A DNA stretch of 64,000 nucleotides from Siphonodentalium dalli (taxonomy: Eukaryota > Mollusca > Scaphopoda > Gadilida > Siphonodentaliidae): assembly GCA_032622095.1 (NCBI GenBank), contig CP136069.1, forward strand, positions 9,130,036 through 9,194,035, in the 5' to 3' direction. Positions 1-64,000 of this stretch are shown in pieces. A program made the translations under genes and the position numbers. Each line of letters begins with the position of its first letter. The first letter of the stretch is position 1. A model generated the notes under the pieces. It saw nothing but the letters and a program-made list of their open reading frames with translations, had not been told where the DNA came from and ran no database searches.

Positions 1-775
1 CATAAATAGAACTCATATTTAGTGTTGAAACAACTAGTGAATTTCAAGGTCGACTCGTCGAGGCCCAAAAGTCGTGTTGCGTCGACTAGTCGGTACCCAA
101 TATCAAAACTTTCAAACATAACATGGTACGGAAAATTCATCGCTCATGGCATACACTGATCACTGATGCAATGACGGTCTATTGCGTTGCGCATTTCCCT
201 GCATAGACACCAATTTATTAAGGGAATAATACAGTAAACATATTGATATTTATCCAACACACTGAATGTAATTATATGATTAGACATGTGGTGGAAAATG
301 ATAAGAAACACGAGCATTTTTTTATACAGGTTTTGAATTTAATATCAGCATTTTATTTTTTGTTTAGTCACGTAATCACCAGTAAACATTCTGACATTTC
401 AGTGTCGACTACAGCTAGTCAATTAATCGTTTCAACCCTACTCATATTCGCTATGAATGGTACAATATATGCCACCTGTAATAAGGCGATGACATTGATT
501 GGTCGGCGCATATATATGTGAACGGGGCAGAATGTATCCACTGCATGCCAGTACCAGACTTGATCATGCATTAACTAGCGATAAATAGTAAAATAGCAAT
601 AATTAGTTCAAGTTTAACTGACGAGTCTCACAGCTAGCAGATGCACGTATTGGTACTACTACTACACACATTGCCAATCACTTGATTGAAATAAAGCAGC
701 AGATACGAGTTCTATTTATGGAAGAGGTATTTTCCTAGCAAAGAAGAAATGGCCGAGTCGTTGAGAATGGGTTTA
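1..775. other. No gene recognised
   Basis: AT-rich sequence with only short, compositionally random open frames. I see no splice-bounded exon, RNA gene or repeat that I can support here. Confidence 0.5.
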
Positions 776-825
776 AGGTGCAACAATACTTTAAAGGAGG
801 GCCTCCTTAATTTATTGTTGCACCT
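776..825. repeat. Short foldback hairpin
   Basis: The arm AGGTGCAACAATA at 776-788 is answered by TATTGTTGCACCT at 813-825. The centre GGAGGGCCTCC is itself palindromic. It could be the core of a small decayed foldback element. No target duplication is clear. Confidence 0.6.
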
Positions 826-964
826 CTCAGAAAGGTATTAATTAAATACCATAATGAGAATAATAATCAAGTTTAGGCCTATTATTTACGCATTCTCAGA
901 ACCATTCTTAAGATGAAATTAATTGTATTTGATGACGAAAGCTGCGCTGGTGCAGCCTTAAAGA

Positions 965-1090
965 TCCTGTGCCAGTGCATTTTGCGAGTCTCCCATATGG
1001 ATTCAGACCTGAACTACCCTTTCATGACTGGAGCTTCCTGAAATTTTGCGAATACCCTGTGTCAATGCATTCTCTTTAAGACTCTTATAT
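965..1090. repeat. Decayed relics of the double-hairpin element
   Basis: Two stretches, near 965-1000 (CCTGTGCCAGTGCATT) and 1051-1085 (CCCTGTGTCAATGCATTC), resemble the terminus CCCTGTGCCAATGCATTC of the element found intact at 20424-20793 and elsewhere. The hairpins themselves are eroded, so these look like old copies. Confidence 0.35.
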
Positions 1091-1310
1091 CAATACATAA
1101 TATATAACTCGGTGTGATGTCGGGCTGTTCCATTATGGCGAAAATACATGAACGGACTGACTAAAGGACTGCCATGGATGTAGACATACAATGTACTATG
1201 TAGTTCCCTATCTAATCGGTCTGTTACGTTGAGACTCCTGACAACTTCAGACGACAGACAGGCATTTGGCGATTTTGGCATGAATCATTTAATGATAAAT
1301 CCGATAATAC

Positions 1311-1452
1311 TTAAGAAATAACTCTTGTTTCGATTAAGGTTATGCAGTTATATAACCGAAAAGACAAATTATATACTATAGCGTAGCGCGGTTATAGAAA
1401 ATTTGAAACGTTCTGTTATAACCTTAATCGAGACAAGAGTGATTTCTTATAA
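1311..1452. mobile_element. Foldback MITE-like element, about 140 bp
   Basis: Inverted arms of about 33 bp (1311-1342 and 1416-1452) share CTCTTGTTTCGATTAAGGTT with few mismatches. The interior holds a second, shorter inverted match (GGTTAT against ATAACC). There is no coding capacity. The superfamily cannot be set from one copy. Confidence 0.65.
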
Positions 1453-2997
1453 TTTAATCTGTTTTTATCACTGAAAATTGAAATGTTTTACGAGAATTAT
1501 TACGAGAATCAATCAGTGATTGTCTTCACAGAAAATTCAATAACCGTTCAATGGTTCACAGCAACAAACACCTAAGTTACCATCTTGCACAGAAGGCTGA
1601 AAGTATATTTTAAATATGAGACAACTTACATGTAACGGATCCATAGTCTGCATCGGGCAGCCAACCGCTTACGGTTTCCCGTATTGTTTCGGACACCTTT
1701 TGATTTTGCGGGCTGTTGACACTAGAAATAGAAGGGATATAACAGGTACATGTAGTAAGCTTCCCATGCATTCAAGTGTGGAATACTCCACAACTATGAT
1801 CAGATGGAAAATGTATTATTTCCATATAATTTGTTATCAAAATTAGCAGTACTTTCTTATACTGGTATATGAATTGTTAAACACATTTCCACACTAATCA
1901 CGAGCATTGTGAATGGAAAATCATAAACAGTTCCTGTGGCTGACACTGAACGACATTTAGAGCTCATAGATTCAAAATTCAAGATTAACTATCCATCATA
2001 AAACTAAACAAAATTATGAACTCCCAGATTCTTGACCTCTAGGTCAGTGTACTGAGTCACTGTGCAGATTTAGATTTCCCACAGAATTATTAGTAGCAAT
2101 GTGTAATAATATCCTTACTAAGCATTCCAATACATACTGCAATGATGCCTTTAACTGTTTATATGACACTCAGTCGCAATTGTAATGATTACCAACAAGT
2201 ATCGCAATAGCAAGAAATGGAATTACTTCCCCTTGCACATTGGGTTTAAAGGATTATCGCCATTTCACTTAAGTGTGATTTGTGTCGCTTGATAAACATA
2301 TATTCCCCAAAATCTTGTGCTCAATAATATTCACAGTACAATTAAATTTTCCAGTATTATATCATTAGTGTGGTGCCATGATGAATTGATAAATTGCTTG
2401 TCATGTTTTCTATATAATCAGTGGTGACAAAATCAATTTGTTAATGTCACTAAACTTTTTATTATTGTCATTCAATTTGATTCGATGAGAAATCTTACAC
2501 CCGCTTTGATTTTATGAAAAATTTGTGATTCACATTATGATTTAATGGACATTGGTACTAAAACGTTTTTCTCTGACATAAGAAAACAATCTGTCTTTTG
2601 CTTTAATTAAAGAAGCACCGGCTGCAATGAGTGTAGTCCAAGTCTGCTTGTACATAAACCAGCTAAGATATTTTGGATAGCGAGATGCATGTTTCATCCA
2701 AGACCATGCCGATACATCCTATGACGAAGGTTACACCCAGATGACCGGCTCACATAAAACCACAAATGCATGTAATAAAATATCACAATTGCTGCATTAA
2801 ATGGGTTTATTCAGTAGAAAACATGATATTTGATCTGAAAATCATGCCAGCTGTCAACTGAAACACACAAATAATGGGATAGAAGACGTTTGTCGCATGA
2901 GCCCTTTTATTTCAGATTGTTTGGCTTCAACAATCTGCTACGGCAACCCTTTATCGTGGCCCAGTTGCTTCAGTAAATGGCTTCGACATTGCCGATT
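1453..2997. other. No gene recognised
   Basis: AT-rich DNA without a supportable exon. One 36-bp stretch at 2641-2676 (GCTTGTACATAAACCAGCTA...) recurs inverted at 7064-7099 with a few differences and is probably a fragment of a dispersed repeat. Confidence 0.45.
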
Positions 2998-3583
2998 GCC
3001 GTAGCCAATTATCGGGTCAGGCACATCCTGAATCCCACTATTATAGCGATATTCCACTATTATAGTGGTATTTGACCATTACCGTTTTGTTAATTTGATA
3101 AAAGAGGGATAATCCAAAATCATATTTCCAACAAATATTATTCAAAATCAGATCGCACTAACTCGATAGCATGCATATAGTTTGTCCAGGAGAATTGTTA
3201 ATCATGACGGCACATGATAAGCAACTCAATTAGCATGTAATTAGTTGAAATATTATTATGAAGAAGCGATTGAGTCACCCTGCAATTGTCATTTAGAACG
3301 GGATATATTAGTAATAGTATAATATATTATTGAATATCAAAGCTGATGCAAAAGATTGCGCAACAAATTTTGTCAGAAGACTGTTCATTTGCTGCGATAT
3401 TGTTATGAGTGACATTTGGCTGTGCACTGGTATGCGCCGTCTTCTATTCCCGTCACAAATAAAGGAAACATGAATATGTTATATTCAAATATCACTATAA
3501 TAGTGGAATATCGCTAAAGGCTACTAGTAATACTGGAATTCCGGATGTGCCTGACCTGATTATGAGGGCTGTCGCATTGTTTA
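2998..3583. mobile_element. Foldback element with long inverted arms
   Basis: The left arm (about 2998-3074) and right arm (about 3482-3583) are inverted copies of each other, sharing GGTCAGGCACATCC and CGATATTCCACTATTATAGT. The roughly 400-bp interior has no protein-like frame. This fits a non-autonomous DNA transposon. I could not define a target duplication. Confidence 0.65.
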
Positions 3584-3914
3584 CATATTTTTTGCAGTAT
3601 ATACAAACTCAATTAAGCCAAAAAAAAAAAAGGGTTTTGATTCTCGGGCATAGCCGCCTCTGGAAAAAAGGCCCGCGTTGAACCATTTTATTATGATTTT
3701 CAAATAATAACACGAAAATAGGAAACTAGAAAAGAGAAATTAGTTATGTTTCAAACATCGCATATGATAGACATACAATTGTGTATGTGTTGTGTTGGTA
3801 TTCAAAAACAGACACTATGCAATGATAACTACTAGGTATATTGTCACCACAGGCTGCCCAAACCCCAAGTTTACTAAGTCAAATGCGTTTCCGCGAGGTA
3901 AACAAATAATTTTA

Positions 3915-4800
3915 TGAGATTTCCAGAAATGCAAGGTGGACTTTCTTCCCTGATGAAGATCCCCCGATGATTCCCGAGGCCATTCGGTATGTTTCGGAAA
4001 TACACAATAATAACAAAAATTGCCGCTGTAGTTTTGAAATTGTTTTAACATTTCCTCGATACGTGTTTCACATCAAAGGAGATTTCACACTACAATACAT
4101 TAATAACTATAATCCTCAATCCGATCAACCAACACAGAGAAAACGGAGACGAATTGCAGTAATATAGACTAATAGTGATAGTGACAGTGATTGAAATTCG
4201 CAATATGAGCGCTTCAAAACAACATTTATGAATGAACTGTGACGTCACATGGAATCGCGTGCAAACATTCCAACGTATATTCATGCGCACTATAACAACA
4301 TATTTCCTAGTTTCTATCATTATTTGAATGCCCTCCACCCCCCCCCCCCCCCATGGTAGATAATACGGTAAAACGTAACTAATATATATGTTGAGTATTA
4401 GGTTATATAAAAAACACAGGTGTTGGAGATTTTGTCATTTAAAATTCAATTTTCGTTGGACATAATTATTCGCGTGCCATTGCAGGTTAGGAGAATTTAG
4501 CCAATCGAGTTAATCGTGTGACACAAACAAACTTGCAGGTTGGGACAATTTACTCAAGAAAACTAATCGTCGGACACAAATCCAACGATTTTGGCTTTAA
4601 ACAAAACTCTTACAATGAAATGGATTCTGTCACACGAATGGTAGATAACGTGTTATATACACCGTGTATTTGTACCAAGAATCTCCGTCGCAGGTTCGGT
4701 AGTGATGTTCGGGAATCGTCGGGGGATCTTCGCACCGAGTGATGATCGGAAATCTTCGGGGGATCTTCACCAGGGAAGAAAGACCAATTTGGGATTTCCA
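3915..4800. repeat. Inverted and direct copies of a 'GGGGGATCTTCA' repeat
   Basis: A segment of about 60 bp at 3918-3990 recurs inverted at 4735-4800, and a shorter direct copy lies at 4710-4740. The shared core is TCGGGGGATCTTCAYCAGGG, which reads SSGDLHQGRK in one frame. The phrase is short, frames are closed around it, and I do not call it a gene. A run of 14 C lies near 4339-4352. Confidence 0.4.
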
Positions 4801-5036
4801 ATTTCGGAAACGCAAACCGGAAAGAAATATGATGCGAACTGGCAATGTGTATGCTGGTTTAGTATAATAGTTGTTATGGCTAGCATGTATATAACTATAG
4901 ATGAATAAATATTAAAGTATATAGATAAATATAAAATTTATAATCCCGATTTAAACTTTTTGTTCCGTTTCCGTCATTGTGGTATTCCGTGTTTTATATA
5001 TACGCAGTAACAGGACGCGAATCGAGCGGACCTCAA

Positions 5037-6798
5037 ATAATTATTATCTTTAAATTCACCGATGTTACTGAATATATTTGGCTACAATTTTATAGTGTGC
5101 GAATATATTTTGAATCGTTGTGTTTTGGCTTGTTGGAAATAAAGCGTGATCCATAACCGAAAAATCGTACTTTTATTCCCAATGATCAGCCTCAGGTCTG
5201 GCAAATGTGAGAATACAGCTACAATAGCTGTAATCCTGTATTCAGCTAACCTAGCTGTATTCAGCTATATATTATACTCTCAAACCGGCTGTTTTTCGAT
5301 AATAAAGTAGAAGCGCTAATTTGCGCATCAAACTTAGGCTACCATATTCTCCGGCCACCCTCAACCAATTCAAAGCCGTCACTTGTTTTCTGACAAAGTG
5401 TTGCCTTTTGTCAGTAAGGCAATTCTGATTTTGTGTGAAAATACTACAGAGGTCAATGTCAGTAAATATTCTGGGGACTATTTTCTGCGAATGCATTCGT
5501 TAACTAACTTATAAAATAAAGATCAAATTCATCGCAAACACACGTTTACTTATTCCCGATGCTAAACTGGTAGGGGGTGTTATAATGGTGTACCTATATC
5601 AAGCATTTAGAATTACATACCACTAGCGGTTTGTGAGTGATACTCGTAACTATTCATAACGGTATATACAGATATTGTGCGGCATATTGCAAATGTATGA
5701 CACAACATAGGGACAACTGAATTGAAAATGTGACTTATATAATTTCTGAAGTATTTCAAACATGAAGTCCTGTTCATTAGCGAGTCAGAACTACACATGT
5801 ATTCAATCTGTTCTGGCGGGAAAAAATACAATGTGTGAAAACTTACTTAACATAACATTGTTATCTGTATTTTCGCGATTCGACATACATGTATGCGTTT
5901 CCGTATTATTGGAGAGAGTCAGCTCAAGCAGTGAGTGGAACTCGCTCGGTTAAACTCTGGCTAGAGATGTTCCCCTTTTTACCTGTTTTAACGCACCGAC
6001 CAAACTGCGTTTTAGCAGCATCACATTGATACTTCCGGGAATGGTTAAGATGTTCCATCTTCGGTGATAAATATTGTATTTAATGTATTTTTAAGGTATC
6101 CACATTGCATAAGAGAGTTATTAAACCGTTATGACCGACATCGACCCATGTAGTAAGTTTTCACACATAATCACCATCGCCGTGTCGACAAGGGCAACAC
6201 TTTGTCAGAAAACAAGCGACGATTTTGATTTGGTTGACCGGAGAATATGGTAGCCTAATTTCGATGCGCTAATTAGCACTTCTAGTTTGAGAGTATAATA
6301 TATAGCTGAATACAGCTAGGTTAGCTGAATACAGCTATTGTAGCTGTATTCTCACATTAGCCAGACCTGATGATTCAGTGATTTTAGAAATTAGAGACAC
6401 TCTGTAGTCGGTGTCAAGGCCGTTAATTGTGCATAGATGTACTAAACTGAATACTACCTTTGAATGCAGAAAATCAAGAAACAAGTAACTGAGGTGTGCA
6501 TAATTATTCTCTTTAAATTCACCGATGTTACTGAATATATTTGGCTACAAAATTATCCAAGAGCACCATTAAATATAGTGTGCAAATATATTTTTAATCA
6601 TTTTTGTTGGAAATAAAGTGTGATCCATAACTGAAAAATCATAATTTTATTCCCAATGATTCAGTGATTTTAGAAATTAGAGACACTCGGTAGTCGGTGT
6701 CAAGGCCGTTAATTGTGCATACATGTACTAAACTGAATACTACCGAAAGGGTGTGCCTTTGAATGCAGAAAATCAAAAAACAGGTAACTGAGGTGTGG
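5037..6798. repeat. Tandem duplication, about 300-bp unit, first copy interrupted
   Basis: Copy 2 is continuous at 6500-6798. Copy 1 is split: its left half is 5037-5186 and its right half 6375-6498, separated by the element at 5187-6369. Both copies hold TTCACCGATGTTACTGAATA, GGAAATAAAG-GTGATCCATAA and AGTCGGTGTCAAGGCCGTTA. They differ by scattered substitutions and a short indel, so the duplication is not very recent. Confidence 0.8.
5187..6369. mobile_element. Non-autonomous foldback DNA element, 5-bp target duplication
   Basis: The element is about 1.18 kb. Its inverted termini share CAGGTCTGGC-AATGTGAG and continue inward for about 200 bp on each side (5193-5420 against 6186-6369), including repeats of the word CAGCTA. 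ATGAT precedes it at 5182-5186 and follows it at 6370-6374. The uninterrupted copy of the surrounding tandem duplication (near 6655-6665) carries a single ATGAT, the expected empty site. I see no transposase. The family is unassigned. Confidence 0.75.
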
Positions 6799-6811
6799 CA
6801 GATGCAAACCA

Positions 6812-6850
6812 AATGCAACAGTCTATGTAAATGTCATAGACTGTTGCATT
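6812..6850. repeat. Perfect 16-bp stem hairpin
   Basis: AATGCAACAGTCTATG is followed after 7 bases by its exact reverse complement. It could be a minimal foldback relic. Nothing nearby suggests a terminator or an RNA gene. Confidence 0.7.
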
Positions 6851-7203
6851 TAAAAAATATGAAGTGTTTTCCATGTTACTGACATTGAAAAAATCTCCCT
6901 ATTTTTCACTAAATCTCCCTATTTCCAATTATGAAAGTAAACAGGTCTGATATAAATAGATATATACTATAAAAAAGGTACATACATATATCAAATATAT
7001 CAACAATGGTTCAGTAAATTGAAATATACATTGTACTAGTATATATATATGATTCTGGTAAAACCAAAATATCTTAGCTGGTTCACGTACAAGCAGACAT
7101 TGCTACAATGAGTGATGAGCAATAAGCATATACCATAATGATCCTTGTTACTGTAAAGTCAATAATACCCGTAATTCAAATTATTTTTAAATTGAACACA
7201 TAC

Positions 7204-7283
7204 TTCATATTCTTGCAGTTTTCCTTCACAACCCAAGTATTGCCACTGTCTTCCTGGAGTCTATAAGCCTCTCTCGCAGCCTT
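7204..7283 (-). CDS. Coiled-coil protein gene, third visible exon
   Basis: This 80-nt exon is preceded on the minus strand by a pyrimidine-rich acceptor ending TTTTCAG and followed by donor GTATGT. It reads KAAREAYRLQEDSGNTW then VVKENCKNM, ending in phase 2. Its phase-0 start matches the phase-0 end of the exon at 8440-8577, so the two can be spliced in frame. It continues the charged, helical character of that exon. The gene should run further left, but I found no next exon or poly-A signal between 1 and 7203. I do not recognise the family. Confidence 0.55.
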
Positions 7284-8439
7284 CTGAAAATTTAAATTGC
7301 AGAAAATTTAAAAATCCAGTTACATTTTTAGCAGGCCGTCATAATACATACATGTACTAGTAACCAAACAGTGTGTCAAATTACATGTAAATGTCTCTTA
7401 ATGGTTAACACTAACATTAGGTTCCACGATTATTTATTTTGATAATCGGTTGTCAATAATCGATTATAATTGTACCTAATATCGACAGTGGACGTACCGT
7501 ATTCCGTAATATGGCCTATTGGGTGGGTGTTGGTAAAAAAAACTCGGCTGATGTAACTTTTACACTAATAATGTGCACCATAAACCACCGGTAATGACTA
7601 ATGAGCACAATGCATTCAATAGTATAGAAGCACATTTCTCGGCGATGTCAAGGTTATAATTGTGAGTTCGGTAGAATGAATTCGAACATAACCATTAATT
7701 TCAGTGTTATGAGTAGCCAAACATACAAACAATATAAGAATAGGACTGCTGGCGGTTCCTAAAAAAGGAATCTAATGTCACAGAAACTATAAAAGTTTCA
7801 GCAAACTCCCAGAGTGGATAATAATCACAAAGGTGCCCCCCCCCCCTCCCCACCCAGAAATTTCAGGACTCAGAACAAGTTAAGTAATTCTGATAGTAAT
7901 AGTGAGTTTCATTTTAACAAAACTTACCGTTTATAATTAATTTTAATATGCATAGTGTGTCAGGGTATCTGGGGATTAATTTCTACCATGGTCCCATCAG
8001 TTGTTGATATACAATATATATGCGCATGACATGGGGTAGGTATTATATTTATAGTACACCATGTTTTAATATCAATAACGACTCCATTTTAATATTGTCA
8101 TCCAAGCTCTCGTATTCATTCCTGTTTTAATATATCAAGTAAATTGTAGATTTATTAAACATTAACCACATACACACATCAAAATGACAAAAAAATCTGA
8201 TTGTCTAAATTTACCCGGAGTATACCACTACTCATCGTCTTAAAAGTTAGAATACAAAATACAAAAAGCCCTCCCGCCCCATTCTCAGAAAAAAAGTCTG
8301 ATGAGAAACAAGGAATCTCTGTTGAATGGCCTAACATCTGAGTTGTCAGACTCTCTCTGATGCACGATCAAAGGTTGATAAATGCTAATGCTATAAGTTC
8401 TTCCAGGGGTGCATAAATGTATATTTCAATATTACTTAC

Positions 8440-8577
8440 TTTGATGTTTCCATCAGGCTTAGTTGCACTGGTATTTTTCACCGGTGTTTGCATACCGGTA
8501 TTCTTTGCCTCCAGCAGCTGAATGATGTAATCATTTTGTGCCTTGATGATAGACATCTCTTTCTTCAACCCTTCATA
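8440..8577 (-). CDS. Coiled-coil protein gene, second exon
   Basis: This 138-nt exon (46 codons, phase 0 at both ends) lies between an acceptor ending TTTTGTAG and a strong donor GTAAGT. It encodes YEGLKKEMSIIKAQNDY then IIQLLEAKNTG, a likely two-heptad amphipathic helix, followed by a polar linker rich in Thr, Pro, Asn and Lys. With the exon end at 11620-11646 (MNLKELTDG) the helix becomes continuous, which is the best evidence that the two exons belong together. The product could be a small structural or adaptor protein. No catalytic motif is visible and I assign no function. Confidence 0.6.
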
Positions 8578-8802
8578 CTACAAAACATACGGTATTAAGA
8601 AAATTATATCTAAGATCTACCAAGGTGTCTAATATGGTGATGCATGGTCTAACAATTTACTAAAGGCAGTTGAGATAGATAGACAGATAACTTTACTGTA
8701 ACTTGTGAGTTACACACAATTGAGTCATTGAGATTTTCCATTTCATTTATCATTTCATGTTATTTTTTATTTTATTCAATAATAATTAAACATCGACTGT
8801 TA

Positions 8803-10280
8803 GGGCGCGTACACATGGCCAGCAAGAAAATATCAGGTATGCCCCATGTGACGTACTTGACCAATGAAATAAATAATACCGGAAAATATCCGACGAAGGC
8901 AGCGCGCTGATATTTTATCGCCAATTGGTGATATGTGTTCACCTTGATAGGTGGCCATCGGTATCCGTTAACTAATCTCGCGGGGATATGATCGTGACAA
9001 TTCAAGCGCTCGAGTTATGATCCATCAATAGTATCGTCTGTTTCAACATACTACGTATTTCCATTTTTTATTGGATGTCAGAACCGCTGATGTATTATAG
9101 ATATATACATGTATATACGTGTGTGCAGAGACGTGGCGATGGGGGGGTGTCTCACCCCCAACTTTGGACAAAATTTTCAACAGTTGGAAATGTCATGTTT
9201 TGGATTCCAAAACATTAGTTGGAAATTTCACACCAACGATAGGTTGAAAATGTTCTTGTAGTTTGATTTTCAAAAACATTCTTGGGGGGGGGGATTAATT
9301 TGTTTGGACCAATATTTGCATATTCGCCTATTTTTGGTAAAAAATTATTGTCTGAAATGGTTAACAGTTGGAAACTTTCCACCCTCATGCAGGTGGGTGA
9401 CAGGTTGGAAATTTCCAACACTTGGAAAGCTTGTGTCCTGGTCCCTCCCACATGGCCAGTCAAAAGTAAAAAAAACTGCTAGTTAATTTAAGAAAACAAT
9501 GTTGTCATACATTTGGTCAACATTGTCATTGGAATTGTCATCAGTTGTAAATTTTCCAACCTAAGTTGGTTGTCAGGTTTGAAATTTCCAACTCTAGGAA
9601 TGCTTGAGGATAGTCTAGATGGTAGGATTTTTGCGATTTTCTTGTTAAGATTACAAAATTTTCGCACACCGGGCCGAACCATGGTCTAATATCAGGCCTA
9701 AGAGCACTGAGGTGCAAGGGGTGCAAATGGAATTATGGAAAACTTGTGTTTGGTCTGATTCTGATTCAAAGGGGGGGTGCAGTTGGAACCTGTGTGCATG
9801 GGGATGCTTTATAATTTGGTACCTTACATGCCTTGACTTAGTTGTTTTACTTTAATTTGAACTGTATGTACGTTTCGAATAAGAAATTGTTGGCTGCTCC
9901 TCGCTCTTCTCGCATGTGGGATGTGGCCCAGGGCCGAACACACCAACGTCTGTTTAGATGTCGTTTCGTGTGTTCATGAAGAACACACATCCCTACTCCA
10001 ACGACGAGGGCGCGTTCCTTTCTCGTTAAAATAGGTGGCATTTTAAATTTCCCATAACACTTTATAACTGTATGAATATTCGATATGGACTATAGGTTGT
10101 TTGTCCGCAGTAATTCACTTCAACAAACACGACTAACACTAGTCACATTGAGCTCAATCAACGCCATATAACCCGCCACTTTCTCACGGGCGTAATCTTT
10201 GAGGCAAGAAAATATCAGAGTACAATTGTACCTGATATTTTCTTGCAGATATTTTCTTGCAGCTTCATGTGCACGCGCCC
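8803..10280. mobile_element. Harbinger-like non-autonomous element in an intron
   Basis: The inverted ends read GGGCGCGTACACATG at 8803 and, inverted, GGGCGCGTGCACATG ending at 10280. The internal phrase GCAAGAAAATATCAGGT is also mirrored. TTA directly flanks both ends (8800-8802 and 10281-10283). A 3-bp TTA/TAA target site with G-rich termini is typical of PIF/Harbinger transposons. The interior (1.48 kb) has G-runs and repeated TTGGAAATTTCCAAC-like words but no transposase. It sits in the intron between 8577 and 11620 of the minus-strand gene. Confidence 0.6.
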
Positions 10281-11619
10281 TTAGTGTTGGTTATTTATAA
10301 ACAGTTTAGACAATTTTGGAGACAGTATTCAGGAACTGAGTAACTTTAATAAGGGTCAGGCGCACGTTTTGCCAAATTTCCTGGTATTTCAAAATGTATT
10401 TTCTCTATATTTTTCAGGAATATCTTTGTGAAATTTTATACAGGAGACTATTGTGATACCATGTACATAAGAACCATTGGACAATTGGTTATTAGAATCT
10501 CATTTACTTTAATTTTATCATTTTTATGGCATGAAAAATCTTTAAATCTTTCAAGTACCGAGAACTACTGTAAAACAGATTTTTTTCGAAAGTGCATTTC
10601 ATATATACATGATATCATACCTGAAGATCATGATTTTTCTGATTAAAGGCACGTGCGGCCTTAATTGTCGAAAATATTCATATTTGTTCCAAACACCGTA
10701 AACAGAAAAACATTAAAATGCATACAGTTCCGTTCATATATACCATGAGCATCGCGTAAACAGCATGTTATCATAAAGACCTACTATATTTTACATAAGC
10801 AAGAGCCTGATTGTGTTACAGAAGACAGCACAATGCTACTGGCTAATCACACACAAATGGCATAAACGCTCTTTATTAATTCCATATCAGTATTTATTTA
10901 CCAACACAGAACGCTCTTTATGTTTACCGTCATAATATAAACAAACACCAGAAAAGTAACTTTTTATGCTGTTGTTTACATAACAATGGTCAAAAATATG
11001 ACCATAACATACTGTTTATGCGATATTTCTTATTTGTATACGGACAAAGTCTATCTACATTTTGATGTTCTTTCTGTTTGTGGCGGTTTTTGACGGGTGG
11101 AGATATTTTCACAGGATACGCACCACCAAGGCCAACCGTGTCTTTAATTGCTCTGATTCTATATACAATAAAAAAATTAATATGCAAAATTCAAGATTTT
11201 TCACCAGATAGATCCAGAGAATTCTTTGTTGAAAATCACTTGCAATTTCTGGCTGGATTTACTGTACTGTGATTTATGCAAAACGTGCGTCTCCCCCTTA
11301 ATTGAGAAAGCCATGATATCATAATTCATATGTTCCATAATTTATAACATTTGATAGGCACTGTGACCATTCTGAAATGGTCAGCACCATCCATTTGATG
11401 CCTACAGTATCATTTTGACATGTAATCAAAAGAGAAATATTTTGAGACTTCTCAAGCCTCAGACTCAAGGGTTATATTATAAAAAAAATTTGAAGCGAAA
11501 ACATTTGTCAAGAAGAGTTACATGAGACTATGATGAGTATAAACAGTGTTTCCTCATAATTTGGCATGAATAATAATTATTATTATCATATCATCATAAT
11601 TCAATGGTTGTCAACTCAC
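10281..11619. other. Intron sequence with a dispersed repeat
   Basis: This is the rest of the first intron of the minus-strand gene. At 11065-11150, TGGCGGTTTTTGACGG... and CACCACC...TGTCTTTAAT resemble 36525-36595 (TGGCGGTTTTAACGG... CACCGCC... ATCTTTAAT), so both belong to one dispersed repeat. No exon is seen. Confidence 0.4.
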
Positions 11620-11779
11620 CCCATCTGTTAACTCTTTCAAATTCATTGTAGAATTAGAAAGTCGAGATGTCGGTGTGGCACTCAACTCCCTTCTTCGGCA
11701 ATGGTGGTCCAGTCTTCTCAATCTCAGACTCCGCGTCAGACATTTCCAAATTCAAAAGAATCTCTTGTGAATTAGCCAT
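11620..11779 (-). CDS. Coiled-coil protein gene, first exon (frame conflict)
   Basis: An ATG at 11779 opens a 41-residue frame, MANSQEILLNLEMSDAESEI and onward to KTGPPLPKK, closing at 11654. The exon continues to a strong donor (GTGAGT after 11620). In the frame that splices correctly into the next exon, the last part reads SATPTSRLSNSTMNLKELTDG (a stretch of 21, shown here only by its ends SATPTS and MNLKELTDG). Two readings are possible: the true start is the ATG at 11646 with a short upstream frame before it, or one base has been gained or lost near 11690 in a longer N-terminus. The composition of the first frame favours the second. Confidence 0.5.
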
Positions 11780-12434
11780 AGTGATTTAAATTTTAATATT
11801 AAGAGTTGAAGTTAGCTGTTTGCGAAATTACTATGAACACAAGAAAGCGCACGCTGTTGTTTGGCTGGTAATAAGACACCGTCTGCGAATACATCCGCAC
11901 TCGCAGAGTGCCTTACAGTTACACAATCGTGGCAAAACAAATAATTTCACGGTAAAAACTTGTTTGAAGAAAATTAATTCGATAGTATATTTAACAAGCC
12001 TTGGCACGAAAATCCCACCCTTCATCGTCTTTGCTAACATAAACTTGTTAGGCTTGGTAATGATTATTATTTCGTCCTCATTTTTCTATCGGAGTATTTT
12101 TTCACTGGCGGATAATCCGTTCGATCTAGGATTTCGCGCCAGTCTCTTTGTTCTTCTTTTGATGATAATTACGCCTATACAATTTCCATGTTCAACGTAG
12201 TCACAGAATAAAATTAAACATCCACAAACACACCATAGCCGTATCGTGTTCAATCAAATGTGAGTATTTATGAGTTTCATACTTGTATGTATGCATTGGC
12301 CATTGTAATTCACAAAATATGGGCTTGGTAATTTGGAAATAGATTAAACATTGTGTCGACTCGTCCTTCGATTGATGGGCACAGAGGGTTGGCCTTTGGA
12401 GAGATAATCCTACATTGTAGTTTGAATATTCACA
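11780..12434. promoter_or_regulatory. Intergenic gap between divergent genes
   Basis: The start codons of the minus-strand coiled-coil gene (11779) and the plus-strand SGNH gene (12435) face away from each other across 655 bp. A shared bidirectional promoter is plausible from position alone. I see no convincing TATA box. An open plus-strand frame of 126 codons (11820-12200) fills much of the gap, but its composition looks random. Confidence 0.35.
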
Positions 12435-13079
12435 ATGGGCAGACGTGTCTTGTTAATTGGACATTCGTTTATGCATCGACTTGGGGCATTCCTGTACAAT
12501 TTTCGGTTAGATGATGACCGCAGATGGTTTCCACCTATGACAGACTTCTCGTCCTATCTTTGGTTAGATTTGATAGATGTTGAGATTAAAATAGTTGCAT
12601 TGCCTGGAGCTGATATTGATACAATCACTGCTACCATACTGTCAGCAGTTGAAGACTTTCAACCTGATTCCATCATTTTGCAATGTGGAAGTAATGACAT
12701 CACTAAGTGCAAAATTGAACCTGCTAAAACTGTTGTTTGCCAGTTATTTGACCTTCTTTGCTTGTTAAAGTATCAACCACCTGTTAAAGTGATTTTCATT
12801 GTGGAATTGTTTCATCGCTCTGTTTTGAAAACAAAATTCAACATACACAGGATGTCAATTGAGGAGTTTAATTCTGCAGTGGATATTATCAATATCGATT
12901 TGAGTTCCCTTTGTTACAATTCATCAAGGATTGTTTTCTGGAAACATTGTGAATTCCCTAAAGATCATGAACATTTGTTGAGTGATGGTGTTCACTTCAA
13001 AGAAAAGGGCATGTTGCAATATGTATCAACAATTAGGGGAGCAGTGTTAAATTTTGCGTCAAGATTTTCAAAGATAGAG
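12435..13079 (+). CDS. SGNH-hydrolase-domain protein, first exon
   Basis: The exon encodes 215 residues and ends in phase 0 at donor GTTAGT. The SGNH/GDSL signature is complete: block I VLLIGHSFMHRL (Ser11 as nucleophile, with His in place of the usual Asp of GDS), Gly58 in ALPGAD, block III QCGSNDI (Asn87), and block V SDGVHF (Asp184, His187). SGNH enzymes are serine esterases or acetyl-hydrolases with a flavodoxin-like fold. The active-site set is present, so activity is possible, but the substrate cannot be inferred. There is no signal peptide, so a cytoplasmic or nuclear location is more likely. The ATG has A at -3. Single-domain SGNH proteins of this kind also occur in transposons (for example LINE ORF1 esterases), but the intron and basic tail argue for a host gene. 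Confidence 0.75.
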
Positions 13080-15453
13080 GTTAGTGTTTCGGTTTGAATT
13101 TCATTTTATGCTGAGATGAATTTGTATCACTCTTCAAGAGAAAAGCACATGTTTTCAGGCGGTCAGGTTAATAATTACATGTATGGGTACATGTAATCTG
13201 CTTGTTTTACCAGAGTTATGCTTAGGACCTTGTCAGAGTAGAAATTTAAATTTGAATATGTTACTACCGTACATGTGTTTTCCGTCTTTGAGCCCATAAT
13301 TTGCCCCTGGACTTTGAGTAGGGGTAGCATTATGGGTGGCCGCGGGGGGGGGGGGGGGGGCAAATAAATATAAACATACATTTATGATTAATAACTTTAT
13401 GAAAAAATCCTGCATGCTGCTTATTTGGGTATCTACGTTTTTTTTAATTGATGGCTCGATAGCGAAACTCCATAAGTTAACGGCAATGTCAGTGGAAATA
13501 AAGTTATCCATGTGGCGGTCGCGATTGCGAGACAAGCATCTTAGTATATGCAATTAACCTTTCATGGTGGGAGCTGCATGGGTGCAATATTAAATACCCT
13601 GTGTGTGGCAGTGCATTCTCTTATATATGCGAGTCAACCATAGGGAGCCTGGCATATATAACTTAAGAAAGCACTGGCTTACATGTACAAGCAGGATCGC
13701 GCTGCCGTGAGCCAAATTTGCCAAATGCAAGAACAAATTAAATTTTGGCAAATAAACATTTCATTTGGCAAAATTGCAAGTGTTTCTCTATTAACATACC
13801 GGTACTAAGAAAAATAATTTCGAAAGTATTGAATAAATAACTGTCTCTTTAAGGAAACCAAACGGAACTCCGAAGCATGATGAAACATGCGTTATTAAGG
13901 TCTTTTACATATAGCCTACCCAACGGGGAGGGGGCGGGTCCAAATGTATTTCTAAAACCTTCTGACATGGTACTTTTTGGTACTAAAAGGCAACATTTTT
14001 TTGCAAAGAGTCTAAAGACATTGATTTTAAAATTATCCCTTAATTTTTGTTTCAGACAAACTCGGTGAGATTTGCAGCCACATTAATATACTACCAAGAT
14101 ATTCCATACATTGTGAGTACTGACAGTCTGACTGGTACATGTATATTGTACATGTATACTGTTGTATTGAAAAATTCAATTGTTAGTGTCCAGTCACTAC
14201 CGTGTGGTACATACTAGTATATCTCTGATGAAGAGTGATTGGCTGGGAAAACTGCGGAAAATCAGCTCAATTAAATAAAATTGATGCAGCATTTAACTTT
14301 CGTTAGATAAAAGAAAAAAGATACTATGTATTATTGATATTTTGAAAGAATTGACCAAATTTCACCAAACTTTTTTTTTAGATCAACTTACTTTGTAAGT
14401 TTGAGCTATTGCCATGGGTTGGCGTCCGTTGTCACTAAATCCTTCGGCATACCATACTCACCACATCTCTGATCCAATCATTATGAAACTTGTCATGAAT
14501 TTTGATATTGACATGTACATCTTGCCTTACTTAAACATTTCACCTTTCCTATTCCTCCATTTACTGTCAACCATTCAATTATTCCCCTACCTAAGTTGAG
14601 CTGCAGTGTCATTGACACTTTCATTTGCCCCCCCCCCCCCAAAAAAACATTTCGGGGGACTATTAAAAGAGCCGGTGTCCGTCCGCCAGTGCATCCGGAA
14701 ATGGTTTCTGGATAACTTTGGTTTCGATTAACTTATCATAACCAAATTTGGTTTGTGTCTTTCCTGCCAAAAAACAAAGGTCAAGTTCGAATTCGGGTTC
14801 GGTCGGATAATTAGGGGCAGAGTTATGCCCCTTATTCAACTTAAAACATTCTGATTGTTTAGTTTCCGGATGATAACTTGAGTTTCGAACAATTTATCGA
14901 AGCCAAATTTGGTATTATACTTTCCTGCGACAAAACAAAGGTCAAGTTCGAATTTGTGTTCAGTCGAGTTATGCCCCTGATCTCAACTTAGATTTCTCCA
15001 GATATCAGGTTTCCTGACGATAACTTTTTATTGAATTGAGTGAACCGAGCCCGAGTTGAGTGACCATTATGTATGTATTAACTCGTCTTTGACTTCGACT
15101 AAATATAAACTACATGTAGTACCCGTGTCAGTATCATAATATTTACAGTTTAATACTCTGATCAATCATCTTTGTGCGCCGTACATAGATAGTACCATTA
15201 TCAGCCCCAAAGCATACATTTCTAATTATTGGAATTTCAAAGTTAATATTAATGACTGTCCTTATTAATTCACCTCCAAAATATTGAGTCAGAGAGGCTG
15301 AGATAGACTTATATTCTTCCTCAATGCATGTCGTTTTCAAAATTTTCAGGCCTATGGCATTCACGGTCAGAAAGCATGTGTCCCCAAACAATGCTTATCG
15401 TATTTAAGACAATCATTAACTTAAGATTTATCGTCTTTCTTTTCTTATCCTAG
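13080..15453. other. Intron of the SGNH gene, with repeats
   Basis: No further exon is certain. The stretch contains a small hairpin with CCCATAAT against ATTATGGG arms at about 13301-13336 ending in a G-run, a decayed double-hairpin element at 13597-13683, a C-run near 14630, and the diverged tandem repeats listed at 14690. A potential 9-nt micro-exon between TTTGTTTCAG and GTGAGA near 14057-14065 is too short to claim. Confidence 0.4.
14690..15010. repeat. Diverged tandem repeat, about 165-bp unit
   Basis: Two units share TCCGGATGATAACTT-like openings, CAAAGGTCAAGTTCGAATT and AGAGTTATGCCCCT. A related but more diverged segment is at 16440-16640 (TTTCCGGATGATATCTCAAG, GTCAAGATGATT, CAGAGTTATG). 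Repeats of this wording are widespread in marine invertebrate genomes as I recall them. Nothing here is coding. Confidence 0.6.
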
Positions 15454-15630
15454 TTCGTGCCAGGAAAACACACAGATGAGCAGAAGCGTCGTTGGCGGAG
15501 GCGAAATCGTGACAAGAAACGGGCCAAAAGTAAGGCAGTTTCCCAAGAGAGTGTCAATGGAGGCATCTCTTCTCCTCCACCACCACCACCACCTAATACT
15601 ACAAAACCTCTCCAGATACGCCATGTATAA
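15454..15630 (+). CDS. SGNH-hydrolase-domain protein, last exon with basic tail
   Basis: After acceptor TTATCCTAG the frame reads FVPGKHTDEQKRRWRRRNRD, then a KKRAKSK cluster, a run of seven prolines, and a stop at 15628 (58 residues). It joins the 12435-13079 exon in phase 0, giving about 273 residues. The Arg/Lys cluster resembles a nuclear-localisation or nucleic-acid-binding tail. Another frame opens at 15597, just after the proline run, and stays open to 15929 with better protein-like composition than the last residues here. The end of this gene is therefore uncertain. Confidence 0.6.
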   Translation, partial: FVPGKHTDEQKRRWRRRNRDKKRAKSKAVSQESVNGGISSPPPPPPPNTTKPLQIRHV

Positions 15631-15929
15631 CAAATGACTTAGTATATACTGAGTCTGATCTGTGTATCGATATGCAGGACAATATTGGGCATTCAAGTGA
15701 GAAGAAAACTAAATTTTCAGATTTTTTCCCGCCATCAGATTTCTCACTTATAAAGGCTCACAACATAGTTGAAGAAGAGCGGGAAAAAAGATATAAGGCA
15801 CAGGACTATGCCTATTTATGTTTACATAATGCTAAAAAATATATAAGCCGTCTTGAAAAAGTTCACTCCAATCTTTCCAATATGTCAGATGACATTACGT
15901 TTGGTTTGACAGGAGTTGATCTTGAGTGA
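15597..15929 (+). CDS. Overlapping frame after the SGNH gene, helical protein
   Basis: The open frame from 15597 has no in-frame ATG until 15672. It includes KFSDFFPPSDFSLIKAH and the helical EEEREKRYKAQDYAYLCL and KKYISRLEKVHS, and ends GLTGVDLE before TGA. It is either the true C-terminus of the SGNH gene after a one-base slip near the CCA repeat at 15575-15595, or the end of another splice form. An AATAAA at 16064-16069 could serve as the poly-A signal. No family is recognised. Confidence 0.45.
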   Translation, partial: YYKTSPDTPCITNDLVYTESDLCIDMQDNIGHSSEKKTKFSDFFPPSDFSLIKAHNIVEEEREKRYKAQDYAYLCLHNAKKYISRLEKVHSNLSNMSDDITFGLTGVDLE

Positions 15930-16139
15930 TTATTTAAAGCCCCACGTAATGTTCAGCCCTAAATTTATATTATTTATAAACTATATTAATCTGCATACCA
16001 TTTGAATAATGAAGCTTCAAAACACAGATATATGCAGCCTAATAATGCAGGTTATTCGGTTCAAATAAATTATACAAGATGCCGAATGATGTTTTATTAT
16101 CAATGCCTGTTCACAAACGAACTGTTATTGTCAACCCGA

Positions 16140-16460
16140 CGTTTCCGTTTGAGGACTATAGAAATGACCCTCGTCCGTCCGTCCGTGCGTCCGTCCGTGC
16201 GTCCGCCCGTGCGTCCGAGATTGGGTACCTTCATGGTGTAATCAACTCCTCCTACAGTTTTAAACGTAGAGATTTGAAACTTGGGATATTGTTCCTAACA
16301 TGTTGGTGATTTGCAACATCTATATAGCTATTAATCAAAAATATAATTTTTTCCATATTTTTTTTGGGGGGGGGGGGGTTTGACTTAGAAAATTTGGAAC
16401 ATTTTTGCCTTTTGGATGAGATTGGGTACCTTCATGGTGTAATCAACTCCTCCTACAGTT
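16140..16460. repeat. CCGT microsatellite and a duplicated 45-bp segment
   Basis: A run of CCGTCCGTCCGTGCG type occupies about 16168-16215. The phrase GAGATTGGGTACCTTCATGG with the following ATCAACTCCTCCTACAG occurs at about 16216 and again at about 16420, separated by a G-run near 16370. Confidence 0.65.
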
Positions 16461-16636
16461 TTAATTCAACTTTTTTTGTACTTAGAAAAACTTTTTCGGT
16501 TTCCGGATGATATCTCAAGTTTGGATCCTTTAATTGCAAATACCGTTTTTACGTGGATCAGTCATATCAAGATACAGGTCAAGATGATTTTTCTCAGAGT
16601 TATGGACTTTTTTCGACTTAGAAAAATCAATTTTCG

Positions 16637-17482
16637 GGATGGGGAGGTGGCACCAATCACAGGGATGGGAGGTGGAACCATACACAGGGATGGGGGGAGG
16701 TGGCATCAATTACAGCGATGGGGGAGGTGGCACCAATCACAGGGATGGGGGAGGTGGCATCAATTACAGGGATGGGGTAGGTGGCACAAATCACAGGAAT
16801 GGGGAGGTGGCACCAATCATAGGGATGGGGGAGGTGGCACCAATCACAGGAATGTGGGTGGCACCAATCACAGGGATGGGGTGGTGGCACCCATCACAGG
16901 GACGGGGATGTGGCACCAATTGCAGGGATGGGGAAGGTGGCACCAACCACAGGGATGGGGAGGTGGCACCAATAACAGGGTGGGGGAGGTGGCACCAATC
17001 ACATGGATGGGGGAGGTGGCACCAATCACACGGATGGGGAGGTAGCACCAATCGCAGGGATGGGGTGGCACCAATCACAGGGATGGGGAGGTGGCACCAA
17101 TCACAGGAATGGGGGTGGCACCAGTCACAGGGATGGGAGGTAGCACCAATATCAGGGATGGGGGACGTGGCACCAATAACAGGGATGGGGAGGTAGCACC
17201 AATTACAGGGATGGGGGTGGCACCAATCATAGGGATGTGGGAGGTGGCACCAATCACAGGGATGGGGTGGTGGCACCAATCACAGGGATGGGGAGGTGGC
17301 ATCAATTACAGGGATGGGGTAGGTGGCACCAATCACAGGAATGGGGAGGTGGCACCAATCACAGGGATGGGGGAGGTGGCACTAATCACAGGAAGGGGGA
17401 GGTGGCACCAATCACAGGGATGGGGTGGTGGCACCAATCACAGGGATGGGGATGTGGCACCAATTGCAGGGAGGTGGCATCA
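16637..17482. repeat. Minisatellite, about 26-bp unit
   Basis: Roughly 32 copies of CACCAATCACAGGGATGGGG plus AGGTGG, varying from about 22 to 28 bp. Several frames on both strands are open across it only because the unit lacks stops. The variable unit length and frame changes argue against a protein. Confidence 0.9.
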
Positions 17483-18115
17483 ACCAATTCCCCTTCTGTA
17501 TTGGGCGATTGTTTGTACACATTGGTGGGTGAATAATTACTTAATTATTGGGTCAAATCAACAGAGCACAACAATGAGCAATACCGAATACAAATGTATC
17601 AATAAATCGTACCGCCAACATGCAAATACTAAGACTAATTAATATATTCGTTAATCGTACCAAAGATTCATAAACGGGTTAGCATCTCCAAACTCACCCT
17701 CTGTGGAACCTCACACAGATGGAACCATGCACTATAGAGTGGGGCTCTCTACGGGTTAGCATCACCAAACTCACCCTCTGTGGAGCTCATTCTGCTGGGC
17801 CTCATATTCTAGGAACTAATTGTAGTATCGAATTAACATAGTTTTAGTTACTGTTTCCCTTGTCAATTTATATATCTCCTAATTTGCAGAAGATACATTT
17901 CATAATAGAAGTGACTAATGGGTGAATATCAACTTCAACTGGGGAACTTTAATCTGATCCTAGGTCTCCGTTACCAGTTGGTGTCTAATAAGAATTATGT
18001 CCACAAAAGGTTATATTGGGTGATGCTAGCCCGCTAAGCTAGAACCGAGATGCATTTGCTGTGGATAAAGTTGAACAACTGATACACAGCTGTTTGAGAA
18101 GTTGTTTCTTGGCTG
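17483..18115. other. No gene; short direct duplication
   Basis: The phrase ACGGGTTAGCATC-CCAAACTCACCCTCTGTGGA occurs twice between about 17675 and 17790. Nothing else is supported. Confidence 0.45.
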
Positions 18116-18600
18116 AATCGTACGTGACACGTAGTGAAGCAATCACACATGATGTGTCTCCAATTGCCTTTTTCGGCGACATAGCGCTCAGAATAATTGA
18201 TGTAACATCATGCAGTGGTCACGACTGAGACGACATGCCAACTTGACAAGATCGACGTGTCGTGTATTGTAAAATATTGTCTGGATTCTCGTCATGACTT
18301 CTCCATTTTTCGTTTTCATTAAGCTATCCAACGAAATTGGTCTAAATTAAATTAAATATACCTAAATCACATGTGAATTCTTCATAAGTTGTGAAACAGT
18401 TACTTTCATTTTTATCGCAATGCTTCATTCCCAATTCCGCGTTTTTTTTGCTATCTCCACACGGTTGATAACCGGAAGTCACGTGACATTTTCTCAAAAA
18501 TTCATACCCGCAATCTTTGAAAAATCACTGATGGATATAGAACAAATATATGACGTCATTCACCTTCGACTAAGGTATAAACAATCACCTGGTGGTTGCT
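18116..18600. repeat. Dispersed duplication, copy A
   Basis: This segment matches 23680-24130 in the same orientation at clearly less than full identity, with small indels. Shared phrases include ACGTGACACGTAGTG, ACATGCCAACTTGA, TTTTTCGTTTTCATTAAGCT, GCTTCATTCCCAATTCCGCG and AAAAATCACTGATGGATATA. It lies about 450 bp upstream of the C-type lectin exon, so it may be a duplicated gene flank. No coding assignment. Confidence 0.7.
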
Positions 18601-18747
18601 AGTAACTAGTTTTATCACTTGCGTGTTGGAAGTACACCATTGTTTTATGGTGCCCATATGATGACGCGGGAATCTGTACAATATAGTAATTCGTGCGGCC
18701 GCTGCGATCTCGGTGGATTCCGATACCTCTCGCTGACAACAACGGCA

Positions 18748-18955
18748 CCTGGTGCTATATGCACCATTATGTTCGGTAACAATTTCACCTAATTTGGGTA
18801 GAGTTTTACCCACGTGGTGCTATATGAACCATTATGTTCGGTAACAATTTCACCTAATTTGGGTACAGTTTTACCCACGTGGTGCTATATGCACCATTAT
18901 GTTGGGTAACAAATTTACATAATTTGGGTACAGTTTTACCAAACACGACTGAGAG
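18748..18955. repeat. Three tandem copies of a 66-bp unit
   Basis: Units contain GGTGCTATATGCACCATTAT, GGTAACAATTTCACCTAATT and TACAGTTTTACC. The third is the most diverged. A minus-strand frame of 85 codons crosses the first unit and its left flank; I do not call it a gene. Confidence 0.75.
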
Positions 18956-19049
18956 TGCAGATAACGAGTCGAAAAGTGATGTGACATGAGCATGGCATGG
19001 CACAGTCAACAATCTGCAACTGATGCAACTTTACTGCATTTATTTGCAG

Positions 19050-19285
19050 ATAGAAAATGGATGGACGGGTTTGACCGATTCAACAACAACACGATGTACA
19101 CATGGGACGGCCGCCGGTTGCCGATAGAGAGGTGGGCGGACGGTGAACCGGATGGTGGAATCGAAGACTGCGTTAGATTGGATACCTATCACACATATGA
19201 CACGTATTGGATGTCTGATGAGTGGTGTGGCGATAATGTTCTGGAAACTTACGAACTTCGTCTCAGCTTCTTTTGTCAGATCTAA
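19050..19285 (+). CDS. C-type lectin-like domain, terminal exon
   Basis: After acceptor TTTATTTGCAG (phase 1) the frame reads RKWMDGFDRF, NNNTMYTWDGRR, ERWADGEPDGGIEDCVRLD, YWMSDEWC and SFFCQI, then stops. This is the second half of a C-type lectin-like domain: the WAxGEP turn, the second, third and fourth canonical cysteines (in EDC, EWC and FFC) and the WxSDxxC segment. The Ca-site motif is EPD instead of EPN, so sugar binding is possible but not assured. Such domains are usually secreted or cell-surface recognition modules. The signal peptide and first half must be in upstream exons, which I did not find. The frame also stays open back to an ATG at 18986, but that extension lacks lectin features. 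Confidence 0.75.
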
Positions 19286-19450
19286 TCAGCTGCATGGTAT
19301 CCCGTATATGGATTGGAGCTCATACACATGGATAATGATACATGTCAGTCTCAACTGCGTAACATGGACAGATCAGATATGTGATATTAACAAACATACT
19401 TCGAGCTTATGGATTAATGAACCGGATTGAAAAGACTTTTTTTCATTTTC

Positions 19451-19456
19451 AATAAA
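19451..19456 (+). terminator. Probable poly-A signal of the lectin gene
   Basis: AATAAA lies 166 bp after the stop codon of the C-type lectin exon, followed by a GT-rich stretch. The distance suits a short 3' UTR. Confidence 0.5.
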
Positions 19457-19551
19457 TTTTGGGCCATTTGAAAAAATTGTTGTTTATATTTCTGGAATTA
19501 ATACAAAAAATAGGTAACCCTATACAAGGATTGACTATTTTAACAGAATAT

Positions 19552-19692
19552 ACAGCTCGTCCTCAGTTTATAGCGGGAGTTACAAAACGAGTCGAGTAAA
19601 TTAGGTTTGGACCGAGCCTTTGACGAGGTCCAGGCCTAATTTGCTGGACGAATATTTATTGTAAATTCCACTATAAACTGGGGACGAGTTGT
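19552..19692. mobile_element. Foldback MITE, 'GTTTATAGCGG' family, copy 1
   Basis: Arms contain CAGTTTATAGCGGGAGTTAC and, inverted, GTAAATTCCACTATAAACTG. The centre contains the mirrored GTAAATTAGG and GGCCTAATTT. A second copy is at 33329-33473, which establishes a family of about 140-150 bp with arms reaching almost to the centre. Confidence 0.75.
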
Positions 19693-19921
19693 CGATTCTA
19701 TCTTTTACATTATCGAAAACCTCGATACTAACATCGGCGTATATAAGGCCTGTTAATACATCACCATGATGTGGTGAGTACCAGTTGGGCAGATGATGTC
19801 ATTTTATTATTTGTCGAACAATCTCTGGCGTCAGCAGCAGCTATCAACTGGCATGGTATCGATGCATTTAAGGCTTTAATTGATTCCACAGAGGACGGGA
19901 GTGTCTCGTCTGAATAGCACA

Positions 19922-20133
19922 CAGTAATGCTCTAAGTAATCGACTCCTAAACCACAGCAGAATTATGGGTAAATTTTCAGGATTTAGTCGGAAATATGGC
20001 ATGTTGCCATTCACCGGAAAGCTCTCGGGAGAGCTTTCCAATGAATGGCAACAAGCCATATTTCCGACTAAATCCTGAAAAGTTACCCATAATTCTGCTG
20101 TGGTTTAGGAGTCGATTACTTAGAGCATTACTG
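19922..20133. mobile_element. Foldback MITE, 'CAGTAATG' family, copy 1 (mariner-like)
   Basis: The arms are near-perfect for about 95 bp, beginning CAGTAATGCTCTAAGTAAT and including CACAGCAGAATTATGGGTAA. A shorter relative with a clean TA target duplication is at 47581-47709. Here the flanks are CA and TA, so one side has probably changed. No transposase. Confidence 0.75.
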
Positions 20134-20381
20134 TAAGTATAGCACGACAGAACATATATTTTAAAATAAACAGAATTATGTAAGGTCAGTGGGTCTTCGT
20201 TTTCCAAACAATATTGTGCGTCAATATATATCAAGTGGTGTGTTCTCAAGATTTTTAAGCCCCACAATGTATTGCACTCAGCTAGACGGGGTTTTCTCGG
20301 CTGAATAGAGCACAAGGCACGACTCAGCTTCATTCTAACGATTGTGGGGGAATCAATATGAGATGTGCTCCATTCATTTGC

Positions 20382-20835
20382 GACCCGCCATATCAAATCC
20401 AGTCGTAAGTCGGGATGTTTTTACCCTGTGCCAATGCATTCTCTTATATATGCGAGTCGACCATAGGTCGCCTCGCATATATAAGAGAATGCATTGGCCT
20501 AACAATTTTTTACAATTTTTATAATTTGTTCTTGTATTCTTTAACAATTTTATAATTTCACCCATACAGAGCCCCAGACAAACATAAGCAGACGACACTC
20601 TTCTATATGCTTCTATATATGTGTTGGGCTCCCTGCAGGGTAATGGATGTTTTTTTTATTTTATGTCCTAAAAATTGTAATAAACATTTATTTTTAAAAA
20701 ATGATAAAAAATTGTTAGGCCAATGCATTCTCTTAACTATGCGAGGCGACCTATGGTCAACTCGCATATATAAGAGAATGCATTGGCACAGGGTGAAAAA
20801 ATCCCGACTTACGACTGGATTTGATATGGCGGGTC
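20382..20835. repeat. Palindrome interrupted by a double-hairpin element
   Basis: GACCCGCCATATCAAATCCA and the following AGTCGTAAGTCGGGAT at 20382-20416 are repeated inverted at 20801-20835. With the element at 20424-20793 removed, what remains is a palindrome of about 84 bp, so the insertion went into or very near its centre. CATTTG lies just outside both ends. Confidence 0.8.
20424..20793. mobile_element. Double-hairpin element, complete copy 1
   Basis: Each end of this 370-bp element is itself a hairpin. CCAATGCATTCTCTTATATA and the following TGCGAG are followed, after a loop of about 15 bases containing CGACCATAGGTCG, by their reverse complement. The whole element begins CCCTGTGCCAATG and ends in its inverse. 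The AT-rich middle holds AGAGCCCCAGACAAACAT and GGGCTCCCTGCAGGG. No coding capacity. Related copies: 23056, 25913, 58890, 59998, 62032 and 63247. Confidence 0.85.
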
Positions 20836-21548
20836 ACATTTGTTCAACGAACTGCATCTCACATCTCGCAATAAAGTGGTTGGTGTTTTATATATGAATT
20901 ACTGGTATTTTAGTTTAAGTTGGACGAGTACCGTAGACCACCAATCACTGTCATGTGATGAGTACCACTTGGACAGAAATCAATGGTTAACAATGTTTTA
21001 CAAATCAAGGTCAGTATTGGACCGTTGGACGCCTGGACGGGAGTGTCTTATATCTTAAACTAATCGAAATGATATCCATCGAGCAGATGCTAATACAAAG
21101 TAAGATCCAACACGTGCCGCCTCTGCTATATATTGCATACTTTATTCACACAGATGCACGTGTTTTCCTGAATTGCTTACATGGAGTTACTAACACGATG
21201 TGATTATATCAATTTCAACATATGTGTTATCAAATGGTTGCTCTTGGTCATATACATTACAAGAAAACCATAGTCAGAAATGGTAACCCTCTCAAGATCA
21301 TCTATTATATCCCCTTGATTGTAACTATAGAATCTTTTTCATTTCCGTTATTTGTAAATGGTATAGCTTATCACAAACCAAAAAATCAACATTATTGACA
21401 TCATGTAAACGCCAATAATCGAAATTGAGATTCTCAACTACACCTTTTACCGGGCTCGGGGTCGCACTACAGCTCGTCATCGGGGTCGCACTACAACTTT
21501 TAACGTGTCCCAATAATTAACATTATATAAATAGAACCCCCATGCGCT
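20836..21548. other. No gene recognised
   Basis: Short random frames only. GGACGGGAGTGTCT-like and AACAATCTCTG...GTCAGCAGCTATCA phrases occur both near 19810-19910 and near 21035-21050 or 21612-21665, which points to an old, scattered duplication on either side of the foldback cluster. Confidence 0.4.
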
Positions 21549-22367
21549 ATGGCAGCGCACAGGCGAAACACGAATTTGTATAATAGTATACACGCGGCGC
21601 GCGTAATTATTCGAACAATCTCTGAAGTGGGTCCTGCCATCATCTCTTGCGTCAGCAGCTATCAGGTGACTTCTGCGGCCCAATTGATTCTACTGAAAAC
21701 GGAAGTTTCACGAATCAATAGAGCAAGGGGTACTACAGAAGTCCATTCAAGTGGGAATTCCGGACTCCATGTGAACGAATCAATGAAGCAAGGAGTACTA
21801 CATAAGTCTATTCGAGGGGAGAATTCCGGACTCCATGTGAACGAATCAATGGAGCAAGGAGTACTACAGATGTCCATTCAGGGGGAGAATTCCGGACTCC
21901 ATGTGAACGAATCAATGGAGCAAGGAGTACTACAGATGTCCATTCAGGGGGAGAATTCCGGACTCCATGTGAACGAATCAATGGAGCAAGGAGTACTACA
22001 TAAGTCTATTCGAGGGGAGAATTCCGGACTCCATGTGAACGAATCAATGAAGCAAGGAGTACTACAGATGTCCATTCGGGGGGAGAATTCCGGACTCCAT
22101 GTGAACGAATCAATGGAGCAAGGAGTACTACATAAGTCTATTCGAGGGGAGAATTCCGGACTCCATGTGAACGAATCAATGAAGCAAGGAGTACTACAGA
22201 TGTCCATTCGGGGGGAGAATTCCGGACTCCATGTGAACGAATCAATGGAGCAAGGAGTACTACAGATGTCCATTCGGGGGGGGGGGGAGAATTCCGGACT
22301 CCATGTGATAAGTTTCGGACTCGGATGTGCTCGAATTTATATCTCGCACAACAGGAACTCGCGTTAA
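21549..22367 (+). other. 272-codon open frame over a 66-bp minisatellite
   Basis: An ATG at 21549 (MAAHRRNTNLYNSIHAARV) opens a frame that crosses a minisatellite and ends HNRNSR before a stop at 22365. Because the unit is 66 bp, each repeat adds exactly 22 residues (GENSGLHVNESMEQGVLQMS plus two), so the frame cannot close inside the array. The minus strand is also open across it. No signal peptide, domain or splice evidence. It could be a repetitive protein or simply a satellite with a lucky period. I favour the latter. Confidence 0.3.
21722..22308. repeat. Minisatellite, 66-bp unit, about 9 copies
   Basis: Units carry GAATTCCGGACTCCATGTGA and GAGCAAGGAGTACTACA. Two variants alternate (ending in CATAAGTCTATTCGAGG or CAGATGTCCATTC-GGGG), which implies growth by blocks of more than one unit. 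A G-run expands the last junction near 22277. Confidence 0.9.
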
Positions 22368-23014
22368 AGTCCATTGAAAACGCACTTCTATTTCCTTTTA
22401 CAAAACTAATGTAACTATTAATTGCATTGGATGGAATTGATCGCTCAAAACATCTCGAGGGTCCAACACCATTCGCTCTTTGAAATCATAAGTGCATCTT
22501 AGTCACTATCAATTCAAACTATATCGAATCGTGCCACCCAATTATTCAGTATGTGTATATGGGTCATCCGTGGCTCAGTCGGTATATAGACCATGTTGCA
22601 ATGACTGCCATACGCTGACCAGAATAGTGACCAAACTGAAGAGAGGATGTGTCGCGAATCAGAACACACCAGAAAATTTGAATATTTATATATTCTGAAC
22701 TATTGGCTATTTAACACTGTAAAGTTGCAATCCTATAGGTTGTATGGTAACGCCACACCAAACTAAAGTCCAATTATATCTAAACAACGGGATAGTCCAC
22801 ATGTCAAACACATTGTGAGTTTAGGCAAATTGATGTAGTATTACCATAGTTAAGATTCAAACTAGATAACCATACATGGCATTACAATTAGTTAAAATAT
22901 GTTCACTTTTCCAGCTTGCTGATCCTATAAAGCTGAACAAAACATTATGCAGGCCCCGAGTATGACATTGATAAGTTATAATTGGAAAGCGGAATACACC
23001 TAGAAGACTGTTAA
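22368..23014. other. No gene recognised
   Basis: A stretch at about 22562-22590 (CCGTGGCTCAGTCGGTATAT) resembles a tRNA A-box, but no B-box or cloverleaf follows. Otherwise AT-rich and uninformative. Confidence 0.4.
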
Positions 23015-23457
23015 CCCTTTGAGTGCCAGGTCCTATTTGTGTATCAACCCATATACCCTGTGCCAATGCATTCTCTTATATATGCGAGTCGACCATAGGT
23101 CGCCTCGCATATATAAGAGAATGCATTGGCCTAACAATTTTTCATCATTTCTAATTATTCTTTACAATTATTTACAATTTTAATAATTTGTTCTTGTATT
23201 CTTTAACAGACTTATTTTGTAGGTTTAGTGCCAGGGAATCTCACGTTTTTCATGGGCATCACAATTATTACTATGAATACTTGGTGATAGTTTTGAGTTA
23301 TAACATGCCCCTAAGGTTTTATCCAGTTTGTTTTTAAATTCGATATAGCTTGCGTAAGCATACCCAAAAAAGTCAACCCAATTTGTTTAATATTTTAGGG
23401 CCGATTTTACTGACCGTAAATTAGGGCCGATGAGATTGGCCCCTGGCACTGAAAGGG
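23015..23457. mobile_element. piggyBac-like MITE carrying a partial double-hairpin insert
   Basis: The left end is TTAA followed by CCCTTTGAGTGCCAGG. The right end is CCTGGCACTGAAAGGG, its near-inverse. TTAA targets and CCC termini are typical of piggyBac elements. The right TTAA has become TGTA. A partial double-hairpin element (23056-23210) lies inside. No transposase. Confidence 0.6.
23056..23210. mobile_element. Double-hairpin element, left half only
   Basis: It begins CCCTGTGCCAATGCATTC with a complete left hairpin and the AATTTGTTCTTGTATTCTTT part of the middle, then ends abruptly. The right hairpin is absent, so this copy is truncated. Confidence 0.8.
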
Positions 23458-23679
23458 TGTATGCATCAAGTTGTGGATCAGTTGCACAATGTGTGCATTT
23501 ATGGGCAGATGAATGTACAATTGCCATTACATTTCATCAAAAGACCTTGACCTTCATGTGTAGACCATGTAGTGAGCAACCATGCACCAGCACTACCAAC
23601 ATGCATACTAATATCAAACAATACAAATTAATTTCACAGAAACAGATAATTTCTCTTTTCTCCTATGTCTAATATGAAT

Positions 23680-24130
23680 CATACGTGACACGTAGTGGAG
23701 CAACCACACATGCTGTGCCTCAAATTTGCATTTTATCGGCGACATAGCGCTAAGAATAATCTATGTAACACCACGCAGTGATCACAACGGAGATGACATG
23801 CCAACTTGATAAGACGTGTCGTGGATTGTGCAATCTTGTCTGGATTCTGGCCCACAAATCTAAAATGACGTCAGAAACCGTGTCATGACGTCTTTATTTT
23901 TCGTTTTCATTAAGCTAACCAAAGAAATTGTTCTAATTGAAATTAATAGACTTAAATCACATGTGAATTCTTCGTAAGTTGTGAATTAGTTACTTTCATT
24001 TTCATCGGGATGCTTCATTCCCAATTCCGCGTTGTTTTTTTGCAATCTCCACACTGTTGCTAACGGGAAGTCACGTTATAATTTCTCCAAAAAATCACTG
24101 ATGGATATAGAAAAAAATATTGGTGGTTGC
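23680..24130. repeat. Dispersed duplication, copy B
   Basis: Counterpart of 18116-18600. This copy holds an extra TAAAATGACGTCAGAAACC-type stretch and leads directly into a 43-bp tandem repeat, whereas copy A leads toward the lectin exon. Confidence 0.7.
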
Positions 24131-24153
24131 TATAATGTCGATGCCATGGAAAC

Positions 24154-24368
24154 CAGATTTACAGCTTACCAGCGTCAATTTGTCCGGGAACCACCACATA
24201 TTTACGGCTTACCAGCGTCAGTTTGTCCGGGAACCACCACAGATTTACGGCTTACCAGCGTCAGTTTGACCGGGAACCACCACAGATTTACGTCTTACCA
24301 CCGTCAATTTGTCCGGGAAACACAACAGATTTACGGCTTACCAGCGTCGGTTTGTCCGGGAACCACCA
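24154..24368. repeat. Five tandem copies of a 43-bp unit
   Basis: The unit is CAGATTTACGGCTTACCAGC plus GTCAGTTTGTCCGGGAACCACCA. Since 43 is not a multiple of three, an open frame crossing it cycles through all three translations of the unit. That explains the protein-like repeats without requiring a gene. Confidence 0.85.
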
Positions 24369-24506
24369 CAGAAAAAGGATTTCGCTTGGTTCAAAGACCA
24401 TAATGTTCCAAGTTTCATTGTTTAGTCCGCTCAGTCACGATTTTGTGTTAATCCACTGGACTGCTGGTACAAGTGTGAGCTATCATGATCACGCTCAGTG
24501 TTTTAA

Positions 24507-24668
24507 CGCTTGGATGCTGCATTTTTGGGACAAAACCAGCATTTTGAGAGGATCTGCCAGTCGCTGTCATCAGGTGCGTTTGAACCACCGTTTGCATTTG
24601 ACGTTACCAATGTGTATTTCCTGCAACACATGTGTGATGATTGTGAGAAATGTTCGACATCATTCTAA
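24507..24668 (+). CDS. Possible terminal coding fragment, unrecognised
   Basis: An open stretch of 53 codons reads LGQNQHFERICQSLSSGAF and EPPFAFDVTNVYFLQHMCDD, then CEKCSTSF and a stop. Its composition is protein-like, with a CDDCEKC cysteine cluster, but it has no ATG and no clear acceptor. It could be a last exon or a decayed gene fragment. Confidence 0.25.
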   Translation, partial: RLDAAFLGQNQHFERICQSLSSGAFEPPFAFDVTNVYFLQHMCDDCEKCSTSF

Positions 24669-25749
24669 TACAAGGGAATAATTTATTAAAAGAAATTTCC
24701 AACCATATAAGGATGGAAATTTCCAACAGATAGCCATATGTGTCATTTTACCTAAAGTAAAAGAAAATATGAGAATTTCCGTATAAAATAAGTTAAATAG
24801 CAAGTTTCACGCTAAATTGGAAAAGGTCAAAACATGAAATTCGAATAAAATATTTGAACTTGTAATACGACCCTGCCTAACTATGCTTAAAAGCCATGTC
24901 CTGATTGGCCAGTGGCCCGAGTTACCATGGCTATCTCGTTCCAGTTTTGTGGTACAATTCTACTTTTTCCAATTGTACCACGAAAAAAATCGGTTTATTC
25001 AGATCGCCGCACGCGACTTTTCCCGTCTTTTCTAACTCCGCGCAAACTGGGCATCAACGGAGTACACCCGCACCCGTAACCCTTTGAATTTTGCTACATC
25101 TTGACAATCTTGCGAATTTTCTAGCGATTTGTCGCTTGAAACTAGTTTGGTTGCCAATGAATATGGTCCAAATGATGTTATGGTATATTGATATATGTTA
25201 CGACCAAAGAAAGTTACTTAATAAGTATATTAAATGACAAAATAAATCCATGGGGCCGGGCTGTGCATTCGTCGATTCGAATCTCGATCATATTCGATAT
25301 TTCGGAATCAAGTTGAAAATGAAAGCGTTTGTTCACCAGTACAGAAGGGGAATAAGATTAGTTTAGTAAACTAGATCATTTAGATCGCTTTGTGTAAGGA
25401 AAATGGTCCATAGTCGATGATCATATTCATGTTGTCCCAACAACGTTCAAAACAGAAATGACAGCAATCGTATTCCCTGTACAATTTAAATGAAACGCAC
25501 GGGCGCCGCTGAAAACACATCGTTTTTTTAGCCAATCACAACGATTATTTCTAGAAGAGGTGCCTTGAAAAGTTAACGGGGGAATTTCATAACAAGACAA
25601 GACATTACCAGAGTACTCCATGCAAAGAAATCGAGTACGCCCAATACGAATTACACCACGAAATGTTTTCTCACCTGAGACCGAAAAAGCGCAGTATTTC
25701 GTTGACTATTCAGTCGAATTGTGACCATCAACTTTCAGTCGTATTACAA
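24669..25749. other. No gene recognised
   Basis: AT-rich sequence with a small GGAAATTTCC palindrome near 24715. A phrase pair TTGTGGTACAATT and AATTGTACCAC near 24947-24980 forms a minor inverted repeat. Nothing coding is supported. Confidence 0.4.
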
Positions 25750-25897
25750 AAGAAATAAATACACGGTGTATCGGTGTGTATGGTCAAGTTGTACCACAAA
25801 AAACTGATTGTAGGACTCCGCTACGCGTCGTCCTACAATCAGTTTTTTTGTGGTACAACTTGACCATACACACCTCTACACTGTGTATTTATTTCTT
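25750..25897. mobile_element. Near-perfect foldback element, 67-bp arms
   Basis: The left arm (25750-25816) contains AAGAAATAAATACAC, GTGTGTATGGTCAAGTTGTA and ACTGATTGTAGGAC. The right arm (25830-25897) is its inverse with a few differences. The 13-base loop contains ACGCG. It lies 15 bp from a double-hairpin element. Confidence 0.8.
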
Positions 25898-25912
25898 AAT
25901 TACTACACGATG

Positions 25913-26281
25913 CCCTGTGCCAATGCATTCTCTTATATATGCGAGTCGACCATATGTCGCCTCGCATATATAAGAGAATGCATTGGCCTAACAATTTTTT
26001 ATCATGTTTTTTAAATAAATGTTTCTTACAATTTTTAGGACATAAAATAAAAAAATAACAATTACCCTGCAGGGAGCCCCACGCATATATAGAAGCATAT
26101 AGAAGAGTGTCGTCTGCTCGTGTTTGTCTGGGGCTCTGTATGGGTGAAATTATAAAATTGTTAAAGAATACAAGAACAAATTATTAAAATTGTAAAAAAT
26201 TGTTAGGCCAATGCATTCTCTTATATATGCGAGGCGACCTATGGTCGACTCGCATATATAAGAGAATGCATTGGCACAGAG
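25913..26281. mobile_element. Double-hairpin element, complete copy 2
   Basis: 369 bp, with the same two hairpin ends as 20424-20793. Its middle is in the opposite orientation to copy 1: GGGAGCCCCACGC comes first, then GTCTGGGGCTCTGTATGGG. Both hairpins are intact. Confidence 0.85.
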
Positions 26282-26376
26282 TATATGTAAAAAATGTATA
26301 TGTAAAAATTGCAACAATATCAAGGGAATGCAACACATTATGTTTACCTAACTGTCGTTATTGGAGAACTATATCA

Positions 26377-27076
26377 ATAATGCATATAAGTACAAGGTTT
26401 ATATAATTTATATAATGCATATAAGTACAAGGTTTATATAATTTATATAATGCATATAAGTACAAGGTTTATATAATTTATATAATGCATATAAGTACAA
26501 GGTTTATATAATTTATATAATGCATACAAGTACAAGGTTTATATAATTTATATAATGCATATAAGTAGAAGGTTTATATAACTTATATAATGCATATAAG
26601 TACAAGGTTTATATAATTTATATAATGCATATAAGTAGAAGGTTTATATAATTTATATAATGCATACAAGTACAAGGTTTATATAATTTATATAATGCAT
26701 ATAAGTACAAGGTTTATATAACTTATATAATGCATATAAGTACAAGGTTTATATAATTTATATAATGCATACAAGTACAAGGTTTATATAATTTATATAA
26801 TGCATATAAGTAGAAGGTTTATATAATTTATATAATGCATACAAGTACAAGGTTTATATAATTTATATAATGCATATAAGTACAAGGTTTACATAATTTA
26901 TATAATGCATATAAGTACAAGGTTTATATAATTTATATAATGCATATAAGTACAAGGTTTATATAATTTATATAATGCATATAAGTACAAGGTTTATATA
27001 ATTTATATAATGCATACAAGTACAAGGTTTATATAATTTATATAATGCATACAAGTACAAGGTTTATATAATTTAT
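26377..27076. repeat. 35-bp satellite array, left block
   Basis: About 20 head-to-tail units of ATAATGCATATAAGTACAAG plus GTTTATATAATTTAT with few substitutions (TATA/TACA and C/G at fixed positions). The same satellite resumes at 30990-31154, so the retroelement between was inserted into one array. Each unit contains ATAATGCA. Confidence 0.95.
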
Positions 27077-27474
27077 ATAATGCACCCAGGGCCGATAAGG
27101 TTCGGGGTGATTTATGTGGTTCTTCGATCCTGTCATCCGGCAGACATTCCGGTTTTTCGGTACGATCCGTTCCGTATCGGCCGAACTTAAAGTCCGCATT
27201 TTACATCCGCCCGGAATGCTGCCTCCTTCCGGTAACGGAAAAAGCAAGTCACTTTGGAATTATACGTATCGCGCTCTGTTGTGTGTCGTCAATTCCTATC
27301 TGTTTCCATCCGTCACCGTGTTTCTTCAACAGCCTTCATTTATTCGTCTATCATCTTGTTCCTTGTGCGTTCTGTCTGCGTCCTGTTCCGTCGGCGTTAC
27401 CTATTTTCGTGGGTCGCGCACGTGTTTCCCTGTTTCAGTGTTTGTCGTTCGGTGGCACTAAAAAAAGTTCTCCT

Positions 27475-28533
27475 ATGGTTCGTACGGGATCTCGCGGTCG
27501 GGCCCGCGCCCGTTCGTCTCGTAGCAGTCGACAGGATGAATCTGCCAGTTCGTCTCGTGCTGGTCCTGCTTCCAGTGATCGTGTTAGGCCTTCTTCTCGG
27601 GTTTCGGCAAGTGTGTCATCTGTGGCTGATTCACGGGTGCGTGGCCGTGGACAGCATTCGCGCGGCAGGCCTGCCCGTGGCTCTGGCCGGGGACGCCGCG
27701 CCTCCCGTGGCCGGGTTTCACATTCACGCGGCCGCGATCCTGTTCGTCAGCCTCGTCGTCAGCCCAGTCGTCAGTCTCGTCGCAGACAGGATGGTTCTCC
27801 GCGCCCCAAGTTTCCGCGCTATGAATCCAGGTCGCCATCAGCGTCTCCTTTGTCAACACGTCGACGCAGCAGTTCCGACGACAGCTCCACTTCTCTCCGC
27901 CGCCGCCGCGAGGATTCCCGTGTGGCATCGGTGATACACCGACCGAACGCTCCGGCAAGAGACATAACTGATCCGGGTAATCCCTTATTTAGCTTACCAT
28001 CCTCACTGGTCTCCCATTGGGACGCCCCCTTGCCGATTCCTACGGCGGCAGACGGTTTTGGCTCTCACATTTCCAGGTCTATTCGCGACAAAATTTTCCG
28101 GGGTGATTTTATCAATTTGGATCAACTGCAGGAACCCGCCTCATCTATTCATACAGCTGACCCCCGTCAGTTGGTTGTCTCTGCTTCCGGGCAAATCCGC
28201 GTTGCGCCAAGCGGGCATGCTGCTCCAATAACGTCTGTTGACTCGTGGACCGATGCTTTTCTCACTTTCGTTTCGGTGTACCTCGACGTTCACCCTGAAT
28301 CGTCGGCCCAGCCCCTTTTGCGTTACCTGCGCACAATTCGTTGGGCGGCTGCTAAATGTGGGGGATCTGCCTGGCAGGTGTACGATACCCAATTTCGGTT
28401 GAAGTGGGTTGGGAATACTGCTACTCCTTGGGAGACCATCGACCCTAACCTTTGGCTGCTGGTCATGACGCCCCAGGTTCGGCAACCTCCGATGGGATCC
28501 ATCTCTCCCCCGTCGGCAACGCTCTCTCCCTGA
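27475..28533 (+). CDS. Gag-like ORF1 of the DIRS-like element
   Basis: About 352 residues from MVRTGSRGRARARSSRSSRQ. The N-terminal half is Arg/Ser-rich and disordered-looking. The C-terminal half carries the conserved DIRS Gag wording: IFRGDFINLDQL, SVDSWTDAFLTFVSVY, YLRTIRWAA, WQVYDTQFRLKW and IDPNLWLLVM. In DIRS elements this protein packages the RNA. The region is far more GC-rich than its AT-rich surroundings, consistent with a transposed element. It belongs to an incomplete fossil copy. Confidence 0.7.
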   Translation: MVRTGSRGRARARSSRSSRQDESASSSRAGPASSDRVRPSSRVSASVSSVADSRVRGRGQHSRGRPARGSGRGRRASRGRVSHSRGRDPVRQPRRQPSRQSRRRQDGSPRPKFPRYESRSPSASPLSTRRRSSSDDSSTSLRRRREDSRVASVIHRPNAPARDITDPGNPLFSLPSSLVSHWDAPLPIPTAADGFGSHISRSIRDKIFRGDFINLDQLQEPASSIHTADPRQLVVSASGQIRVAPSGHAAPITSVDSWTDAFLTFVSVYLDVHPESSAQPLLRYLRTIRWAAAKCGGSAWQVYDTQFRLKWVGNTATPWETIDPNLWLLVMTPQVRQPPMGSISPPSATLSP

Positions 28534-28578
28534 ATAGTCTCCAGGACGCCCTGGGGACCTTCCTGGCATCTGACACTA

Positions 28579-29419
28579 CACTCTTAAAAATATAGGTACT
28601 TCAGAGTACCTATGTAGGTACTAAGCTTTGTCCCAGGGGGAGTACCAACTTTTTGGTACTCTGGAGTACCAAAAGTTTAGGTACTCTAGAGTACCAAAAT
28701 GTTTGGTACTCTGGAGTACCAACTTCTTGGTACTCTAGAGTACCAAAATGTTTGGTACTCTGGAGTACCAACTTCTTGGTACTCTAGAGTACCAAATTGT
28801 TGGTACTCTGGATTACCTAATAATTATTTAAGTTCTACCCGGGCATTGTGCATATAATACCCACCCCGCATTTATGTCACCGAAGCCATGACGCTCACGA
28901 TATGAGGTGCCAAGAAATAGATGCTGTCATGATAGGCCCTATATATTATCTGAAGTACCAAAATATCAAGACAGGTACTCTGAAGTATTTAGGTACTACG
29001 CATAGATCCAGCAATTTGATACTCCAGAGAACAAAATAGCCCTGATACCGGCAAATTTAACAATGTGACATGTTAGATTCCAAATTATGCTGCCGCGTTT
29101 AAACATCCAATTAAGTACAAAACCACAAAGACTCCCTTGCATAGTGCTAAATGAAATAATCCGACAGATCTACGACCGCGAGTCGACGGGCGGCCATTTT
29201 TCACTTTAATTTAATCGTTTGCACACGGCACTCGATATTGACACACCCACGGTCTCACCCAATCAGCATGGAGCCAACGATTGGCCCTCTGTGGAGTACC
29301 AACTCATGTGGTTCTATAACGCTAAACAGGCTATAAAGGCTTATAGTACCAAACTGTCTGGTACTATCGTGGCTTTTGGTTCCATGGGGTACCTAAATCA
29401 ATTGCTTTATTTGAGAGTG
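28579..29419. mobile_element. Mariner-type MITE with internal GGTACTC palindromes
   Basis: Termini CACTCTTAAA and TTTGAGAGTG are flanked by TA on both sides (28577-28578 and 29420-29421). Next to the left end is a tandem run (28600-28815) of GGTACTCTGGAGTACC palindromes spaced by AAAATGTTT or AACTTCTT. The word GGTACCT or TAGGTAC recurs near both ends. It sits inside the retroelement at 27077-30989. Confidence 0.6.
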
Positions 29420-30989
29420 TATGGTTTTCCCGGTGGTTTAACTGTTTCATTGATGTCATTGGGCATGGAGCTCCTGGTTTGGGGGAGTGCTGCGCACTCT
29501 ATGGCGGTCCTGCAGATAGTGGTAGTGGTAGTGGTAGTGTCGCCATAGCGTTATAACCTGTCTGGTAACTTTGATGGGTGGCTTATCAATAGTAGCTTAG
29601 TATGTTTATGACTGCGCAGTCATATTATGCTTATTCGAGAGTGCTCTCGAACTGTAGCCTGAGTGTAATATTCCAGGCCGTTGCTTAGCCATAGGGAGTT
29701 GGGCTGTCCACTGGTCTCTACTGCCATTCCTGCGTCGCACTCGTTGGGCTTCTCCCTGTTGGCCGTGTGTGCTTATTGCTTAGGGCGCCTCATAGCAATT
29801 CTTGGGCGCCGGCTCCGAATCGTACCTTGCTCGTCGGGCCATGCTCATGCCTGCGCTGTACAGAAGTATTTCTTCAGCGTTCTCTGCTTCGGCTTCTCGT
29901 CAGAGCTAAGGCTCTGCTTAATTGGTTTCCATGCGTATGGGCTATCTGCAGGACAAGCTTATAATGTTGCATTAAAGCTGAGATCATACCCCACTCATGT
30001 GTTGTCGTTTAAATATTCCATGTGATAAGAGTGTTCCCTGTAGTGCATACACAATCAATGCAGTAGTGGCAGGGCTGTCACTGGTGGGAGTAGTGTCTCT
30101 TGGATCTGAGTGATCACATAATGCACCCAGGGCCGATAAGGTTCGGGGTGATTTATGTGGTTCTTTGATCCTGTCATCCGGCAGACATTCCGGTTTTTCG
30201 GTACGATCCGTTCCGTATCGGCCGAACTTAAAGTCCGCATTTTACATCCGCCCGGAATGCTGCCTCCTTCCGGTAACGGAAAAAGCAAGTCACTTTGGAA
30301 TTATACGTATCGCGCTCCCTCCCTCCCCCCTTGGAGCTCCATGCCCCGCTTTGTTCGGCGTCCCGAAGTGGCACGCCATCTTCATTGTTATGTGATGCCT
30401 GTTTTGTTTTGGGCCTATGGCCCTGTTTGTTTAAATCTCGTTGCTGCTGTTTGTTTTCACTTTCAGGTGCTGTGTCATCAGTGCCATTGATCCAGCTTTG
30501 GTGCGTCCTGCGGGGGTAACTGTGGTGTTACCCGCCCATCGCCGTTGCTTAGCCATAGGGAGTTGGGCTGTCCAGTGGTATATACTGCCATTCCTGCGTC
30601 GCACTCGTTGGGCTTCTCCCTGCTGGCCGTGTGTGCTTATTGCTTAGGGCGCCTCATAGCAATTCTTGGGCGCCGGCTCCGAATCGTACCTTGCTCGTCG
30701 GGCCATGCTCATGCCTGCGCTGTACAGAAGTATTTCTTCAGCGTTCTCTGCTTCGGCTTCTCGTCAGAGCTAAGGCTCTGCTTAATTGGTTTCCATGCGT
30801 ATGGGCTATCTGCAGGACAAGCTTATAATGTTGCATTAAAGCTGAGATCATACCCCACTCATGTGTTGTCGTTTAAATATTCCATGTGATAAGAGTGTTC
30901 CCTGTAGTGCATACACAATCAATGCAGTAGTGGCAGGGCTGTCACTGGTGGGGGTAGTGTCTCTTGGATCTGAGTGATCACATAATGCA

Positions 30990-31154
30990 TACAAGTACAA
31001 GGTTTATATAATTTATATAATGCATATAAGTACAAGGTTTATATAATTTATATAATGCATATAAGTACAAGGTTTATATAATTTATATAATGCATATAAG
31101 TACAAGGTTTATATAATTTATATAATGCATATAAGTACAAGGTTTATATAATTT
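30990..31154. repeat. 35-bp satellite array, right block
   Basis: Nearly five more units of the satellite at 26377-27076, in the same orientation and phase, continuing straight from the octamer at the end of the retroelement. Confidence 0.9.
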
Positions 31155-31289
31155 TCCATGTTCTTCTTTGAGGTAATCTTTTTTACAGATTTTTTATTTA
31201 TTTTTCATATTTACCTACTGCAAGTGCCTTAGTTTAAACAATATTTTATTTGAATTAAACAAAGGCACAAACAATACATAGCCATGACA

Positions 31290-31801
31290 TCTACTATATA
31301 TTTTGGGACTTCTGTTTGTCTGTCTGTCTGTTTGTCTGTTAGCTATGGTCGGGAAAACTGCCCGACGGATTTTGACGAAATTTGATACCTAGGGGTAATT
31401 TTTTCCAGGGATGGTTTTGGACGGGTCAAATCGTGACCCCGACCCGACCTTGACCTTCAAAAAGGTCAATTCGCGGTCAAATCTGGTAAAACGGACGGAT
31501 TTCGACGAAATTTTATACTTAGAGTTACTTTTGGACGGGCAGTCTTTTGGACGGGTCAAATCGTTATCCCGACGTGACCTTGACCTTCAAAATGGTCAAT
31601 TCAAGGTCAAATCGGGTAAAATCAGATGCATTTCGACGGGTTATTTTGTCGGGTACTTTTGTTCGGGGAGTGTTTTGGACGGGTCAAATCGTGACCCAGA
31701 CCTGACCTTGACCTTCACAATGGTCAATTCAAGGTCAATTCGCGCAATTCGCCGAAAAGCAGAGGGGAATCAGCCCGGACGAAGTCGGGTCCACCAGCTA
31801 G
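31290..31801 (+). mobile_element. Short non-autonomous Helitron, both ends present
   Basis: The 5' end is TCTACTATATATTTTGGGAC after an A. The 3' end is the hairpin CCCGGACGAAGTCGGG, then TCCACCAG and CTAG, followed by T. TC...CTAG ends, a 3' hairpin about 12 bases before the end and insertion between A and T are the defining Helitron marks. The interior is three diverged copies of a unit with TTTTGGACGGGTCAAATCGT and GACCTTGACCTTCA. No Rep/helicase. Fragments of relatives are at 36797-36972 and 56510-56560. Confidence 0.8.
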
Positions 31802-32259
31802 TATAGTATATATGTTCAAAAGAGGATCGGGTAACAATCATTGATAATTTTGTTAAATCCTACCCTCAGAAAATAAATGTTACCCCATGTATCTTGGAAT
31901 GGATTCCATTGGGTATATAGCAGACGGGTTTGGTTCTCTGTGGTCCGAGTAAGATATTTTAGATGAAAGGAAGGATAATGGTAAGTGAGTGTAAGCAGTA
32001 ATTAGAAAGAAATTGGGGGGATTTCGAACGTCTATTGATCAGGATTAGTTCACATTATTAACAATACATTAAGGAGCTGTTAAGTTTAATGTATGTTATA
32101 AGTATTTAATAAGTGAAAAAATCAGTACACAGCAATAACAAAAGACGAGTCCGCACCGCAATTAAATATTCATTGGTAGAGCGTGTGGTGTTGCATGGGC
32201 TAAAACACGGTTGCCTTGGGTCCCTTAAAACAGTTTTTACACAAATGTATGTGACCTAC
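31802..32259. other. No gene recognised; should lie in an FABP intron
   Basis: This lies just 3' of the FABP exon at 32260-32364 on the minus strand, so the last FABP exon might be expected here or further left. I searched for a short frame with a CTRxY-like ending and found none. Confidence 0.4.
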
Positions 32260-32364
32260 CATCAATAATTCGTCGCCAACGATTTCTCTATACACTGTTT
32301 GTTCTTTACCCTTGCTGTCGACTTGACGTTCAATAAGTTGTCCGTTGGTGTATGATGTCGTCAC
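32260..32364 (-). CDS. Fatty-acid-binding protein, third exon
   Basis: A 105-nt exon (35 codons, phase 0 at both ends) between acceptor TTTTACGCAG and donor GTAGGT. It reads VTTSYTNGQLIERQVDSKGK then EQTVYREIVGDELLM. This is the penultimate-exon signature of intracellular lipid-binding proteins: a strand, the D-x-K-G-K turn, then (Y)REIVGDEL. Vertebrate FABP third exons are 102 nt with the same phases. The product would be a small cytosolic beta-barrel that carries fatty acids or retinoids. It pairs with exon 1 at 57924-58011 on the same strand. Exon 2 (expected about 170 nt) and exon 4 were not found. Confidence 0.8.
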
Positions 32365-32591
32365 CTGCGTAAAACGTTAAGGAAAGACGTCACAACTCTG
32401 TGAAAAGAACCCAGAACGGAGATCATACGTCATAATAAGGCCATGGTTGCAAAATGTCTCAAATCGAAGTGTGAATCCTTCGTATTATTCACCGATATAA
32501 ATAACTCAATCAGAAAAGATAGCGAATGGGCTATTTATACATTTTATTACATGATCATACCCTTATTCCATTCAATAAACCTATTCTATAT

Positions 32592-32756
32592 AAATACACA
32601 GAACGACACGATGTATTTGTGTTTGTCGATACGACACGAGTGCTGTCGTGGAAGGATAGAACGAGAGACGCTTGCGCCTCGAGTTCTATCCTTCCGCGAC
32701 AGCATGATTGTCGTATCGACAAACCCATTTACACATCGTCTCGTTCTGTGTTTATT
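32592..32756. mobile_element. Foldback element, about 77-bp arms
   Basis: Left-arm phrases ACACAGAACGACACGATGT, TTTGTCGATACGACA and GGAAGGATAGAAC recur inverted on the right, around a centre GAGACGCTTGCGCCTCG. The copies have diverged slightly. It lies in the FABP intron adjacent to exon 3. Confidence 0.75.
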
Positions 32757-33328
32757 ACACGCTTCGTGTCCTAGAATCCGTGCATTAAAAATACAGGATT
32801 AGAAGGTTTATTTAGGCTCATATATACAGGGCGTGTTTGTCATCTGTGATGATTCTTTTATTTAAATAGTTCCAGTTTCACGGTTGAGGCGAACGTCATA
32901 TACGTCATTTTACGTCAACGAGATTCGTATGGAACGTACGTTCCGTACGGATTTGTAAATATGGAACAGCAATAACACTGTACTTCTTTAAACGTTCGTT
33001 TAATAACAGGAAATAGTGGCAGGTGACCTTTGACTTCCGGTTTGTCGTGCGCTACGTCTCAAAAATAATATGGCTTCCAAAATGTCTCCAACAAAATATA
33101 ATGAATGAAGAGTTTGAAGAGTTATGTCATTAAATATACGCCATCAACTACGGTACGTTAAAGAGTCTTTACTTGTCTGGGACTATTTCTTTACGCGGGC
33201 AAAACAATTCATGGTTATGTATACGTGAAACGTCATCGCAGGCCTTATAGAAGCCGATGTTAGTTTCGCGTCCTATCTTTTTTATTTAAGTGTGTTTTGT
33301 CGAAGTTTGGATCATGTAATAAATAGAA
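32757..33328. other. No gene recognised (FABP intron)
   Basis: Contains a palindromic word GGAACGTACGTTCC at 32932-32945 and nothing coding that I can support. Confidence 0.4.
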
Positions 33329-33473
33329 TCTACAATTTATCCCCAGTTTATAGCGGAATTTACAAAACCCGTCAAGTAAATTAGGTCTTGACCTCGCCAA
33401 AGGCTCGGTCCAGACCTAATTTACTGGACTCGTTTTGTAAATTCCGCTATAAACTGGGGACTCGTTGTAGATC
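33329..33473. mobile_element. Foldback MITE, 'GTTTATAGCGG' family, copy 2
   Basis: Arms contain CCCCAGTTTATAGCGGAATT and its inverse. Mirrored TAAATTAGGTCTTGACC and GGTCCAGACCTAATTTA lie inside. It is less diverged between arms than the copy at 19552-19692. Confidence 0.8.
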
Positions 33474-33523
33474 CTTTATTTGTTTGCTCACTAATCTAAT
33501 CCCCATATAAATATAACTTTAAA

Positions 33524-33935
33524 CCCACACCATTATATTCCATGTATAGATGATGAGTATATAAGTTTGGTGAAAATCTGCGACACAATTTATTCGCGCA
33601 CATTTGTAGCCCTCCCTTCCGCATCCCTAGCCCGAATAGGGTCAATTTGGTTCATATAAACCACATAATTAGATTCGTCGTATCATGTCGATGACTATAT
33701 AACGTTGGTGGAAATCGGAGAGTCAAGCATGCTTACCAATATCAGTGCCCCCTCTACATATGTGACTAAACGGCACCAATGTGTCGTCTTAAACCACACG
33801 CTTAGATTTCGCGTATTGTTTAGATATCAATTTGGTGGAAATCGGCAATAAAATATTTTCTACAAATTTTTTTTCCCTCCCCTACACTCCCCATCACTGA
33901 CTGGAACGGGTCATTTTTAAACCACACAGTTAGAC
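33524..33935. repeat. Diverged tandem repeat, about 135-170 bp
   Basis: Three units share AAACCACAC--TTAGA, then TATAA-TTTGGTGGAAATC, then a CCCTCCC-type pyrimidine stretch. No coding potential. Confidence 0.6.
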
Positions 33936-34334
33936 GATAATAGTCATCGCTATAGGTGATAATTACAGTCACCGAATTATGAGAATTTCCTCAAGAAGAT
34001 ACTAATAATATAGTATAATTATATTATGAATGCGATAGTATCAACAAAACACGTTTTGTGTGAGCCGAGCGTTTGTTTATATACAGCACTTAAATAGTGA
34101 GCGATAAGCAAAACACTAAACACCGTAAATATATTTTATGACAATGATTCACAGTGACCCATTCAACATCGAAATCTTGAGAGGCGAGGATTAGTGAGCG
34201 CTATACCGGCATGTTGTAAACAACTTGGTGGCATTTTAAACCAAAATTCACTAAATAGAGTCTCCTGATTGTTTGATTGATTGATGGATTAATACTCAAA
34301 TAGCACAAAATTAGATTGTAAATATGAGCATATA

Positions 34335-35118
34335 CCTTACTGTTATTTAAATTCGCGCAGTACTATTTTTCGCGCACCCTTCGGTGCGTGAATTTAAAAC
34401 TGAGTGAAAATTAGTACGACTCCTGAATTTATACCAAACCACCCGGAAACAATAAGGCTATATGTTGATCAGTTAAGTAATTGTATATATACATTACGGA
34501 AAGTTGGACCGAATATTAGGCTTGCAGGACTATAATTTACATGCGGGAACCAATATCAAAACCATTACTGATATGTATGACATACGTATATAGCAATAAT
34601 TCATGGTAACATCATTGATGTTGAAATACTTGTAAGAAATACACATATTGCAGATGCACGAAGGTACGTACTGTATATCCACAACACTGGCACTACACCG
34701 TCACAGAACAGTCTGAGTTAGTAATGTCAACACAACCCATCATAGCCAAGTTTTGATTTGTTTTTCTGATGTAAGTTTTCTATATGCGGTTGTGGTTTTA
34801 CTTCTTTCGAGTTCATTCCAATTATGTTATAACTATTTCAATATCAGAATAATTATTTGGAGCGTATAACAACTATGACTTTATAAGATATTGGTGGTGC
34901 AGCTTTGTTAAATTATTAAATTATACACGATGTAAAGCCACCGTGCATGATGTTGTTTAATAATAAACGATTAAGATCTGTAACAATCATCAAATCCAAG
35001 CATTTTACGAAAATATTTTGTCAGTTTTGAATTCGCGCAGCATGGTGCGCAAAATCAAAGTGTGCGAATTCAAAACTGAGCGAAAAATAGTCCTTCGTGA
35101 ATTTAGATACGAGTAAGG
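34335..35118. mobile_element. Non-autonomous element with 44-bp inverted ends
   Basis: The left end CCTTACTGTTATTTAAATTC continues to CGCGCAGTACTATTTTTCGC. The right end is its inverse with a few changes. TA flanks both sides (34333-34334 and 35119-35120), suggesting Tc1/mariner type. A second inverted word GTGCGCAAAATC/GAATTCGCGCAG occurs next to the right end. No transposase. Confidence 0.65.
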
Positions 35119-35189
35119 TACCAGTGGTGGTTAAGTTACTATATTGCGACGCAGAAGCTGGTCCATTATTTCAAAATCGTTAGTCTAAG

Positions 35190-35500
35190 TAAGCCATCAT
35201 CGTCGTCGTCGTCATCGTCATCATCAGAAGAATCGTCAATCATCAGTAGCATCGTCAGCATGTTAGTCGTCGTCGTCATCTTCGTCATCGTCATGCTCGT
35301 CATCGCATCATCATCATAACCATGGGTATCGTCATTGTCATCGTCATCATCATCATCATCATCATCATCATCACCATCATCGTCCTCGTCGTCATCGCCA
35401 TCGTCACAATCAACCATATCATAATACCATCGCCAGGGTGTTCGTCATATCGTCATTGTAATTGTATTCGTTATCTAATCATCATCATCGTCGTCGTCGT
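35190..35500. repeat. Trinucleotide microsatellite (CAT/CGT)
   Basis: A long mixed run of CATCATCGTCGTC type. It reads as poly-Asp on one strand and poly-Ile/Val on the other. Both frames are artefacts. Confidence 0.9.
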
Positions 35501-35510
35501 CTTCGCTTAC

Positions 35511-35674
35511 TATGACAAAACAAAGGCCCGTTTCCATGGCAACCGTTGGACGAAAAAATTGTAGACCATTTTTTTTGGATTCACTGACATCTGAGGAACA
35601 AAATAAGACCATAAAATCAATTTTGGCACACAAATCGAGCTACTGGCTATTTACCTACACGTGGGCCCTCACTA
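35511..35674 (-). mobile_element. Detached LINE 3' tail copy
   Basis: 164 bp almost identical to 35841-36004, which is the 3' end of the LINE fragment beside it, in the same orientation. It is probably a severely 5'-truncated insertion of the same LINE, or a local duplication. On the minus strand it runs straight into the GAC/GAT microsatellite. Confidence 0.6.
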
Positions 35675-35840
35675 AATGTACTGTTTAATGCTGCACCAGA
35701 ACAGCTTCATTTTATATCACATGTCACTGTTGTAGCGATTCCAACATCATACTTCGTCATATTTATCCATTTTTGGAAAGATAAAGCCATGCAAACTGCA
35801 CGCATCACGAAATATATACACATAACCACACAACGTCCTC

Positions 35841-36294
35841 TATGACAAAACAAAGGCCCGTTTCCATGGCAACCGTTGGACGAAAAAATTGTAGACCATT
35901 TTTTTTGGATTCACTGACATCTGAGGAACAAAATAAGACCATAAAATCAATTTTGGCACACAAATCGAGCGACTGGCTATTTACCTACACGTGGGCCCTC
36001 ACTATACCCTTGGATTTGCTTGGTTTCTGAGTAAGCTCTCTCATTCCCAGCTTAATGCATATCGCTAAGTTTTTAAGTATTTGATCATTATTGCAATTCA
36101 AAACATCGCATAAATTAGCTAACGTCGCAGGGCAAGATGAGTAAAATTTCATCGGTATATACTTATGTCTAATTGAATTCAGCTTCGGACATTCTAGCAT
36201 AAAATGAAGTGCATCCCCTACTCGCAAGTTGCATAATTGACATAATTTTGAGACTTTTGTATTAGAGTTGTCCTTCTTTGTTTTATCCCACCTG
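35841..36294 (-). mobile_element. LINE 3' end with zinc-knuckle C-terminus
   Basis: On the minus strand the frame reads KLCQLCNLRVGDALHFMLEC, then PKLNSIRHKYIP, and onward to a stop at 35985. The C-x2-C...H-x4-C pattern (CQLC...HFMLEC) is the C-terminal zinc motif found after the reverse transcriptase in many non-LTR retrotransposons. Only this C-terminus and a short 3' tail remain, so the copy is 5'-truncated. It lies in the FABP intron, in the gene's own orientation. Confidence 0.7.
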
Positions 36295-36796
36295 CATGTT
36301 TAACCCGTAGTCGCTGGTTTGCCGTTCGAATTCGCGCTATATATCGCTTTAAATTTAGGGTATTTTTCTGTCCCCTGTGTTGAGTGTTTTGCTTATCGCA
36401 TACGAATTACGTATTGTTTGTTTACATACATGATGTGTGTTTACACGTGAAAATAACATGCAATTTACGCGACATTTATGATTGGTATAAGAACAACATT
36501 CGTCTATAGTATAATATTGTTTCTGTGTATGGCGGTTTTAACGGATATGACTATTTTAACAGAATAACCCACCGCCATTAATTACCATATCTTTAATCAG
36601 CAGGCAAAGTAACATTCTGAGATGCATTTCCGACATACTATAATGAGTAGATGTTGTGAGCTTTTCTTACCAAATTAGACAAAACATTCCACTTTCAACA
36701 ATTGTTGATGAGTTGTAACCTTGTCGTACCACTGATTGTTGTACGGTATATCCGAGCTAAATATAGAATGCCGAACTTATCATTAAATACATATTA
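36295..36796. other. No gene; dispersed repeat copy
   Basis: 36525-36595 matches 11065-11150 (TGGCGGTTTTAACGG...TATCTTTAAT). The rest is AT-rich without features. Confidence 0.4.
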
Positions 36797-36972
36797 CTAG
36801 CTGGTAGACCCGACTTCGTCCGGGATGTTTGCCCTCTGCTTTTCGGCGAATTGTGTGACCATTTTGAAGGTCAATGTCAGGTCGGGGTCACGATTTGACC
36901 CGTCCAAAACACTCCCTGGACAAAAGAACCCGACAAAATTAACCCTCGAAATCCGTCGCGTTTTACCCGAAT
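36797..36972 (-). mobile_element. Helitron 3' end fragment
   Basis: Read on the minus strand it ends with the hairpin CCCGGACGAAGTCGGG, TCTACCAG and CTAG, inserted at T. Inward it holds the GGGTCAAATCGTGACCCCGA repeat seen in the Helitron at 31290-31801. It stops at an AATAATAATAAT stretch. The 5' end is missing. Confidence 0.75.
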
Positions 36973-38112
36973 TAATAATAATAATAATATTTATCCCACA
37001 GGGTTACAGTGAAAGACAACAACTGGAATGCGTTTATAGCTACCTGTTCAGAAAATCATAATTATTTACAGGAAGCCGATACAATAAATGTAGTAGTAAC
37101 CAATACAAACAAGTGGGTGACAATTTTTTGAGGCACAATAACCGCCTATACAGATGTAAACCAAAAGGGGGAGACGCCAATCGAACGCGTATGTCCCAAA
37201 AACAAAACAAAAACAGGGAGGGAGGGAGGGTTGTCAACACAAGCGACTGTCCTCAGCAAATACATTATTGGAAAGAATGTTTAACGCAGTATAACTGCGC
37301 GCATCCCCCGGCCAAAGATATAGTTCCCATTATTCTGCTCTTCAAATTATCCCCGTTCGCTAACTAAATAGCAATACTGCCAAAAATACTTGTACTTTAT
37401 AATTATGTTTTATTTTCGTCTAAGTACTCCGCAATATCAGTGTATAGCTTACTTATCTGAACTATCATGCGGTATGGTGTAGTGATAGATACGAGTGAAA
37501 GATCTCGTGATCAAACATGATTATGTTTGTACCAATTTTTTGGTTTAAGGTTACGCATCTATAACCCGGTGCGATAAAATACGTCGTTTTGTACGACAAT
37601 GTTATAGTATTTGTATAGTATTTGACCACATCATCCACAATATTTTATTTTCCGCATGTACCATGCACAGGAGTATTTATGATGTTAACCGACTACGTGC
37701 GACATATCATCAAACCACTACATTCATTCTGTCTTCGTACTATATGTGTATCATTCATGTCTTATTTTGCTAATAATGTACCATGATGTTCTGTTTATCC
37801 GGATGCGTGCGAAATATACAAATACAAAAATAATTTGAGATACAAAGAATATCTGATATAATCCTTATTGCAATGTCAAAATGGGTTCAAATTATAAGTT
37901 GAAAAAGGGCCGTAACTCATGTGAAAATAATTGGACAGAACCCATGTTCGAACTTGTCCTGTATTTTAGCTGGGAAATACTCATAACAACTTTGGTTCGG
38001 ATCAAATAACCCAAACTAAGGTTATCGATCGAAAACCAAAATATTTAACGATACATAATACAATGTACGACCATTTTTTCAAAAGTGGGTATACAAAAAC
38101 TTAACCTTACAG
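36973..38112. other. No gene recognised (FABP intron)
   Basis: A stretch at about 37468-37515 (ATGGTGTAGTGATAG, then ACGAG...CTCGT) looks like the D-arm and anticodon stem of a tRNA, but no T-arm follows. It may be a tRNA-derived SINE relic. The rest is AT-rich and uninformative. Confidence 0.35.
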
Positions 38113-38444
38113 GTGTGAGCGCTTCTCCCTTATAAATTTACCATCACATAATGTTCGTTGTCGTAATTATCGTTATTCGCTGCCGATAGAATGCGACGGT
38201 CCGCAGAACAGCAAGTACGATTATTTGGCTTGACAACATAGAGACAATGTTTTGCTAAACCATCCATGGGCTAGGTTTGACCAGGTTTAAATAAAATATT
38301 TTGAGTGTATAACTTAGATCTGCGATATATGGTTTAAATCACGGCTTTTGTTGTCATACGGCGGTTTAAAACTATAGTTGTCTCCGTAAACCAGGAGACG
38401 AAGAATCCGGCCTATTAGTTATCAGTATGTTTATACATAAAGGA

Positions 38445-38539
38445 TATCTACACTGTTTGGTTGGATATGGGAATTATCTCACGAGTGACTCGGCACGAAT
38501 GAGATAATTAATTACCATATTAAACCAAAAAGTGTAGAT
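38445..38539. repeat. Foldback element inside D1
   Basis: Arms ATCTACACTGTTTGGTT and AACCAAAAAGTGTAGAT, with mirrored GAATTATCTCA and TGAGATAATT, surround CGAGTGACTCGGCACGAA. The same structure is in D2 at 55644-55738. Confidence 0.75.
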
Positions 38540-38979
38540 GTTCTGTTTATTATATGCTCCGCTCAGTTGGCCCATGGATCAACTCGAAAGAAAAGTAAAA
38601 AGTGCAAATTTGTATACACTAGCAGAGCAATGGTAATGAGCTTGTGCATATAAAAATAGTTCCACTTTTAAGTCAGTATTGTTGAGAGATATAAAGGGGC
38701 TAACATCATACTATCTCTAACAATAATATTTAATTGATCACATTACATTTGTTCAACCTGAACACTCAGGGACTTCTAGCACAGTGTTCCATCAAGAGCC
38801 GAATCATTTTTTTATTTTAGCGCGGATGGATACAAGTGAGATATCGATATATCACAAGACGGATAACGGTTTTATCTGATGCAAAAATACTACTATTTGA
38901 TAGATTAGCATATAATAAATACATGTATAATCTCTTATATCCTGACTGTAATCGTATTTTTGCGAGACCTCTTTAGTTG

Positions 38980-39183
38980 CTATAAGTTACCCGTAATTTC
39001 GATGCCGACCAGAGATATGAGACTTCCACCTGAGTTTCCAGCAACAACTTCACTGTCTTCGTCCAGAATCCGGTTTGGATCGCTACCTTTATCGCTGAGC
39101 CGTCGATTGAGATTTGCTGTGTGGGTTTGGCTCGTCGGGCCACCTGGCGGAGAGCCCAGTTTATACCTACACAATCGAGACAA
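38980..39183 (-). CDS. Exon-like frame in D1, unrecognised
   Basis: On the minus strand a frame reads YKLGSPPGG, TSQTHTANLNRRLSDKGS, DPNRILDEDSEVVAGNSGGS and ends IEITGNL before TAG. It is GC-richer than its surroundings, with balanced codon use. A GTGTAG acceptor could precede YKLGSPP. The D2 copy (56179-56382) keeps it open with only two residue changes. It could be the last exon of a gene or a chance frame. No family recognised. Confidence 0.35.
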   Translation of the reverse strand: MSRLCRYKLGSPPGGPTSQTHTANLNRRLSDKGSDPNRILDEDSEVVAGNSGGSLISLVGIEITGNL

Positions 39184-39309
39184 GAGTGATTATTGAGATG
39201 TATCGGGAACGATAACTCTATTGCAGAGCATAGAATCAGAATAATAATGTTTAATGACTCAATAAGACGAGGTGACGTATGCAGAAGCTATAATGTGGTG
39301 GTGTACAAC

Positions 39310-41640
39310 ATCTACATTGCTTGATATCAGGATGCATTTTGCCCAATTTTTCAGCATGGAGGTGTGGTTTGGTAATTTAAACTGCACGGTTCAATCTCTG
39401 GTGGCCATAGTAGGTCGGGAGCGTAAGAACCGAAACCTAATAATGAAACGTACTGTATGTGAAGTTCGTTAATATACCAGAGACGCTCGCCTGAAGACTT
39501 CAATTGCCGGCTATTTATTTCTGATTTCCAACATTTTAAATACCTATTTTCGCGCTTGGTCTTAGTAAACATTTTCCAAAGTATATAATTTACGCCTCCT
39601 AATGTTATCAAGCTATGCTGACAATCAAACATTACAAATAATATTGTGTAAACTTTACTGTAGCAGTATAATGTTTGCAAACTATACTTAAAAACACTTA
39701 TAAAGAGCGTTCCATTTGCATGCATATGCATTTTATATACACTTATCTCTATACAATTCATATTATATTTGGGTCATTTTTTCAGTTTAATCCCTTCATA
39801 CACTGCTAATGAACTTCGGGGTCAATCCCTTTATATGTAACAGTCCTCAATTCATAATGTTGTTACCCCTTATAATTGTAAGTGCATTACAATTCGTGCA
39901 ATTATGTACGATATGAACATAGCTGTGTTACAGCACTAAATTTATCATCTGGCAGTACAGCCAATGCATAAGCATACACTTTTGTTTACAATTAAGAATT
40001 TTTCCCGATAGTACAATCAGGGAAGTCTATGTGTACGTTTTACAATAATTCGTGTATAGTATCATTTTTGTGGATATTGCTTGGTGTGTGGCCCTTGTGA
40101 TATTACTATCCCTATGATTTAAACTAGCTGAACGGTTTGACTGGTACGCTGCCGTTCTATACTTATTCTATATTTATTTTGACATTCAAAATTGTCCGTG
40201 TGGCGCTTCGGAATGTGTACCTAGGTTTATTACGCACCTTTGTCCATGTTACCGAAGACAGGTTTACCCCTGTACTCTACGGTGTTCCCAGCCCCCCTGG
40301 ATCTCTATATTGTTACAACAAATGTTGTGTAGGCAGGCATTGTGTTTACAGGAAAACCTTAGTTTCGGCTTTGACATTTGACGATTTCGTTCCACTCTAC
40401 ATTTTTATTAATTTCCTTTACAATTTATATTTCATGACGGCCTCTCCTTGTTTTGTTTACTTATTTTACGGCGTACTGGCCTATACTCTCAGCTAAACAT
40501 CAATTAACTATATAAACCTAGATGTAGAATTTAGATTAATGCTACAATGGATACCTTGTTATATATTTTCGTACCCAATATCCTAGATTTATAAATATTT
40601 CCGCCCGAATTTGTTAATAGGGCTATGTCTTTCTTATGCCTTCCCGACAGTACAGCCGGGTTTACGTTATATTTACCTGCACTATTGTTCAACACGCGTC
40701 CAATGAACTTATTCTATGGATTTACTCTTATATGCATGGATGTGGTGTAATCTGCCATTTACCTGGTATGAGAAACAACCTTTTTATAACAACTATATGT
40801 CCCCTATTATAGTTCTAGGTATGAATTATAATATCAATCGTATTTCGAGTCTGTATAATTTATAAGCTATGAACTTTTCCTTTATCTAGGCCTAATACAT
40901 TTACATTATTGCGGCGTAAATACTGTGCCCTGCTTTAACTTAAGGTGTAAACAATTTGGCTGACAGGGGTTAAAGTACACCTGGTATGTGACGTCACACG
41001 TCACATACGTCATTTCGATAACTCTTAACGTGATTTCCCTAATACGTCTGCCACTTCAAGGTCCTACTGAACAAGGGCGAGCCAGGTTTCTATGTTGGGT
41101 GTACGACCAGATCGTGTTTTGTTTCTCTATTTGGTTTATGACTATACCTATGTTTATGTGGTCATTGGAATTCATACAACTATGGGGCTGTGCTGATTAT
41201 TTTAAGGTAACTATATTTCATTGTGCTTTCCAACTCGACTTTACATTCGTCGATTTTTCTTTGATAACCTGATCATATTGATCGTACGTGCAGTATATAG
41301 CAGCTATACCATTATAGGGAATAATATATTATATGTATTATATACATGCTAACCTTGGAATTCATACAACTATGGGGCTGTGCTGATTATTTTAAGGTAA
41401 CTATATTTCATTGTGCTTTCCAACTCGACTTTACATTCGTCGATTTTTCTTTGATAACCTGATCATATTGATCGTACGTGCAGTATATAGCAGCTATACC
41501 ATTATAGGGAATAATATATTATATGTATTATATACATGCTAACCTATATATATATATATATATTATGCACGCGTTCATTTTACAGCCCCGATGCTGTACG
41601 CGATTTTGGTGCACCTTTCGCGCGCGTTCGGAGTTTGAAA
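39310..41640. repeat. Tandem unit 1 (2.33 kb, with internal duplication)
   Basis: It starts ATCTACATTGCTTGATATCA. It is longer than the 2138-bp standard because 190 bp are duplicated in tandem (41165-41354 and 41355-41544). It ends in a TA-repeat and ATGCACGCGTTCATTTTACA. The unit has several open frames: a minus-strand 136-codon one, MNCIEISVYKMH..., and plus-strand ones that lack an ATG. All look compositionally chance-like. I recognise no gene, rRNA, snRNA or tRNA in it. Confidence 0.9.
40985..41007. promoter_or_regulatory. CRE-like palindrome present in each full unit
   Basis: TATGTGACGT, CAC and ACGTCACATA form a 10-bp perfect inverted repeat containing TGACGTCA, followed by a further ACGTCATT. 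TGACGTCA is the consensus cAMP-response element bound by CREB/ATF. It recurs in the other units (near 43315, 45453, 51654 and 53843). Regulatory use is only a possibility. Confidence 0.35.
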
Positions 41641-43778
41641 ATCTACATTGCTTGATATCAGGATGCATTTTGCCCAATTTTTCAGCATGGAGGTGTGGTT
41701 TGGTAATTTAAACTGCACGGTGCAATCTCTGGTGGCCATAGTAGGTCGGGAGCGTAAGAACCGAAACCTAATAATGAAACGTACTGTATGTGAAGTTCGT
41801 TAATATACCAGAGACGCTCGCCTGAAGACTTCAATTGCTGGCTATTTATTTCTGATTTCCAACATTTTAAATACCTATTTTCGCGCTTGGTCTTAGTAAA
41901 CATTTTCCAAAGTATATAATTTACGCCTCCTAATGTTATCAAGCTATGCTGACAATCAAACATTACAAATAATATTGTGTAAACTTTACTGTAGCAGTAT
42001 AATGTTTGCAAACTATACTTAAAAACACTTATAAAGAGCGTTCCATTTGCATGCATATGCATTTTATATACACTTATCTCTATACAATTCATATTATATT
42101 TGGGTCATTTTTTCAGTTTAATCCCTTCATACACTGCTAATGAACTTCGGGGTCCATCCCTTTATATGTAACAGTCCTCAATTCATAATGTTGTTACCCC
42201 TTATAATTGTAAGTGCATTACAATTCGTGCAATTATGTACGATATGAACATAGCTGTGTTACAGCACTAAATTTATCATCTGGCAGTACAGCCAATGCAT
42301 AAGCATACACTTTTGTTTACAATTAAGAATTTTTCCCGATAGTACAATCAGGGAAGTCTATGTGTACGTTTTACAATAATTCGTGTATAGTATCATTTTT
42401 GTGGATATTGCTTGGTGTGTGGCCCTCGTGATATTACTATCCCTATGATTTAAACTAGCTGAACGGTTTGACTGGTACGCTGCCGTTCTATACTTATTCT
42501 ATATTTATTTTGACATTCAAAATTGTCCGTGTGGCGCTTCGGAATGTGTACCTAGGTTTATTACGCACCTTTGTCCATGTTACCGAAGACAGGTTTACCC
42601 CTGTACTCTACGGTGTTCCCAGCCCCCCTGGATCTCTATATTGTTACAACAAATGTTGTGTAGGCAGGCATTGTGTTTACAGGAAAACCTTAGTTTCGGC
42701 TTTGACATTTGACGATTTCGTTCCACTCTACATTTTATTAATTTCCTTTACAATTTATATTTCATGACGGCCTCTCCTTGTTTTGTTTACTTATTTTGCG
42801 GCGTACTGGCCTATACTCTCAGCTCAACATCAATTAACTATCTAAACCTAGATGTAGAATTTAGATTAATGCTACAATGGATACCTTGTTATATATTTTC
42901 GTACCCAATATCCTAGATTTATAAATATTTCCGCCCGAATTTGTTAATAGGGCTATGTCTTTCTTATGCCTTCCCGACAGTACAGCCGGGTTTACGTTAT
43001 ATTTACCTGCACTATTGTTCAACACGCGTCCAATGAACTTATTCTATGGATTTACTCTTATATGCATGGATGTGGTGTAATCTGCCATTTACCTGGTACG
43101 AGAAACAACCTTTTTATAACAACTATATGTCCCCTATTATAGTTCTAGGTATGAATTATAATATCAATCGTATTTCGAGTCTGTATAATTTATAAGCTAT
43201 GAACTTTTCCTTTATCTAGGCCTAATACATTTACATTATTGCGGCGTAAATACTGTGCCCTGCTTTAACTTAAGGTGTAAACAATTTGGCTGACAGGGGT
43301 TAAAGTACACCTGGTATGTGACGTCACACGTCACATACGTCATTTCGATAACTCTTAACGTGATTTCCCTAATACGTCTGCCACTTCAAGGTCCTACTGA
43401 ACAAGGGCGAGCCAGGTTTCTATGTTGGGTGTACGACCAGATCGTGTTTTGTTTCTCTATTTGGTTTATGACTATACCTATGTTTATGTGGTCATTGGAA
43501 TTCATACAACTATGGGGCTGTGCTGATTATTTTAAGGTAACTATATTTCATTGTGCTTTCCAACTCGACTTTACATTCGTCGATTTTTCTTTGATAACCT
43601 GATCATATTGATCGTACGTGCAGTATATAGCAGCTATACCATTATAGGGAATAATATATTATATGTATTATATACATGCTAACCTATATATATATATATA
43701 TTATGCACGCGTTCATTTTACAGCCCCGATGCTGTACGCGATTTTGGTGCACCTTTCGCGCGCGTTCGGAGTTTGAAA
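41641..43778. repeat. Tandem unit 2 (2138 bp)
   Basis: Standard-length unit, nearly identical to unit 3. It differs from unit 1 in lacking the 190-bp duplication. Confidence 0.95.
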
Positions 43779-45916
43779 ATCTACATTGCTTGATATCAGG
43801 ATGCATTTTGCCCAATTTTTCAGCATGGAGGTGTGGTTTGGTAATTTAAACTGCACGGTTCAATCTCTGGTGGCCATAGTAGGTCGGGAGCGTAAGAACC
43901 GAAACCTAATAATGAAACGTACTGTATGTGAAGTTCGTTAATATACCAGAGACGCTCGCCTGAAGACTTCAATTGCTGGCTATTTATTTCTGATTTCCAA
44001 CATTTTAAATACCTATTTTCGCGCTTGGTCTTAGTAAACATTTTCCAAAGTATATAATTTACGCCTCCTAATGTTATCAAGCTATGCTGACAATCAAACA
44101 TTACAAATAATATTGTGTAAACTTTACTGTAGCAGTATAATGTTTGCAAACTATACTTAAAAACACTTATAAAGAGCGTTCCATTTGCATGCATATGCAT
44201 TTTATATACACTTATCTCTATACAATTCATATTATATTTGGGTCATTTTTTCAGTTTAATCCCTTCATACACTGCTAATGAACTTCGGGGTCCATCCCTT
44301 TATATGTAACAGTCCTCAATTCATAATGTTGTTACCCCTTATAATTGTAAGTGCATTACAATTCGTGCAATTATGTACTATAAGAACATAGCTGTGGTAC
44401 AGCACTAAATTTATCATCTGGCAGTACAGCCAATGCATAAGCATACACTTTTGTTTACAATTAAGAATTTTTCCCGATAGTACAATCAGGGAGGTCTATG
44501 TGTACGTTTTACAATAATTCGTGTATAGTATCATTTTTGTGGATATTGCTTGGTGTCTGGCCCTCGTGATATTACTATCCCTATGATTTAAACTAGCTGA
44601 ACGGTTTGACTGGTACGCTGCCGTTCTATACTTATTCTATATTTATTTTGACATTCAAAATTGTCCGTGTGGCGCTTCGGAATGTGTACCTAGGTTTATT
44701 ACGCACCTTTGTCCATGTTACCGAAGACAGGTTTACCCCTGTACTCTACGGTGTTCCCAGCCCCCCTGGATCTCTATATTGTTACAACAAATGTTGTGTA
44801 GGCAGGCATTGTGTTTACAGGAAAACCTTAGTTTCGGCTTTGACATTTGACGATTTCGTTCCACTCTACATTTTATTAATTTCCTTTACAATTTATATTT
44901 CATGACGGCCTCTCCTTGTTTTGTTTACTTATTTTGCGGCGTACTGGCCTATACTCTCAGCTCAACATCAATTAACTATATAAACCTAGATGTAGAATTT
45001 AGATTAATGCTACAATGGATACCTTGTTATATATTTTCGTACCCAATATCCTAGATTTATAAATATTTCCGCCCGAATTTGTTAATAGGGCTATGTCTTT
45101 CTTATGCCTTCCCGACAGTACAGCCGGGTTTACGTTATATTTACCTGCACTATTGTTCAACACGCGTCCAATGAACTTATTCTATGGATTTACTCTTATA
45201 TGCATGGATGTGGTGTAATCTGCCATTTACCTGGTATGAGAAACAACCTTTTTATAACAACTATATGTCCCCTATTATAGTTCTAGGTATGAATTATAAT
45301 ATCAATCGTATTTCGAGTCTGTATAATTTATAAGCTATGAACTTTTCCTTTATCTAGGCCTAATACATTTACATTATTGCGGCGTAAATACTGTGCCCTG
45401 CTTTAACTTAAGGTGTAAACAATTTGGCTGACAGGGGTTAAAGTACACCTGTTATGTGACGTCACACGTCACATACGTCATTTCGATAACTCTTAACGTG
45501 ATTTCCCTAATACGTCTGCCACTTCAAGGTCCTACTGAACAAGGGCGAGCCAGGTTTCTATGTTGGGTGTACGACCAGATCGTGTTTTGTTTCTCTATTT
45601 GGTTTATGACTATACCTATGTTTATGTGGTCATTGTAATTCATACAACTATGGGGCTGTGCTGATTATTTTAAGGTAACTATATTTCATTGTGCTTTCCA
45701 ACTCGACTTTACATTCGTCGATTTTTCTTTGATAACCTGATCATATTGATCGTACGTGCAGTATATAGCAGCTATACCATTATAGGGAATAATATATTAT
45801 ATGTATTATATACATGCTAACCTATATATATATATATATTATGCACGCGTTCATTTTACAGCCCCGATGCTGTACGCGATTTTGGTGCACCTTTCGCGCG
45901 CGTTCGGAGTTTGAAA
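43779..45916. repeat. Tandem unit 3 (2138 bp)
   Basis: Standard-length unit, same orientation. A few private substitutions, for example around 44380-44400, show that the units are not assembly copies of one another. Confidence 0.95.
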
Positions 45917-46639
45917 ATCTACATTGCTTGATATCAGGATGCATTTTGCCCAATTTTTCAGCATGGAGGTGTGGTTTGGTAATTTAAACTGCACGGTTCA
46001 ATCTCTGGTGGCCATAGTATAGGTCGGGAGCGTAAGAACCGAAACCTAATAATGAAACGTACTGTATGTGAAGTTCGTTAATATACCAGAGACGCTCGCC
46101 TGAAGACTTCAATTGCTGGCTATTTATTTCTGATTTCCAACATTTTAAATACCTATTTTCGCGCTTGGTCTTAGTAAACATTTTCCAAAGTATATAATTT
46201 ACGCCTCCTAATGTTATCAAGCTATGCTGACAATCAAACATTACAAATAATATTGTGTAAACTTTACTGTAGCAGTATAATGTTTGCAAACTATACTTAA
46301 CAAGAAATTCAATTAATTGAGGAAAAACACCCACTGTCCCGAGTGGTATTGTTAAGCTATTGGAGGGTCTTCCACTTCGCATGCAAAATAGCAAAATATT
46401 ATTAATTGATGACTGATGTACATGTACAGTACACACATAGTAATAACAATTAACGTTATGATTTGAAACTAACCATGATAGGATATTGACAGTAAGGTGG
46501 TATTAACTACTACGAGTGGTATTAGTAATAATAGTACCATTCTAGCATAATATATGTGTACATGATGTATGGGAAATATTAAAGAACAAAACAATAGTTA
46601 CAATACAATTAGAACTTTTTTTTTATTAATCGCAAGAAG

Positions 46640-47105
46640 AGCTAATTGCGCTTAAGCACAATAAGGGAATCTCTATTGTGCTTAAGCGCAATAAGGATAT
46701 ATTTAACTGTACTCAAGCGCAATAATGGAATTTACAAATTGCGCTTATATAATAAAACCCAATAAGGAATCTCTTAATAAGGAATATATTATATATAGTA
46801 CATAAACTCCCTATAATTCAGGTGGTGTAGTCCATCTCCATGGTACAATGGGTGGAACAAATATAGGATTATTCTACTATTTGCACAAGGGTGATCTAAT
46901 GAGAGAGATATTAATTGCGCTTAAGTGCAATATTGATGTAATTTCGCTTACGTGTAATAAGGAGTGTCTTATTACACTTAAGCGCAATAAGAATATTCCT
47001 TATTACACAGGAATATCACATTGTGCTTAAGCGCAATAAGGTATCTCTAACTGCGCTTAAGCACAATAACTGAAGGAATATTCTTATTGGGCTTGAGCTC
47101 AATTA
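46640..47105. repeat. Cluster of TTGCGCTTAAGCGCAA palindromes
   Basis: About ten perfect or near-perfect copies of the 16-bp palindrome TTGCGCTTAAGCGCAA, mostly followed by TAAGG, with irregular spacing of 25-60 bp. The spacing is too uneven for a simple satellite. It resembles a cluster of dyad protein-binding sites, but no function can be assigned. Confidence 0.75.
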
Positions 47106-47470
47106 GAGATTCCTTAAGTTATTGCAGTTAATCGAAATTGTCTATTAAATGTCAAGTTGGTTTCCCATAGAGATCATCAACGATGTCTATGCGCAAGGGA
47201 CCTACGCCAGTCTTCTCTGTTGGGATTCCAATTGTTGGCTTATTAAATACAGTATGCACATATGCTTAAGATACAGTTGTGCACGAAGCGCGCTCCCGTA
47301 GGTCGGGTTTTGGATCCCAGTGAATTAAAATATCATTGAAATAATCGGTTTCCCCCTTCCCCCCCCCCAATAAACATCCATATATTGAATATACATGTTT
47401 TTGGAGCAGAATTAGATAGTCCATATTGGACACCATCATGGAATTTAATTTTTTTATTTAATTTTCACAC
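47106..47470. other. No gene recognised (inside the insertion)
   Basis: Holds TTTCCCATAGAGATCATCAA and a C-run near 47358. No coding evidence. Confidence 0.4.
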
Positions 47471-47499
47471 ATAGTTATTAGTTATGTGGAATCGTGGAT

Positions 47500-47800
47500 G
47501 GCGTTATCATTAAACATCACACCCTTATATTGATTATGTGGATAGAGTTATCATTAAACCTCACATCCTTATATTGGTTACAGTAATGCCCAAAGTAATT
47601 GACCACTTAACCACAGCATAATTATTGGTAATTTTTCAGGATTTAAAAGCCTGAACAATTACCCATAATTCTGCTGTGGTTAAGTGGTCAATTACTTTGG
47701 ACATTACTGTATGTGGATGGAGTTATCATTACACCTCACATCCTTATATTGGTTAGGTTATGTAGATGTGAGTTATCATTAAACCTCACATCAGTGTGTT
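47500..47800. repeat. Four copies of a 47-bp repeat, interrupted
   Basis: Units read GTTATCATTAAACCTCACAT, CCTTATATTGGTTA and TGTGGATGGA. The second is interrupted by the MITE at 47581-47709. The neighbouring units supply the empty-site sequence. Confidence 0.75.
47581..47709. mobile_element. Foldback MITE, 'CAGTAATG' family, copy 2, TA target
   Basis: 129 bp, starting CAGTAATGCCCAAAGTAATT and ending in its inverse. TA flanks both sides (47579-47580 and 47710-47711). Neighbouring 47-bp units show the empty site with one TA. This places the family, including 19922-20133, with Tc1/mariner-type MITEs. Confidence 0.8.
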
Positions 47801-48059
47801 GGGGATTTTGGACCTTGACTTGGGACCTTTGGTTTTTAACGCAACAAATGCGAGTACACCTTATACACAAGTGTATTGGATAAGATGAGTTTGAAGCCTG
47901 CTTACATTTCGAAATGTTGTCAGTTTTGTATCGTCTGCAGCGGAACTCGGCATGTTGAAGCAAAAGTTACAAGAGATAAAATATGTACGTAACGAGACTA
48001 TAATACAAATGAAAAAATAAATTGAGGGAGGAGTGGGCGATACAGGGAACTAAGGGTTG

Positions 48060-48835
48060 AACCAATATAAATTTGTAGAGTGATAACGACCAATGTTGAC
48101 ATATCATGCATCTCAACTCTACTGTTGCAACAAGGCTATAAAATGGGGGGGGGTGTCATAATCTTAGTTATCTCTATATAGTGCCAGAATAGTCATTTAT
48201 GGACTTCTATAGTGGTACAATGCAAATTGGAATCAAATGATAAAAATATGTATGTATTAACACAACTACGGTTTACCGATGAAAATAAAAATAATAATTT
48301 AGGCGGGATTAGATGTTGGGTTGGTTAAATAGACTCGGAGAAAAAGGGGAACGATGAACTGCCATAAATTAGTAGAGCGACAGCGATCAATGTTGCCATG
48401 TGATGCATCGCGACTGTACTGTAGCGGCAATGATATAAAATTGGGGGGTGGGGTCTGAAATTATCTTTATCTCTATAGATGGCACCAGGATTATATAGAA
48501 AGGAATAGCAATTGGTATACGTATACCGTATACTATAGTAATACCATAGACATATACATGTAAGTACAAGTATCACGTGATAAAATATTACGTAACTTGA
48601 CTATAGCGATGAAAAAAATTGGACCGGGATTAGAGGTTCGGTTGGTTATATGTGGATAATTGGATATGGAATTCATACCGATGAGACGATAAAAATTAGT
48701 GGAGCGATAAAGACCAATGTTGACACTTAGTCAGGCTACATGGGGGTTGATACGATAGACCGAAATAAATTTGTCGGGTGATAATGACCAATGTTGACGT
48801 ATAAAGTAACGCGACTGTACTGTCACACAATTATC
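48060..48835. repeat. Diverged tandem repeat, about 300 bp
   Basis: Three loosely similar units share GATAACGACCAATGTTGACA, ATGCATC-CGACTGTACTGT and a GGGGG stretch followed by ATCTCTATA. No coding potential. Confidence 0.55.
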
Positions 48836-48916
48836 AGGTAGAACCTGTCAAATATGGACTCTGGTGGCCAATATGGAACAGTTCAGAAAACATTCGCAGG
48901 GCCCTAAAATTTATTT

Positions 48917-49440
48917 AACATGGGATCTGCCATTAAAATTGATTTATGTCGATAAAATTCTTATTTTTTAAAAATTTGAAGCTGAGACTTGGTGTGTCTG
49001 TGTGGAATACTTATATATTCCTAAAATGACAGGGTACAGCACGTAATTATTTTTTAGATGGAAGAAATTAATTTTTGTCGATGATAAATTTTAACATGGG
49101 ATTTGCTATTCAAATCGATTTATGTCGATAAAACTCTTATTTTTCAAAATTTTGAGCTGAGACTTGGTGTGTCTGAGTGGAATACTTATATATTCCTAAA
49201 TTGATAGGGTACAGCACGTAATTATTTTTTAGATGGAAGAAATTATTTTTTTTCGATGATAAATTTTAACACGGGATTTTCCCATTCAAATCGATTTATG
49301 TCGATAAAACTGTTATTTTTCAAAATTTTAAGCTGAGACTGAGGTATGTCTGCGTGGAATACTTATATATTCCTAAAATGACAGGGTCCAGCACGTAATT
49401 ATCTTTTAGATGGAAGAAATTGATTTGTTTCCATGATAAA
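48917..49440. repeat. Three tandem copies of a 175-bp unit
   Basis: Units share GATTTATGTCGATAAAA, AGCTGAGACTTGGTGTGTCT, GGAATACTTATATATTCCTA and CAGCACGTAATTAT. They are moderately diverged. Confidence 0.85.
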
Positions 49441-50267
49441 AATCGAGCGTGTTCTGTGCCGCAGGCAGTGTGCGCTCAAAATGTAAACAACTTTCTCAAG
49501 TGTCGTTTTGGTCAACATATCGCTTTCTCGACGGGGAGATCTGATCCGAATAATAGCTAAGATGTATTTAGATAGAATTATTGAAAGAATTTGACCGATT
49601 ATTGTGCATTTTGAGAGAAACGAGTGAAGAAAACGTTTAGTCAAACACGCGAATTCTGCCAATTACAGTTGCAGACGAGCGCTGTCAGAATCAGATAATC
49701 TACAGATTGACAACAAATGCAGGCCTGAAACTCACCTTTTTGGGAGGTAAATCCCACTTATTAGATATCAAAACAATCCTTCCTAAGCACATTCCACAAG
49801 TTTTTAATATCTTAGGACACAGTAACAGTCAAAATGAATGAATTTAAATCACGATTCCGAGACGAAGCGAGACATGTACTGTGTACGATTTTTGACTCAT
49901 TTTGAGGCGCATTGGTTACGATGACGTCATTTGCGTTGCCCCACAACCTTAACCCTTTCCAATGCCAACGGCATTTCAATTGGTTGAAATTAAAATTTTC
50001 TCAAGTTCCAGCTCAACCTGAATCTAGTTACCCAATTGGTAGAATTACTTTAGCAGTACAATTTAGTTTTATCAATTATAACTATAATTTTATTGGCGAT
50101 ATGAGCTCAACATCATAATATGAAACTGTTTATGGCGGTGTTATCCAAACGTGTGCTTTGATAATGGTTATAATTTTATTTTGCGATCAAACGTCAGTGC
50201 AGCTCAGCAGAAACGCATAGGCACTATTTCAATTCAGCAGAAACGCATGAGTCCTACGATAATAGTA
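49441..50267. other. No gene recognised (inside the insertion)
   Basis: A few short frames, none splice-bounded. CTCAGCAGAAACGCAT and TTCAGCAGAAACGCAT are repeated at about 50205 and 50233. Confidence 0.4.
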
Positions 50268-50308
50268 CACCCACTGAACGCGCTTCGCGCGTTGGTCAGT
50301 GGGTGAAA
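50268..50308. repeat. Compound hairpin at the insertion's right end
   Basis: The outer stem is CACCCACTGA with TCAGTGGGTG. The inner stem is ACGCGC, loop TTC, GCGCGT. It sits exactly at the junction with the tandem unit, so it is probably the terminal structure of the inserted element. Confidence 0.75.
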
Positions 50309-51436
50309 AAACACTTATAAAGAGCGTTCCATTTGCATGCATATGCATTTTATATACACTTATCTCTATACAATTCATATTATATTTGGGTCATTTTTTC
50401 AGTTTAATCCCTTCATACACTGCTAATGAACTTCGGGGTCCATCCCTTTATATGTAACAGTCCTCAATTCATAATGTTGTTACCCCTTATAATTGTAAGT
50501 GCATTACAATTCGTGCAATTATGTACGATATGAACATAGCTGTGTTACAGCACTAAATTTATCATCTGGCAGTACAGCCAATGCATAAGCATACACTTTT
50601 GTTTACAATTAAGAATTTTTCCCGATAGTACAATCAGGGAAGTCTATGTGTACGTTTTACAATAATTCGTATATAGTATCATTTTTGTGGATATTGCTTG
50701 GTGTGTGGCCCTCGTGATATTACTATCCCTATTATTTAAACTAGCTGAACGGTTTGACTGGTACGCTGCCGTTCTATACTTATTCTATATTTATTTTGAC
50801 ATTCAAAATTGTCCGTGTGGCGCTTCGGAATGTGTACCTAGGTTTATTACGCACCTTTGTCCATGTTACCGAAGACAGGTTTACCCCTGTACTCTACGGT
50901 GTTCCCAGCCCCCCTGGATCTCTATATTGTTACAACAAATGTTGTGTAGGCAGGCATTGTGTTTACAGGAAAACCTTAGTTTCGGCTTTGACATTTGACG
51001 ATTTCGTTCCACTCTACATTTTATTAATTTCCTTTACAATTTATATTTCATGACGGCCTCTCCTTGTTTTGTTTACTTATTTTGCGGCGTACTGGCCTAT
51101 ACTATCAGCTCAACATCAATTAACTATATAAACCTAGATGTAGAATTTAGATTAATGCTACAATGGATACCTTGTTATATATTTTCGTACCCAATATCCT
51201 AGATTTATAAATATTTCCGCCCGAATTTGTTAATAGGGCTATGTCTTTCTTATGCCTTCCCGACAGTACAGCCGGGTTTACGTTATATTTACCTGCACTA
51301 TTGTTCAACACGCGTCCAATGAACTTATTCTATGGATTTACTCTTATATGCATGGATGTGGTGTAATCTGCCATTTACCTGGTATGAGAAACAACCTTTT
51401 TATAACAACTATATGTCGCCTATTATAGTTCTAGAA

Positions 51437-51530
51437 AAATTATACAGACTCGAAATACGATTGATATTATAATTCATACCTAGCTAGGTATGAATTATAA
51501 TATCAATCGTATTTCGAGTCTGTATAATTT
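51437..51530. repeat. Perfect 94-bp palindrome in unit 4
   Basis: Each 47-base arm is the exact inverse of the other, meeting at CCTAG/CTAGG. The right arm is normal unit sequence and the left arm is an inverted extra copy. The same palindrome occurs in unit 5 at 53626-53719. Confidence 0.95.
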
Positions 51531-52115
51531 ATAAGCTATGAACTTTTCCTTTATCTAGGCCTAATACATTTACATTATTGCGGCGTAAATACTGTGCCCT
51601 GCTTTAACTTAAGGTGTAAACAATTTGGCTGACAGGGGTTAAAGTACACCTGGTATGTGACGTCACACGTCACATACGTCATTTCGATAACTCTTAACGT
51701 GATTTCCCTAATACGTCTGCCACTTCAAGGTCCTACTGAACAAGGGCGAGCCAGGTTTCTATGTTGGGTGTACGACCAGATCGTGTTTTGTTTCTCTATT
51801 TGGTTTATGACTATACCTATGTTTATGTGGTCATTGGAATTCATACAACTATGGGGCTGTGCTGATTATTTTAAGGTAACTATATTTCATTGTGCTTTCC
51901 AACTCGACTTTACATTCGTCGATTTTTCTTTGATAACCTGATCATATTGATCGTACGTGCAGTATATAGCAGCTATACCATTATAGGGAATAATATATTA
52001 TATGTATTATATACATGCTAACCTATATATATATATATTATGCACGCGTTCATTTTACAGCCCCGATGCTGTACGCGATTTTGGTGCACCTTTCGCGCGC
52101 GTTCGGAGTTTGAAA

Positions 52116-54304
52116 ATCTACATTGCTTGATATCAGGATGCATTTTGCCCAATTTTTCAGCATGGAGGTGTGGTTTGGTAATTTAAACTGCACGGTTCAA
52201 TCTCTGGTGGCCATAGTAGGTCGGGAGCGTAAGAACCGAAACCTAATAATGAAACGTACTGTATGTGAAGTTCGTTAATATACCAGAGACGTTCGCCTGA
52301 AGACTTCAATTGCTGGCTATTTATTTCTGATTTCCAACATTTTAAATACCTATTTTCGCGCTTGGTCTTAGTAAACATTTTCCAAAGTATATAATTTACG
52401 CCTCCTAATGTTATCAAGCTATGCTGACAATCAAACATTACAAATAATATTGTGTAAACTTTACTGTAGCAGTATAATGTTTGCAAACTATACTTAAAAA
52501 CACTTATAAAGAGCGTTCCATTTGCATGCATATGCATTTTATATACACTTATCTCTATACAATTCATATTATATTTGGGTCATTTTTTCAGTTTAATCCC
52601 TTCATACACTGCTAATGAACTTCGGGGTCCATCCCTTTATATGTAACAGTCCTCAATTCATAATGTTGTTACCCCTTATAATTGTAAGTGCATTACAATT
52701 CGTGCAATTATGTACGATATGAACATAGCTGTGTTACAGCACTAAATTTATCATCTGGCAGTACAGCCAATGCATAAGCATACACTTTTGTTTACAATTA
52801 AGAATTTTTCCCGATAGTACAATCAGGGAAGTCTATGTGTACGTTTTACAATAATTCGTATATAGTATCATTTTTGTGGATATTGCTTGGTGTGTGGCCC
52901 TCGTGATATTACTATCCCTATTATTTAAACTAGCTGAACGGTTTGACTGGTACGCTGCCGTTCTATACTTATTCTATATTTATTTTGACATTCAAAATTG
53001 TCCGTGTGGCGCTTCGGAATGTGTACCTAGGTTTATTACGCACCTTTGTCCATGTTACCGAAGACAGGTTTACCCCTGTACTCTACGGTGTTCCCAGCCC
53101 CCCTGGATCTCTATATTGTTACAACAAATGTTGTGTAGGCAGGCATTGTGTTTACAGGAAAACCTTAGTTTCGGCTTTGACATTTGACGATTTCGTTCCA
53201 CTCTACATTTTATTAATTTCCTTTACAATTTATATTTCATGACGGCCTCTCCTTGTTTTGTTTACTTATTTTGCGGCGTACTGGCCTATACTATCAGCTC
53301 AACATCAATTAACTATATAAACCTAGATGTAGAATTTAGATTAATGCTACAATGGATACCTTGTTATATATTTTCGTACCCAATATCCTAGATTTATAAA
53401 TATTTCCGCCCGAATTTGTTAATAGGGCTATGTCTTTCTTATGCCTTCCCGACAGTACAGCCGGGTTTACGTTATATTTACCTGCACTATTGTTCAACAC
53501 GCGTCCAATGAACTTATTCTATGGATTTACTCTTATATGCATGGATGTGGTGTAATCTGCCATTTACCTGGTATGAGAAACAACCTTTTTATAACAACTA
53601 TATGTCGCCTATTATAGTTCTAGAAAAATTATACAGACTCGAAATACGATTGATATTATAATTCATACCTAGCTAGGTATGAATTATAATATCAATCGTA
53701 TTTCGAGTCTGTATAATTTATAAGCTATGAACTTTTCCTTTATCTAGGCCTAATACATTTACATTATTGCGGCGTAAATACTGTGCCCTGCTTTAACTTA
53801 AGGTGTAAACAATTTGGCTGACAGGGGTTAAAGTACACCTGGTATGTGACGTCACACGTCACATACGTCATTTCGATAACTCTTAACGTGATTTCCCTAA
53901 TACGTCTGCCACTTCAAGGTCCTACTGAACAAGGGCGAGCCAGGTTTCTATGTTGGGTGTACGACCAGATCGTGTTTTGTTTCTCTATTTGGTTTATGAC
54001 TATACCTATGTTTATGTGGTCATTGGAATTCATACAACTATGGGGCTGTGCTGATTATTTTAAGGTAACTATATTTCATTGTGCTTTCCAACTCGACTTT
54101 ACATTCGTCGATTTTTCTTTGATAACCTGATCATATTGATCGTACGTGCAGTATATAGCAGCTATACCATTATAGGGAATAATATATTATATGTATTATA
54201 TACATGCTAACCTATATATATATATATTATGCACGCGTTCATTTTACAGCCCCGATGCTGTACGCGATTTTGGTGCACCTTTCGCGCGCGTTCGGAGTTT
54301 GAAA
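52116..54304. repeat. Tandem unit 5 (2189 bp)
   Basis: Shares the 94-bp palindrome and several substitutions with the right part of unit 4, so these two are sister copies. Confidence 0.95.
53626..53719. repeat. Perfect 94-bp palindrome in unit 5
   Basis: Identical to the palindrome at 51437-51530, 2189 bp upstream. Confidence 0.95.
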
Positions 54305-55316
54305 ATCTACATTGCTTGATATCAGGATGCATTTTGCCCAATTTTTCAGCATGGAGGTGTGGTTTGGTAATTTAAACTGCACGGTTCAATCTCTGGTGGC
54401 CATAGTAGGTCGGGAGCGTAAGAACCGAAACCTAATAATGAAACGTACTGTATGTGAAGTTCGTTAATATACCAGAGACGCTCGCCTGAAGACTTCAATT
54501 GCTGGCTATTTATTTCTGATTTCCAACATTTTAAATACCTATTTTCGCGCTTGGTCTTAGTAAACATTTTCCAAAGTATATAATTTACGCCTCCTAATGT
54601 TATCAAGCTATGCTGACAATCAAACATTACAAATAATATTGTGTAAACTTTACTGTAGCAGTATAATGTTTGCAAACTATACTTAAAAACACTTATAAAG
54701 AGCGTTCCATTTGCATGCATATGCATTTTATATACACTTATCTCTATACAATTCATATTATATTTGGGTCATTTTTTCAGTTTAATCCCTTCATACACTG
54801 CTAATGAACTTCGGGGTCCATCCCTTTATATGTAACAGTCCTCAATTCATAATGTTGTTACCCCTTATAATTGTAAGTGCATTACAATTCGTGCAATTAT
54901 GTACGATATGAACATAGCTGTGTTACAGCACTAAATTTATCATCTGGCAGTACAGCCAATGCATAAGCATACACTTTTGTTTACAATTAAGAATTTTTCC
55001 CGATAGTACAATCAGGGAAGTCTATGTGTACGTTTTACAATAATTCGTGTATAGTATCATTTTTGTGGATATTGCTTGGTGTATGGCCCTCGTGATATTA
55101 CTATCCCTATGATTTAAACTAGCTGAACGGTTTGACTGGTACGCTGCCGTTCTATACTTATTCTATATTTATTTTGACATTCAAAATTGTCCGTGTGGCG
55201 CTTCGGAATGTGTACCTAGGTTTATTACGCACCTTTGTCCATGTTACCGAAGACAGGTTTACCCCTGTACTCTACGGTGTTCCCAGCCCCCCTGGATCTC
55301 TATATTGTTACAACAT
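54305..55316. repeat. Tandem unit 6, partial
   Basis: Lacks the diagnostic substitution pattern of units 4-5. It breaks off at CTATATTGTTACAACA, where direct repeat D2 begins. Confidence 0.9.
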
Positions 55317-56512
55317 GTGTGAGCGCTTCTCCCTTATAAATTTACCATCACATAATGTTCGTTGTCCTAATTATCGTTATTCGCTGCCGATATAATGCGA
55401 CGGTCCGCAGCAAGTACGATTATTTGGCTTGACAACATAGAGACAATGTTTTGCTAAACCATCCATGGGCTAGGTTTGACCAGGTTTAAATAAGATATTT
55501 TGAGTGTATAACTTAGATCTGCGATATATGGTTTAAATCACGGCTTTTGTTGTGATACGGCGGTTTAAAACTATAGTTGTCTCCGTAAACCAGGAGACGA
55601 AGAATCCGGCCTATTAGTTATCAGTATGTTCATACATAAAGGATATCTACACTTTTTGGTTGGATATGGGAATTATCTCACGAGTGACTCGGCACGAATG
55701 AGATAATTAATTACCATATTAAACCAAAAAGTGTAGATGTTCTGTTTATTATATGCTCCGCTCAGTTGGCCCATGGATCAACTCGAAAGAAAAGTCAAAA
55801 GGGCAAATTTGTATACACTAGCAGAGCAATGGTAATGAGCTTGTGCATATAAACATAGTTCCACTTTTAAGACAGTATTGTTGAGAGATATAAAGGGGCT
55901 AACATCATACTATCTCTAACAATAATATTTAATTGATCACATTACATTTGTTCAACCTGAACACACAGGGACTTCTAGCACAGTGTTCCATTAAGAGCCG
56001 AATCATTTTTTTATTTTAGCGCGGATGGATACAAGTGAGATATCGATATCTCACAAGACGGATAACGGTTTTATCTGATGCAAAAATACTACTATTTGAT
56101 AGATTAGCATATAATAAATACATGTATAATCTCTTATATCCTGACTGTAATCGTATTTTTGCGAGACCTCTTTAGTTGCTATAAGTTACCCGTAATTTCG
56201 ATGCCGATCAGAGATATGAGACTTCCACCTGAGTTTCCAGCAACAACTTCACTGTCTTCGTCCAGAATCCGGTTTGGATCGCTACCTTTATCGCTGAGCC
56301 GTCGATTGAGATTTGCTGTGTGGGTTTGGCTCGTCGCGCCACCTGGCGGAGAGCCCAGTTTATACCTACACAATCGAGACAAGAGTGATTATTGAGATGT
56401 ATCGGGAACGATAACTCTATTGCAGAGCATAGAATCAGAATAATAATGTTTAATGACTCAATAAGACGAGGTGACGTATGCAGAAGCTATAATGTGGTGG
56501 TGTACAACATCT
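55317..56512. repeat. 1.2-kb direct repeat D2, right border of the array
   Basis: The counterpart of D1 (38113-39313), starting and ending at the same bases. The foldback element is at 55644-55738. It is followed directly by a Helitron 5' terminus. Confidence 0.9.
56179..56382 (-). CDS. Exon-like frame in D2, unrecognised
   Basis: Same frame as 38980-39183, still open, with Ala for Pro in GG(A)TSQ and Ile for Val in L(I)GIEI. Its persistence is expected if the duplication is young, so it is only weak evidence for coding. Confidence 0.35.
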   Translation of the reverse strand: MSRLCRYKLGSPPGGATSQTHTANLNRRLSDKGSDPNRILDEDSEVVAGNSGGSLISLIGIEITGNL

Positions 56513-56560
56513 ATTATATATTTTGGAACTTCTGCCTGTCTGTCTGTCTGTATGTATGTG
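56510..56560 (+). mobile_element. Helitron 5' end fragment
   Basis: TCTATTATATATTTTGGAAC follows an A and leads into a CTGTCTGTCTGT run, as at the 5' end of the Helitron at 31290. The rest of the element is not recognisable downstream. Confidence 0.6.
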
Positions 56561-56954
56561 CTGATAACGAACATTCAAGATTCGAGGTGTTATGTTTTTC
56601 AATAAGTTTAATTCTACATTATTATATTATTCCAACTGAGATATACTTCATTAGCAATCTTAGCTGTTATATTATGCATTGTGTTCCCGCAGTAAAATCT
56701 TCAAGAGTGGCCCAACCATTGTTCACACCTAAATATCGAAAGCAATTAACGCGGTCATAAAAGTTACATATCAAGTTTTAAGTTGTATCTGTGGATATTG
56801 ATGTTATATCTATGGACTTTTAAGTTGTATCTGTGGACTTTTAAGTTATATCTATGGACGTTTAAGTTGCATCTATGTACTTTAATCTCTCAATTGACGA
56901 TGGTTCAGTATTACTGAAAGTCACTTGACTATATGAAATGTGGCTAATTTTAAT
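56561..56954. other. No gene; short TAAGTTGTATCTGTGGA repeats
   Basis: The phrase TTTTAAGTTGTATCTGTGGA recurs four or five times in degenerate form between 56775 and 56885. No exon supported. Confidence 0.45.
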
Positions 56955-57860
56955 CCACTAGAATATAACCAATATGCAATTGTAACAACACCTATATGAC
57001 GGTGTAACCACACTAATATGACGGTGTAACCACCCTAATGTCATGGTGTAACCACACTAATATGACTGTGTAACCACACTAATATGAGGTGTAACCACAC
57101 CAATGACGGTGTAACCACACTAATATCGTGTTATAACCACGCTAATGTGACGGTGTAACCACACTGTATGCCGTTGTACCACACAATATGCCGTTGTGAC
57201 CACACTATATGCCGTTTCGTACATGTAATGTGTCATCACTCGATAGACTGTCACGTGCGTATTTATTGGGTAATATTCGGGTAATATACCGGTGTAACCA
57301 CAATAATATGCCGGTGTAACCACACTATATGATGGTGTAACCGCACTGATATTAAGGGTTGGCCACACCAATATGCCGGTGTGACCACACTTTATGCTGG
57401 TGTAACTACACTAATATACCGGTGTAACCACACTATATGCCGATGTAACCACACTATATGCCGTTGTAACCGCACTATATGCCTATGTAGCCACACTATG
57501 TGCCGTTGTAACCACACTATATGCCGTTGTAACCTCACTATATGCCGTTATATACCACTATATATGTCGTTGTAACCGTTGTATGGTACACTATATGCCG
57601 TTGTAGCCACACTGTATGCCGCTGTAACTACACAACATGCCCTCGTAACCACACTATATGCCGTTGTAATCACACTATATGTCGTTGTAACAGTAATATA
57701 TTCCGTTGTAACCACACAATATGCCATGTAACCACACCAATCAGCTAATATTCCGGTGTTACCACTTGTACAATGTATACCGTTGTAACCACACTGTACG
57801 CCGTTGTAACCACACAATATGCCGCTGTAACCAAACTATATGCCGTTGTGTATAATAATG
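56955..57860. repeat. Minisatellite, 21-24 bp unit
   Basis: About 35-40 irregular copies of GTAACCACACTATATGCCGTT or GTGTAACCACACTAATATGACG. Open frames over it (CNHTICR repeats) are by-products. The repeat ends about 60 bp before the FABP exon 1 donor. Confidence 0.9.
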
Positions 57861-57923
57861 TGCCGACACTCGGTTGACTGTCCCGTGCGAATTTATTGGG
57901 TAATATTCAAAGCGAGGACTTAC

Positions 57924-58011
57924 CATGTTCTCTGAGAAGCGGCTCGAAATTCTCACTTTTGTCAAGTTTCCACTTCCCTTCAAATTTATGTCCGATTTCC
58001 TCGAGAGCCAT
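57924..58011 (-). CDS. Fatty-acid-binding protein, first exon
   Basis: The minus-strand ATG at 58011 opens MALEEIGHKFEGKWKLDKSE, then NFEPLLREH and the first base of a Gly codon, at a strong donor GTAAGT. The F-x-G-x-W-K-L motif, then SENF and a helix, is the N-terminal signature of FABP/CRABP proteins. The exon is 88 nt (29 codons plus one base). Vertebrate FABP first exons are 73 nt (24 codons plus one), so the phase-1 boundary is conserved and the N-terminus is five residues longer. It pairs with the exon at 32260-32364. The protein would be a cytosolic lipid carrier of about 135-140 residues. Confidence 0.8.
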
Positions 58012-58889
58012 ATCATATATAACATACGATGCAAGCTTATAAATCATGCGATATGACTAGCTATTAATGTTGACTGATCTGCTCTAATTCGTACAATTCG
58101 TACTAATGCGGTAGTAATTAACTAACTATAGGTATTTACGGATATGTTGAGCGATTCACTCCACGTATCTTCATGAATGAGAATTAATATATAGGTATCC
58201 ATTCAATTTACTAATTTGCTATGTGAAAGTCCTATATAGAAGAATGTGATCTGAAAACTGGACAAAGTATTGTGTTTCTGATATATGTCATCAGATTCTA
58301 TACTGACAAGCATTTATATAATCTTTACTATTCAGCGTGATATATATGCCCAGAGTGGGTCGGGTGGATTGTGTTGTTATGGTTATAGTATCACCCCTGG
58401 TCAAGTGGTCATGTTAATGTGCTATGGTGCTGGTGGGTCCTGCTGAATTGATATGATGCTGTTATGGCAAACTGATGCTCTTAAGAATAATTACGTTATT
58501 TTTCTGAAGTTCATAATTGTGCGGTGTGTGGGCAATCGGAACATATCCAGGAAAAGCCAGTATGTGTATCAAACGTTCAAAAACATATATTTTGCGAAAT
58601 ATTTTAATTCTGGTTGTATTAGTTGTTGCAAATTGACTATAATCAAGATGGCTATTTATGTCGTTTTGCAGCAACACCAGTTGACATTCAATTCATGAAT
58701 TCTAAATTTATATGTTCTTGAATGTTTCATACAGAATCTGACTTTTTCCCAAATCGCTCGAATTAGCCAAACACTGCGAAAATGATAACTTTAAATAAAA
58801 TAACGGTACTGTTTCGTGACGTCATATATTCAGTTTGCCCTACCCGCATCATACTATCATAGTAATTCAGCAGGTCTTCGCTCAGAAAA
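58012..58889. other. Upstream of FABP exon 1; no gene recognised
   Basis: This is the expected promoter side of the FABP gene. TTTATAAG on the minus strand at 58036-58043 is TATA-like but lies only about 25 bp from the ATG, so its use is doubtful. The right end (58830-58889) is the spacer shared with the higher-order repeats that follow. Confidence 0.4.
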
Positions 58890-59311
58890 CCCTGTGCCAA
58901 TGCATTCTCTTATATATGCGAGTCGACCATAGGTCGTCTCCCATATATAAGAGAATGCATTGGCCTAACAATTTTTAATCATTTTTGTTTTATAAAATTT
59001 TCTTACATTCTTTAACAATTTTTAGAACATAAAATAACAAAAAACATCCAGAGTGTCAATAACCCCGAAGGGAGCCTCACACATATTATAGAAGCAAGTG
59101 TACTGAGTGTCGTCTGCTCATGTTTGTATGGGGCTCTGTATGGGTGAAATTATAAAATTGTTAGAGAATATAAGAAACAATTATTAAAATTGTAAAATAT
59201 TGTAAAAAATAATAACAAATGATGAAAAGTTGTTAGACCAATGCATTCTCTTATATATGCGAGGCGACCTTTGGTTGACTAGCATATATAAGAGAATGCA
59301 TTGGCACAGGG
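58890..59311. mobile_element. Double-hairpin element, copy 3
   Basis: Starts CCCTGTGCCAATGC and ends in the inverse. Both hairpins are present with some loop changes. Middle contains GGGAGCCTCACACAT and GTATGGGGCTCTGTATGGG. It heads the first higher-order repeat (about 58830-59935). Confidence 0.85.
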
Positions 59312-59391
59312 TAAATCCTCAGGTGTGGCTTCCCACGATTTTTATTTTAATGTTGACTCATTTAAAGATATATTATGTACTTGTTCGGGTG

Positions 59392-59933
59392 CGTGAAACC
59401 AATGAGTTAGTAATCAGGCGCTATATCAACTGGAGGAATAAGGCGTGAAACCAATGAGTTAGTAATCAGGCGCTATATCAACTGGAGGAATAAGGCGTGA
59501 AACCAATGAGTTAGTAATCAGGCGCTTTGTCAACTGGAGGAATAAGGCGTGAAACCAATGAGTTAGTAATCAGGCGCTATATCAACTGAAGGAATAAGGC
59601 GTGAAACCAATGAGTTACTACTCAGGCGCTATGTCAACTGGAGGAATAAGGCGTGAAACCAATGAGTTAGTAATCAGGCGCTATATCAACTGGAGGAATA
59701 AGGCGTGAAACCAATGAGTTAGTAATCAGGCGCTTTGTCAACTGGGGGAATAAGGCATGAAACCAATGAGTTAGTAATCAGGCGCTATATCAACTGGATG
59801 AATAAGGCGTGAAACCAATGAGTTACTACTCAGGCGCTATGCCAACTGGAGGAATAAGGCGTGAAACCATTGAGTTAGTAATCAGGCGCTATATCAACTG
59901 CAGGAATAAGGCGTGAAATCAATGAATTAGTAA
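59392..59933. repeat. 52-bp satellite, block 1 (about 10 copies)
   Basis: Units are GTGAAACCAATGAGTTAGTA, ATCAGGCGCTATATCAACTG and GAGGAATAAGGC. Variants TTTGTC, ACTACTC and TGAATTAG recur in a fixed order in the later blocks. Confidence 0.95.
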
Positions 59934-59936
59934 AGT

Positions 59937-61970
59937 CTTCAGTTTGCTCTACCCGCATCATACTATCATAGCAATTCAGCAGGTCTTCGCTCAGAAACCC
60001 TGTTCCAATGCATTCTCTTATATATGCGAGTCGACCATAGGTCGCCTCGCATATATAAGAGAATGCATTAGCCTAACATTTTTTTATCATTTTTGTTTTA
60101 TAAAATTTTCTTTAACAATTTTTAGGACAGAAAATAAAAAAACACCCAGAGTGTCAATAACCATGTAGGGAGCCTCACAGATTTATAGAAGCGTGTGTAC
60201 TGAGTGTCGTTTGCTCATGATTTTCTGGGGCTATATACGGTTGAAATTATAAAATTGTTAAAGAATATAATAAATAAAATTATTAACATTTTAAAAAATT
60301 GTAAAAAATAATAACAAATGATGAAAAATTGTTAGACCAAAGCATTCTCTTATATATGCGAGGCAACCTATGTGTGACTAGCATATATAGGAGAATGCAT
60401 TGACACAGGGTAAATCCTCAGGTGTGTCTTCCCACGATGTTTATTTTAATGTTGACTCATTTAAAGATATATTATGTACTTGTTCGGGTGCGTGAAACCA
60501 ATGAGTTAGTAATCAGGCGCTATATCAACTGGAGGAATAAGGCGTGAAACCAATGAGTTAGTAATCAGGCGCTATATCAACTGGGGAATAAGGCGTGAAA
60601 CAAATGAGTTAGTAATCAGGCGCTATATCAACTCGAGGAATAAGGCGTGAAACCAATGAGTTAGTAATCAGGCGCTATATCAACTGGAGGAATAAGGCGT
60701 GAAACCAATGAGTTAGTAATCAGGCGCTTTGTCAACTGGAGGAATAAGGCGTGAAACCAATGAGTTAGTAATCAGGCGCTTTGTCAACTGGGGGAATAAG
60801 GCATGAAACCAATGAGTTAGTAATCAGGCGCTATATCAACTGGAGGAATAAGGCGTGAAACCAATGAGTTACTACTCAGCCGCTATGCCAACTGGAGGAA
60901 TAAGGCGTGAAACCAATGAGTTAGTAATCAGGCGCTATATCAACTGGAGGAATAAGGCGTGAAATCAATGAATTAGTAATCAGGCGCTATGTCAACTGGG
61001 GGAATAAGGCATGAAACCAATGAGTTAGTAATCAGGCGCTATATCAACTGGAGGAATAAGGCGTGAAACCAATGAGTTACTACTCAGGCGCTATGCCAAC
61101 TGGAGGAATAAGACGTGAAACCAATGAGTTAGTAAGCAGGCGCTATATCAACTGGAGGAATAAGGCGTGAAATCAATGAATTAGTAATCAGGCGCTATGT
61201 CAACTGGGGGAATAAGGCATGAAACCAATGAGTTAGTAATCAGGCGCTATATCAACTGGAGGAATAAGGCGTGAAACCAATGAGTTCGTAATCAGGCGCT
61301 TTGTCAACTGGAGGAATAAGGCGTGAAACCAATGAGTTAGTAATCAGGCGCTTTGTCAACTGGGGGAATAAGGCATGAAACCAATGAGTTAGTAATCAGG
61401 CGCTATATCAACTGGAGGAATAAGGCGTGAAACCAATGAGTTACTACTCAGGCGCTATGCCAACTGGAGGAATAAGGCGTGAAACCAATGAGTTAGTAAT
61501 CAGGCGCTATATCAACTGGAGGAATAAGGCGTGAAATCAATGAATTAGTAATCAGGCGCTATGTCAACTGGGGGAATAAGGCATGAAACCAATGAGTTAG
61601 TAATCAGGCGCTATATCAACTGGGGGAATAAGGCGTGAAACCAATGAGTTACTACTCAGGCGCTATGCCAACTGGAGGAATAAGGCGTGACACCAATGAG
61701 TTAGTAATCAGGCGCTATATCAACTGGAGGAATAAGGCGTGAAATCAATGAATTAGTAATCAGGCGCTATATCAACTGGGGGAATAAGGCATGAAACCAA
61801 TGAGTTAGTAATCAGGCGCTATATCAACTGGATGAATAAGGCGTGAAACCAATGAGTTACTACTCAGGTGCCATGCCAACTGGAGGAATAAGGCGTGAAA
61901 CCATTGAGTTAGTAATCAGGCGCTATATCAACTGCAGGAATAAGGCGTGAAATCAATGAATTAGTAACGT
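59937..61970. repeat. Higher-order repeat 2
   Basis: Begins CTTCAGTTTGCTCTACCCGC, then the double-hairpin element 59998-60410, then a spacer with TGACTCATTTAAAGATATAT, then about 28 satellite units (60489-61970). Confidence 0.9.
59998..60410. mobile_element. Double-hairpin element, copy 4
   Basis: 413 bp. Shares CCCTGTTCCAATGC and the TGTGTGACTAGCATATATAG right hairpin with copies 5 and 6, so it was amplified together with them. Confidence 0.85.
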
Positions 61971-63185
61971 CTTCAGTTTGCTCTACCCGCATCATACTAT
62001 CATAGCAATTCAGCAGGTATTCACTCAGAAACCCTGTTCCAATGCATTCTCTTATATATGCGAGTCGACCATAGGTCGCCTCGCATATATAAGAGAATGC
62101 ATCAGCCTAACATTTTTTTATCATTTTTGTTTTATAAAATTTTCTTACATTCTTTAACAATTTTTAGGACAGAAAATAAAAAAACCACCCAGAGTGTCAA
62201 TAACCATGTAGGGAGCCTCACAGATTTATAGAAGCGTGTGTACTGAGTGTCGTTTGCCCATGATTGTCTGGGGCTATATACGGTTGAAATTATAAAATTG
62301 TTAAAGAATATAATAAATAAAATTATTAACATTGTAAAAAAATTTAAAAAATAATAACAAATGATGAAAAATTGTTAGACCAAAGCATTCTATTATATAT
62401 GCGAGGCAACCTATGTGTGACTAGCATATATAGGAGAATGCATTGACACAGGGTAAATCCTTAGGTGTGTCTTCCCACGATGTTTATTTTAATGTTGACT
62501 CATTTAAAGATATATTATGTACTTGTTCGGGTGCGTGAAACCAATGAGTTTATAGTAATCAGGCGCTATATCAACTGGAGGAATAAGGCGTGAAACCAAT
62601 GAGTTAGTAATCAGGCGCTATATCAACTGGAGGAATAAGGCGTGAAACCAATGAGTTAGTAATCAGGCGCTTTGTCAACTGGAGGAATAAGGCGTGAAAC
62701 CAATGAGTTAGTAATCAGGCGCTATATCAACTGAAGGAATAAGGCGTGAAACCAATGAGTTACTACTCAGCCGCTATGTCAACTGGAGGAATAAGGCGTG
62801 AAACCAATGAGTTAGTAATCAGGCGCTATATCAACTGAAGGAATAAGGCGTGAAACCAATGAGTTACTACTCAGGCGCTATGTCAACTGGAGGAATAAGG
62901 CGTGAAACCAATGAGTTAGTAATCAGGCGCTATATCAACTGGAGGAATAACGCGTGAAACCAATGAGTTAGTAATCAGGCGCTTTGTCAACTGGGGGAAT
63001 AAGGCATGAAACCAATGAGTTAGTAATCAGGCGCTATATCAACTGGATGAATAAGGCGTGAAACCAATGAGTTACTACTCAGGCGCTATGCCAACTGGAG
63101 GAATAAGGCGTGAAACCATTGAGTTAGTAATCAGGCGCTATATCAACTGCAGGAATAAGGCGTGAAATCAATGAATTAGTAAAGT
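61971..63185. repeat. Higher-order repeat 3
   Basis: Same order of parts as repeat 2, with the double-hairpin element at 62032-62453 and about 12 satellite units (62531-63183). Confidence 0.9.
62032..62453. mobile_element. Double-hairpin element, copy 5
   Basis: 422 bp. Includes the TTCTTACATTC stretch that copies 4 and 6 lack but copy 3 has. Confidence 0.85.
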
Positions 63186-64000
63186 CTTCAGTTTGCTCTA
63201 CCCGCATCATACTATCATAGCAATTCAGCAGGTCTTCGCTCAGAAACCCTGTTCCAATGCATTCTCTTATATATGCGAGTCGACCATAGGTCGCCTCGCA
63301 TATATAAGAGAATGCATTAGCCTAACATTTTTTTATCATTTTTGTTTTATAAAATTTTCTTTAACAATTTTTAGGACAGAAAATAAAAAAACACCCAGAG
63401 TGTCAATAACCATGTAGGGAGCCTCACAGATTTATAGAAGCGTGTGTACTGAGTGTCGTTTGCTCATGATTTTCTGGGGCTATATACGGTTGAAATTATA
63501 AAATTGTTAAAGAATATAATAAATAAAATTATTAACATTTTAAAAAATTGTAAAAAATAATAACAAATGATGAAAAATTGTTAGACCAAAGCATTCTCTT
63601 ATATATGCGAGGCAACCTATGTGTGACTAGCATATATAGGAGAATGCATTGACACAGGGTAAATCCTCAGGTGTGTCTTCCCACGATGTTTATTTTAATG
63701 TTGACTCATTTAAAGATATATTATGTACTTGTTCGGGTGCGTGAAACCAATGAGTTAGTAATCAGGCGCTATATCAACTGGAGGAATAAGGCGTGAAACC
63801 AATGAGTTAGTAATCAGGCGCTATATCAACTGGGGGAATAAGGCGTGAAACCAATGAGTTAGTAATCAGGCGCTATATCAACTCGAGGAATAAGGCGTGA
63901 AACCAATGAGTTAGTAATCAGGCGCTATATCAACTGGAGGAATAAGGCGTGAAACCAATGAGTTAGTAATCAGGCGCTTTGTCAACTGGAGGAATAAGGC
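63186..64000. repeat. Higher-order repeat 4, cut by the window end
   Basis: Double-hairpin element at 63247-63659, then satellite units from about 63739 to the edge. The element is almost identical to copy 4. Confidence 0.9.
63247..63659. mobile_element. Double-hairpin element, copy 6
   Basis: 413 bp, nearly identical to 59998-60410. With the same length and indels, the two derive from one another by array turnover, not by separate insertions. Confidence 0.85.

Follow-up and report, generated by a model that had tools for sequence, protein, structure and literature searches.

Ngaro retrotransposons insert at a short core without duplicating the target site. Split direct repeats and an ORF for an SGNH hydrolase have been recorded for amphibian Ngaro-like elements, in the part of the source available to us (PMC9210276). 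For DIRS1-like elements, the available sections of another study describe a 3-bp circular junction that recombines with an identical host triplet, mostly an A/T triplet, without target duplication (PMC3266345). No link between tyrosine-recombinase (YR) elements and satellites or satellite arrays appeared in the titles or abstracts returned by a literature search.

The window analysed here is a stretch of 64,000 nucleotides (C9:9130036-9194035 in genome coordinates) in which a retrotransposon interrupts an array of a 35-bp satellite. An earlier note had proposed that this element entered the array through the octamer ATAATGCA and that the satellite serves as its dedicated home. Our analysis leads, with high confidence, to a different reading: a non-autonomous Ngaro-like derivative inserted by chance at a TAA in a pre-existing 35-bp satellite, which is not a dedicated home.

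Repeat comparison showed that the A and B direct repeats described in the earlier note, and their A1...B1A2...B2 arrangement, are real; the full order in the window element is A1-body-B1-A2-spacer-B2 (see table). A1 and A2 differ at one position in 200 nt (counted as 1/192 in the divergence comparison below), B1 and B2 at five positions in 441 (98.9% identity). A DIRS1-like identity was rejected, since the element has direct repeats and no inverted terminal ones with internal complementary regions. The four pairs of inverted repeats reported for the window copy (at least 30 nt) all lie within the nested insertion. One sister copy, L010, is free of this insertion and reads uninterrupted through GACACTATGG. 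ORF1 presumably encodes Gag, an assignment made from its position alone; Pfam gave no credible match for the window's own ORFs, ORF1 included. Sequence variants in the Gag-position ORF comprise nine silent and nine changing ones among those that are shared, and 21 silent and 59 changing ones among singletons (Fisher p 0.086), and we make no claim that the frame is under selection.

Features of the interrupted satellite array and of the inserted element (positions refer to the window)
Feature	Position	Strand	Remarks
Left part of satellite array	26377..27080		Last three bases, 27078-27080, are the host's core TAA
Whole inserted element, TGCACCC...CACATAA	27081..30985	+	3905 bp; boundaries set by comparing other copies (59 left ends, 57 right ends)
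Share of nested insertion in element length			843 bp of 3905 bp: nested insertion plus extra TA
Split direct repeat A1, octamer included	27077..27276	+	200 nt; repeat comparison
ORF1, Gag position	27475..28533	+	352 aa plus stop; Arg/Ser-rich
Nested insertion	28579..29419		841 bp; TA on both sides; short inverted ends CACTCT/AGAGTG
Split direct repeat B1	29677..30117	+	441 nt; repeat comparison
B1/A2 joint, CACATAATGCACCC	30115..30128	+	Identical to the joint predicted for a circle that closes right end onto left end
Split direct repeat A2	30118..30317	+	200 nt; repeat comparison
Short spacer, A2 to B2	30318..30540	+	
Split direct repeat B2	30541..30981	+	Right end of element extends to core TAA at 30983-30985
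Right part of satellite array	30986..31154		Register matches left part if TAA is counted once

The proposed identity as a tyrosine-recombinase retrotransposon is supported by the repeats together with the reverse transcriptase (RT) and YR domains of longer relatives. RT was detected in L069 (Pfam RVT_1, PF00078, E 2.6e-8) and is absent from the window copy; a match to RVT_3 (RNase H) in L069 remained below the curated cut-off (E 0.0055). Phage_integrase (PF00589) was found above cut-off in L111 (E 1.2e-8) and L110 (E 8.2e-9), and the residues R / HxxR / Y, which we take to be the motif of tyrosine recombinases, were seen by eye in longer relatives. Long copies also gave a weak match to GDSL hydrolase, the best E of 5.4e-6 falling short of the curated cut-off. 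Pfam returned no methyltransferase, the domain whose absence sets Ngaro apart from DIRS and PAT, in the element pieces scanned, and a PDB search with the RT piece returned no match at E 0.01. Comparison with L069 shows about 2.6 kb of RT-YR sequence to be missing from the window copy, whose ORF1 region is also incomplete. Nineteen sister copies (L010-L028) were read. All four repeats are present in 14 of them, over a span of about 3.0-3.1 kb; the other five have A and B only. The short copies L010, L017, L018 and L028 are colinear with the window copy except for the nested insertion. Judged from repeats and domains, the window element is probably a gag-carrying, non-autonomous deletion derivative of a Ngaro-like YR retrotransposon. 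L009 was considered as a full-length element and rejected: it spans about 7.3 kb and contains a set of oppositely oriented reading frames which, by eye, resemble a non-LTR retrotransposon.

To define the ends, other copies in the genome were compared. A 23-mer of the A start, beginning TAATGCACCCAGGG, occurs 361 times, a count that covers exact matches only and takes A1 and A2 starts together; two similarity searches for copies gave 515 and 520 candidates, of which 40 each were scored. Left ends read host DNA, N, TAA and then TGCACCCAGG. Other copies contributed 59 left ends, 53 with TAA, five with TAT and one with TAG as the triplet; 20 of the 59 were found by a TAA-containing pattern to which other cores are invisible. 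The host triplet is directly followed by TGC[A/G] in all 59. A triplet-free pattern, which excluded C at -2, yielded 95 distinct left ends in 100 listed matches of 177, 80 with TAA, 11 with TAT and four with other triplets. These four fit neither TAA nor TAT and, among the matches listed, count against such a rule.

Right ends of other copies read CACATAA followed by varied host DNA in 56 of 57 cases, L051 being exceptional with AGAA; the right-end set taken from one similarity search favours ends resembling the query. The right ends of L079 and L086 were dropped, the B end being absent from the stretch fetched, and the right end of L009 was counted as L050. In three copies with TAT or TAG as left triplet (L024, L027 and L040 with L065) the right end stays TAA; thus the left triplet belongs to the host and the right one to the element. 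As the right TAA is constant and the left triplet variable, the exchange point is placed just after the triplet. The set of 59 and 57 ends and the wider listing (95 left and 55 right ends) share some copies.

Insertion without target duplication, which the earlier note had assumed, is supported by related empty sites that carry the host triplet once. For L012, L021 and L025, all among the 19 fully read copies, close relatives of the joined target carry the same TAA once and are without the octamer. Of two relatives of the L018 target, one reads TAA and the other TAT at the insertion place. The targets of L023 and L024 have weaker relatives only (77% and 67%), which were not relied on. Tandem repeats of 374 bp and 68 bp host L021 and L025, respectively, so landing in a tandem repeat is not peculiar to the 35-bp satellite; tandem-repeat hosts thus number at least two among these 19 copies, Tandem Repeats Finder having been run around two of them.

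The window holds 28 occurrences of the octamer ATAATGCA, where about seven are expected by chance. Of these, 21 fall between 26377 and 27077 and five between 30982 and 31122; the remaining two are at 30118 and, elsewhere in the window, at 16042. The octamer listing bears out the coordinates given earlier for the satellite units and for the start, inner junction and end of the element (27077, 30118 and 30982). The octamer is a composite: its A comes from the right end of the element, TAA is common, and TGCA comes from the left end. Only TAA is generally common to element ends and target, and the match over eight bases does not by itself show one functional unit. An exact-pattern search of the genome, with a next base other than C, found five free right ends with the full ATAATGCA: that of the window and four in unrelated DNA, none of these four in the 35-bp satellite. 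A sixth match to the pattern is the changed joint of L012. The five ends with TGCA stand among roughly 169 free right ends, an approximation obtained as 310 pattern matches minus 141 joints. Plain background predicts 0.6 such ends, and background multiplied by the TG preference described below predicts about 3.3, so the final CA needs no explanation.

In the window the satellite spans 26377-27084 (20.2 copies) and 30982-31154 (4.9 copies), according to Tandem Repeats Finder. Searching the genome (2.23 Gb, nine contigs) for an exact 30-base motif of the satellite gave 87 matches, each in one of two arrays on C9: that of the window and a second one, L048, at C9:10287104-10289793. Beyond these, a similarity search for the 35-bp satellite turned up only weak matches, which lie in an unrelated tandem sequence of C8. 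The C8 locus, at 120.11 Mb, was rejected as a related satellite: its tandem sequence is a different one, rich in TATAATG, that carries 15 octamers within 1.9 kb and lacks an A start.

These data bear directly on the proposal that the octamer is the recombinase core and the satellite the dedicated integration home. All three octamers do exist, TAATG as a part of the octamer is a favoured target, and free right ends with TGCA are about eight times as frequent as background predicts. However, with 361 exact A starts and a satellite found in two arrays, one of them empty, the great majority of copies must lie outside the satellite, and other copies are indeed found in unrelated DNA without ATAATGCA, the outcome that the earlier note had named as refuting its proposal. 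The 35-bp satellite was seen in none of the 59 left and none of the 57 right flanks (20 bases each). Four of the five right ends that carry the octamer lie elsewhere, the empty sites related to four other copies are without it, and the flanks that follow TAA on the right vary, with TGCA in one of 57. Sister copies share mainly TAA with their targets, and the octamer is not borne out as the exchange site. A dedicated home reached through an octamer core is therefore extremely improbable.

One point against TAA alone as the target is that the sites show some preference beyond the triplet. In 55 distinct free right ends (from 59 among 100 listed matches, the rest being joints; C at +2 excluded), T stands at +1 in 34 and G at +2 in 22, and TG follows in 17, where about 7% is expected. 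TG after TAA was counted in 6 of 36 ends (p 0.017) in a set chosen regardless of the right end and in 7 of 20 in a set favouring query-like ends, these being single tests picked after looking, on sets that share copies. On the left, A is found at -3 in 61 of 95 ends among the matches listed. The element thus favours TAATG, which matches its own joint, and the satellite, which offers one TAATG per 35 bp, is a better-than-average target. The match between octamer and satellite is not purely accidental over the first six bases, as ATAATG matches a preferred target. Target choice may go further and use about five to six bases of joint homology, (A)TAATG, which would place the satellite among the best sites without making it a dedicated one. 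We give this an even chance: the frequencies of T, G and TG and both TG counts speak for it, but most insertions are without TG. Moreover, the TG at right ends might derive from the circle during strand exchange, although all 59 left ends keep TGC.

The B1/A2 junction had been interpreted as the joint of a circular intermediate. This agrees with the ends defined above, as joining CACATAA to TGCACCC gives CACATAATGCACCC; the circle itself is a predicted form. The octamer is present at this joint in 16 of 16 copies read, the window copy included, and CACATAATGCACCC is exact in 15 of them, with a single C to T substitution immediately following the octamer in L012. A joint pattern with two positions free has 141 matches in the genome. 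It is reasonable to assume that it mirrors a circular intermediate. At two loci, C4:131.05 Mb and C1:87.60 Mb, tandem A2-spacer-B2 units of 0.83-0.87 kb joined via CACATAATGCA were read, and the spacing of joints, among 100 listed of 141, suggests further loci of this kind at C4:9.63 Mb and C5:134.79 Mb. The joint CACATAATGCA might let the element build satellites of its own at these at least four loci, with the recombinase inserting circles into existing joints, themselves a preferred TAATG target, and not by ordinary unequal crossing-over; we regard this as unlikely.

The second array, L048, provides an empty counterpart of the window. It is unbroken, with about 75 units as compared with about 25 in the window, and contains no A start. 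Its flanks differ from those of the window at 3 of 404 positions on one side and 3 of 405 on the other (6/809 in total). The L048 region is a segmental duplicate of the window with ~99% identity, and further duplicate pieces (window 22400-23400 and 33000-34500) are present near L048 at matching distances. Several places in L048 differ by a single mismatch from the sequence obtained when the window flanks are joined with TAA counted once. Alternatively, the array might be empty because unequal exchange within it removed the element. The element would then predate the segmental duplication and have been lost from the duplicate array via unequal crossing-over between satellite units. The divergence of A1/A2 (1/192) and B1/B2 (5/441) resembles that of the duplicate flanks, and the array sizes differ, as such exchange would have it. 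Insertion after the duplication is the simpler course, though, and we consider the earlier insertion possible but doubtful. The order of insertion and duplication leaves the reading of the element ends unchanged.

For a non-autonomous element that landed in the satellite by chance, we propose the following course. Longer relatives would supply the proteins in trans; with those of full-length relatives, the RNA would be copied into a circle joining CACATAA to TGCACCC. The YR of a relative would then recombine this joint with a host triplet, usually TAA and less often TAT, with a preference for one that precedes TG, through a presumed strand exchange. The expected product is host-TAA, TGCACCC...CACATAA and host DNA again, without duplication. 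The satellite units would have offered TAATG and been hit by chance. More generally, a match between an element end and a host repeat needs to be checked against other copies before it is read as site specificity.

The closest described systems share different features with the family found here, as far as the available parts of the respective papers go. DIRS1-like elements have in common with it the logic of the 3-bp junction, the lack of target duplication and the A/T triplets (PMC3266345). They differ by inverted terminal repeats, internal complementary regions and a methyltransferase domain, whereas the element here has direct split repeats (PMC3266345). PAT-like elements show the same A1-B1-A2-B2 split direct repeats, but PAT has a methyltransferase domain that is unmatched in the scanned pieces of this family (PMC4157794). 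With Ngaro-like elements the agreement comprises the A1-[ORFs]-B1A2B2 split direct repeats and scattered partial AB copies (PMC9210276, PMC8547959, PMC6681497), as well as a Gag-position ORF, RT with a possible RNase H, YR and a putative hydrolase-like ORF as in amphibian Ngaro. The window copy differs in having lost RT/RH and most of YR, and it keeps only the Gag-position ORF. For this Ngaro-like family we provide a target rule measured in one genome: TAA, TG preferred, no duplication, with several related empty sites. In the available portions of the literature (PMC9210276, PMC8547959, PMC6681497, PMC3266345, PMC4157794) we met nothing as explicit on the targets of Ngaro elements. The element is a further member of a known retrotransposon type with an ordinary insertion mechanism.

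In place of the A1-body-B1-A2-spacer-B2 layout of the element, five sister copies (L013, L020, L025, L027 and L028) show just A-body-B, with normal left and right ends in all five. These copies look as if they had been cut at the B1/A2 joint, or as if they were the product of an exchange between B1 and B2. The A2-spacer-B2 part was found as tandem units at two loci (see table), and the spacing of joints among the matches listed suggests two further loci of this kind, at C4:9.63 Mb and C5:134.79 Mb.

Nested insertion in the window copy and loci with tandem A2-spacer-B2 units
Feature	Location	Size	Boundaries
Nested insertion	window 28579-29419	841 bp	TA on either side; inverted ends CACTCT/AGAGTG
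L113, tandem units	C4:131053500-131056700	unit ~0.83-0.87 kb	joined by CACATAATGCA
L114, tandem units	C1:87603700-87606600	unit ~0.83-0.87 kb	joined by CACATAATGCA

Twelve of the 19 sister copies (L010-L028), together with L009, a further copy, and the window copy, carry an ORF1, called Gag by position, of 343-352 aa. Shared ORF1 variants among L010-L028 are skewed towards silent changes, not significantly (p = 0.086). The nested insertion contains a run of palindromic GGTACTC units and is absent from sister copy L010.

The repeat hosting sister copy L018 is also present at window 25981-26283 and 20405-20725, and the left flank of a further locus, L108, is similar to it.

Pieces of window 22400-34500 have a second copy on the same contig 1.13 Mb away (C9:10283127-10293151), with 99-100% identity in the parts searched. 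The pair is taken to be a recent segmental duplication, though it may represent a misplaced haplotype instead.
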